In this document: positions 1 through 31,717 of the stretch, piece by piece
How the letters are laid out: the number at the start of each line of letters is the position of its first letter
Numbering within the stretch: position 1 is the stretch's first letter
Source: a virus
Length of the DNA stretch: 31,717 nt
IMG/VR virus record: IMGVR_UViG_3300037480_000032
Coordinates: 1 to 31,717 of that record
Strand: one strand, 5' to 3'
Translations under genes and position numbers: made by a program
The notes under the pieces: model-generated
Database searches by the model: none
What the model was told of the DNA's origin: nothing
What the model saw: only the letters and a program-made list of their open reading frames with translations

Positions 1-216
1 AACAAGGACAATCCCAATCTTCCTGCTTGTTGTCATGTTGTACCTATTTTATATGAGGGTATGCTAGAAGCAGACACGATTGAAGTGTTATTACAGGAAC
101 TAAAAGATAATGTAGAAGCCGGAGAGACTCCTGAAGGAGTAATTGTATACTATCATGCTTTTAGAAAGTATACAAAGCATACTATTATCAGTCCAAACGG
201 TAAGTGGTGTAAATGA
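1..216 (+). CDS. C-terminal end of a ligase-like (nucleotidyltransferase) protein, partial
   Basis: The reading frame is open from the first base and ends at TGA 214-216, so only the last 71 codons are present. The visible residues include VVPILYEG, then PEGVIVYY followed by FRKYTKHT. An EG-V-V motif followed about ten residues later by a K-x-x-K stretch resembles motifs IV and V of ATP-dependent DNA/RNA ligases (covalent nucleotidyltransferases). The position just before a DNA polymerase fits a replication or repair ligase. The catalytic lysine motif (KxDG) would lie upstream, outside the window, so the call rests on the C-terminal pattern alone. It could be another phage protein with a similar ending. 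Confidence 0.5.
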   Translation, partial: NKDNPNLPACCHVVPILYEGMLEADTIEVLLQELKDNVEAGETPEGVIVYYHAFRKYTKHTIISPNGKWCK

Positions 217-227
217 TAGGAGGAAAT

Positions 228-374
228 ATGAGAGGAACAGTGGCGAAAAAACTGAGGAAGGTAGCTAGGTTGTTATACATCAATGGTGGTATGGCAAGAC
301 AAGCCTTTGGTGGAGACGAAAGAACAATCTATAGAACATTAAAAAGAAATTATAAGAGGGGAATTAATGCATGA
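228..374 (+). CDS. 48-aa basic protein, unknown function
   Basis: ATG at 228 follows a strong AGGAGG Shine-Dalgarno sequence at about 218-223. The product is 48 residues, very rich in Arg and Lys, and reads MRGTVAKKLRKVARLLY at its start. It has no cysteines and no membrane segment. The middle (GGMARQAFGGDERTIYR) looks helix-turn-helix-like but is too short to assign. The 3' end overlaps the start of the DNA polymerase gene by 8 bases, which suggests translational coupling. A nucleic-acid-binding accessory of replication is possible by charge and context only. Confidence 0.6.
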   Translation: MRGTVAKKLRKVARLLYINGGMARQAFGGDERTIYRTLKRNYKRGINA

Positions 375-2205
375 TTACGAATTACCAGAGCATATTGCTC
401 ATCCAAATCCAGAAATATACTTAGGAGAAAATTATGAAAGTGTCGATCTCGAAACCACTAACCTTGAAAAAGGTAGTGCTCTCAATGAACGGAACAAGCT
501 CATTCTCACTTGCGGCGGGAACAGAGGACGGGGGTACAACAGTTGGTGGGGTAATGAATACCAAGCAAATGAACAACTTGAAAGCATTAATGCAGCAGCT
601 TTTATCATCGCACACAACGCTAAGTTTGAACTCCAATGGTTCAAAAGAGCAGGAGCAGACATCTCCTCCATCATCGTCTGGGACACCATGGTCGCAGAAA
701 ACGTCATTGCAGGGAATCGCAGATGGCCGCTTGATTTACAATCCGTCGCTAGGCGCTATGGAGTGGGTGGTAAGCAAAATGTCGTAAGCTTAATGATTAA
801 AGCAGGAGTATGTCCAAGTGAAATACCTAGAGAATGGTTGGAAGAGTATTGCATACAAGATGTCGTATTGGCTGAAAGAATCTTCAGGAAGCAACTACAG
901 TATTGCATTGAGAATAATCTGCTCGCTGTTGTGTATAGCAGGTGTCTCCTTACTCCTGTACTTAGCGATATTGAGTTCAATGGGATATGTTTAGATAAAC
1001 AATTAGTACAGGAGGAATATACAGAAAATGTCAGAGAATACCTCAAACTTAATACCTGTCTTGAACAGTTCTCTGGAGGACTTAACTGGAATAGTCCGCC
1101 ACAAGTGGCCTCATTCATCTATGACGAACTACGTTTTGCTGAGCCTAAAGACTGGCGAGGTAATCCCATTAGAACAGACACAGGTAAGCGTTCAGCGAGC
1201 GCAGAGAATATTAAAAGATTGCAGGCACGTAATAAACGCCAAAGAGAATTCATTGAAATCTATGCTAAAAGAAACAAAATAAAATCATTATTGCAGAAGA
1301 ACTTAGAATTCTTTAAGGGTGTTGTAGATGAAAAGGAGGGAATATTTAAGGCAAATTTTAACCAATGTATTGCTAGAACACATAGGCTAACCTCTTCAGG
1401 AAGACCTATAAAGTTTGAGCAATTTCCTAAACCAAAATCAGTGCAGTTTCAAAACTTGCCCAGAGCATGTAAGCCTTTGTTTAGGGCTAGGTATGAAGGC
1501 TGGCTAATAGGAGAAACCGATGGAGCACAACTTGAATTTAGAGTTGCTGCGTTTCTTGGGAATGATACTACAGCAGCAAGTGACATCAGAGAAGGATTTG
1601 ATGTACATAATTACTCGGCTGAAATCCTTGGATGTTCAAGACAAGAGGCTAAAGCTTATACCTTCAAACCTTTATACGGAGGTAGAAGTGGCACTGAGCG
1701 CCAACAAGAATATTATAGATCATTTAGAGAAAAATATAATGGAATTGCGACAACACAAAAAGGCTGGGTAGATACAGTAGTGGGGGATAAACAACTAACA
1801 ACAATAACAGGGCTGGTGTTTTACTGGCCTGACACTAAAATACAGAGGAGTGGCTATGTAACAAACAACGAGAGCATACATAATTATCCAGTGCAGAGTT
1901 TTGCGACAGCAGATATAATTCCCATAGCTGTAGTGTACCAATATCATAGGATGAGAGCAGCTAATATGGAGAGTTTCATGGTGAATACAGTACATGATAG
2001 TAGTATTTGTGAAATAAATCCAAAAGAAAGGGAACTTTTTGAGAGTATTGCTGTCAAAGCATATACTTCAGATGTTTATGAGTATCTGAGAAAGGTGTAC
2101 GGGATTGAATTTGATATACCACTGGGAGCAGGAGTTAAAATAGGAACCCATTGGGGAACCGGAGAAGAAATAAAACATGAATTAGAGCCTAAGGAGGCAG
2201 CATGA
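367..2205 (+). CDS. Family A DNA polymerase with 3'-5' exonuclease domain
   Basis: This is the phage replicative polymerase (612 aa; no 5' nuclease domain, as usual in phages). The exonuclease half shows Exo I as D27-L-E29, Exo II around HNAKFE (residues 83-88) and Exo III as YCIQD (161-165), so it is a DEDDy-type proofreader. The polymerase half shows motif A D385-GAQL-E390 with R392, motif B R425-x3-K429-x3-F433-x3-YG (437-438), and motif C VHD (542-544). Two departures are visible: Exo II has Glu88 where Asp is usual, and motif C reads VHDSS rather than VHDE. ATG 367 is preceded by AGAGGGG at 355-361. The next gene starts within its stop codon (ATGA), indicating coupled translation. Confidence 0.96.
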   Translation: MHDYELPEHIAHPNPEIYLGENYESVDLETTNLEKGSALNERNKLILTCGGNRGRGYNSWWGNEYQANEQLESINAAAFIIAHNAKFELQWFKRAGADISSIIVWDTMVAENVIAGNRRWPLDLQSVARRYGVGGKQNVVSLMIKAGVCPSEIPREWLEEYCIQDVVLAERIFRKQLQYCIENNLLAVVYSRCLLTPVLSDIEFNGICLDKQLVQEEYTENVREYLKLNTCLEQFSGGLNWNSPPQVASFIYDELRFAEPKDWRGNPIRTDTGKRSASAENIKRLQARNKRQREFIEIYAKRNKIKSLLQKNLEFFKGVVDEKEGIFKANFNQCIARTHRLTSSGRPIKFEQFPKPKSVQFQNLPRACKPLFRARYEGWLIGETDGAQLEFRVAAFLGNDTTAASDIREGFDVHNYSAEILGCSRQEAKAYTFKPLYGGRSGTERQQEYYRSFREKYNGIATTQKGWVDTVVGDKQLTTITGLVFYWPDTKIQRSGYVTNNESIHNYPVQSFATADIIPIAVVYQYHRMRAANMESFMVNTVHDSSICEINPKERELFESIAVKAYTSDVYEYLRKVYGIEFDIPLGAGVKIGTHWGTGEEIKHELEPKEAA

Positions 2206-2396
2206 CAATAGATAAAATAGTAGGCAAGCTTAGTAAGATGGCAGAACAGCTTAATGTATTAGCTGATGAAGAGCTTGTCAAAGTAATTAGTGCTGAGAAT
2301 GAAATAGAAAGGCAGCAAGGAAACAAATACCTAGCTAACCAAGAGGCTGAACGAGCACTACGCATTAGTAAGAATATTCAAACATTAATAAACTAA
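2202..2396 (+). CDS. 64-aa helical protein, unknown
   Basis: ATG 2202 overlaps the polymerase TGA by four bases, and GGAGG (2193-2197) lies just upstream. The 64-residue product is charged, without cysteine or membrane segment. Its heptad-like pattern of Leu/Ile/Val (KIVGKLSKMAEQLNVL at residues 5-20, then alternating acidic and basic residues) predicts a short coiled coil. It sits between the polymerase and a putative single-stranded DNA-binding protein, so an accessory role in replication is a reasonable guess, but no family is recognised. Confidence 0.65.
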   Translation: MTIDKIVGKLSKMAEQLNVLADEELVKVISAENEIERQQGNKYLANQEAERALRISKNIQTLIN

Positions 2397-2405
2397 GGAG
2401 AATAT

Positions 2406-2885
2406 ATGAACACAGCAAAAGGTAATGTAGAAGTAATTAGTGAACGAGCAGCAGGTAAAGGCACAGCCTTTAATTTTAAACTAGATGATGGAGAGTGGTA
2501 TAGCTATGGCTTTAAGGCTCCTAAGTTTAAGAGGGGAGACTTTGTAGAGTTTGAATTTAGTGGTCAGTATAAGAATGTAGATGTTGAGAGTGTTCTTATT
2601 AAGGCAGGAGCCGAGCAGCCTACAGCAAGTAAAGCTAAGGGCGGTACAGATTGGGAAGCTAAAGACAAGCGTATCACTTATCTAGCAGCACGTAACTCTG
2701 CTATTGCAGCAGTGACACTGTTGATTGACGCAGGTGCTATTAAGATTGGTACTAAGGAAGCAGATAAGTATGCCATTGTAACAGGGGCTATTGATAAGAT
2801 TGCTGGAGAATATTTCCAAAAGTCTTGGGCTAATACAGACTATGTAGCAGAAGAAAAACAACAAGAGAAACATGACGAGGACTAA
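2406..2885 (+). CDS. Putative single-stranded DNA-binding protein
   Basis: 159 aa. The N-terminal part (about 1-65) is beta-rich, with alternating hydrophobic strands (GNVEVISE, AFNFKLDDGEWYSYGF, GDFVEFEFSGQYKNVDVESV), as in an OB fold. A helical region follows (about 95-140), and the end is strongly acidic and Gln/Glu-rich (EEKQQEKHDED). An OB-like body with an acidic tail next to the DNA polymerase is the architecture of phage SSBs such as T7 gp2.5, where the tail contacts polymerase and helicase. No specific motif confirms it. Start ATG 2406 has AAGGAG at 2395-2400. Confidence 0.55.
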   Translation: MNTAKGNVEVISERAAGKGTAFNFKLDDGEWYSYGFKAPKFKRGDFVEFEFSGQYKNVDVESVLIKAGAEQPTASKAKGGTDWEAKDKRITYLAARNSAIAAVTLLIDAGAIKIGTKEADKYAIVTGAIDKIAGEYFQKSWANTDYVAEEKQQEKHDED

Positions 2886-2886
2886 T

Positions 2887-3138
2887 ATGAGCTTATTTGA
2901 AAACGAGAACTATAAAGTAGTGGTAGGGGAGAGTATTGATTATGATGGCCCCACAAAACCAAGACTGCTTTACCAAATAGTCAATACAAAAACAGATGTA
3001 ATTGAACGAGAGGACTTTATGTATCCCTCTGCTGTAGATATAGCTAGACGCCTGAACGAAGATGTTATGGCAATAGAGCTTGATCTTAAAGACGAGGATG
3101 TTCTTGATCAATTAGTGGAGGAAGGTGTAGCCCACTAA
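2887..3138 (+). CDS. 83-aa conserved-looking phage protein, unknown
   Basis: The chosen start is ATG 2887 (MSLFENENYKVV), which has GAGG at 2877-2880 at normal spacing. An upstream in-frame ATG at 2872 lies inside the preceding gene and has no Shine-Dalgarno sequence. The protein is small, acidic and mixed alpha/beta; its N-terminal half reads like a beta sheet (YKVVVGES, RLLYQIVNTKTDVIE) and the C-terminal half is helical. No catalytic motif is seen. It is the last coding gene before the tmRNA-like RNA at 3145. Confidence 0.7.
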   Translation: MSLFENENYKVVVGESIDYDGPTKPRLLYQIVNTKTDVIEREDFMYPSAVDIARRLNEDVMAIELDLKDEDVLDQLVEEGVAH

Positions 3139-3144
3139 AAGTTT

Positions 3145-3221
3145 GGGGCTGGATTGGTTTCGACTTCTGTAAAACCTACGGGTAGCAGGAGGACTTGGGT
3201 TCGATTCCCAACAGCTCCACA
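3145..3221 (+). ncRNA. Miniature tmRNA-like RNA: tRNA-like domain without the mRNA-like domain
   Basis: GGGGCUG (3145-3151) pairs with CAGCUCC (3212-3218), including a G-U wobble at the third pair, followed by A3219 as discriminator. These are the alanine-tRNA-synthetase determinants, and the stem is the same as in E. coli tmRNA. The next 13 nt (3152-3164) contain GGUUUCGAC, the tmRNA D-loop-like signature. The T arm is perfect: UUGGG/CCCAA (3195-3199 with 3207-3211) around loop UUCGAUU, preceded by GGAC as in tmRNA. The P2 helix UUCUG/CAGGA (3165-3169 with 3186-3190) is closed by a short hairpin (ACC-UACG-GGU) instead of the tag ORF and pseudoknots. CCA is not encoded (C-A-U follows A3219). 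No D stem or anticodon arm can be folded, so it is not an ordinary tRNA. It lies in a 100-base gap between co-directional genes, with no promoter of its own visible. Confidence 0.82.
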
Positions 3222-3238
3222 TTTTAATAGGAGGATAT

Positions 3239-4093
3239 ATGAAAGCTTTGATTGACGGGGACATTATCCTCTATGCATGTGGCTTTGCAGCCCAACATAA
3301 ATACTATCGTGTGCGTCCTGTAGCTTGGCGTGACAGCGATAATTATTTGGAAGAGTTTAGATATAAGAAGGAAGCTAAAGCATGGATAGAGGGACTTGAG
3401 GACGGCCTAGAGATATATACTAGAGACGATATAGAACCACTCTCTCATGCTGTACAAAATATAGATGTCTTAATAAAAAGAATAATGAAGGAGACAGGTA
3501 GTGACAGCTACAATATTTATCTTACTGGTAGTGATAATTTTCGCGATGAATTGGTAGATTATTATAAGAAGAATCGTGATCCAACACACAAGCCTTATTG
3601 GTATAAGGAGCTTAAAGAATATTTGATTGAATGTTATGATGCAATAGTAGTGGATGGACAGGAAGCTGATGATGCTATGGGTATAGCTCAGATGAAAGGA
3701 ATGAACAGCTTTGATATATTATCTCATGGAACCGAGTATCCCACTATCATCTGCACAACAGATAAAGACCTGAACATGATACCTGGGTGGCATTATAATT
3801 GGCAGAAGGATAAGAAGTATTGGGTGACTGAAGAAGGAGCTACCCGCTCATTCTATTTCCAACTACTAACGGGTGACAGCACAGATAATATTAAGGGTGT
3901 TGCTGGAATAGGATTTAAAGGAGCGGAGAGGATACTATCTAGGATGGAGACAGAAAAAGAAATGTTCATTGCTGTCGAGAAATCCTATCAAGATTTGTAT
4001 GGAACATGGGAGGGTACTAAATTTATGGAAGAGAACGTAGCCTTATTGTGGATACGACGAGAGGAGGATATGGGATGGGAACAGCCGAAGTAG
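3239..4093 (+). CDS. 5'-3' exonuclease (FEN/PIN family, T7 gp6-like role)
   Basis: 284 aa. FEN-family metal-binding motifs appear in order: LIDGDIILY (4-12), GQEADDAMG (140-148; E142, D144, D145), TTDKDL (173-178; D175, D177) and TGDSTDNIKG (211-220; D213, D216). The last is followed by the helix-three-turn-helix segment GVAGIGFKGAERIL (220-233). This enzyme family removes 5' flaps and RNA primers, and in T7-like phages also degrades host DNA and helps recombination. The start has GGAGG at 3230-3234. It lies directly downstream of the tmRNA-like RNA, so both are probably on one transcript. Confidence 0.93.
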   Translation: MKALIDGDIILYACGFAAQHKYYRVRPVAWRDSDNYLEEFRYKKEAKAWIEGLEDGLEIYTRDDIEPLSHAVQNIDVLIKRIMKETGSDSYNIYLTGSDNFRDELVDYYKKNRDPTHKPYWYKELKEYLIECYDAIVVDGQEADDAMGIAQMKGMNSFDILSHGTEYPTIICTTDKDLNMIPGWHYNWQKDKKYWVTEEGATRSFYFQLLTGDSTDNIKGVAGIGFKGAERILSRMETEKEMFIAVEKSYQDLYGTWEGTKFMEENVALLWIRREEDMGWEQPK

Positions 4094-4263
4094 AAGAACG
4101 TATTACAAATCTATATCGTACCATTAGTGGGGGTCGTAAATTAGCTGAGAGAAATAAAGATCACAGGATGGTAGATACCTTTCTACATTTAAAAGATAAT
4201 TTAATGATGCTTGATAAAGCACTAGGAACTAATGTCTATGGCCAAAAAAACTCCGCCCTTTAA
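4075..4263 (+). CDS. 62-aa helical protein, unknown
   Basis: The start is taken at ATG 4075 because GAGGAGG (4061-4067) stands seven bases before it; the frame stays open upstream to a GTG at 4048 that lacks such a site. The gene overlaps the 3' end of the exonuclease gene. The product is highly charged and predicted to be all helical (AEVEERITNLYRTISGGRKL, then KDNLMMLDKAL). No motif identifies a function. Confidence 0.6.
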   Translation: MGTAEVEERITNLYRTISGGRKLAERNKDHRMVDTFLHLKDNLMMLDKALGTNVYGQKNSAL

Positions 4264-4597
4264 AGAATATGAAGAATGGACTACGGCTAAATTCTGGAGC
4301 TTTATACGTAGTGGTCTTAGACAGAAGTGGATGCGTTGGCCTCCACGATTTCAAGTGTTACAAGCATGTCGTAAGACAGTGAAGGGAAAGAGACACAAAT
4401 ACGAATATAAATGTTCTAAGTGTAAGAAGTGGTTTAAGGCTAAGGAAGTGGAAGTAGATCATAAGAAACCATGTGGAGCTTTGAAAGACTACAAAGACCT
4501 ACCAGCTTTCACTAAGAGAATGTTTGTAGGGGTAAAGAAACTCCGTGTAGTATGTAAACCGTGTCACAAAATAATAACAAATGAGGAGAGAAAATGA
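4232..4597 (+). CDS. HNH endonuclease-like zinc protein
   Basis: 121 aa from ATG 4232; an alternative ATG lies at 4238, and TAGGA at 4223-4227 could serve either. The C-terminal half carries two zinc knuckle pairs, C-x2-C (KCSKC) and C-x2-C (VCKPCH), bracketing VDHKKPCG. This is the beta-beta-alpha-metal arrangement of HNH nucleases: the DH supplies the general base, and the final H of CKPCH is the second metal ligand. The N-terminal 60 residues are basic and aromatic (TTAKFWSFIRSGLRQKWMRW), probably DNA-contacting. It may be a homing-type nuclease or a replication or packaging nuclease. It overlaps both neighbours, so it looks integrated in the operon. Confidence 0.8.
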   Translation: MSMAKKTPPFKEYEEWTTAKFWSFIRSGLRQKWMRWPPRFQVLQACRKTVKGKRHKYEYKCSKCKKWFKAKEVEVDHKKPCGALKDYKDLPAFTKRMFVGVKKLRVVCKPCHKIITNEERK

Positions 4598-4836
4598 ATG
4601 GTGGGTATGTAGAAGACTACGAAAGCATCTATGGATGCTTTCGATGCGGAGCTATCCTTGCTGATGTAGAAGAAGGCGATGATGCTTTCGCTAAATGCAG
4701 TGAGTGTGGAGAACATAGTGTTATAAATTTCATACACGCTCTAGATTTAATTAATGATTTACATTTAAAGGGGTTGGTAAAAATAAAACAAGAAGAAACC
4801 TTGGAGGATTTTAGTGATTATATTGACGAAGAATAA
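4594..4836 (+). CDS. Zinc-ribbon small protein
   Basis: 80 aa, start overlapping the preceding stop (ATGA at 4594-4597), with GAGGAG upstream. Two CxxC knuckles about 20 residues apart (YGCFRCGAIL and AKCSECGEH) form a rubredoxin/zinc-ribbon-like domain; the rest is acidic (ETLEDFSDYIDEE at the end). Similar small zinc-ribbon proteins are common in phage replication operons and act in protein or nucleic-acid contacts, but the target here is unknown. It overlaps the start of the metallophosphoesterase gene. Confidence 0.65.
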   Translation: MNGGYVEDYESIYGCFRCGAILADVEEGDDAFAKCSECGEHSVINFIHALDLINDLHLKGLVKIKQEETLEDFSDYIDEE

Positions 4837-5623
4837 ATATCCAATAACAATAGCAATAGGAGATCCTCATGCTACACCTGGAGTTAGTAATGAGAGATTT
4901 GAAGCATTGGGCAATCTTATAGCAGAACTACAACCAGATAATATTGCTCAGATGGGAGACTTCACTACACTAGACTCTATATCATTTCATAATCTTAAGA
5001 GCTTAGTGATGCGTGAGGGAATGCGACTGTCTGATGATATAGAAGCAGCTAAGGATGCTTATGATAAAATGATGGCTGGTATTATTAAATACAACAGTTC
5101 TCGTACTAGGATCAAGAAGAAACACTACAAACCAAACAAGTATTGGCTTAATGGTAATCACGAAGACAGGGCTTGGCGCTACATACAAGACAAGCCAGAA
5201 CTACAGGGGTTTGTACCAGCTACAGACTTTGTAGGAGCAGAGGAAGATGGCTGGGAACTTGTTCCCTATCGTAAAAAGATACAAATAGAGGGCACGTATT
5301 TCACCCATATACCCATGAACAGACGTATTAACCAACCAATTAGCGGTGAGTATGTATGTAAACGTGCAGCCTTGATGCACAATAAGAGTGTAGTGTTTGG
5401 ACATACACACAGGTATGGTATTGCTGACGACAAGAAGGAAGGAGGCCAGCTTGTACAAGGTATAAATATTGGGTGGTTTGGGGATCATGTCCCACATTAT
5501 GTTGAGGGTAATGAAGGTACTTGTGATTGGTGGGATGGTGTTGTTGTGTTGACACATATTGGAGACGGGCAAGTGATTACATCTCCCTTGGACATGAAGA
5601 CATTAAAGAGAGATTACTTATGA
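4814..5623 (+). CDS. Calcineurin-like metallophosphoesterase
   Basis: 269 aa. The dimetal phosphoesterase motifs are complete: GDPHA (16-20; D17, H19), MGDF (47-50; D49), NGNHED (113-118) and FGHTHR (195-200). The start is a GTG at 4814 with GGAGG at 4803-4807; no better ATG is available. Family members hydrolyse phosphate mono- or diesters, including nucleic-acid 3' ends, cyclic nucleotides and 5' caps. The substrate cannot be told here. It lies between DNA-metabolism genes and RNR, so a role in nucleic-acid or nucleotide processing, or in defeating nucleotide-signalling defences, is possible. Confidence 0.9.
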   Translation: MIILTKNKYPITIAIGDPHATPGVSNERFEALGNLIAELQPDNIAQMGDFTTLDSISFHNLKSLVMREGMRLSDDIEAAKDAYDKMMAGIIKYNSSRTRIKKKHYKPNKYWLNGNHEDRAWRYIQDKPELQGFVPATDFVGAEEDGWELVPYRKKIQIEGTYFTHIPMNRRINQPISGEYVCKRAALMHNKSVVFGHTHRYGIADDKKEGGQLVQGINIGWFGDHVPHYVEGNEGTCDWWDGVVVLTHIGDGQVITSPLDMKTLKRDYL

Positions 5624-5832
5624 CAATAATAGATTATTGGGGAGTGAGGCTTAGGAAATTAGCAGAAGGATTTGTAGACATATATGCTGATAGTCCAGAG
5701 GACGCAGCTAAATACTTACGTGAGCAGGGGGTGAAGCAGAGTCAATACGCAGACTTGAGGCCAGTGATACGGCAGGTGTTTAAAGAGAGAGGATGGAATT
5801 ATCCTAATGAAAATAAAGAGGATATAAAATAA
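5620..5832 (+). CDS. 70-aa protein, unknown
   Basis: ATG 5620 overlaps the TGA of the phosphoesterase by four bases, so translation is probably coupled; the local Shine-Dalgarno sequence is only AAAGAGAG. The in-frame sequence upstream of this ATG lies inside the preceding gene and was excluded. The product is helical and charged (YADSPEDAAKYLREQGVKQ, then VIRQVFKERGW). No family is recognised. Its position immediately before the RNR gene is the only functional hint. Confidence 0.6.
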   Translation: MTIIDYWGVRLRKLAEGFVDIYADSPEDAAKYLREQGVKQSQYADLRPVIRQVFKERGWNYPNENKEDIK

Positions 5833-5836
5833 TAAT

Positions 5837-7777
5837 ATGGCAGAGAATGAAATGAACGACTATCAGACGTACATTCACAAGAGTAGATATGCTAGATGGA
5901 GAGATGATTTAGGGCGTAGAGAAACATGGGAGGAGACTGTTGATAGGTATACAGAATTTTTTCATAGAAAGCGTAATATTTTTTTAGACGAAGATGGACA
6001 TGAAATTCTAGATGAGTGTAGGGAGGCTATTCTAAACCTAGAAGTGATGCCTTCGATGAGATGTTTAATGACAGCAGGGCCAGCATTAGAAAGAGATAAT
6101 GTAGCAGGATATAATTGTAGCTATGTAGCTGTGGATAATCAACGTGTGTTTGATGAAATCTTATATGTATTATGCTGTGGCACAGGTGTTGGGTTTAGTG
6201 TTGAGAGACAGTACATTCAAAAACTTCCAGAAATAGCAGAAGAGTTTCACGATACAGATACAATTATTGTTGTTAGAGACAGTAAGATTGGATGGTCTAA
6301 AGCTTACAGAGAACTTGTCTCTATGTTATATAATGGTCAGATTCCTAAGTGGGATGTTAGTAGGGTGAGACCAGCGGGATCAATACTAAAAACTTTTGGT
6401 GGTAGGGCTAGTGGTCCTGAGCCACTAGAAGAACTGTTTAGATTCACAATAGAGGTGTTTAGGAATGCTCAAGGTAGAAAACTTACATCATTGGAATGCC
6501 ACGATATTGTGTGTAAAGTTGCGGACATCGTTGTTGTCGGTGGGGTGCGACGAAGTGCTCTCATTAGTCTTTCTAATCTCACTGATGAGAGGATGCGTGT
6601 AGCTAAGAGTGGTGCTTGGTGGGAAGCCAATCCACAAAGAGCGTTAGCTAATAATAGTGTATGTTATACAGAGAAACCAGATGTTAATGTATTTTTAAAG
6701 GAGGGGCTTGCATTATATGAATCAAAATCTGGAGAAAGAGGAATTTTTAGTAGGCCAGCAGCTCAAAGAACTGTTGAGAGAAGTGGTAGAAGAGATGTCG
6801 CATTTGAATTCGGTACGAATCCTTGCTCGGAAATTATCCTCCGATCTAAACAATTCTGTAACCTTACAGAAGTCATTGTGCGTCCTGAAGATACCTTTGA
6901 TAGCCTCAAGCGGAAGGTACGACTTGCAACTATCCTTGGCACTTTACAAAGTACCCTCATTAACTTTAGATATTTAAGTAGGGAATGGCAACGAAATACA
7001 GAAGAAGAGAGATTGTTAGGTGTTAGTCTTACAGGTATTATGGATCACCCCACATTAAGTGGACAATATTGGGGAAATGGTGAGCCTCTAACTAAAGAGG
7101 ATACTGTTTTACAACAAATGTTACAAGAACTAAAGGAGGTGGCAATTGAAACAAACGCTGAATGGGCTGATAAGCTCGGTATTGGACGTTCTACTGCTAT
7201 TACTTGTGTTAAGCCTTCTGGCACTGTTAGTCAGTTGGTTGATTCCTCTAGTGGTATTCACCCTCGTTATAGCCAGTGGTACATACGGACTGTCCGTACT
7301 GATAAGAAAGACCCGATCTATTCTTTCCTCAAAGATCAAGGAGTGGAAGTCGAGGACGCGATAGATAAGGAAGGTAGTACAGCAGTGTTTAGCTTTCCAA
7401 TGAAAGCTCCTGAAGGGAGTGTAATGAGGAATGATGTATCTGCTATGGAGCAGTTAGAACTGTGGAAGATATATGCTGAGCATTGGTGTGAGCATAAACC
7501 TTCCATCACTGTCTATTATAGAGACGAAGAGTTTCCTAAAATACAGGCATGGATATATGAAAATTTTGATATATGCAGTGGGATTTCTTTTCTTCCGCAC
7601 AGTGATCATGTATATAAACAGGCTCCCTATCAAGAAATAACTGAAGAGGAATATCTTGTACTATGCGAGGCTATGCCTGCTGAAATTAACTGGGAAGACC
7701 TTACGGATTACGAACAAGAGGATCGTACAATTGGTAGTCAGGAATTGGCATGCGCTGGAGGAGCATGTGAGATATGA
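5837..7777 (+). CDS. Adenosylcobalamin-dependent (class II) ribonucleotide reductase
   Basis: 646 aa, of the monomeric NrdJ/RTPR type. Key motifs are NCSY (C94, redox cysteine), FGTNPCSE (C330, thiyl-radical cysteine), CNLTE (C341, second redox cysteine; the 11-residue spacing matches C408/C419 of L. leichmannii RTPR), KPSGTVSQ in the active-site barrel and a C-terminal LACAGGACEI tail with C639 and C644 that would re-reduce the active site. It converts ribonucleotides to deoxyribonucleotides using coenzyme B12, with no oxygen need and no second subunit. It is about 90 residues shorter than the classic Lactobacillus enzyme. It is the last gene of the operon, directly before a strong terminator. 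Confidence 0.94.
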   Translation: MAENEMNDYQTYIHKSRYARWRDDLGRRETWEETVDRYTEFFHRKRNIFLDEDGHEILDECREAILNLEVMPSMRCLMTAGPALERDNVAGYNCSYVAVDNQRVFDEILYVLCCGTGVGFSVERQYIQKLPEIAEEFHDTDTIIVVRDSKIGWSKAYRELVSMLYNGQIPKWDVSRVRPAGSILKTFGGRASGPEPLEELFRFTIEVFRNAQGRKLTSLECHDIVCKVADIVVVGGVRRSALISLSNLTDERMRVAKSGAWWEANPQRALANNSVCYTEKPDVNVFLKEGLALYESKSGERGIFSRPAAQRTVERSGRRDVAFEFGTNPCSEIILRSKQFCNLTEVIVRPEDTFDSLKRKVRLATILGTLQSTLINFRYLSREWQRNTEEERLLGVSLTGIMDHPTLSGQYWGNGEPLTKEDTVLQQMLQELKEVAIETNAEWADKLGIGRSTAITCVKPSGTVSQLVDSSSGIHPRYSQWYIRTVRTDKKDPIYSFLKDQGVEVEDAIDKEGSTAVFSFPMKAPEGSVMRNDVSAMEQLELWKIYAEHWCEHKPSITVYYRDEEFPKIQAWIYENFDICSGISFLPHSDHVYKQAPYQEITEEEYLVLCEAMPAEINWEDLTDYEQEDRTIGSQELACAGGACEI

Positions 7778-7785
7778 TTAAAATT

Positions 7786-7808
7786 AAGGGGGCTTAAGCC
7801 CCCTTTTT
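7786..7808. terminator. Bidirectional rho-independent terminator between convergent operons
   Basis: An 8-bp stem AAGGGGGC/GCCCCCTT around loop TTAA is followed by a T run. It serves the replication operon on the plus strand and, with its AT flanks, probably the end of the late operon on the minus strand. The stem is the same as in the terminator at 29880. Confidence 0.93.
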
Positions 7809-7811
7809 ATA

Positions 7812-7964
7812 TTACTTTTTCTTCTTCTTTTTAACAACGAAGGTTGGATCGGGAACAGTAGTTTTTCCTGCCTTTAGTTTCTTCAGTCTTTCTTGACGCT
7901 TCTTAGTTCTTTTCGTTGCTGCTTCAGCCTGAAGCTCCTTTTTGGTTTTCTTTTTATTAGGCAT
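7812..7964 (-). CDS. 50-aa lysine-rich protein, unknown
   Basis: This is the last gene of the late operon. ATG (7964) has AGAGGA upstream at normal spacing, inside the end of the lipoprotein gene region. The product starts MPNKKKTKKELQAEAA and ends in a run of six lysines. Nearly every second residue of the first 30 is Lys or Arg, and a charged helix is predicted. It could bind nucleic acid or be a minor virion component; there is no recognisable family. Confidence 0.6.
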   Translation of the reverse strand: MPNKKKTKKELQAEAATKRTKKRQERLKKLKAGKTTVPDPTFVVKKKKKK

Positions 7965-7967
7965 ATC

Positions 7968-8171
7968 TTATTCCTCTACTGGAACATCACCAGCACAATG
8001 AACTTCTACACGATTAGGCGCAATCTCTACAGCAGTTAGTTCCCTAATCAATATACGTTCATTAATAGGTTTAGCACAATACGCTGCTACAGCAGGTGCT
8101 ATATTCTTAGACAGAATACTACAGCCTGTTAGCATTAATATTCCTAACATTGTTACAATTAATTTAATCAT
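7968..8171 (-). CDS. Small lipoprotein, possible outer-membrane spanin subunit
   Basis: 67 aa from ATG 8171, with AGGAG seven bases upstream on the minus strand and a four-base overlap with the holin stop. The N-terminus is a lipoprotein signal: MIKLIVTMLGILMLTGC, with a lipobox LTGC (Cys17). The mature part is about 50 residues and contains two further cysteines. Being next to a holin, it is a candidate Rz1-like o-spanin, although it is not proline-rich as Rz1 is and no partner i-spanin is visible. An alternative is a phage lipoprotein for superinfection exclusion. Confidence 0.7.
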   Translation of the reverse strand: MIKLIVTMLGILMLTGCSILSKNIAPAVAAYCAKPINERILIRELTAVEIAPNRVEVHCAGDVPVEE

Positions 8172-8350
8172 TTTTTTCTCCTGCGTATAAGTTTTTGTAC
8201 TGTATCCGATTCGTAGATACGAAGTCCCAGCCAAATAACAGTGAACAATGTCGCTACATCTGGTAGGATGCCAAAAAACCAAGCTCCTAAAGTCGTCACT
8301 GCCGCACCATCTCCTACATGATTTACCGATGCCGGTATATTATTTGTCAT
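8168..8350 (-). CDS. Putative holin
   Basis: 60 aa. A polar N-terminus (MTNNIPASVNHVGDGAAV) is followed by a hydrophobic stretch, about residues 19-46, containing GAWFFGILPDVATLFTVIWL. The C-terminus is highly basic (QKLIRRRKK). The size, one or two membrane spans and a cationic tail are typical of small phage holins that open the inner membrane at lysis. It overlaps the gene for a large virion protein upstream and the lipoprotein downstream. No endolysin is recognised beside it. Confidence 0.78.
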   Translation of the reverse strand: MTNNIPASVNHVGDGAAVTTLGAWFFGILPDVATLFTVIWLGLRIYESDTVQKLIRRRKK

Positions 8351-11300
8351 TTAGATTCCCTCCCTGCTGCGTCAAATAACACTGTCCATCCCTTAGCAAA
8401 CTTGGGTGGCTTATCAAGTCCCTTAAACATATTCACCATGTCTTGTCCCAAGTAATCCAATACTGCGTAAGGGGGAGTAGCAATCTTTACTGCGGCCCCA
8501 ATAGCCTTACCCTCTCCTATTTCCTTTAATGTATACTGACTCAAGCCATAGTTACCTAATAGCCTTGCCATTACCAAATCACTGAATTCAACATCCTCAC
8601 CTTTAATCCAGGACTTAACATTCTCAACACTAGCATTAGCTGTACCTAATATAGCTCCATAAGTAACTAAGTTCTTAACACCAGCCGCAGTGTTGCCGCG
8701 TCTAATCTGATTATAGAAATCCCTACGTAGTATATCAAGTTGCTTAATTGTAAATGTTTTAAGCATGTAGAAGATTCGCCCGTTAGGATGTTGCATATAT
8801 CTTACAGGCATTTCTTCTAAAGAGATGGGCTGTACTTTAGCTAGCTCATGCCATAAGACATGACGAACAGGAAAAGTAAGTTCCTTATTTTTAAGCCCAG
8901 CAACTAAACTATCCATTTCTTCTGGAGTAAAGGCAGCTTCATATTTAGCTTTTATTTTAGCCAGTCCCTTTGTAGATTTAGCTTGTGCTTGTAGCTTCCC
9001 TAAAGAAGCGTTTAGTATAGTTTCCTTACCAAGCCTATCAACAGCTCTAAACCCACTAAACTGAAGTCCTCTCTGTAACACTCTAGCAGTCCATCCAAGA
9101 TGTTCCATTTCATGTGTAAGGTTGGTAAGTCCCAATGTCTCCATATTTACAGGAGCTTGTCGAGATATTACTCTAGGAATGTTAGCAGCAGTACGAGCAA
9201 TAGATGTTAGATAAGCTGCTGCCCCTAAGTCACCAAGCTGCGTACCAGCAGCTAATGGATTAGCAAGAGTACCAGTGTATAGAAGATTCTTAGTTCCAGC
9301 TATAAGCTTATTTGGGCTTTTAACACCCTCAAGGAATCTAGCTGTAAAGATTTTTTCTAGCTCTGGAATATCATCTACGATAATATTACCTGCTCTACGT
9401 TCTTTCTCTAGTAAACTAGTAATAGCACGATTGACAATCTTTTCATCTGTCAATACTTCTTGTGCATTAATATTATCTAATGCTTTAGCACCACCAAAGA
9501 AATTGCGTGATTCAATCTTAGCATTCATATTATGAATATAATTAGTAAGAGATTCTAAACTATCTGAATAATCAATAATACTTTCTTCTTGTGATACAGT
9601 ATCTCTCTGTCTCTTCTTAGTGTGCTCAGTGGAAGACCTAATAGACGGCTTACCTTGGGAAGCTAATAGTTTCTTACTAAGAACATCTCTTACTTCAGCA
9701 TCAGTTAGATGATCATTAATAACCCTGTCATTTATTTTAGAGGCTGAAATCCTCTCTGTATCTCTCAGTCCATATTTAATATTGATAGCATCTGCTAAGG
9801 CAGTGCGGTACCTATTCTTATTAATACCCCTACGTTGCATGTATTTCTGATAGTCTGCCACTTGTCGTGGAAAGAAATCAGGAACCCTACCAATCTTTAT
9901 TCCAGCTTCTATTCCTCTACCGTAAGTACGATCTAACATAGCACGTGTGCGAGAAATTGCAGATAAAAGAGCATCCCGTTTCTTTGGTGTAAGTTCACTT
10001 GCCAGCTCTCGCATTGCTTTAATGTCTGAATTGTTCCAAAATAAATTAAATCTCCTACGCTGATTACTAGACAGCGGTTTTACTGCTCTAGATAATTGGT
10101 CCTTTACTCTCAAGTCCTTTCCTATATTCTCAGAGAGCTGCTGTCCATGTCTCTGAAATCTAAATCCCAATACAGGACTCATCTTATGTACTGTAGTGGA
10201 AGCTACACCAATAAATTCCTTTATCCTATCCTTAACATTTCCTGTACCTGTACGTATGCGTCCCCTTAGAGAATTCATATCCTGAGCTATCTTTGTAGTT
10301 TTAGCTTGCACAGCTTCTTTAGAAAAATCCAAGTCGTCTCCCAAACTGTACTTCTTATTAAATTCTTCTTTCACTCTGGGTGACATATTGGTTTCTTGAG
10401 CAGCTCTACGGATAGCTGTATCCTTATTAGCACCCTTTATCATGTGTTCAAGTGCTTTATCATTCACCTCATCAAAGGCTTTCTGTGCCTGTTTGGGCAG
10501 TCTTATTTTATCAAAAGCCCCCTTAGTGGCTATAGTTCCTTTAATACCCCCTATGAATAATGGAGCTGTTACAGCACCTATACTGGCCACACCCAAAGCC
10601 TCCTCAGTATCAACCTCTCCCTTCTCAGCTAATTGCTGAGCAGTATTTTGAGTACCAGCTATTACGCCACCTACTGTGGCAGCACCACCAATACCTCCAG
10701 CAACACCTGCTATCTTCTCAGCAGTGGTTCCAAGTTTAGCCCCTACTGTGGCTGTAGCACCAGCAGCCTTAGTCCACCCAAGTGGAGTAAGAAGAAGTTC
10801 TGGATCAGCTATAACGGCGTTTATGAAATGAGCAGTAGTACCACCGGGATCAGACAAAGCTGCTTCCTTCATGGCAGATAAAGAGAACCCCTCTTCAAAC
10901 TCTCCCTTGTCATAACTATCCCCCAATGATTTCCACATCTCTCCGTAAGCATCTTGTAGCTTAAGATATGCGGCATCTTCCTGTGGTGTTAATTCTCTTT
11001 CAAGAGCTTGCTTTTCCCATAAGTCTAATTCTTTATTTAATGTAGTGATGGCAGGAATAGACATAAGAAATTGATCCCTGCTAACTTTAGCCTTCTCATC
11101 AAATTCACTCTGAGGAGTGAACAAATATCTCACCCCGCTAGCTACAATACTATCTTCCTTCATAGCTTTAATAGGATTCTTAATTGTATCTAAAAATCCT
11201 TTAGTGGTTTTAGCTTCCGCTACTGTTGGCTGCTGTTGCTGTGCTTCTAGCGTAGCAGCAGCTCTAGGAAACATCTGACGTTCTCTCTCACCTAATTGTA

Positions 11301-11466
11301 AAGTAGGGGGCTCTCCCCCGCCAGTAGCAAAGATACGATTGACAGCCTGTTTCTCAGACTCAGGACTTATTCCTGCTTCCCTACGAAGAAAGCTTTTAAT
11401 CTGACTGTCAGTAGCCTCATCAGGGAAGTCAAACTCTTGCCCTTCAAACTGTATAGTTTGTGTCAC
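8347..11466 (-). CDS. Large virion protein, probable DNA-ejection/internal protein
   Basis: 1039 aa, the largest product in the window. It starts MTQTIQFEGQEFDFPDEATD, resembling a short N-terminal motif (T-x-F-x-G-x-x-F-x-F-P-D-x-x-T/D) often seen at the start of large phage internal proteins. A Gly/Ala-rich stretch at roughly 205-320 could insert into membrane; the rest is mainly helical and charged. Together with the two genes before it, it makes a set of three late proteins matching in size and order the ejection proteins of short-tailed phages (T7 gp14/15/16 or P22 gp7/20/16). No lytic transglycosylase or peptidase motif was recognised by eye. Confidence 0.65.
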   Translation of the reverse strand: MTQTIQFEGQEFDFPDEATDSQIKSFLRREAGISPESEKQAVNRIFATGGGEPPTLQLGERERQMFPRAAATLEAQQQQPTVAEAKTTKGFLDTIKNPIKAMKEDSIVASGVRYLFTPQSEFDEKAKVSRDQFLMSIPAITTLNKELDLWEKQALERELTPQEDAAYLKLQDAYGEMWKSLGDSYDKGEFEEGFSLSAMKEAALSDPGGTTAHFINAVIADPELLLTPLGWTKAAGATATVGAKLGTTAEKIAGVAGGIGGAATVGGVIAGTQNTAQQLAEKGEVDTEEALGVASIGAVTAPLFIGGIKGTIATKGAFDKIRLPKQAQKAFDEVNDKALEHMIKGANKDTAIRRAAQETNMSPRVKEEFNKKYSLGDDLDFSKEAVQAKTTKIAQDMNSLRGRIRTGTGNVKDRIKEFIGVASTTVHKMSPVLGFRFQRHGQQLSENIGKDLRVKDQLSRAVKPLSSNQRRRFNLFWNNSDIKAMRELASELTPKKRDALLSAISRTRAMLDRTYGRGIEAGIKIGRVPDFFPRQVADYQKYMQRRGINKNRYRTALADAINIKYGLRDTERISASKINDRVINDHLTDAEVRDVLSKKLLASQGKPSIRSSTEHTKKRQRDTVSQEESIIDYSDSLESLTNYIHNMNAKIESRNFFGGAKALDNINAQEVLTDEKIVNRAITSLLEKERRAGNIIVDDIPELEKIFTARFLEGVKSPNKLIAGTKNLLYTGTLANPLAAGTQLGDLGAAAYLTSIARTAANIPRVISRQAPVNMETLGLTNLTHEMEHLGWTARVLQRGLQFSGFRAVDRLGKETILNASLGKLQAQAKSTKGLAKIKAKYEAAFTPEEMDSLVAGLKNKELTFPVRHVLWHELAKVQPISLEEMPVRYMQHPNGRIFYMLKTFTIKQLDILRRDFYNQIRRGNTAAGVKNLVTYGAILGTANASVENVKSWIKGEDVEFSDLVMARLLGNYGLSQYTLKEIGEGKAIGAAVKIATPPYAVLDYLGQDMVNMFKGLDKPPKFAKGWTVLFDAAGRESK

Positions 11467-12308
11467 CTTAATTGATCCATTGTTATCACTCTAGTCTTGG
11501 GAGCTTCTTCATCAGCAAACAAACCCTTAGTCCATGTCCACACATCTTCAAATATATTAGTGTCTTCTTGAGCACCACCAGATATCAAATCTTGTTTAAC
11601 TCTTTCAGAAGCCTGTCCCATAGCAGCTCCTAAATCAATTTCCCCTCCACTATCCTTATGTATCTTTCTTGCTAAACTACCAACGCTTAGTGCTGCTTGC
11701 TGCTTTGCAGCGTCTTCTATATCTAAATCAAATTCATCTACAAGTGTAGCAGCAAAGTCCAACTCTCCCCTATTTGGGATTAGGCCAGCAGTTGATAGTG
11801 TCTTATTAATTCTTCTCTGTCCAGCAGTATAGGCGTTGGCTGTACGTACTTGCTCTTTAGTAGGACGTCTGGGATTACCACCAGTTGCTATTAGAGCCTC
11901 AGTGGTAGTGGGTGTAATCTTAGGACGCTTACGCTCAGAACTAATTTCTTCTTTCTCTGATAGTTTATTAGCTCTATCGAGAAGATTGAATGCAGTGTCA
12001 AAGTCTCCGAGTCCTCTAAAGCTTTCAGCAGCAGTTCTGAGTCCTTCAGGACTAGTAATATCTGTTGATTGCATAATGCTTTGTCGAGCCTGAGCTTTAG
12101 CAACTTCTGGAGATTGTTGTTGCAATCCAAAAGCCCCAGAGATTCCTCTAGTAATACCTCTACCAGCACCAAATGCTGTCTGTGCTAAGAGTGTATTAAA
12201 GTCCCCAGAAATTCCCTGCTGTACATCTGCGTCAGCCTTGCCTATTCTACTCCTCACTTCTTGTGGAGTTTCAAATCCAAATGGTGTTGATCTAGATTCT
12301 CCAGCCAT
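11463..12308 (-). CDS. Virion/ejection-type protein, 281 aa
   Basis: The stop overlaps the following gene's start by four bases, and its start overlaps the preceding stop by one base. It has a Gly-rich segment near residues 45-65 (AFGAGRGITRGISGAFGLQQQ) and then long charged helices. No cysteine clusters or enzyme motifs were seen. Its context between two other putative ejection proteins, just after the tail genes, suggests a structural protein released into the host with the DNA; this is inferred from gene order rather than homology. Confidence 0.55.
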   Translation of the reverse strand: MAGESRSTPFGFETPQEVRSRIGKADADVQQGISGDFNTLLAQTAFGAGRGITRGISGAFGLQQQSPEVAKAQARQSIMQSTDITSPEGLRTAAESFRGLGDFDTAFNLLDRANKLSEKEEISSERKRPKITPTTTEALIATGGNPRRPTKEQVRTANAYTAGQRRINKTLSTAGLIPNRGELDFAATLVDEFDLDIEDAAKQQAALSVGSLARKIHKDSGGEIDLGAAMGQASERVKQDLISGGAQEDTNIFEDVWTWTKGLFADEEAPKTRVITMDQLR

Positions 12309-13132
12309 TACTGTAGTCCTCCCTGTGGGAATAAATTAGCAAATGGATCTCCGGCTCCACTAAATGCTGATTGTGTAAAATCTTGTGCTCCTGTGGGTTG
12401 CTGTGCTCCACCACCACCAAATAGGTTGGAGAAGTTTACATTTTGTAGAGCACCACCAATTCCCTGAGCAAATGCAAGTTGAGGAATACCAGCCTGCTGA
12501 GCAGCCTGAATACCAAATGCTCCTTGCTGTGAGCCAGCCTGGGCTGCTTGCCCTCCTAAACCGGAGCCAAGATTAAACTGTTGTAGAGGAAGTTGCTCCA
12601 AACCTACAGTTCCCTGAATCCCTTGTAAAGCATTCTGGAAAAGCCCCTGTTGGAATTGCTGCCCCTGTCCTAATGCACCAATTAAATTCTGACTACGCTG
12701 TTGTTCAATAGCAGTTTCAAACTCTCTGAGTTCTGGTGTACCGCCTCCCTGGAAGTTAGATCCAAGTCTACCCTGTCGTAATAGACGAGACTCTAGTTGT
12801 TCTCTTTGTCGGTTTCTAACTGGATTGAGTAGGTCTTCCATTCTTTGAAATTGACCAGATGCAATCTGTGTTGGTGTCTGACCTCCCTGTAATTGTTTTA
12901 GTTGCTGCAATCCAAAGGCACCAAGTCTAGCAGATGGCTCTTGAAAACGTGGGTCTAATTGAGCAAATCCTTGTGCTCCTTGGAATCTTGTAGTACCCAA
13001 ACCAGATTGAATATCAAATGGATTGAATGCTGCCCCTGCTTGTGCAGCCGCCCCCGCGTCTCCTACTCTATTGGATGCTCGATTAGCTGCCACACCTCCA
13101 ACAACCGCTGCTCCTATTGCGCCCCAGGTCAT
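12308..13132 (-). CDS. Gln/Gly/Ala-rich virion protein, ejection-type
   Basis: 274 aa with strongly biased composition. The N-terminus MTWGAIGAAVVGGVAANRAS is a small hydrophobic Gly/Ala segment, followed by a Gln-rich body and a Gly/Gln-rich tail (NLFGGGGAQQPTGAQ). Bias of this kind plus an N-terminal membrane-active stretch is seen in pilot or ejection proteins of short-tailed phages. It is the first of three such genes in transcription order. Function is inferred from composition and order. Confidence 0.58.
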   Translation of the reverse strand: MTWGAIGAAVVGGVAANRASNRVGDAGAAAQAGAAFNPFDIQSGLGTTRFQGAQGFAQLDPRFQEPSARLGAFGLQQLKQLQGGQTPTQIASGQFQRMEDLLNPVRNRQREQLESRLLRQGRLGSNFQGGGTPELREFETAIEQQRSQNLIGALGQGQQFQQGLFQNALQGIQGTVGLEQLPLQQFNLGSGLGGQAAQAGSQQGAFGIQAAQQAGIPQLAFAQGIGGALQNVNFSNLFGGGGAQQPTGAQDFTQSAFSGAGDPFANLFPQGGLQ

Positions 13133-13608
13133 AATATATCCTCTGTTAATGCTAATAGTTCTTCAGGTGAGTCTAAACTTATATAGTCTTTAGCTATCAC
13201 CTCTTCTTCAATCTTTTCTAAATCTGTTTCATCAGTTAGATGTATAGTAATCCATATAGTATCTTCGTGAGCATACACTGCCCTCTTAGTAGCGGGCAAA
13301 CTAACCATTGTTAGTGGACCTATTAATTCTTCTTTACCATTATGCTCTGTAACTACAGTTACTCTGCCACTAACTAATATATTTATATGTGCGTGCTTAT
13401 GTATCTTACCTACCAATACTTCTCCAGCAGGAATAAATATTTCTCTTGCATAAACACCCGGAGCAAATGTGTGCTTTAGAGGAAGATAATCTCCTTCTTT
13501 ACTATCTGGAAGATTTCTTATTGCTGCTTCCAAATTGAATATATCCTTCCTAATCTCAATAGGAGCAATCTGCTTATCTTGTGACGGGAGAGACATTCCA
13601 AGCTGCAT
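13129..13608 (-). CDS. Cupin-fold protein
   Basis: 159 aa. The centre has the double-stranded beta-helix signature: HTFAPGVYAREIFIPAGEVLVG, then KIHKHAHINILVSGRVTV with a His cluster (HKHAH) that can bind a metal, a Gly turn, and a second half ending YAHEDTIWITIH with two more histidines. Phage cupins inside tail modules are known but their role is unclear; sugar binding, fibre assembly or host-envelope modification are options. It lies between the collar-domain protein and the ejection genes and overlaps the next gene by four bases. Confidence 0.72.
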   Translation of the reverse strand: MQLGMSLPSQDKQIAPIEIRKDIFNLEAAIRNLPDSKEGDYLPLKHTFAPGVYAREIFIPAGEVLVGKIHKHAHINILVSGRVTVVTEHNGKEELIGPLTMVSLPATKRAVYAHEDTIWITIHLTDETDLEKIEEEVIAKDYISLDSPEELLALTEDIL

Positions 13609-13618
13609 AATATTCCTC

Positions 13619-14368
13619 TTAAGTTCTAATACAATACATTACGTTAATATTCTTAGGTCTGGTTTCATTACCGCCTCTAGCATTAGTGGTGTAATCTGCA
13701 TCAGCACTATTATCAACACTATCACCGCCACCAGCAGTACCCTCAGTTTCTATACCAAATGTATGTGTGTGTGATTCAAATTCATCTTGTTGAATAGTAC
13801 CTACATTATCACCCGTAGTGCCATCTCCCCTATCTGTACGAGAACCCGCATCTGGATCAATACCCGCCCCATGATCCCAACCACGTAAGAAATATCCTCT
13901 AAAGTCTGGGAGATTAAATGTTGTACTACCATCCCCTATACCAAATTGAGTACCTACCACAGCAAACAAATCATCATAAACAGTACGACTAACAGCAGCA
14001 CCATTACATTCGAGATAGTTAGTGGGGGCTGTGGAGGTTAGCCATGTAATTACACTGCCTGTTTCTGTAGATCCTAAAGCAGATTTAGTACCAGCTAAAG
14101 TAGATTCTCCTGTACCGCCCTGAGCTATTGTAGTTATGTTAGTAGAACCGATATGATAGAGATCAGTATCTAATATTCCGCTATCAACAAGATCACCAGC
14201 AGCACTTAGCTTAGGTATGTTGTTAGCTGTAGCACTAATTACCTTATTAGCTTTGCTTGCAACGGATGTTACAAGATTTCCTAATTCAGTATCAATATCA
14301 GCTCCGTCTATAACATCATTAGTAGATGTCTTTGAAGTGAAATTATTAGTCTGTATATAATCACTCAT
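13619..14368 (-). CDS. Tail-collar-domain fibre protein
   Basis: 249 aa. The C-terminal half matches the phage tail collar domain: W-x-T-S-T-A-P-T-N-Y-L-E-C-N-G-A-A, then DGSTTFNLPDFRGYFLRGWD, followed by a QQDEFESHTHTF segment and a C-terminal RPKNINVMYCIR. Such domains sit at fibre tips or collars and can carry host-recognition or assembly functions. The N-terminal part (MSDYIQTNNFTSKTSTNDVIDGADIDTELGNL) is a typical virion attachment segment. A small fibre of this type near a stabilisation-like protein suggests a receptor-binding or fibre-tip role. Confidence 0.88.
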   Translation of the reverse strand: MSDYIQTNNFTSKTSTNDVIDGADIDTELGNLVTSVASKANKVISATANNIPKLSAAGDLVDSGILDTDLYHIGSTNITTIAQGGTGESTLAGTKSALGSTETGSVITWLTSTAPTNYLECNGAAVSRTVYDDLFAVVGTQFGIGDGSTTFNLPDFRGYFLRGWDHGAGIDPDAGSRTDRGDGTTGDNVGTIQQDEFESHTHTFGIETEGTAGGGDSVDNSADADYTTNARGGNETRPKNINVMYCIRT

Positions 14369-15969
14369 AAGGTAGTTCTTCCTATCTTGGCCTGTAAATC
14401 TACCCTTTGGATAGACACCTGTTCTTGATTAACCGTACCCTCTATACCTATTTTAACAATCCTACCAGATTTTGATATGGGTGCTTTAAGATTAGCAAAT
14501 AGTACATTACCACTCCATCTATCTATACCATACTGAGCAATACCCCATCTAGAAACTGTTGGAGAAGTTAGTGTTAGATTAGTAGAAGAGAAAGTATCAT
14601 TATAATCAAATGCCCATTTTAAAGTAAGAGTTTGATTAACACTCCCAATCACTTGTATAGATGCTTTCTTCAAAATCTTAATAAAACTAGATAAGTCTTG
14701 TTGCTGATTTCCTAAACTGTTCCATGTTGAATGGTATTTAAAATTATAACTAGTACCACCAGTACCATCACTATCTACATCATCTAAGAATTCAAAGTAT
14801 TTAGAAATATATCCTGAACGTCCTACATAAAGAAGTTGTGATCTATCTGCGTGTAAAGCTGTATATTTTATATCCCACTCACCTGCTCTAGCACTACCAT
14901 CAGGTAGTATGTTACGAATATCAAAATAAAATACTTTAATAGATGTTGGAAATGAAATAGCATAGAAACCTTCAGTTTCATAATATGCTGATTTAATCTT
15001 AGTGTTTGTTTCTGCTCCTACAAAAGCCAGGAGATAGTCTCTTACGTTCTTAGACAAATCTGTTACTGGCATACTCTTCTCTTGAATAGTACGTCCAAGA
15101 GTGCGCAGTCCACTATCAGATAGGAATATAATATCTGTACCTGTAGATTGTATACTATCTCTAGCAACACACCCAATACCTTTAATGTTTTCTACTATCT
15201 GCATAGTAGAGGCGGGGTCATAGGGATTCTCATAGATTACAATACTACTTTTACCAAAGATTACTAGGTGGCCGTTATGTTCTCCTAGCCCTATTCCTTC
15301 ATCCATACCCCCTTGCCAAACAAGGGAAAGATCAAACTTACTACTCCAGGTAGTTTCGTCTAGTAAATTACTATACTTTAAATCAGTACCATCCAACACC
15401 CATAAAAATCCAAATGCTGCTAATATATCTACAGAGTTGGTAGTTGGTTGTTCAGTGCCAGTCATTACAATATCAGCAAAACTGCCGCCAGTAGTTGTCA
15501 TAACTATTGGCACATGATTCTGTTGTAAGGCTACACACTTACCATTTAGATTCTGAAACTTCCAATTATTTGCTGTGGGTGTAGTTATAGACCCAGTGAT
15601 GTCATCAAGAGTAGAGCCATTTGTTCTATAGATTTTATTATTAGCTGCTACTAATATAGCATTGTTACCGTCACCATCTACATATTCAAATATTTGTTCA
15701 ACGTCTTTAGTACCTGTACCTTCTGCCCACACTCCTGTAGCCCATACACCAGTGGCCCAAACACCAGAAGCCCACACATCAGATGCACCAATAGCAGAAG
15801 CATTTATTCTCCTACTACCCTTACGTGAAGAAAGTCTTCCTAAATCATCAATAACACAGTTGGTAGCTTCGGTAGCCCATTGAGGATCAAGGGTTTCAGT
15901 ACCTATTTGTTTATTAAGTCCTAATGATCCAGGAGAAGATATACCTAGATGTGCTAATCGCTTAGGCAT
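14365..15969 (-). CDS. Tail / packaged-DNA stabilisation-like protein
   Basis: 534 aa, mainly beta strands. The N-terminus (SPGSLGLNKQIGTETLDPQWATEATNCVIDDLGRLSSRKGS) has the L-D-P-x-x-A-x-x-x-x-N-x-x-x-D-x-x-G-x-x-x-x-R-x-G pattern common in tail proteins of short-tailed phages such as P22 gp10-like or T7 gp12-like families. A tandem short repeat near residues 66-82 (four WA-x-GVWA units) may result from small duplications. A seven-bladed propeller-like build is plausible. It follows the 219-aa adaptor gene, as in many podoviruses. The exact subfamily is not settled. Confidence 0.68.
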   Translation of the reverse strand: MPKRLAHLGISSPGSLGLNKQIGTETLDPQWATEATNCVIDDLGRLSSRKGSRRINASAIGASDVWASGVWATGVWATGVWAEGTGTKDVEQIFEYVDGDGNNAILVAANNKIYRTNGSTLDDITGSITTPTANNWKFQNLNGKCVALQQNHVPIVMTTTGGSFADIVMTGTEQPTTNSVDILAAFGFLWVLDGTDLKYSNLLDETTWSSKFDLSLVWQGGMDEGIGLGEHNGHLVIFGKSSIVIYENPYDPASTMQIVENIKGIGCVARDSIQSTGTDIIFLSDSGLRTLGRTIQEKSMPVTDLSKNVRDYLLAFVGAETNTKIKSAYYETEGFYAISFPTSIKVFYFDIRNILPDGSARAGEWDIKYTALHADRSQLLYVGRSGYISKYFEFLDDVDSDGTGGTSYNFKYHSTWNSLGNQQQDLSSFIKILKKASIQVIGSVNQTLTLKWAFDYNDTFSSTNLTLTSPTVSRWGIAQYGIDRWSGNVLFANLKAPISKSGRIVKIGIEGTVNQEQVSIQRVDLQAKIGRTTL

Positions 15970-16628
15970 TATTCAACTATCCAAACACTTTCGTGTGGTT
16001 GATTTCTAAAATCAATTGCTATACCATCACCCAGGGCTAAGGCATAATTCTTCATAGCTTCAGCAAACTGCATCCCACTATCATCTCCCCTCTCTGAGAT
16101 AGCTTTAGCATAAGCTCCCAATATAATAGGTTGTGAATTAATTAATACTAATGTATCATCATCAGTACCATCTAAAGCAAAGTCATCTTGTGGGAGAACA
16201 ATATCAAAATTAAGATTATACTCACCATCTGGTACGGGATAAACATCTACTACCCCATCTCCATTAGACTGTCCATTAATATCATAATACATTGGAGCTG
16301 CAAGTTGCGGTCCGCTACTTATTAGAAGATTCTCTGTCATCCAATTAGTAGGAGCAATCTTCATAACACTATCTTCTGTATCATTCATTGCAAAGAGAAT
16401 TCTAAATCTATCTCCTGCTCCTGTAAGTGCATAACTAAATGTGGAGGGTATTGTAGTTACTTGGATAGTAGCTCTAAGCTGTATCCAATTATGAGCATCC
16501 TCTACTTCTCGTTTAGCCTCGTTTACAAAGTCACCAATGAGTTTAGAATAAGGACCATCAGAGACAGAAACAACTTCATTCTCTCGAAGTCTACGTAGTA
16601 CAGCATTAATCATTTGTATAAATGTCAT
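15969..16628 (-). CDS. Head-tail adaptor / tail tubular A-like protein
   Basis: 219 aa. The N-terminal helix MTFIQMINAVLRRLRENEV with LIGDFVNEAKREVEDAHNW, followed by beta-rich sequence (RATIQVTTIPSTFSYALTGAGDRFRI), is the pattern of short-tail gatekeeper or adaptor proteins attached below the portal. It is encoded directly before the stabilisation-like tail protein, with a one-base stop/start overlap (TAATG), the usual adaptor-then-tail order. Alternative: another tail-tube component. Confidence 0.66.
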   Translation of the reverse strand: MTFIQMINAVLRRLRENEVVSVSDGPYSKLIGDFVNEAKREVEDAHNWIQLRATIQVTTIPSTFSYALTGAGDRFRILFAMNDTEDSVMKIAPTNWMTENLLISSGPQLAAPMYYDINGQSNGDGVVDVYPVPDGEYNLNFDIVLPQDDFALDGTDDDTLVLINSQPIILGAYAKAISERGDDSGMQFAEAMKNYALALGDGIAIDFRNQPHESVWIVE

Positions 16629-17659
16629 TAGTTGGGTATCCTTAATACTTTAAACCCGGCCCCACCACTGTCAGCAGCACCCACTGTTACCCGTTCAAGT
16701 GTTCCATTATCTACATCATAAATCATAAAACGAGTATTACCTGCGGTACTATCTAAATCAAATCTAGTAATTTCTACATTATTAACATGAACTTTGAGCC
16801 ATCCTGTAGAAGAAAAATCTCCAAGTATTAGTGGGGTGGTTGTACCATCAACTGCTATGTACAGTTTGTTATTTCCAGTTTCATTGAACCCTGCTTGATC
16901 ACCGATATATATATTACTAAATCCACTACCAGTCCAACCAGCTTGATACCCTATGGCTACACAACTATTACCGCCATTTATTAGTGCTTGCTTTCCCACA
17001 GCTACAGTAGTTGAGACATTACCACTACTTCCCATAGCCTGATAACCTACAGCAACATTACTATTACTTGTAGTAGAAGTTTGAAGAACCCCGCTTCCTA
17101 CTAATACATTATCTCCTCCTTGAGTCAGGGCTTGCCCAGCAGAATCTCCTACAGCAGTATTATCATCTGCTGTAGTCATACTTGAGAGAGCATTAACACC
17201 TATAGCAGTATAACGATCAACTCCCGCGAGTTCTACTCCAGCACCAGATCCTAGTGCTGTGCCATTTGCATCTGTAACACCTGTTAAACCACCACCAGCA
17301 GGAGTATAAAATTCAAGTGCTGTTTCTCCAGCATTAACTCTCACTGCTTTAAGAGTTTCACCAGAAAAAGAAGATGGAGTATCAGACAGTCCTACGAAAG
17401 TAGTTGCAGCAGGAGATGTCCCATTCACCCATATACTACCATTATATGTTAACACTTCATCAATAGAAGGAGAAGTGACAGTAATCCCCGTCAAATCATC
17501 TAAGGTTCCTACCCATGCTTGAGGAAACCAAGTAGTACCATCGTATTGTATTATATCGCCGTTAACAGCGGCTTCTGCTTCTACATCAAGCAAATCTGTT
17601 AGCCTTGATATAGCTATCAAACCTGTACCAGTAGTACCACTGCCTCTATAAATTCCCAT
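16628..17659 (-). CDS. Fibre protein with YadA-head-like repeats
   Basis: 343 aa. Residues 151-258 contain seven imperfect repeats around the core N-T/V-A-V/I-G-x-x-A (TAIGVNAL, NTAVGDSAG, NVLVGSGVL, NVAVGYQAM, TVAVGKQAL, CVAIGYQAG, NIYIGDQAG). This is the left-handed beta-roll repeat of trimeric autotransporter heads, which phage fibres also use. The N-terminal 80 residues (LTDLLDV..., GDIIQYDGTTWFP) look like a virion anchoring module. It is probably a trimeric fibre contacting the host surface. It overlaps the preceding small gene by one base. Confidence 0.8.
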   Translation of the reverse strand: MGIYRGSGTTGTGLIAISRLTDLLDVEAEAAVNGDIIQYDGTTWFPQAWVGTLDDLTGITVTSPSIDEVLTYNGSIWVNGTSPAATTFVGLSDTPSSFSGETLKAVRVNAGETALEFYTPAGGGLTGVTDANGTALGSGAGVELAGVDRYTAIGVNALSSMTTADDNTAVGDSAGQALTQGGDNVLVGSGVLQTSTTSNSNVAVGYQAMGSSGNVSTTVAVGKQALINGGNSCVAIGYQAGWTGSGFSNIYIGDQAGFNETGNNKLYIAVDGTTTPLILGDFSSTGWLKVHVNNVEITRFDLDSTAGNTRFMIYDVDNGTLERVTVGAADSGGAGFKVLRIPN

Positions 17660-17805
17660 TAGTCAACCTTTTTAGATTGCTTCACTTTCTTTTGTTTCTC
17701 CACCACTTTAAACACGCCCCTTTCGCAAAGACGCTGTGCCTTGGCTTCGTCCACTTCTATAATATCTGTAGGACCGCCGCCTTTAATTCTTTGTACAAAA
17801 ACCAT
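17659..17805 (-). CDS. 48-aa basic protein between coat and fibre genes
   Basis: ATG (17805) follows AAGGAGAACTTA, an excellent ribosome-binding site; the stop overlaps the fibre start (TAATG). The product reads MVFVQRIKGGGPTDIIEV, then DEAKAQRLCERGVFKVVEKQKK. The I-E-V-D-E-A-K-A-Q-R-L pattern resembles small phage proteins near head-completion genes. It sits just downstream of the coat terminator, so it begins the next transcript or a read-through segment. Function is unknown; a head-tail joining accessory is a guess from position. Confidence 0.68.
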   Translation of the reverse strand: MVFVQRIKGGGPTDIIEVDEAKAQRLCERGVFKVVEKQKKVKQSKKVD

Positions 17806-17813
17806 TAAGTTCT

Positions 17814-17843
17814 CCTTAAGAAAGGGGGAGCTTACACTCCCCC
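17814..17843 (-). terminator. Rho-independent terminator after the coat gene
   Basis: On the minus strand, GGGGGAG-TGTAAG-CTCCCCC is followed by TTTCTTAA. It lies nine bases past the coat protein stop and probably lowers expression of the downstream tail genes relative to the coat gene, a common arrangement in phages. Confidence 0.88.
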
Positions 17844-17851
17844 ATCCCTAT

Positions 17852-18886
17852 TTACGCAGGTACAACGAATGCAATAGCAGCGTTGTCACGTAACTCACCT
17901 ATACCATAAATGGTATCAGCAGTGAACAAATCACCCAACCACTCTTGCTTGTACTGAGACTGAGAACGCACAGTCATCTGTTCAGCCAATACAAAAGCAT
18001 CCTTATGTAGCAGCAATCCCTGGCGATAAGGCTCATCTGTAGGAGTGGAAGTGTTCCAATCCTCAGTATTACCAAGTCTATCTACAAAAGACGCACCAGT
18101 AGGAGCTGCGGAAGTAAAGGTAACACTCTCACCACCAGTTACACTATTAACATGCAACCAAGGACAGTTAGTAGATACAAACACTTCTATACCGTACATG
18201 TCACCTACACGACCATTACGGATAGTATTGCCCATACCTAGTTCACCAGTGAATGCCTGCTCTGTAAAGCGAGCAATACCAGTGAGGGTCTTCTTCTCTA
18301 CAGGTGGGAGTACAAATACACGATTCATCATCGGAACATCTGCATCGTCTATAGTCTGAATCATGGTACGAATACCAGCATCAGTTAGAGTTGTACCATT
18401 ACCTGTGTTAGTGGATGCAGTTGGGTCCCACACAGTAGCGCCATCACCACCAATTACGGCAGTAGAATAACGTGTAGATCCCTGAACTGTAGCACCAAGC
18501 AACGCAAGATCCTGATCTACCTGAGTAGCTAACGCGAAGCCAGCATCGTCAGTATAGAAAGCACGCATTGAATTTAGACCCTGAACAGCAGTGATGTCTT
18601 CAATAAGTTTTGAATATTCATAATGCTTATTAATGAGAATATCAATATCTGGTTCAGTATTGGCATTTAATGTCACCTGAGTTTCAGCAGCCTTAGCGTT
18701 TGCGCTACCACGAGTAGGCGCAGGAATATGAATGGTATCACCTTTCTTCCCTACATGCCTAAGTTTTGTTACTAGATTAGCCAATACCAGATTAGTTTTA
18801 TACGCAGCGATAACATCATCAGACCAGATTTCTGGAATGAAGACGTCCTGCGTGGTATTGGTACTATGATTTGTACCTAAAGCCAT
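17852..18886 (-). CDS. Major capsid protein
   Basis: 344 aa. The sequence MALGTNHSTNTTQDVFIPEIWSDDVIAAY..., a KKGDTIHIPAPTRG strand region and HYEYSKLIEDI follow the pattern of HK97-fold coat proteins from short-tailed and related phages (P22-coat-like group). It lies directly downstream of the scaffold gene and is followed at once by a strong terminator, as expected for the most abundant virion protein. The ATG has AGGAGAGCTAAA upstream. Assembly needs the scaffold; no protease gene is apparent. Confidence 0.88.
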   Translation of the reverse strand: MALGTNHSTNTTQDVFIPEIWSDDVIAAYKTNLVLANLVTKLRHVGKKGDTIHIPAPTRGSANAKAAETQVTLNANTEPDIDILINKHYEYSKLIEDITAVQGLNSMRAFYTDDAGFALATQVDQDLALLGATVQGSTRYSTAVIGGDGATVWDPTASTNTGNGTTLTDAGIRTMIQTIDDADVPMMNRVFVLPPVEKKTLTGIARFTEQAFTGELGMGNTIRNGRVGDMYGIEVFVSTNCPWLHVNSVTGGESVTFTSAAPTGASFVDRLGNTEDWNTSTPTDEPYRQGLLLHKDAFVLAEQMTVRSQSQYKQEWLGDLFTADTIYGIGELRDNAAIAFVVPA

Positions 18887-18905
18887 TTTAGCTCTCCTAA
18901 GTTAA

Positions 18906-19721
18906 TTAACGTACACGACCTTCTTGATATGCTAGTAGAATCTCATCTTGAATAGATTCCCACTTTTCTCGATCTCTAATTCTTAAGTTGATTAAATCGG
19001 AACGACGATATATCTTCTTTGAAGATGCTTCATTCGCGCCCTTTTCAACCGTAGCACCCTTTAAGGCTCTATCACGTTTAGCCTTTGTTTTAGCTTTACC
19101 TTCTTCTGGCTCTTTGTGGAGTTCCTTATACATAGATATAAGCTCACTGCCAGTGGTGGAATCAAGCTGCACTCCCGCTTCCTGAAATAATTTCAATCTA
19201 GTTGGAGAGGTGCTTATCCACGTTTGGAAGTCCTCGGTATTAACAACCTCTTGCCAATCAGCATTTACACTTGCTAATTCAGCATGACATTGACTTACCC
19301 TGGTCTTCTGTAAAGCATCTTCTAGTGCTTGTAATTTTGGATTATTAGCCAGAGTATCTTCTACAGCAGATCGTACTACTGCCTCTGGGTGATCCAAGAG
19401 ATCATCGACTTCAATCGGTTTTGGTCGATCTTTTTCAGATTGAGTCTGTTTTGCGCTGAGTTCCAGTTGTAACAACTGATCAGTAAGTTTACGTAATTCA
19501 CCTACTTCATTATTTTTACGGCCAAACTCTTTTTCCAGGTGTGAGTAAATATCAATTACATCTTCTATTGATTTATCCTTAAACTTATCTGGAATAGTGG
19601 ATGTTGTTTCTTCAGTAATTGTCTCCTCTTCAGGAGTTACTTCATCCTCTATAAGATTTTGAAGCTCGTCTTCAATATCAGTTATTTCATCCTGCTCTAC
19701 TATAATATCACGATTTGCCAT
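18906..19721 (-). CDS. Capsid scaffolding protein
   Basis: 271 aa. The N-terminal 50 residues are extremely acidic and Thr-rich (TDIEDELQNLIEDEVTPEEETITEE), the middle is helical and coiled-coil-like, and the C-terminus is basic with KIYRRSDLINLRIRDREKWE and a final helix. An acidic, soluble helical protein with a basic C-terminus directly before the coat gene is the usual scaffold design; the C-terminal helix binds coat subunits during procapsid assembly and the protein is then released. Confidence 0.85.
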   Translation of the reverse strand: MANRDIIVEQDEITDIEDELQNLIEDEVTPEEETITEETTSTIPDKFKDKSIEDVIDIYSHLEKEFGRKNNEVGELRKLTDQLLQLELSAKQTQSEKDRPKPIEVDDLLDHPEAVVRSAVEDTLANNPKLQALEDALQKTRVSQCHAELASVNADWQEVVNTEDFQTWISTSPTRLKLFQEAGVQLDSTTGSELISMYKELHKEPEEGKAKTKAKRDRALKGATVEKGANEASSKKIYRRSDLINLRIRDREKWESIQDEILLAYQEGRVR

Positions 19722-19736
19722 ATCCGCCTCTTAGGT

Positions 19737-19985
19737 TTAGGAATTTTTGGAAGCTTGCTTTTGTTCTTGCTTAAGCTTCTCTTCTCTTTTTTTAGGCCAC
19801 TTCATATATTCCCCAGGGAATGCTGGATCTGTTCCATCAAGCCTGGTACGAACTGGACTAATTATGCGAGATGCTGTGTTTCCACAAGAAGGACACAATG
19901 TATCTTTTATTTGTGAATCTACTAGCCTCTCAAATTTCTCACTACAGTTATTACAAACGAAATCAAAAAGCAACAACTTGCTCAT
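19737..19985 (-). CDS. FmdB-like zinc-ribbon protein
   Basis: 82 aa from ATG 19985, chosen because GAGGA stands five bases upstream; the frame extends to a TTG at 19997 without a good site. It has two zinc knuckles, CNNC (FVCNNCSEKFERLV) and CPSC (TLCPSCGNTASRII), in the pattern of FmdB/putative regulatory zinc ribbons (C-x2-C-x-x-x-F-E ... C-P-x-C-G). The C-terminal part is Lys/Gln-rich. Such ribbons recur between portal and scaffold genes in phages, with unknown role. Confidence 0.75.
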   Translation of the reverse strand: MSKLLLFDFVCNNCSEKFERLVDSQIKDTLCPSCGNTASRIISPVRTRLDGTDPAFPGEYMKWPKKREEKLKQEQKQASKNS

Positions 19986-20247
19986 CTTCTTCCTCAATTT
20001 GGATTACTTCTTCTTTTAATATATTATCGTGATTATTATGAACTCCATCAGAATAATTTACGATATATTGTAGAGTAGTAATTTGCCCCCGTCTAAATTG
20101 CCATTGGTCGTTTGTAGTGCAATCATTTACAGCTCCTTCTTCGAGCTGATTCAGAATGCCTTGTACATCTTTTTGAAATGTTTGCCACCCATCTTGGGTG
20201 AACACCTCGAATAAATCATCAAACTGTTGCTGTACTTCTGGTTGCAT
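19963..20247 (-). CDS. 94-aa acidic protein downstream of portal
   Basis: It starts MQPEVQQQFDDLFEVFTQ and ends with a very acidic stretch (EEVIQIEEEDEQ). It overlaps the portal 3' end by 29 bases and the zinc-ribbon gene by 23 bases, so all three are tightly packed. A single small helical domain is likely (WQTFQKDVQGILNQLEEG). Short proteins of this kind commonly sit between portal and scaffold in podoviruses. No function is known from the sequence; a head-assembly accessory is plausible. Confidence 0.7.
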   Translation of the reverse strand: MQPEVQQQFDDLFEVFTQDGWQTFQKDVQGILNQLEEGAVNDCTTNDQWQFRRGQITTLQYIVNYSDGVHNNHDNILKEEVIQIEEEDEQVVAF

Positions 20248-22192
20248 TTGCTTCTCCTGTTGATTGCGCTTTCAAAGCGTCAACTGTGGTTTTATAAAAA
20301 TCAAGCTGTGTGCCTAATTCTTCTGCCTCTGCTTTAGCAATATCTAGCATGGCTGATGCCATCTTCTTAGCTTCATCTGAGTCGGCCTTTTGCATCTCAA
20401 TATCTACGCGGACCATCTCTGCTTGTGCTCTAATAAACTCTACTCGTATACGAGCTTGCTCATTTTGAGCTTTCATTTGCAAATCCTGTGCCTTCAATTG
20501 TTCTTCAATTGTAGGTTGTGGTGGTTGAGGATTAAGTGCTTGCTGTAGCATGCCCCCAACTATTTGCAACATCTCCTCCTTGTTAGTCATTGAACTATTT
20601 TCGTAAATAGAACGTAGCAATAACCAATAAGCAGGGGAATTAGGTGGAACAGTAGCTAACAAACCTGTTAGTTGTTGCTGTTCAAATTCTCTAGCCATAA
20701 TACCAAGAGTAGAATGTACTGTAAACTTAACATCTGTAGCCTTATAGCGTTCTGGTTCAAATTGAATGTATCTCCATGCAGCTTTGTGAATAAGTGGTGT
20801 AGTAAATGTACGTTCAATGTTAGCCATTGTACGCTTAGATCGCTTGATAGCCCCACTCAACATCATACTCATACCAGATGCAGTGTTGTTTCTAGGACTA
20901 ACACCTGTAGGAGTAGCACTATCCATAGCACCTGTACTCATTTGCACCATTCGTTCAAGTTCACCAGCCTGAGTAAATGTATTATTATTTACCTGTCCGA
21001 AGTTAAATGGTTTTAATATCTGACTTGGATCACCATTAGTAAAGATGGCTTTGCCTGGTCGTACAGAAAATTGTCCACCTCTAGGAATACGTGTAGCATC
21101 TATACCCATCATTGGTCGAATAGAAAGAGCCATTGCGTCTATTCTAGCTCTTACTTCAGCATCTAATGCTTTCTGAGCATTATATCCCTTTTCTGTAACA
21201 CCACGTCCCCAAAAACTTTCTGGAACTGTATCATGTTGATAGGCAATAAATGCTCTATCTTTCATTAATAGAGGATTTTCGTTAGCTCTTAAAAGAACAG
21301 TATCATTTGCAATAGTTACGATAGCTTCAACTAAATCGTCTTCATCTATTGTAGCTGGTAGTCCTTCAAAATCTACAAGCTCCTCGTCTTCTGCTACTTC
21401 TGGTGATAATAGAGAAGCAGGAACTAGCCCATGATATTCAATAAGTTTAGTCTTTTGAGAAATATCTGTATCTCTTAACTCTTCTGGGTCAATATCCAAA
21501 TCTAAATTATCTGGAAATCCCCCTAAATCTATATCATCATATATGCCTTGAAACTGCTTACTAACTACTGTGTGCTTTGGCACTATCATAATATGAGCGC
21601 AGCCCAATGCCTCGTCTATTGTACGTGCTGTAGGATCAATAGCAAATCTTTTGGGATGTACTGGTAGGAGTTTTACAGCGAACTTCTCTGTCTCTCCACT
21701 CTCGATAGTTTGACGAACACCGTCCTCAATAACTACCTTGCCAATACCTGTGCCATAAATGGCTCCATTAAGAAACACTTCTGATATAGCACTAGGAACT
21801 CCATTATCATCCAAGTCCTCGAGGAGTAGCTTACGGAATACTTCCATATCTTCTCTTTGTTGATCTTGAACATCGTCACTTACATCAAACCATCTACCCT
21901 TACCAAAAGTAGCTTCTTCTAATTCAGCTACAGTGGCTTCAATAGCTTGCTGTATTGCAGGAGTAATAATTCTACTACGTTCACTATCTGTAGTTTTATC
22001 AGCAGCGGCCCAAATACCTCTCCACAATCTGTAGTATTCATCCCATTTAGTTTCAAATTTACTATCCCTATAATCTGCCCAGGGACCAACTTTACCCATA
22101 ATCCACGATGCTAGTTTTTCTTCCCTAGTATTCATGTCTTCTAAAGCAACATCTTCGTCTATATCTACAACGATTGTATTTTGATTAGCCAT
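20219..22192 (-). CDS. Portal protein
   Basis: 657 aa. The N-terminal region shows YYRLWRGIW and SRIITPAIQQAIEATVAELEEATFG, then helical and beta regions with FLNGAIYGTGIGKV, a portal-like pattern of large short-tailed phages. The C-terminal section from about residue 565 is a long charged coiled coil (QLKAQDLQMKAQNEQARIRVE). Twelve copies would form the DNA gate at one capsid vertex and the base for terminase and tail. It lies directly after TerL, one base apart. The length exceeds T7 portal (536) and is close to P22-like portals (725). Confidence 0.88.
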   Translation of the reverse strand: MANQNTIVVDIDEDVALEDMNTREEKLASWIMGKVGPWADYRDSKFETKWDEYYRLWRGIWAAADKTTDSERSRIITPAIQQAIEATVAELEEATFGKGRWFDVSDDVQDQQREDMEVFRKLLLEDLDDNGVPSAISEVFLNGAIYGTGIGKVVIEDGVRQTIESGETEKFAVKLLPVHPKRFAIDPTARTIDEALGCAHIMIVPKHTVVSKQFQGIYDDIDLGGFPDNLDLDIDPEELRDTDISQKTKLIEYHGLVPASLLSPEVAEDEELVDFEGLPATIDEDDLVEAIVTIANDTVLLRANENPLLMKDRAFIAYQHDTVPESFWGRGVTEKGYNAQKALDAEVRARIDAMALSIRPMMGIDATRIPRGGQFSVRPGKAIFTNGDPSQILKPFNFGQVNNNTFTQAGELERMVQMSTGAMDSATPTGVSPRNNTASGMSMMLSGAIKRSKRTMANIERTFTTPLIHKAAWRYIQFEPERYKATDVKFTVHSTLGIMAREFEQQQLTGLLATVPPNSPAYWLLLRSIYENSSMTNKEEMLQIVGGMLQQALNPQPPQPTIEEQLKAQDLQMKAQNEQARIRVEFIRAQAEMVRVDIEMQKADSDEAKKMASAMLDIAKAEAEELGTQLDFYKTTVDALKAQSTGEANATRSTATV

Positions 22193-23464
22193 TTAATATC
22201 CTACTAAGGAATCTAGAGGTTCCCAACTATCATATCCAATTTCATTTTCATATATGGAACTAGAGATTTGATCTATATACGCAAGAGCATCTAACAAATC
22301 ATCATGGGCCATTGGGTTTGGAAAGTCTAATAGTTGTTCTACAAATTTTTTGTTCCACCCAGCAGTCTTTAATGTAATTCTACCATGCTGGAAACGACCC
22401 TGTAAGCTCCACAGAATGCGTTCTGTCTTCTTCTTACCCCCATGAGTAAGGGGTTCTATGCGTGGATATATGTTAAGCCTACGCATTTGATCTTCGAGAT
22501 ATGGCATAATAGCGTTCTTTAAGCTACCACCCTCTATACCCACTGCTGCCGGTTTATATTTCTGTGCTGCCATAATTATTTGTAATGAAGCTTCTCGTAC
22601 ACCCCATCTACCACTAATAATATCTTTAACAAACCATCCTTCAGGAGCTACTTCTACTACAGCTATAGCCATTTCATCAAGACGTTTAAGATTAGACTTA
22701 ATCATTCCGTCTCCGTCGGAATATCCAGCAGGATCTACAGCTATATATGTAATACCCTCAAATGGAGTCTTGTCTGCGTATTGTACATCTTTCTCTTTAA
22801 ATGCTCCACCACCACTACTGCTAAAGGATGCTTCAAATTCCTGTCTAAATGCATCAACACTCATTCTTTCTCTAGCGGCTTCTATAACTTTAGGATCAAG
22901 AGTGGGATTATCTGTTGAATTGAACGTAAATGCTTCCCATTCTTCTCTATCCTGTGCCTCAAGCCATAAATCATAGAAATGATTCTTACCTTCTGGAGTA
23001 CCAATAAACAAGGCGTCCCCATTAACATCTGCCAATGTTGGTTGTATGATAACATCCCATACTTCTGGCTTCATAAATGCATACTCGTCCATTACTATAT
23101 AGCTGTTACCGCTACCTCGGAGAGTATCGGGTCTATCACTTCCTTTTAATTGAATCTTTCTACCATTTATTAATGTAATTGTGGCAGTATTCTCATAAGT
23201 TTTAGTTATAACGTCCTTGCCCATGTCTTTAAGCATATCCCACATAATATCTTTGGCTTGCTGAAATGTTGGAGCAATATACCAAACTTCTTTAGATTTT
23301 AAATTATATCCGCTTTCATTCTTGTCCTTCAGTCCCTCTACAAGAAGCAATACAGCAGCAAGATAGGTTTTACCTCCTCGTCTTCCAGCAGCACATACCT
23401 TAAACTTAGCAAGAGATGTAAGTATCTCCATTTGTTTTGTATGTAATTTAAAATCTAAGTTCAT
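22193..23464 (-). CDS. Terminase large subunit (TerL)
   Basis: 423 aa. The ATPase domain carries Walker A GRRGGKT (27-33) and Walker B YIVMDE (122-127); a coupling-type motif is likely near FIGTPEGK (153-160). The nuclease domain has the three acidic clusters expected of an RNase H fold: AVDPAG (first Asp), GIEGG (Glu) and AHDDLLDALAY (Asp pair). It cuts concatemeric DNA and pumps it through the portal. The start overlaps the stop of the 48-aa gene (TAATG). Confidence 0.96.
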   Translation of the reverse strand: MNLDFKLHTKQMEILTSLAKFKVCAAGRRGGKTYLAAVLLLVEGLKDKNESGYNLKSKEVWYIAPTFQQAKDIMWDMLKDMGKDVITKTYENTATITLINGRKIQLKGSDRPDTLRGSGNSYIVMDEYAFMKPEVWDVIIQPTLADVNGDALFIGTPEGKNHFYDLWLEAQDREEWEAFTFNSTDNPTLDPKVIEAARERMSVDAFRQEFEASFSSSGGGAFKEKDVQYADKTPFEGITYIAVDPAGYSDGDGMIKSNLKRLDEMAIAVVEVAPEGWFVKDIISGRWGVREASLQIIMAAQKYKPAAVGIEGGSLKNAIMPYLEDQMRRLNIYPRIEPLTHGGKKKTERILWSLQGRFQHGRITLKTAGWNKKFVEQLLDFPNPMAHDDLLDALAYIDQISSSIYENEIGYDSWEPLDSLVGY

Positions 23465-23610
23465 TATCTGGGCTTTTTAGTTTTATCTGGTGTAGTCTTA
23501 CTGGCAGTGATCTCAGCTAAACGTCCACCTTCAAGAGCTTCTCTACGTCTACGTAGTTTGTCTAGTATAGATCCTTTACCAGCTAGTTTATCTGCTTTAC
23601 GTTCAGCCAT
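23464..23610 (-). CDS. 48-aa basic protein between terminase genes
   Basis: MAERKADKLAGKGSILDKL, then RRRREALEGGRLAEITASK; very basic and helical. AGAGGTAAG is upstream. Its start overlaps the preceding stop and its stop overlaps TerL's start, both by TAATG, so three genes are translationally coupled. It could bind DNA or help terminase assembly. No family is recognised. Confidence 0.65.
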   Translation of the reverse strand: MAERKADKLAGKGSILDKLRRRREALEGGRLAEITASKTTPDKTKKPR

Positions 23611-23786
23611 TATATCTTACCTCTATTAGATCCTTCAATATTAGTAGGAGAAGGACTAAATCTACTAGCCGTAGTTCGGTCCCAGGGTGTCTTAATCTTT
23701 GGTACACTGTCCCCTTCTATCTTACTGGGCTTACTAGTAGGATCAGAAAGGCTTGCTTTGTCAACTCTTGTACTAATATCACTCAT
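23610..23786 (-). CDS. 58-aa Ser/Pro/Lys-rich protein
   Basis: MSDISTRVDKASLSDPTSKP, rich in Ser, Thr, Pro and Lys, apparently unstructured, with KIKTPWDRTTASRFSPSP in the middle. The start overlaps the end of the DUF5681-like gene by eight bases, with GAGGAAATAG before the ATG. Its function is unknown; the low-complexity make-up suggests a flexible virion or packaging accessory peptide. Confidence 0.55.
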   Translation of the reverse strand: MSDISTRVDKASLSDPTSKPSKIEGDSVPKIKTPWDRTTASRFSPSPTNIEGSNRGKI

Positions 23787-24138
23787 TTTCTATTTCCTCA
23801 AATTCTGCATCATCAATAGTTATCTGTTTAACGTCTTCCAAACTACCTATTATAATATTTACTGCTCCCATACCATTGCCTCTATCTAATTCTACAGCTT
23901 TAGTTACAGGAACAGCTCTGTCAAAGAGCATCTTAGCTGCCACCATATCTCCATCCTTGGCTCTTTGTATCACAACTTTAAGTACAGCATTAAAATCTCG
24001 TTGTAATTGCTTTTCAAAACCCTCTCTTATTACTTCCCTAAAAAGAGTGGTAGCATTTTTCTTGCCTTTAGGACGACCGGCAGGGTTTCCAGACTTTCCT
24101 GGTTTAAATAGCTTCTTGCCTGTTTGCTTTTCTTCCAT
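23779..24138 (-). CDS. DUF5681-type protein, putative terminase small subunit
   Basis: 119 aa. The N-terminus FKPGKSGNPAGRPKGKKN is the hallmark of DUF5681 proteins, a basic DNA-contacting segment often encoded just before terminase large subunits. The rest is helical (TTLFREVIREGFEKQLQRDFN..., DGDMVAAKMLFDRAVPVTKA) with an acidic tail (DDAEFEEIENE). By position and motif it is the best candidate for the DNA-recognition subunit of the packaging motor, but no biochemistry supports the family broadly. Confidence 0.72.
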   Translation of the reverse strand: MEEKQTGKKLFKPGKSGNPAGRPKGKKNATTLFREVIREGFEKQLQRDFNAVLKVVIQRAKDGDMVAAKMLFDRAVPVTKAVELDRGNGMGAVNIIIGSLEDVKQITIDDAEFEEIENE

Positions 24139-24539
24139 TAAACATTAAACGGCGTACCACTACCGTCCCCTACAATTGTAACATCATTAACTGATTGAAT
24201 ATTACTATCAAGTTCATTAGCTACAGTGAATGTTAGTTTATCAGTTGCAGTTTTTATTGCAGTTATTTCATCATCAGTAGGTATTGTAAAATGTGCGTTA
24301 ACAGCCGAAGCATGAATTACTAAAAATCCGACAACATCTCCATTCATCTCTCCTGATGTTAGATCAAAGGTCCACTGTCCATTACCCTCATGTACTGGAG
24401 AAACATCTCCAATAGCAGTTTGGGTTCCTCCATCTAGAGTTACATACCCAACCGGTGTACCAGTAGTTATTGCACTTCCATCTGTAGCTGAAATCAACGT
24501 GAAAGGAAACCCCGTAACTGCCGTATTCTTTTTAAACAT
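24138..24539 (-). CDS. Small beta-rich virion protein
   Basis: 133 aa. MFKKNTAVTGFPFTLISATDG with TTGTPVGYVTLDGGTQ, then EGNGQWTFDLTSGEMNGDVVG reads like an Ig-like beta domain. This type recurs in phages as a small structural protein beside fibre genes and may be a head or fibre decoration. The stop overlaps the next gene's start (TAATG). Upstream is the repeat-rich fibre gene. Confidence 0.6.
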   Translation of the reverse strand: MFKKNTAVTGFPFTLISATDGSAITTGTPVGYVTLDGGTQTAIGDVSPVHEGNGQWTFDLTSGEMNGDVVGFLVIHASAVNAHFTIPTDDEITAIKTATDKLTFTVANELDSNIQSVNDVTIVGDGSGTPFNV

Positions 24540-24551
24540 ATCCTCTCCGAA

Positions 24552-26147
24552 TTAACCTATAAGTTGATTTGATCTGGATGCCCATGCTGATTGAAATGCA
24601 GCACCACCACTAGGAACTAAAGTACCTACATCACCAGTAGCTTCCTCCCCACTAAGAGCTACACTTACAGATGAGACTAATGAGCCTTCCGATCCCGTAC
24701 CCTCATTACCTGAAAGGGTTACACTGATCGCTGGAGCTAATGCTCCAATATTACCTGTTCCTTCCTCGCCTGTTAAAGGCGCCTCTTCTCCTACTGTAGG
24801 AGTGAGAATACCAATTGCACCAACACCCTCTTCACCAGAGAGTGGAACTGATATTGCTCCAGTGAGAGTTCCTTCCGAGCCTGTACCTTGTTCTCCAGTA
24901 AGAGCTATAAAAACTCCTACGCTTGGAACCAGTGTTCCAATAGCGCCTGTAGCTTCTTCTCCTGTCAGTGAAACATTTATGGAAGGAGCTAAGTCTCCTT
25001 CTGTTCCAGTTCCTTGAACACCAGATAGGTTTATACTAAGTGCTGAACTTAATGTTCCTTCATTACCAGTGCCCTCTTCGCCTGTAAGGGGAACACTAAT
25101 AGAGAAAGCTAAACTTCCCTCTGCTCCCGTACCTTCCTCACCTGTCAATGGTAATGACATTGAAGGAGCAAGAGAACCTTCTGCTCCTGTTCCCTGATTG
25201 CCAGTGATGACTATATTAATACCAGCACTAGGGACTAATGTCCCAACATTACCAATGCCTTGATTACCTGTTAGTGCAACGCTTACTGAGGGGGCCAGGT
25301 TACCTTCTGCACCTGTACCAGCATTTCCTGTTAAAGCAGCTTGCTCCACCGCTGCTACGGCAGTCGGCACACCTTGACTTGACGATGGTAGTAAATACAG
25401 ATTAGGATTACGCCTGATCCGCTCTATTTCTTCATCTTCTAATGGACGATTGAAAAATATTGCTCTATAGATATTCCCAACATAATCATTTGACGTTTGA
25501 CCTATTCCTATCCTCCATTCCTGAGCATAATCCGCATATTCATTGAAGGCATTGTCCATGTCAGATGATTTCTGACCGTCTAAAAATAGATTTTTTACTG
25601 GTGATCCACTTCTGTCGTCCACTTTCCCTGCAAGAAAATAGGGTTTGTCGTAGGTGATTCCTATTGGAAAGGTATAAGTAGAAACCCCCCAATTACCGTT
25701 GATGTCAGCTGTTGCAAATGCAAATTCATCAATATTATTTTTCTTCTTACTTATGCGTATACTACGATTACCAGAAACCTCTGATTCTCTACCGATTAAG
25801 GATCTATCCGTATTGGTCGCAAGATTTCGCAGGTCGGCTATAAATATCCATGTAAAACCATTATTATTATTTGCAACTTCAAAGTCAGGATGATCAGGAG
25901 TTCCTGCCCAATCATCAGACAGAGTGCAATTGAGACATTTCCCCCCTCGGCTTACTTGCCATGTAGCATCGCCGTTTAATGTAAACTCTTTACCACCGAC
26001 AATATCGGGATTGCCATCCAATAATGTATCAAACTTTAAGCCACGGGTTATTGATAAGGACCAGTCAACCTCAACTAACTCGTTGGGTTTTCGACCTGGA
26101 TCTAATAGATTAGGCTCCCACAATAACTTATGGAGCAGATCAGACAT
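24552..26147 (-). CDS. LamG-like adhesin/fibre with 12 tandem C-terminal repeats
   Basis: 531 aa. Residues about 25-240 are a concanavalin/LamG-like beta sandwich (GNNGF-type strand FTWIFIADL, then FLAGKVDDRSG, KNLFLDGQ, WRIGIGQTSNDYVGNIYRAIFFNRPLEDEEI), a fold that binds carbohydrate. Residues 271-516 are 12 repeats of about 20 residues around LTGEEGTGAEGSLAPSISV, with Gly at fixed places and alternating small/hydrophobic residues, probably stacked beta strands. The last 15 residues (QSAWASRSNQLIG) resemble the closing segment of repeat fibres. It is likely a surface-exposed fibre or head decoration that adsorbs to polysaccharide. Confidence 0.78.
   Translation of the reverse strand: MSDLLHKLLWEPNLLDPGRKPNELVEVDWSLSITRGLKFDTLLDGNPDIVGGKEFTLNGDATWQVSRGGKCLNCTLSDDWAGTPDHPDFEVANNNNGFTWIFIADLRNLATNTDRSLIGRESEVSGNRSIRISKKKNNIDEFAFATADINGNWGVSTYTFPIGITYDKPYFLAGKVDDRSGSPVKNLFLDGQKSSDMDNAFNEYADYAQEWRIGIGQTSNDYVGNIYRAIFFNRPLEDEEIERIRRNPNLYLLPSSSQGVPTAVAAVEQAALTGNAGTGAEGNLAPSVSVALTGNQGIGNVGTLVPSAGINIVITGNQGTGAEGSLAPSMSLPLTGEEGTGAEGSLAFSISVPLTGEEGTGNEGTLSSALSINLSGVQGTGTEGDLAPSINVSLTGEEATGAIGTLVPSVGVFIALTGEQGTGSEGTLTGAISVPLSGEEGVGAIGILTPTVGEEAPLTGEEGTGNIGALAPAISVTLSGNEGTGSEGSLVSSVSVALSGEEATGDVGTLVPSGGAAFQSAWASRSNQLIG
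24600..25337 (-). repeat. Twelve degenerate 60-66 bp tandem repeats in the fibre gene
   Basis: These encode residues 271-516 of the fibre. Units keep L-T/S-G-x-x-G/A-T-G-x-x-G-x-L while codons vary, so the repeat is old but kept at protein level. Two unit lengths occur (20 and 22 residues). Confidence 0.88.
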
Positions 26148-26722
26148 TATGATTGTACTTGAGGAATAATCGGATTAAATACTTGATGCATTTCTACATC
26201 GTCTGCCTCAAAAACATCGCCACCAGTGTTTACAATAACAAGCTGACCATATCGGCTAGTTGGGGCGAATCTTCCAACAAAACCATTCTGCACTGACGCG
26301 CCATCATGCACTACCAGTTGGCCGATAAATTGACACTGTTTTACAAATTCATCCAAGGTAATAGTCCCTAATGCTCCATCTGGTGCGGCACCATCAGCGC
26401 CAGAATTACCGGCTACATTACCATTTGCCTGGGTTGTTGAGGTAGAATTTGCCCAATAATATGAAATAACACCACCTATTATTGGTGCCTCCCCTGTGAA
26501 ATCTACACAACCTAACACCTCGTAAGCCGAAGCGCGTGTTGCTCCTAAATCAACTTTATCGCTTTGTCGTCCTTCTAAATCAGCAACAGCAGATAAGGTA
26601 AGTACAACATCTGTAGGTGTTCCAATCGTCCAATTGGTAGCCACATCAGCAGGCGAAAAGCTACCCGTTACAAAAAATCTAATCTGAGTACCACCCGTTA
26701 TTAAAATGTCACCCGCTGCCAT
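26147..26722 (-). CDS. 191-aa virion-like protein
   Basis: The start is taken at ATG 26722 (MAAGDILITGGTQIRFFVTG), which overlaps the preceding stop as TAATG; an upstream extension lies within the previous gene. The product is beta-rich with no cysteine cluster (ADVATNWTIGTPTDVVLTLS, AYEVLGCVDFTG, RYGQLVIVNTGGD). It looks like a structural domain of a virion or head-fibre protein. It is encoded among four small structural proteins at the head of the late operon. Function is not recognised. Confidence 0.6.
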   Translation of the reverse strand: MAAGDILITGGTQIRFFVTGSFSPADVATNWTIGTPTDVVLTLSAVADLEGRQSDKVDLGATRASAYEVLGCVDFTGEAPIIGGVISYYWANSTSTTQANGNVAGNSGADGAAPDGALGTITLDEFVKQCQFIGQLVVHDGASVQNGFVGRFAPTSRYGQLVIVNTGGDVFEADDVEMHQVFNPIIPQVQS

Positions 26723-27201
26723 TATGAATCCCTCGCTGCTGCCCACTCTGTACGATTAATTACCTCACCAAAACCAAATAAATTCTCAGCCCTACTACCA
26801 TCAACATCTATCAGATCCAACATTGCCGCATTCATTGCTGTACGACTGGTTGCATGCCAAATTGAATTAGTGCCATCACCTTCCGCATCTGTGAGTTGTA
26901 AACGCAAATCAGCGGTAATAATCAAATTTTCTTCGGCACCTCCATTTGATCCGGTTATCCATGCGAGCCACGGTTGTTCATCGATTCCCAAATTAGCATA
27001 AGCATCAAGAGTGGTTGCTGCTCTAACAGCTCCTTGAGATATTGCAGGTTTTGAAATTGTATAGGCGGCCCTTTTGAGATTAATTGTATCCAATATGTCT
27101 TGTGTTGGGCCTGTAGGATCATATCCAAGCGTATCAGGATCGGTGTTTACTTCTGACTTAAGTGCTGCTAAATCAGTTGGGTTATTTATATCGAATGCCA
27201 T
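26722..27201 (-). CDS. 159-aa probable structural protein
   Basis: It opens MAFDINNPTDLAALKSEVNTD and ends INRTEWAAARDS. Helical and acidic, with a conserved-looking NPTDL/ALKSEV and a C-terminal E-W-x-x-A-R. Single-base overlaps with both neighbours (TAATG) show it is part of a tightly coupled block. Similar small proteins accompany the following 156-aa type in other phages, to the best of my recognition, without assigned function. Confidence 0.6.
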   Translation of the reverse strand: MAFDINNPTDLAALKSEVNTDPDTLGYDPTGPTQDILDTINLKRAAYTISKPAISQGAVRAATTLDAYANLGIDEQPWLAWITGSNGGAEENLIITADLRLQLTDAEGDGTNSIWHATSRTAMNAAMLDLIDVDGSRAENLFGFGEVINRTEWAAARDS

Positions 27202-27671
27202 TATGCTATCCTAATAAGACCAGTGGTCGCATCATTAGTGGGCATAGTGAGAGTAAAGTCTGCTGCTGTAATACTCTGAGAACTAAAAGTATGTACAGAA
27301 CACTCTTCGTTTCCTGTTGCTGAAGCATTATATAACACAGCAGCATCAAAAGCACCACTAGATGTTAGATTTGTCCAGGTTTCGTTAGCAGAAGGGGTCC
27401 AGAAGGCCGTAGTTCCACTTGTAGTGGGGGCTGTAGCATTAGTTACAGCCTGCCCTCCCTGGGTATAGTTGCCAGTAGCAGCCAATTCCCCTGTCGTATT
27501 ATAGACAGTATCGGCTACGCCTCTGCTTCCTGATACCAAGAATAAAGCCAGATTAAAAACATCCTTAGTAGTTACAGTACGAGTGCCGTTAGCTGCCTGA
27601 GTGCCAAAGGCATGAGATCCATTTAAAATCTCCTGCTTGAAAGACGTACACATTGCTTGAACATTTGCCAT
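27201..27671 (-). CDS. 156-aa probable structural protein
   Basis: It begins MANVQAMCTSFKQEILNGSH and then AFGTQAANGTRTVTTKDVFN. The M-C-T-S-F-K-x-E-I/L-L-x-G-x-H-x-F start recurs in small proteins of many tailed phages, usually beside virion genes. The body is Thr/Ala-rich and beta-like (NYTQGGQAVTNATAPTTSGT, then FDAAVLYNAS, TLTMPTNDATTGLIRIA). TAGGAG precedes the ATG. It may be a small fibre or head-surface protein. Confidence 0.65.
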   Translation of the reverse strand: MANVQAMCTSFKQEILNGSHAFGTQAANGTRTVTTKDVFNLALFLVSGSRGVADTVYNTTGELAATGNYTQGGQAVTNATAPTTSGTTAFWTPSANETWTNLTSSGAFDAAVLYNASATGNEECSVHTFSSQSITAADFTLTMPTNDATTGLIRIA

Positions 27672-27683
27672 TTTTTAAATCTC

Positions 27684-27887
27684 CTATTTCAACATTGCTG
27701 CTATGCCTTCGGCAAGCACATTTCTTTTAAGTGTTACGTGAGCACCACGTTTTACTATTACGCCATCAAGGCGCCATTCTTCCCACGTAGTATGTTCATT
27801 ATCGTTATCTAAAACACCCTCCGTTTTGTCCAGAAGACTTTCTTCCATCATCTGTCTCTTTCCATCAATCTCTACTAATATTTCCAC
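27684..27887 (-). CDS. 67-aa protein, second gene of late operon, GTG start in a hairpin loop
   Basis: The preferred start is GTG at 27887-27885, with AGAGGAAG about nine bases upstream. The frame is open further to another GTG at 27923, but that has no Shine-Dalgarno sequence. The product begins (V)EILVEIDGKRQMMEESLLDK and ends VIVKRGAHVTLKRNVLAEGIAAMLK, a mixed alpha/beta small protein without a recognised motif. The chosen start codon lies in the loop of a 7-bp hairpin (27877-27894), suggesting structure-dependent initiation. Confidence 0.58.
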   Translation of the reverse strand: MEILVEIDGKRQMMEESLLDKTEGVLDNDNEHTTWEEWRLDGVIVKRGAHVTLKRNVLAEGIAAMLK

Positions 27888-27907
27888 AAATATTTTCTTC
27901 CTCTTCG

Positions 27908-28102
27908 TTATATTGTGGCACACTTGCCACGGATGATGATTAATGTTTCGTCTTCAAGACTATGTGTTATATTCGTAGGAGTACGAAGTTTGTCACACAT
28001 ACTAAAAACTATTAGCTGTTCCTCACCGGGAACAGAATATACTGTACATGCTGTATCCCCAAGGATACATATATTCAAATAATATATTATTAATAATTCC
28101 AT
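27908..28102 (-). CDS. 64-aa protein, first gene of late operon
   Basis: ATG 28102 with GGGAGGAAAT immediately upstream; the longer frame to a TTG at 28114 starts inside the Shine-Dalgarno sequence and was rejected. Product: MELLIIYYLNICILGDTACT, then VYSVPGEEQLIVFSMCDKL and a C-terminal LEDETLIIIRGKCATI; small, beta-like, with four cysteines. No motif gives a function. Its RBS is base-paired in a hairpin (28103-28122), and three further short hairpins fall inside the coding sequence. Confidence 0.55.
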   Translation of the reverse strand: MELLIIYYLNICILGDTACTVYSVPGEEQLIVFSMCDKLRTPTNITHSLEDETLIIIRGKCATI

Positions 28103-28361
28103 ATTTCCTCCCAAGAGGAAATTTATATATATATTAATAAGACTCTCATTAAGAGAGTCTTATATATTAATAAAATCCACCAAAGGATTTTATTTATTAA
28201 TATATAAGCAGCCCTTAAGGAGCTGCAATATTATATATAAATAATATTGTAAATATACTTAGACCATTGAACTTCCAAAAAGTTCAATAAATAATTAAAA
28301 TAAATTAAAATAATGTCTCTTGGGGAGACATAAATATTCCTGTTAATGCTCCTTTGGAGCA
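28016..28361. repeat. Array of short perfect hairpins at the late-operon head
   Basis: Nine stem-loops follow one another about every 21-52 bases, separated by AT-only linkers: 28016-28035 (7 bp), 28052-28069 (7 bp, loop CCAA), 28103-28122 (8 bp, CCAA), 28137-28163 (11 bp, ATTAA), 28169-28194 (10 bp, ACCAAA), 28208-28226 (7 bp with a bulge, TTAA), 28226-28249 (9 bp), 28266-28288 (9 bp, CCAAA) and 28313-28331 (7 bp). A tenth, 28347-28361, is 6 bp. Stem sequences differ from one another, so these are not copies of one repeat. They are not terminators: no T run follows. Confidence 0.85.
28103..28122 (-). promoter_or_regulatory. Shine-Dalgarno-sequestering hairpin of the first late gene
   Basis: On the minus strand ATTTCCTC-TTGG-GAGGAAAT immediately precedes ATG 28102. 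All of GAGGA, the ribosome-binding site, is on the 3' arm of the 8-bp stem, so ribosome access would need melting or a protein. Confidence 0.8.
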
Positions 28362-28647
28362 AATAAAATTATCACTCATTCTTCCCTCTAATTTTATTAT
28401 AATAATCAATTACTTAGCCGTTGTTCATTTGGCCAATTCCCCTCCAGGGTCGAGGTGGCCGTTTCCTGTTAATTTTCCAATCCTGCTCTCATGTGGCGAT
28501 GAGGGAGAATACAATATCTCCGGAAATTCACAGGGGGGAGGGGGGTAGTCGCATAAAATGCTCCAGGTAACAGGTAATAAACAGGAGTAATAGGGGCATA
28601 AAGAGGATTGATTGTCACCATATACACCACATTAGCCAATTAAAAGC
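28362..28647. other. Intergenic stretch with GC-rich structured element
   Basis: No convincing gene. It holds a GC-rich hairpin (GGCCA/TGGCC with inner CCTC/GAGG, about 28430-28459), a 7-bp hairpin CTCTCAT/ATGAGGG (28486-28505), a purine tract and short direct repeats of CAGG-T/A-x-TAATA near 28565-28595. A minus-strand TATAAT lies at 28396-28401 without a clear -35. A frame at 28354-28548 has no ribosome-binding site and odd composition, and was not accepted. The late promoter is probably here, but I cannot place it. Confidence 0.5.
28533..28545 (+). other. G6-A-G6 tract
   Basis: Two runs of six G separated by one A, within otherwise AT-rich DNA, with smaller G runs nearby. It could form a G-quadruplex on the plus strand, or mark an origin, packaging or recombination site. 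Confidence 0.8.
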
Positions 28648-28676
28648 TTGACATGCCTACACATCATTGCTATGCT
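28648..28676 (+). promoter_or_regulatory. Sigma70 promoter of the early region
   Basis: TTGACA (28648-28653), 17-base spacer, TATGCT (28671-28676). Transcription would start near 28683, just before the first palindrome. Confidence 0.85.
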
Positions 28677-28693
28677 CTAGGACAGTGAACACA

Positions 28694-28709
28694 TTGCGTG
28701 TACACGCAA
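28694..28709. promoter_or_regulatory. Palindrome TTGCGTGTACACGCAA, site 1
   Basis: A perfect 16-bp palindrome about 11 bases after the predicted start point and 18 bases before ATG 28727. It could be an operator for a dimeric regulator or, as RNA, a leader hairpin. Confidence 0.85.
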
Positions 28710-28726
28710 CACAATAGGGGGCTAAC

Positions 28727-28828
28727 ATGAATCATGTAATAATAGCATTTATACTAGGATTTGCAGCGGGAGGCGTGTTCGCCTCTATATGTTGGTGGAT
28801 AGCTGCATATAGAGCCATGCAGCCTTAG
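28727..28828 (+). CDS. 33-aa single-span membrane peptide
   Basis: ATG 28727 follows TAGGGGG. The product is MNHVIIAFILGFAAGGVFAS then ICWWIAAYRAMQP: one transmembrane helix with small-residue GxxxG-like packing (GFAAGG) and a Trp pair at the interface. It is the first gene after the sigma70 promoter and palindrome site 1, so it should be among the earliest expressed. Small one-helix peptides in this position often modulate host membrane processes or proteases; no target is visible. Confidence 0.65.
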   Translation: MNHVIIAFILGFAAGGVFASICWWIAAYRAMQP

Positions 28829-28855
28829 TGACATTCAAAGCCATGGGGGAATAAC

Positions 28856-29005
28856 ATGTTAAAACAAAGAGCCATAGATCACATGCTCAAGAGCCAGAGA
28901 GGGCAAGCAATATTACAAAGATATGCTACAAGATTGGCACGAGAGGCAAGCAAAGAAATGGACATAATATTACAAAAAATGGAGCAACTACTGAATAAAG
29001 CTTGA
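28856..29005 (+). CDS. 49-aa basic helical protein
   Basis: ATG 28856 with GGGGGA upstream (ATGGGGGAATAAC). Product starts MLKQRAIDHMLKSQRGQAIL and is an amphipathic, Gln/Arg/Lys-rich helix throughout. It is in the early transcript after the 33-aa membrane peptide. The TGA overlaps a promoter -35 element, so the next transcript starts here. Function unknown. Confidence 0.65.
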   Translation: MLKQRAIDHMLKSQRGQAILQRYATRLAREASKEMDIILQKMEQLLNKA

Positions 29006-29031
29006 CTCATCATGTAAGGTCATGGTAACAT
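29002..29031 (+). promoter_or_regulatory. Putative sigma70 promoter
   Basis: TTGACT (29002-29007), 18-base spacer, TAACAT (29026-29031). Like the first promoter, the -35 is preceded by AGC (AGCTTGAC). It would drive the 237-aa gene with a leader of about 120 bases. Confidence 0.55.
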
Positions 29032-29040
29032 GGCCTTATG

Positions 29041-29059
29041 TAATGGGAAAGACCCATTA
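29041..29059 (+). promoter_or_regulatory. Leader hairpin
   Basis: TAATGGG-AAAGA-CCCATTA, 7 bp, just after the predicted transcription start. No T run follows, so it is more likely an RNA-stabilising or regulatory 5' hairpin than a terminator. Confidence 0.6.
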
Positions 29060-29100
29060 TAAGCAACATCGCTCATTAACAATTTGGATGAATACAAAAC

Positions 29101-29143
29101 CGCACTCATAAAGTGCGTGTACACGCAATAATGCGTGTATAAT
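29101..29143. promoter_or_regulatory. Palindrome site 2 with nested half-sites and a TATAAT
   Basis: The core TGCGTGTACACGCA is at 29114-29127. It is flanked by CGCACT (29101-29106), which pairs with AGTGCG (29112-29117), and by a further TGCGTGT (29132-29138), which pairs with ACACGCA (29121-29127) over loop ATAA. Three mutually exclusive hairpins are possible in RNA. TATAAT at 29138-29143 could be a -10 element whose -35 region would be the palindrome. Confidence 0.78.
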
Positions 29144-29159
29144 TTACGAGGATATTACA

Positions 29160-29873
29160 ATGAGTAAATCACAAGCAAAGGGTAGTGAAAAGAAGGTCGA
29201 TAACACATTGGCTAATATTGCCAGTCATTTAAGCAAGTATAATTCCCTACATGATGTAGTGGATGATAAAATCATGTTTAATTGGACTGACATCTTCGAT
29301 AGTGCTATGCCTTATTTAGCCAAAGAAGATGCAATTGAACAGATTAAGGATGAACTGGACGCTGGTGTTAAGTCTGTTAGTCAGATGTTATTGGCCGTGG
29401 CTAGAAAGGCTGGAAGCTTGACGGAGTTTAACATTGATGTTAATTATATGCGGCAAGTGTATAAATCAAGCCACAAGGATGCTACACGACTACCTAAAGT
29501 GTTAAGCGACGCCCTAGGCGTCATTAGAGCAGGCTGGAAGCTGAATATAGACAATCCCAAGGAAAATGCTCTATGCAATCCACTTAAGGCCACGAGTGTA
29601 GAAACCCTACGCAAGACAAACAAGGCCGCAAAGGATGCACAGGCATTAAAGAAGGAATCACATCCGATACAGGAGATACTTGGGAGTATTGCTAACATCT
29701 ACAAAGTATTTGAACGTAAAGGCATGAAACAAGAGCTAGAACGCCTCAGAGAGGCTTTAGACACAATAGAGCATGACTATCATGCCATATTGGATGAAGT
29801 GGTAGGTAAGGACAAGCCAGAGCCACCAGAAGCAGGTGTACATAACATCAAAATGGATGCAGGCAAAGCCTGA
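29160..29873 (+). CDS. 237-aa early protein, unknown
   Basis: ATG 29160 with ACGAGGATATTAC upstream. The soluble protein is almost wholly helical: N-terminus MSKSQAKGSEKKVDNTLANI, then WTDIFDSAMPYLAKEDAIEQ, VSQMLLAVARKAGSLTEFNI and a C-terminal charged helix EILGSIANIYKVFERKGMKQ. The tail is Pro/Glu-rich. It is the largest early gene here, controlled by the most elaborate palindrome, and followed by its own terminator, so it forms a single-gene transcription unit. No known domain was recognised; a host take-over or regulatory role is conceivable. Confidence 0.78.
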   Translation: MSKSQAKGSEKKVDNTLANIASHLSKYNSLHDVVDDKIMFNWTDIFDSAMPYLAKEDAIEQIKDELDAGVKSVSQMLLAVARKAGSLTEFNIDVNYMRQVYKSSHKDATRLPKVLSDALGVIRAGWKLNIDNPKENALCNPLKATSVETLRKTNKAAKDAQALKKESHPIQEILGSIANIYKVFERKGMKQELERLREALDTIEHDYHAILDEVVGKDKPEPPEAGVHNIKMDAGKA

Positions 29874-29879
29874 AAAATT

Positions 29880-29903
29880 AAGGGGGCATTAAGCCCCCTT
29901 TTT
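29880..29903 (+). terminator. Rho-independent terminator
   Basis: AAGGGGGC-ATTAA-GCCCCCTT then TTT. The stem is identical to that of the terminator at 7786; only the loop differs by one base. Confidence 0.92.
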
Positions 29904-29904
29904 C

Positions 29905-29933
29905 TTTACTTCGTAATGTATCTATGGTAAGAT
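29905..29933 (+). promoter_or_regulatory. Putative sigma70 promoter
   Basis: TTTACT (29905-29910), 17-base spacer, TAAGAT (29928-29933), immediately after the terminator and 28 bases before ATG 29962. Confidence 0.65.
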
Positions 29934-29961
29934 GGGTACATTATCAAGAAAGGAGAGAAAC

Positions 29962-30192
29962 ATGTTAAAAAACATATATTTAATGAAGAGTAATAATTAC
30001 AGTTTGGGTAGGGGAAAAACCACACACACTAGATGGTTTGATCCAGCGTCCCAATATTTTGAGAACTTTATAATAGACATGTGTACCAGAGAGTTTAATA
30101 GAATGGTGACAATAAAGCAGGGGAAAGATGAGGTGTGTTTGGAGCGCAACTACCCGTATAAAGTGAAGCGGATAATAATTGAAATAGAATAA
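29962..30192 (+). CDS. 76-aa protein, unknown
   Basis: The start is ATG 29962 after AAGGAGAGAAAC, a near-ideal site; an in-frame ATG at 29932 overlaps the predicted -10 box and was rejected. The product is basic and beta-rich (MLKNIYLMKSNNYSLGRGKT, then FENFIIDMCTREFNRMVTIK and C-terminal YPYKVKRIIIEIE). No family is recognised. It heads a two-gene transcript with the next 46-aa gene. Confidence 0.7.
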   Translation: MLKNIYLMKSNNYSLGRGKTTHTRWFDPASQYFENFIIDMCTREFNRMVTIKQGKDEVCLERNYPYKVKRIIIEIE

Positions 30193-30208
30193 TTGAGGAG
30201 AGAATAGA

Positions 30209-30349
30209 ATGTCTAAGCATTTACAATTTGAAACAATCGGACAACTGATGCAGTATCGTAAAACACTATCTATTAGAGGTAGGAAACTATCTCCAGAAGA
30301 AATTAAGAAAGCTAGCGTTAAGCTAGCTGTAAAGTTTAATAAGCATTAA
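30209..30349 (+). CDS. 46-aa basic protein
   Basis: ATG 30209 with GAGGAGAGAATAG upstream. It starts MSKHLQFETIGQLMQYRKTL and then SIRGRKLSPEEIKKASVKLA: a short helix, a basic turn, then a helix beginning S-P-E-E. It could fold as a small helix-turn-helix, but that is only a pattern. It is followed by two terminators in tandem. Unknown function. Confidence 0.65.
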   Translation: MSKHLQFETIGQLMQYRKTLSIRGRKLSPEEIKKASVKLAVKFNKH

Positions 30350-30361
30350 GTTTTCTCTCTC

Positions 30362-30412
30362 GGCTCATTCTTGAGCCTTTGGAGGCTGGTCATTAAGACA
30401 GCCTCCTTTTTT
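30362..30412 (+). terminator. Tandem terminators
   Basis: First hairpin GGCTCA-TTCT-TGAGCC plus TTT (30362-30380). Second, a stronger hairpin GGAGGCT/AGCCTCC extended by GTC/GAC over loop ATTAA, then TTTTTT (30381-30412). Confidence 0.9.
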
Positions 30413-30425
30413 AATTTAATACATT

Positions 30426-30473
30426 ATTGCGTAGTCATTGCGTGTACACGCAATGGACACATTACACGCAATG
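30426..30473. promoter_or_regulatory. Palindrome site 3 with extra half-sites
   Basis: A perfect 20-bp palindrome CATTGCGTGTACACGCAATG (30436-30455) is flanked by a left half-site ATTGCGTA (30426-30433) and a right half-site ACACGCAATG (30464-30473). Right half-site spacing is 18 bases centre to centre, suggesting side-by-side binding of dimers. Confidence 0.83.
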
Positions 30474-30484
30474 AGAGGCATAAA

Positions 30485-30670
30485 ATGACAAGCGATGCAC
30501 TTAATTTATGTATATTGATAATGACAGCATTTATTATTTATTGGGCGACAGTCTATCCTAGAGAATTGAAAGAAGTGTTATTATTTCAAGAAAACGATAC
30601 ACCAATGAGTGTTTTGGTATGGATGTACATAATAACTGATGTACTATTAATTATTTATGGGGTGATATAA
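30485..30670 (+). CDS. 61-aa membrane protein (two spans)
   Basis: ATG 30485 with GAGAGGCATAA upstream; the frame extends upstream through the terminator and palindrome, which was rejected. Two hydrophobic helices: LNLCILIMTAFIIYWATVY (about 6-24) and VLVWMYIITDVLLIIYGVI at the C-terminus, linked by a charged loop (PRELKEVLLFQENDTP). Inner-membrane location is likely. Its stop overlaps the start of the next membrane-protein gene (TAATG), so the two are co-translated and may work together. Confidence 0.7.
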   Translation: MTSDALNLCILIMTAFIIYWATVYPRELKEVLLFQENDTPMSVLVWMYIITDVLLIIYGVI

Positions 30671-30849
30671 TGGAAACATACATAACAGTAAGCTTTTGGT
30701 TATTAGCAACAGTATCATTTATACAATTATTCACTGTATCTACTTCAGAATATCCGCGTAGGCGGTCTCACAGCATGGGAGAAGATGTAGCTAATATACT
30801 ATTTAACCTACCATTTATATTATGGGCTGCGTATTTATTGTGGGCATAA
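30670..30849 (+). CDS. 59-aa membrane protein (two spans)
   Basis: ATG shares its A with the preceding TAA. Product METYITVSFWLLATVSFIQL with helix 1 (about 5-24), a basic loop with RRRSHSMGED, and helix 2 LPFILWAAYLLWA at the C-terminus. The positive loop predicts it faces the cytoplasm. Together with the 61-aa protein it forms a coupled pair of two-span membrane proteins controlled by palindrome site 3. Function unknown; superinfection exclusion or modulation of host transport are possible. Confidence 0.7.
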   Translation: METYITVSFWLLATVSFIQLFTVSTSEYPRRRSHSMGEDVANILFNLPFILWAAYLLWA

Positions 30850-30864
30850 CAGGAGACTAAAGAA

Positions 30865-31194
30865 ATGACAACAACAGCAGAAAAAATTAAGATAATGCAA
30901 GCATTTAAGGACGGACAACAGATACAAGTGCGTGGAACTACGGGGCTAGGTTATTGTTCATGGAGTGACACGACTATAAAAAATCCTGTATGGAATTGGA
31001 GAGATACCGAATATCGTATAGCACCAAAGCCTAAAAAGAAGATGTGGCAATGGATAGTCATCAACAGTGTTGGGAACATAATAATTACACCGTGTTTTTA
31101 TGAAAATGAAGATAAGCTAAGACTTAAAATAGGGCGAACGGCCGTCGTAATAGGCAAGGCTGAATGGACAGAAATTGAAATTGACGGCGACTAA
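30865..31194 (+). CDS. 109-aa early protein, unknown
   Basis: ATG 30865 with CAGGAGACTAAAG upstream. N-terminal EKIKIMQAFKDGQQIQVRG, then CSWSDTTIKNPVWNWRDTEYRI, a small domain rich in Trp and beta strands. The pattern 'I-x-x-M-x-x-F-x-D-G-x-x-I-x-x-R' followed by 'W-x-x-x-x-Y-R-I' is common in small phage proteins of unknown role. The C-terminal half is a second beta-rich segment (KMWQWIVINSVGNIIITP). Confidence 0.75.
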   Translation: MTTTAEKIKIMQAFKDGQQIQVRGTTGLGYCSWSDTTIKNPVWNWRDTEYRIAPKPKKKMWQWIVINSVGNIIITPCFYENEDKLRLKIGRTAVVIGKAEWTEIEIDGD

Positions 31195-31208
31195 ATACAT
31201 CATAATAT
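31181..31208 (+). promoter_or_regulatory. Putative promoter before palindrome site 4
   Basis: TTGACG (31181-31186), 16-base spacer, TAATAT (31203-31208). It lies within the end of the 109-aa gene and would give a leader that includes site 4. Confidence 0.45.
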
Positions 31209-31312
31209 TTAGTGTAATAGCAGCATTGATATTTCTTGCATTTAGCGATACAAAGGAGTATAATGATTGCATTACAGCAGATTTTGGCACCACCAAGATT
31301 TGTAAACAATAA
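31181..31312 (+). CDS. Possible 43-aa exported or membrane peptide, TTG start
   Basis: A frame from TTG 31181 to TAA 31310-31312 encodes TATKYIIIFSVIAALIFLAFS (a transmembrane or signal segment) then DTKEYNDCITADFGTTKICK with a cysteine pair. The protein-like look supports it, but the start is weak and coincides with the putative -35 box. A competing frame starts at ATG 31263 after a perfect AAGGAG and runs to 31391 (42 codons), but it crosses palindrome site 4 and the next gene start. Either or neither may be real. Confidence 0.38.
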   Translation: MTATKYIIIFSVIAALIFLAFSDTKEYNDCITADFGTTKICKQ

Positions 31313-31314
31313 AG

Positions 31315-31332
31315 GTTGCGTGTACACGCAAC
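31315..31332. promoter_or_regulatory. Palindrome site 4
   Basis: A perfect 18-bp palindrome GTTGCGTGTACACGCAAC, ending 13 bases before ATG 31346. The 16-bp core is identical to sites 1 and 3. Confidence 0.85.
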
Positions 31333-31345
31333 ATAGGGGAATAAA

Positions 31346-31591
31346 ATGGCATATAAAGCTAGATATGATGAATCCGCCAACAAGGTGGTGATAGTTTTGG
31401 ACAACTTTGGAGATGTTAGTGAACTAAAGCATGTATTAAAAAGGGGGTGTTGGGTCAAGAATAGTAATCTTACAGGGGAAAGCTTCTCTCCTGATATAGA
31501 CTCTCTTAACAAGCAGCTAGAAGAACTGCGACTACTAAATGAAAAATCTGTTGTTCTGTCTGGCAGCCCATTAATTGAAGAAATAGGATAG
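31346..31591 (+). CDS. 81-aa early protein, unknown
   Basis: ATG 31346 with TAGGGGAATAAA upstream, the same leader layout as the 33-aa gene (palindrome, ATAGGGG, ATG). Product MAYKARYDESANKVVIVLDN, then FGDVSELKHVLKRGCWVKNS and a C-terminal coiled helix DSLNKQLEELRLLNEKSVVL. A small alpha/beta domain with a heptad helix. No recognised family. Confidence 0.72.
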   Translation: MAYKARYDESANKVVIVLDNFGDVSELKHVLKRGCWVKNSNLTGESFSPDIDSLNKQLEELRLLNEKSVVLSGSPLIEEIG

Positions 31592-31599
31592 GAGATAAT

Positions 31600-31717
31600 A
31601 TGAGTATTGTAGATGTTAGAAGCAAAAAGAATAGTAAGGTTGATCGTGTAATATTTGCTGATGAACATCATGTTCAGATTGAAAGTAAATATTATATTAC
31701 TATATGTAATGGCCCGG
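31600..31717 (+). CDS. Start of a further early gene, partial
   Basis: ATG 31600 with TAGGAGATAAT upstream; the frame is open to the window edge (39 complete codons). It begins MSIVDVRSKKNSKVDRVIFA, then DEHHVQIESKYYITICNGP. Beta-rich; nothing recognised. It is co-transcribed with the 81-aa gene. Confidence 0.65.
   Translation, partial: MSIVDVRSKKNSKVDRVIFADEHHVQIESKYYITICNGP

Follow-up and report, generated by a model that had tools for sequence, protein, structure and literature searches.

In bacteria, stuck ribosomes are rescued by tmRNA. Its tRNA-like domain (TLD) is bound by SmpB, the pair mimics a tRNA, and the G3-U70 pair of the acceptor stem is the determinant for alanine (PMC3985003). 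A TLD fragment together with SmpB is a structural tRNA mimic that works on ribosomes in vitro (PMC3929946), and an engineered T. thermophilus TLD, made of the 5' 25 nt and the 3' 34 nt with a UUCG loop, has been crystallised with SmpB (PDB 2CZJ; PMC3985003). The mitochondrial tmRNAs of jakobids are reduced to the tRNA-like part and have no tag (PMC11915505), and the plastid tmRNAs of Mallomonadaceae are tag-less and ~65 nt long. Among phages, the mycobacteriophage DS6A carries a TLD-only tmRNA (Mao et al. 2009, as cited in PMC4131195 and PMC11915505), and in the literature searched it is the single phage for which such an RNA is noted. The TLD-only tmRNA as a kind is thus known already, from DS6A, jakobid mitochondria and some plastids. 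The same papers describe a DS6A-like TLD RNA as a strong inhibitor of endogenous tmRNA in E. coli, perhaps through titration of SmpB (PMC4131195; PMC11915505), and as inhibitory whether chargeable or not (PMC4131195).

The RNA described here lies in a 31,717-nt stretch of DNA (the window, which denotes the whole stretch that was analysed), a 31.7-kb IMG/VR record of a virus with a VpV262-like DNA polymerase. The window carries terminase, portal, head and polymerase genes, and the TLD-only RNA is therefore phage-encoded. The Rfam tmRNA model RF00023 matches positions 3145-3222 of the + strand at 65.6 bits (gathering threshold 47, E 1.2e-23, cmscan), and the alignment covers the model ends (1-374) with a deletion of 306 positions between them; no RNA family besides RF00023 matched in the window. 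A covariance model built from 18 phage copies with the window copy left out (R1) scores the RNA at 69.5 bits (E 1.3e-14). ARAGORN called neither a tRNA nor a tmRNA gene in the window, a silence that is expected for a form without the mRNA-like domain. The sequence-only reading had placed a mini-tmRNA at this locus, and both models bear it out; its account of the tmRNA structure, the G3-U70 pair, the missing tag and the position among replication genes agrees with base reading and annotation.

As judged from its sequence, the window RNA is the TLD of a tmRNA closed by a short P2 hairpin, with a predicted mature length of 75 nt before CCA addition (3145-3219, + strand). The 5' strand of the acceptor stem (GGGGCUG, 3145-3151) makes 7 of 7 pairs with 3212-3218, giving a perfect 7-bp stem whose third pair is G3147-U3216 (G3-U70). 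The 3' strand (CAGCUCC, with the discriminator A73 at 3219; 3212-3219) is followed directly by CAU, and CCA is absent from the gene. The degenerate D-arm, GGUUUCGAC (3156-3164), aligns to the RF00023 consensus; this D-like loop corresponds to the region that contacts SmpB in known structures, and its leading GG is nearly invariant among copies, even in the set whose search pattern left GG free. Folding gives a P2 helix of 7 bp (CUUCUGU at 3164-3170 with GCAGGAG at 3185-3191), and its loop holds a 3-bp hairpin with UACG (ACC-UACG-GGU, 3174-3183) that corresponds to a covarying 3-bp hairpin in relatives. This apical mini-hairpin stands in for the entire mRNA-like domain. The GGAC junction (3191-3194), placed by sequence and consensus alignment, leads into the T arm (UUGGG-UUCGAUU-CCCAA, 3195-3211), which has 5 of 5 pairs; relatives show covariation at T-stem pairs 1 and 2. 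The single-sequence minimum-energy fold of the window RNA does not form the T arm, so that its assignment rests on homology and covariation. A P2-loop motif, AAAG-CCGCACGCGG-A, recurs across diverse phages (L008 and L133, for example); in these loops the 5' internal loop is purine-rich and the tetraloop is variable.

The window RNA shares with canonical tmRNA (ssrA, RF00023) the acceptor with G3-U70 and A73, the T arm, the GGUUUCGAC loop, GGAC and the base of P2, and with its 7-bp acceptor and degenerate D loop it has the parts by which a tmRNA TLD is recognised. Unlike canonical tmRNA, it contains no tag reading frame, resume codon or stop, and it has no pseudoknots, for which 75 nt (against about 350) leave no room. 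There is no anticodon arm either; its place is taken by the P2 hairpin and the tmRNA-type loop. A permuted two-piece tmRNA was considered and rejected, as the window gene has its 5' end first and RF04321 scores just 13.3 bits. In the engineered T. thermophilus TLD, which binds SmpB, both tmRNA ends are likewise joined by a short hairpin, but that molecule is a laboratory construct whereas the phage RNA is natural, with a P2, an internal loop and an apical hairpin of its own. The jakobid mitochondrial and Mallomonadaceae plastid tmRNAs also consist of the tRNA-like part alone; they belong to cellular lineages, whereas the window RNA is a viral gene that would act beside a resident full-length tmRNA. 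The tmRNAs of OM43 phage Melnitz (PMC9004378) and Synechococcus phage S-CAM1 are phage-borne as well, but these full-length or permuted forms retain the mRNA-like domain that the window RNA is without. The nearest likeness is to the DS6A RNA, which, by its published description, is also phage-encoded and holds little beyond the TLD and no tag. What sets the present phage apart is its VpV262-like polymerase together with a gene set of its own, and the analysis extends the form to many phage groups. The DS6A precedent also corrects the sequence-only reading, which knew of no earlier description of such a phage RNA (PMC4131195, PMC11915505).

Within the window, the RNA sits in a 100-nt gap between the stop of an 88-aa open reading frame (ORF) at 3138 and the ATG of an exonuclease gene at 3239, all on the + strand. 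The upstream ORF (2872-3138, family unknown) stops 6 nt short of the RNA, and the downstream gene (3239-4093) is 5'-3' exonuclease-like (phrog_107). The gene run around the RNA includes a family A DNA polymerase (gene annotation, 367-2205, + strand), an HNH endonuclease, a metallophosphoesterase and a ribonucleotide reductase. One related contig (L208) shares the gene order of the window (polymerase, 160-aa ORF, small ORF, exonuclease, HNH-like ORF, phosphoesterase-like ORF) but has no mini-tmRNA, and its small ORF abuts the exonuclease. Its exonuclease has 42% identity to that of the window, and its 160-aa ORF is placed as the 159-aa ORF of the window. The RNA was also absent from other polymerase relatives, among them VpV262, other Zobellviridae, StenR_269 and HTVC033P. 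The RNA is thus an optional cassette in the lineage of the window. An Rfam match in StenR_269 (10.9 bits) was rejected because it lies beside tRNA-like sequence and has neither the tmRNA loop nor GGAC. A DNA search of the 2.4-kb region of the window against named phages gave no match.

The homologues that the sequence-only reading called for exist in number, as a pattern scan found the mini-tmRNA in at least 119 viral contigs. In the first pattern, the D-like loop and the GGAC/T arm, separated by 16-46 nt, were the sole fixed elements and the acceptor was left free. It returned at least 70 distinct sequences, counting that of the window, in which the acceptor could be read. A relaxed pattern, which fixed C71, C72, A73 and a pyrimidine at 70, brought many further copies, and the counts are lower bounds. 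A pattern variant with GGATTCGAC found just 5 viral contigs, and two candidates (L169 and L173) were discarded as tRNA-like false matches. Most copies have about 26-32 nt between the two tmRNA ends. When 84,980 genomes of bacteria and archaea were scanned with the first pattern, 3 contigs matched, one of them with phage head genes; the contrast with the viral count speaks for phage specificity. A contig of an Anaerolineae metagenome-assembled genome (MAG; L131) holds a normal mini-tmRNA and, ~70 nt upstream and in the same orientation, a weaker, divergent copy (592-668, 737-800), and the copy in a Mycobacterium MAG (L132) had no match among phage records.

The copies occur in varied surroundings. 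The neighbourhoods of 42 diverse copies hold, among others, genes for primases, helicases, exonucleases, capsids and portals, and 100 of the 126 larger ORFs near copies share the strand of the RNA. Most of the scanned loci have no or few tRNA genes and some have many; four phage contigs with a mini-tmRNA carry 10-28 tRNA genes (L030, L062, L079, L107), two of which (L030 and L079) each have one tRNA call with an odd anticodon. The isolated Streptomyces phages LuckySocke, GiJojo, Alone3, pSt2308, BRock and Shaeky also match. The RNA lies within a tRNA array in LuckySocke (L133), BRock (L134), Shaeky (L135) and pSt2308 (L137), R1 confirms the mini-tmRNA in all four, and the records of these four phages have no RNA annotated at its position. 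In GiJojo, an ORF annotated as a hypothetical protein overlies the match. ARAGORN made no correct mini-tmRNA call among the loci scanned. It did report a 324-nt tmRNA with a tag peptide in one contig (L041, 5905-6228), which was rejected as it overlapped an intact mini form; the call looks like a false extension, and ARAGORN tag peptides in phages warrant checking. A candidate in S-CAM1 (L136) was rejected because it reads as a permuted full tmRNA, a two-piece gene at 1990-2200 that is unannotated in the phage record.

All helices of the mini-tmRNA covary, including the acceptor, T and P2 stems for which covariation had been proposed as a check. Among 83 distinct aligned sequences, the covariation score is 0.684, against 0.129 for shuffled and at most 0.076 for slid alignments. 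Standard pairs fill 96.7% of pair cells in the 83 distinct rows, compared with 67.6% when shuffled and at most 56.8% when slid, counts that are biased in favour of the structure since the alignment was fitted to it. Changes on both sides were found somewhere in 6 of 6 modelled P2 pairs and 3 of 3 apical pairs, and a hand parse independent of the model alignment gave the same compensation in the acceptor and T stem. These patterns indicate that the mini-tmRNA is under selection as an RNA. The P2 loop shows no sign of a tiny hidden tag, as stop triplets there are not enriched over shuffles; they are rarer (25 versus 34.4 +- 3.6).

The alanine identity is frozen against this changing background. 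When three doubtful matches are removed from the 83, 80 of 80 distinct curated copies have G-U at acceptor pair 3, which shows 0 parsimony changes on a tree built without the acceptor columns, whereas pairs 4, 5 and 6 show 19, 34 and 25. A73 is likewise present in 80 of 80. The relaxed pattern imposed A73 and a pyrimidine at 70, but the first-pattern set, in which the acceptor was unconstrained, gave the same result: 69 of 69 copies have G-U once two are set aside, one for a damaged acceptor (L012) and one for an unreadable 5' side (L093). The damaged copy (~2515-2600, - strand) otherwise equals L003 and is missing a few bases of the 3' acceptor strand, so that the stem cannot form; either the allele is broken or the assembly is at fault. 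The median pairwise identity among copies is 66%, and common ancestry alone therefore explains the frozen G-U poorly.

Phages probably use the mini-tmRNA to take over or block host ribosome rescue. The working that we favour, and hold to be somewhat probable, is that of a functional TLD-only RNA that is alanylated, bound by SmpB and EF-Tu, and able to displace tmRNA at stalled ribosomes and so block tagging. The RNA would be transcribed together with the replication genes and excised in the manner of a tRNA. A host enzyme would add CCA, which the gene does not encode, and host alanyl-tRNA synthetase (AlaRS) would charge the RNA through the observed G3-U70 element. The kept D-like loop, T arm and acceptor suggest that host SmpB and EF-Tu would then bind. 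If the RNA took the place of host tmRNA in stalled ribosomes, the missing resume codon and tag would prevent trans-translation from finishing, and host tagging and mRNA clearance would be competitively blocked during infection. A phage SmpB gene was found in 0 of 31 mini-bearing records searched, many of them fragments, which suggests that the SmpB partner would be that of the host; if active, the RNA must by inference use host AlaRS, EF-Tu and SmpB. A second full tmRNA above the cut-off was found in 0 of 22 mini-bearing records. The picture of an alanylated, SmpB-binding blocker without a frame fits the published work on DS6A-type RNAs (PMC4131195, PMC11915505). Against blocking, syntenic relatives lack the RNA, and some protist mitochondria keep tag-less tmRNAs whose presumed role is to help, not to block (PMC11915505).

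Pure blocking does not fully account for the fixed G-U. Inhibition is reported to be independent of charging, so titration alone would have no need for it. That G3-U70 is nevertheless never lost suggests that entry of the alanyl-RNA into the ribosome matters at the natural dose. Chain transfer could be followed by a dead-end complex (blocking), untagged release or untemplated alanine addition. One account of this step is that the alanyl-mini-tmRNA and SmpB take over the stalled chain and free the ribosome untagged (by drop-off, peptidyl-tRNA hydrolase or a release factor), sparing phage products from degradation, or, in a variant, add alanine to the stalled chain with no template. The fixity of G3-U70 and A73 while neighbouring pairs change freely points to a need for charging, mitochondria and plastids retain tag-less tmRNAs, and a TLD fragment, given SmpB but no mRNA, yields polyalanine in vitro (PMC3929946). 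We nonetheless consider rescue of this kind unlikely, as the sole known in vivo test of such a molecule showed inhibition of tmRNA (PMC4131195), and neither an RF-1-domain factor nor a peptidyl-tRNA hydrolase (Pth) gene was found in 30 mini-bearing records (0 of 30 for each, many of them fragments), although host enzymes could serve. A narrower version, in which the charged RNA and host SmpB repeatedly enter mRNA-free stalled ribosomes with untemplated alanine addition or untagged release, seems distinctly doubtful. If true, a template-free ribosome rescue run by the phage would replace host tagging, and the constancy of the alanine mark would be accounted for even though inhibition is reported to be charging-independent.

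The same conserved features bear on two further explanations. The sequence-only reading had suggested a decoy for a defence that targets tRNAs, and the RNA could serve as a decoy or a sensor where host defences are directed at tRNAs or tmRNA, as with a toxin acting on the acceptor end or on aminoacyl-tRNA. Several phages do place the RNA in tRNA arrays beside RNA ligase, a gene set linked with tRNA repair; the analysis lent the suggestion no support, since conservation falls on the tmRNA-specific loop and the alanine identity and not on the general tRNA form, and a molecule with no anticodon arm has no site there for anticodon nucleases. Moreover, the window itself has no ARAGORN tRNA or tmRNA, and few if any tRNAs accompany the RNA at most scanned loci, so that a decoy appears very improbable. 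Decay of a full-length phage tmRNA, or an att remnant left by phages that integrate at ssrA, would also yield a shortened tmRNA, and integration at ssrA is frequent and full tmRNAs are known from phages (PMC9004378, PMC10654092). Such a relic, which would have refuted the sequence-only reading, is scarcely credible here. The stems are intact and covary in unrelated copies, and a closed P2 joins both tmRNA ends whereas att sites typically hold the 3' segment only. BRock has the RNA but no predicted lysogeny genes, and the single copy with a damaged acceptor is the one set aside above.

What is new is the breadth of the mini-tmRNA across phages, its covariation and its fixed alanine identity, for which no prior report was found in the literature searched. 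The same design recurs in very diverse phages, in replication, structural and tRNA-array contexts. The fixed G-U suggests selection beyond SmpB titration, given that inhibition is reported to be charging-independent. The isolated Streptomyces phages make the idea directly testable, for example with LuckySocke on S. lividans. Taken with the strict covariation and the frozen alanine mark, the diversity of the phages that carry this RNA gives interference with ribosome rescue the look of a strategy to which phages turn repeatedly.

Follow-up and report, generated by a model that had tools for sequence, protein, structure and literature searches.

Perfect hairpins of unrelated sequence cluster where the late and early operons of a phage genome record diverge

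The window analyzed here is a virus record of 31,717 bases (IMGVR_UViG_3300037480_000032) that has no end repeats and is possibly a fragment. Early genes, including those for a DNA polymerase, an exonuclease and a ribonucleotide reductase, lie on the + strand, and late genes, including terminase (22193-23464), portal (20219-22192) and capsid (17852-18886), lie on the - strand. The portal and phrog_644-type proteins link it distantly to the HMO-2011-like marine podoviruses; the phage group founded by HMO-2011 ranks among the most abundant in the sea. The hairpin array occupies the control region from which the late and early operons diverge, at about 28 kb, where GC skew switches together with gene direction, so that the two are fully confounded. 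The late side of this region carries a conserved small gene (27684-27887, - strand), which has a GTG start with an SD and is 78-83% identical in L088 and L089, followed by an orphan open reading frame (ORF) of 64 amino acids (27908-28102, - strand; ATG at 28102), for which a homologue search returned no match. The SD of this ORF, GGGAGG, sits within the 3' arm of one of the hairpins (28103-28122). On the early side, a sigma-70-type promoter (TTGACA-17-TATGCT with TG) is predicted at 28648-28676 on the + strand. The genes at 27684, 27201 and 24552 form a shared module present in many other phage contigs; the 531-amino acid product of 24552-26147 (- strand) has many GTGxxGTL-type repeats. Farther left, a 1039-amino acid protein (8347-11466, - strand) without PHROG or significant Pfam match is probably a virion protein.

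The core array spans 28016-28361. We counted as hairpins the perfect stems of at least 6 bp with at least two G/C pairs, and eight were found, at 28016-28035, 28052-28069, 28103-28122, 28137-28163, 28169-28194, 28266-28288, 28313-28331 and 28347-28361. To these can be added an AT-only stem (28226-28249) and a Watson-Crick stem of 5 bp (28208-28226), to which the late strand adds two more pairs, an inner C-G and a U.G. A sequence-only reading of this DNA had claimed at least ten perfect stems of 6-11 bp in this segment; nine have 6 bp or more, and ten is reached only by counting the 5-bp stem. Its description of small CCAA-type loops fits four of the eight hairpins (CCAA, CCAA, CCAAA and ACCAAA) and not the other four, and the AT-only linkers that it described extend from about 28123 to 28265 but not across the remainder of the array. 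No two stems have a common sequence and there are no direct repeats among them, and a family of mobile hairpin elements was rejected on that ground. The stems do share a polarity: the 5' arm beside the loop is all-pyrimidine in 8 of 10 array stems, vs. 11.6% of hairpins elsewhere (p=1e-6), and the terminators of the same phage have the opposite arm polarity.

The array is real and non-random. Positions 28000-28370 hold eight perfect hairpins, vs. a mean of 0.23 and a maximum of 3 in 500 shuffles. Folding energy compared with shuffled sequence, a comparison on which the sequence-only reading had staked its claim, bore the array out on both strands, with z close to -8 (-8.9 on the + strand and -7.9 on the - strand at 28081-28200) against a genome mean of -0.55 (s.d. 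1.43). Note that sites at 30361 and 29041 equal the array in folding extremity, so that it is not the only strongly folded site. No Rfam 15 covariance model matched the array at its gathering score, and a literature search of partial coverage found no description of such hairpin arrays. A CsrA sponge was rejected, since GGA is paired in the stems and not exposed in the loops.

The proposed leftward continuation of the array into the two small genes was upheld for one of them. The orphan ORF contains two more perfect 6-bp hairpins within 27915-27987, GTGGCA/TGCCAC at 27915-27930 and TTCGTA/TACGAA at 27972-27987, and it carries four hairpins in all, vs. 0.66 in synonymous-codon shuffles (0/300 reach four). 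The gene at 27684-27887 has no stem of at least 6 bp (0.22 expected from the same kind of shuffles), and the stems claimed there at 27736 and 27761 are short enough (4-5 bp) to arise easily by chance. To the right, the excess of hairpins persists in weaker form to about 30.4 kb, partly as operator-like palindromes and terminators; early-side hairpins and operator-like palindromes at 28694-29139 (+ strand) constitute this weaker part of the hairpin-rich zone. One palindrome, TTGCGTGTACACGCAA, occurs four times in the window (28694-28709, 29113-29128, 30438-30453 and 31316-31331, one copy having one mismatch), vs. 0.08 expected, and its location just upstream of early genes makes it probably the operator of a putative early regulator.

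Two landmarks position the array. A conserved non-coding element (28477-28545) contains a G6AG6 run, GGGGGGAGGGGGG, at 28533-28545, and the array lies between this element and the first late gene. At least 12 relatives, among them L004, L009, L011, L023, L024, L173-L175 and L177, have the element ahead of their first late gene, in either orientation and in some cases as a C-run, and similar spacing and motifs then follow. A G-run of this kind lies about 18 nt before the end of the annotated direct terminal repeat of the isolate ICBM2, and P12053L has the same G-run at the late head; on these grounds the element likely marks the genome end or packaging site. It resembles mitochondrial CSB II in sequence only. 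The second landmark lies inside the array. The motif TTGAACTTTTTG-N11-GTCTAA (28259-28287, - strand), the left half of which forms part of hairpin 28266-28288, has exact copies at the late heads of L173, L174, L175, L177 and L189, and a scan of viral contigs placed it 27-67 nt ahead of genes in the same orientation in L182, L185, L186 and L187. Its position makes it a putative phage promoter, one that is common to distantly related phages. Matches in the early regions of L173 and L174 had suggested reading the motif in the opposite direction, which was dropped given the four loci upstream of co-oriented genes; a match with three mismatches in L168 was also dropped because it lies inside a gene. 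Because of its place inside the array, the promoter overlaps one hairpin and has two others upstream.

A search with the neighbouring early protein returned no relative in which the array itself can be aligned, and good alignment of the L023 and L024 leaders is confined to the G-run element. Nevertheless, these two contigs have weaker clusters of four and five hairpins, respectively, with other sequences, in the stretch that separates the G-run from the first late gene. L177 and L189 have clusters of unrelated sequence at the same place, with hairpins running into the first late gene. The densest cluster seen is at the start of the L189 contig, where positions 1-165 contain five perfect hairpins of 9-11 bp, most with AC-loop-GT apices. 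In HMO-2011 the hairpins are on the early side: the segments at 53-55.28 and 0-1 kb carry 9-12 perfect hairpins per kb vs. about 1 expected, with densities elsewhere near background. The enrichment is roughly tenfold over about 3 kb and includes genes, since gp74 holds 8 hairpins vs. 0.78 in synonymous-codon shuffles, the gene at 53665-53928 holds 5 vs. 0.72, and the gene at 433-1182 holds 5 vs. 0.89. Most of these hairpins are unique, and a few are repeated operator-like palindromes (AGTCCG). About 45 closer relatives have no array, nor do the isolates ICBM2, CRP-345, VP41s3, HTVC115P, CRP-1 and ICP2; consequently, this life cycle does not require an array. Flagged clusters in GC-rich relatives looked chance-like. 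Overall, a hairpin zone beside the genome end is patchily distributed among these phages, and what its members have in common is shape and position, not sequence. The earlier argument that different stems of similar shape imply selection is thereby strengthened, because clusters of unrelated sequence recur at the same genome position elsewhere.

Pairing and loop composition bear on whether DNA or RNA folds. The comparison sets were assembled stepwise after hits had been seen, so some of the p-values given in this text are optimistic. RNA helices accept G.U pairs. Among stems of at least 7 bp in the pooled arrays, 30 were perfect, 4 had one internal G.U pair and 5 had one A.C mismatch, which is chance level, while control terminator hairpins from the same phages comprised 20 perfect stems, 24 with G.U and 6 with A.C (arrays vs. 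terminators for G.U, Fisher p=1e-4). The window alone gives 7:1 for perfect vs. G.U stems, and the G.U evidence rests on the pooled arrays. Loops of 3-4 nt are in excess in the pooled set (58/88 vs. 39%, p=8e-7), as are GNA/TNC triloops (14/26 vs. 9.7%, p=5e-8), mainly from HMO-2011 and L189, and tetraloops of the GNRA and UNCG classes, which are stable in RNA, show no enrichment. In DNA, a GNA loop with a C-G closing pair has unusual stability. The promoter hairpin of phage N4, to which this loop class is related, depends on a G and an A in the loop and on a G:C closing pair (PMC4496689). None of the three triloops in the window is GNA, which means that the argument from DNA-stable loops applies to the window by analogy only. 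Folding energy did not discriminate between strands, as antisense strands fold about as unusually as sense strands.

Given the avoidance of G.U pairs, the short GNA loops, the lack of GNRA/UNCG excess and the structure of both strands, we favor DNA hairpins, and suggest that the selected object would be a hairpin formed in single-stranded or negatively supercoiled DNA and not an RNA hairpin. Most arrays are nevertheless located on transcribed sequence near operon heads, which keeps RNA in consideration. Late transcripts initiated at the embedded promoter (near 28250), or at a promoter upstream, could carry a row of hairpins that would shield the 5' end from RNases, make the polymerase pause or regulate how the first ORF is translated. 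The array is indeed upstream of the first late genes with a conserved promoter pointing in the late direction, leaders fold strongly (z of -7.2 for the window, and of -4.4 and -7.3 for L023 and L024, respectively), the SD of the 64-amino acid ORF is in a hairpin arm, and the hairpins of L177 and L189 continue into the first late gene. However, in the pooled arrays stems containing G.U are not in excess and GNRA/UNCG loops are not enriched, the promoter has two hairpins upstream and one inside, antisense structure equals or exceeds sense structure, and the hairpins of HMO-2011 are on the early side. We regard a leader role as rather unlikely. Among the roles first suggested for the array, those assigned to RNA (a late leader, a scaffold for a protein, protection of mRNA) consequently fit less well, and the best fit is the suggested region melted as hairpins.

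Two other explanations were considered. A region that is often single-stranded could be "corrected" to perfect inverted repeats by template switching, so that functionless hairpins accumulate, as would be expected from perfect Watson-Crick stems of unrelated sequence that appear in coding and non-coding DNA alike and are patchy among relatives. A tenfold excess inside coding genes with the frame kept open stands against it, as do the apical pyrimidine bias of the window and the GNA triloop bias elsewhere, although mutation, too, could be biased by the stability of hairpins; we judge a purely mutational origin unlikely. Still less probable, in our estimation, is that the array reduces to the protein-binding palindromes and weak terminators of a promoter region. 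Repeated operator-like palindromes do occur on the early side and AGTCCG hairpins in HMO-2011, and positions 27500-29200 contain 7 terminator-like sites vs. 1.1 expected. However, the array stems have no common sequence, most lack a T tract, and terminators in the phage have opposite arm polarity. The core array has just two weak late-strand candidates for intrinsic terminators (28226-28208 and 28331-28313).

The reading we tentatively prefer over an RNA leader, while holding it somewhat short of probable, is that the array consists of DNA hairpins in a genome-end or origin-like control zone that separates the divergent late operon from the early one. The AT-rich DNA next to the genome end would open when the late promoter fires, replication starts or the ends are processed, and each strand would then fold into a series of small hairpins. 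These could hold the DNA single-stranded and clear of SSB or nuclease or, alternatively, mark the zone for a phage protein that reads shape and not sequence. As a first guess, the hairpins may be used in replication initiation or genome-end processing. A bolder version, which we consider doubtful, is a DNA signal of structure only, in which arbitrary perfect hairpins beside the genome end, including hairpins kept inside genes via synonymous choice, would drive replication start or end processing by shape alone. Cis-signals are normally found by conserved sequence, and here presence, position and shape recur without common sequence, among uncultured phages and also in the cultivated phage HMO-2011, where the effect reaches synonymous positions in genes. 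A structure-only signal, if true, would constitute a class of cis-element invisible to sequence comparison that may have escaped notice. If functional, the hairpins would reveal an overlooked genome-end or origin element and selection on DNA shape, testable in cultivated phage.

Known systems resemble the array in part. Replication origins usually have one to three conserved hairpins or iterons. Like origins and single-strand initiation sites, the array is AT-rich, hairpin-bearing and located in a divergent control region at a GC-skew switch; unlike them, it has about ten unrelated stems, and an origin role is putative here. The put sites of HK022 place structured RNA close to a promoter where an operon begins; they consist of two conserved stem-loops and differ, as do other antitermination leaders, from about ten unrelated perfect stems without G.U. 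The Zobellviridae isolates ICBM2 and P12053L have a G-run at the terminal repeat and divergent late and early operons but lack the hairpin cluster. The promoters of the N4 virion RNA polymerase are also short DNA hairpins (5-7 bp) with small loops near early/late control regions, extruded by supercoiling (PMC4496689). However, N4 has three, with a common sequence and a fixed loop, and the window has nearly a dozen unrelated stems with varying loops; N4-type promoters were rejected because no stem or loop is conserved in all copies. They also need a virion RNA polymerase, and none was recognized in the window, a possible fragment that includes the 1039-amino acid protein without family match. 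Mitochondrial repetitive hairpin elements are likewise numerous and scattered in AT-rich intergenic DNA, but they are spreading sequence families (PMC2800124), and the array stems share no sequence.

A separate structural feature was found between phage genes far from the array. A 78-nt segment (3145-3222, + strand) matches the whole tmRNA model at 65.6 bits, with the mRNA-like part absent; a short P2 helix and the tRNA-like acceptor/T-arm domain are all that it retains. The segment may be a tRNA-like domain of tmRNA that stands alone, or else a remnant.
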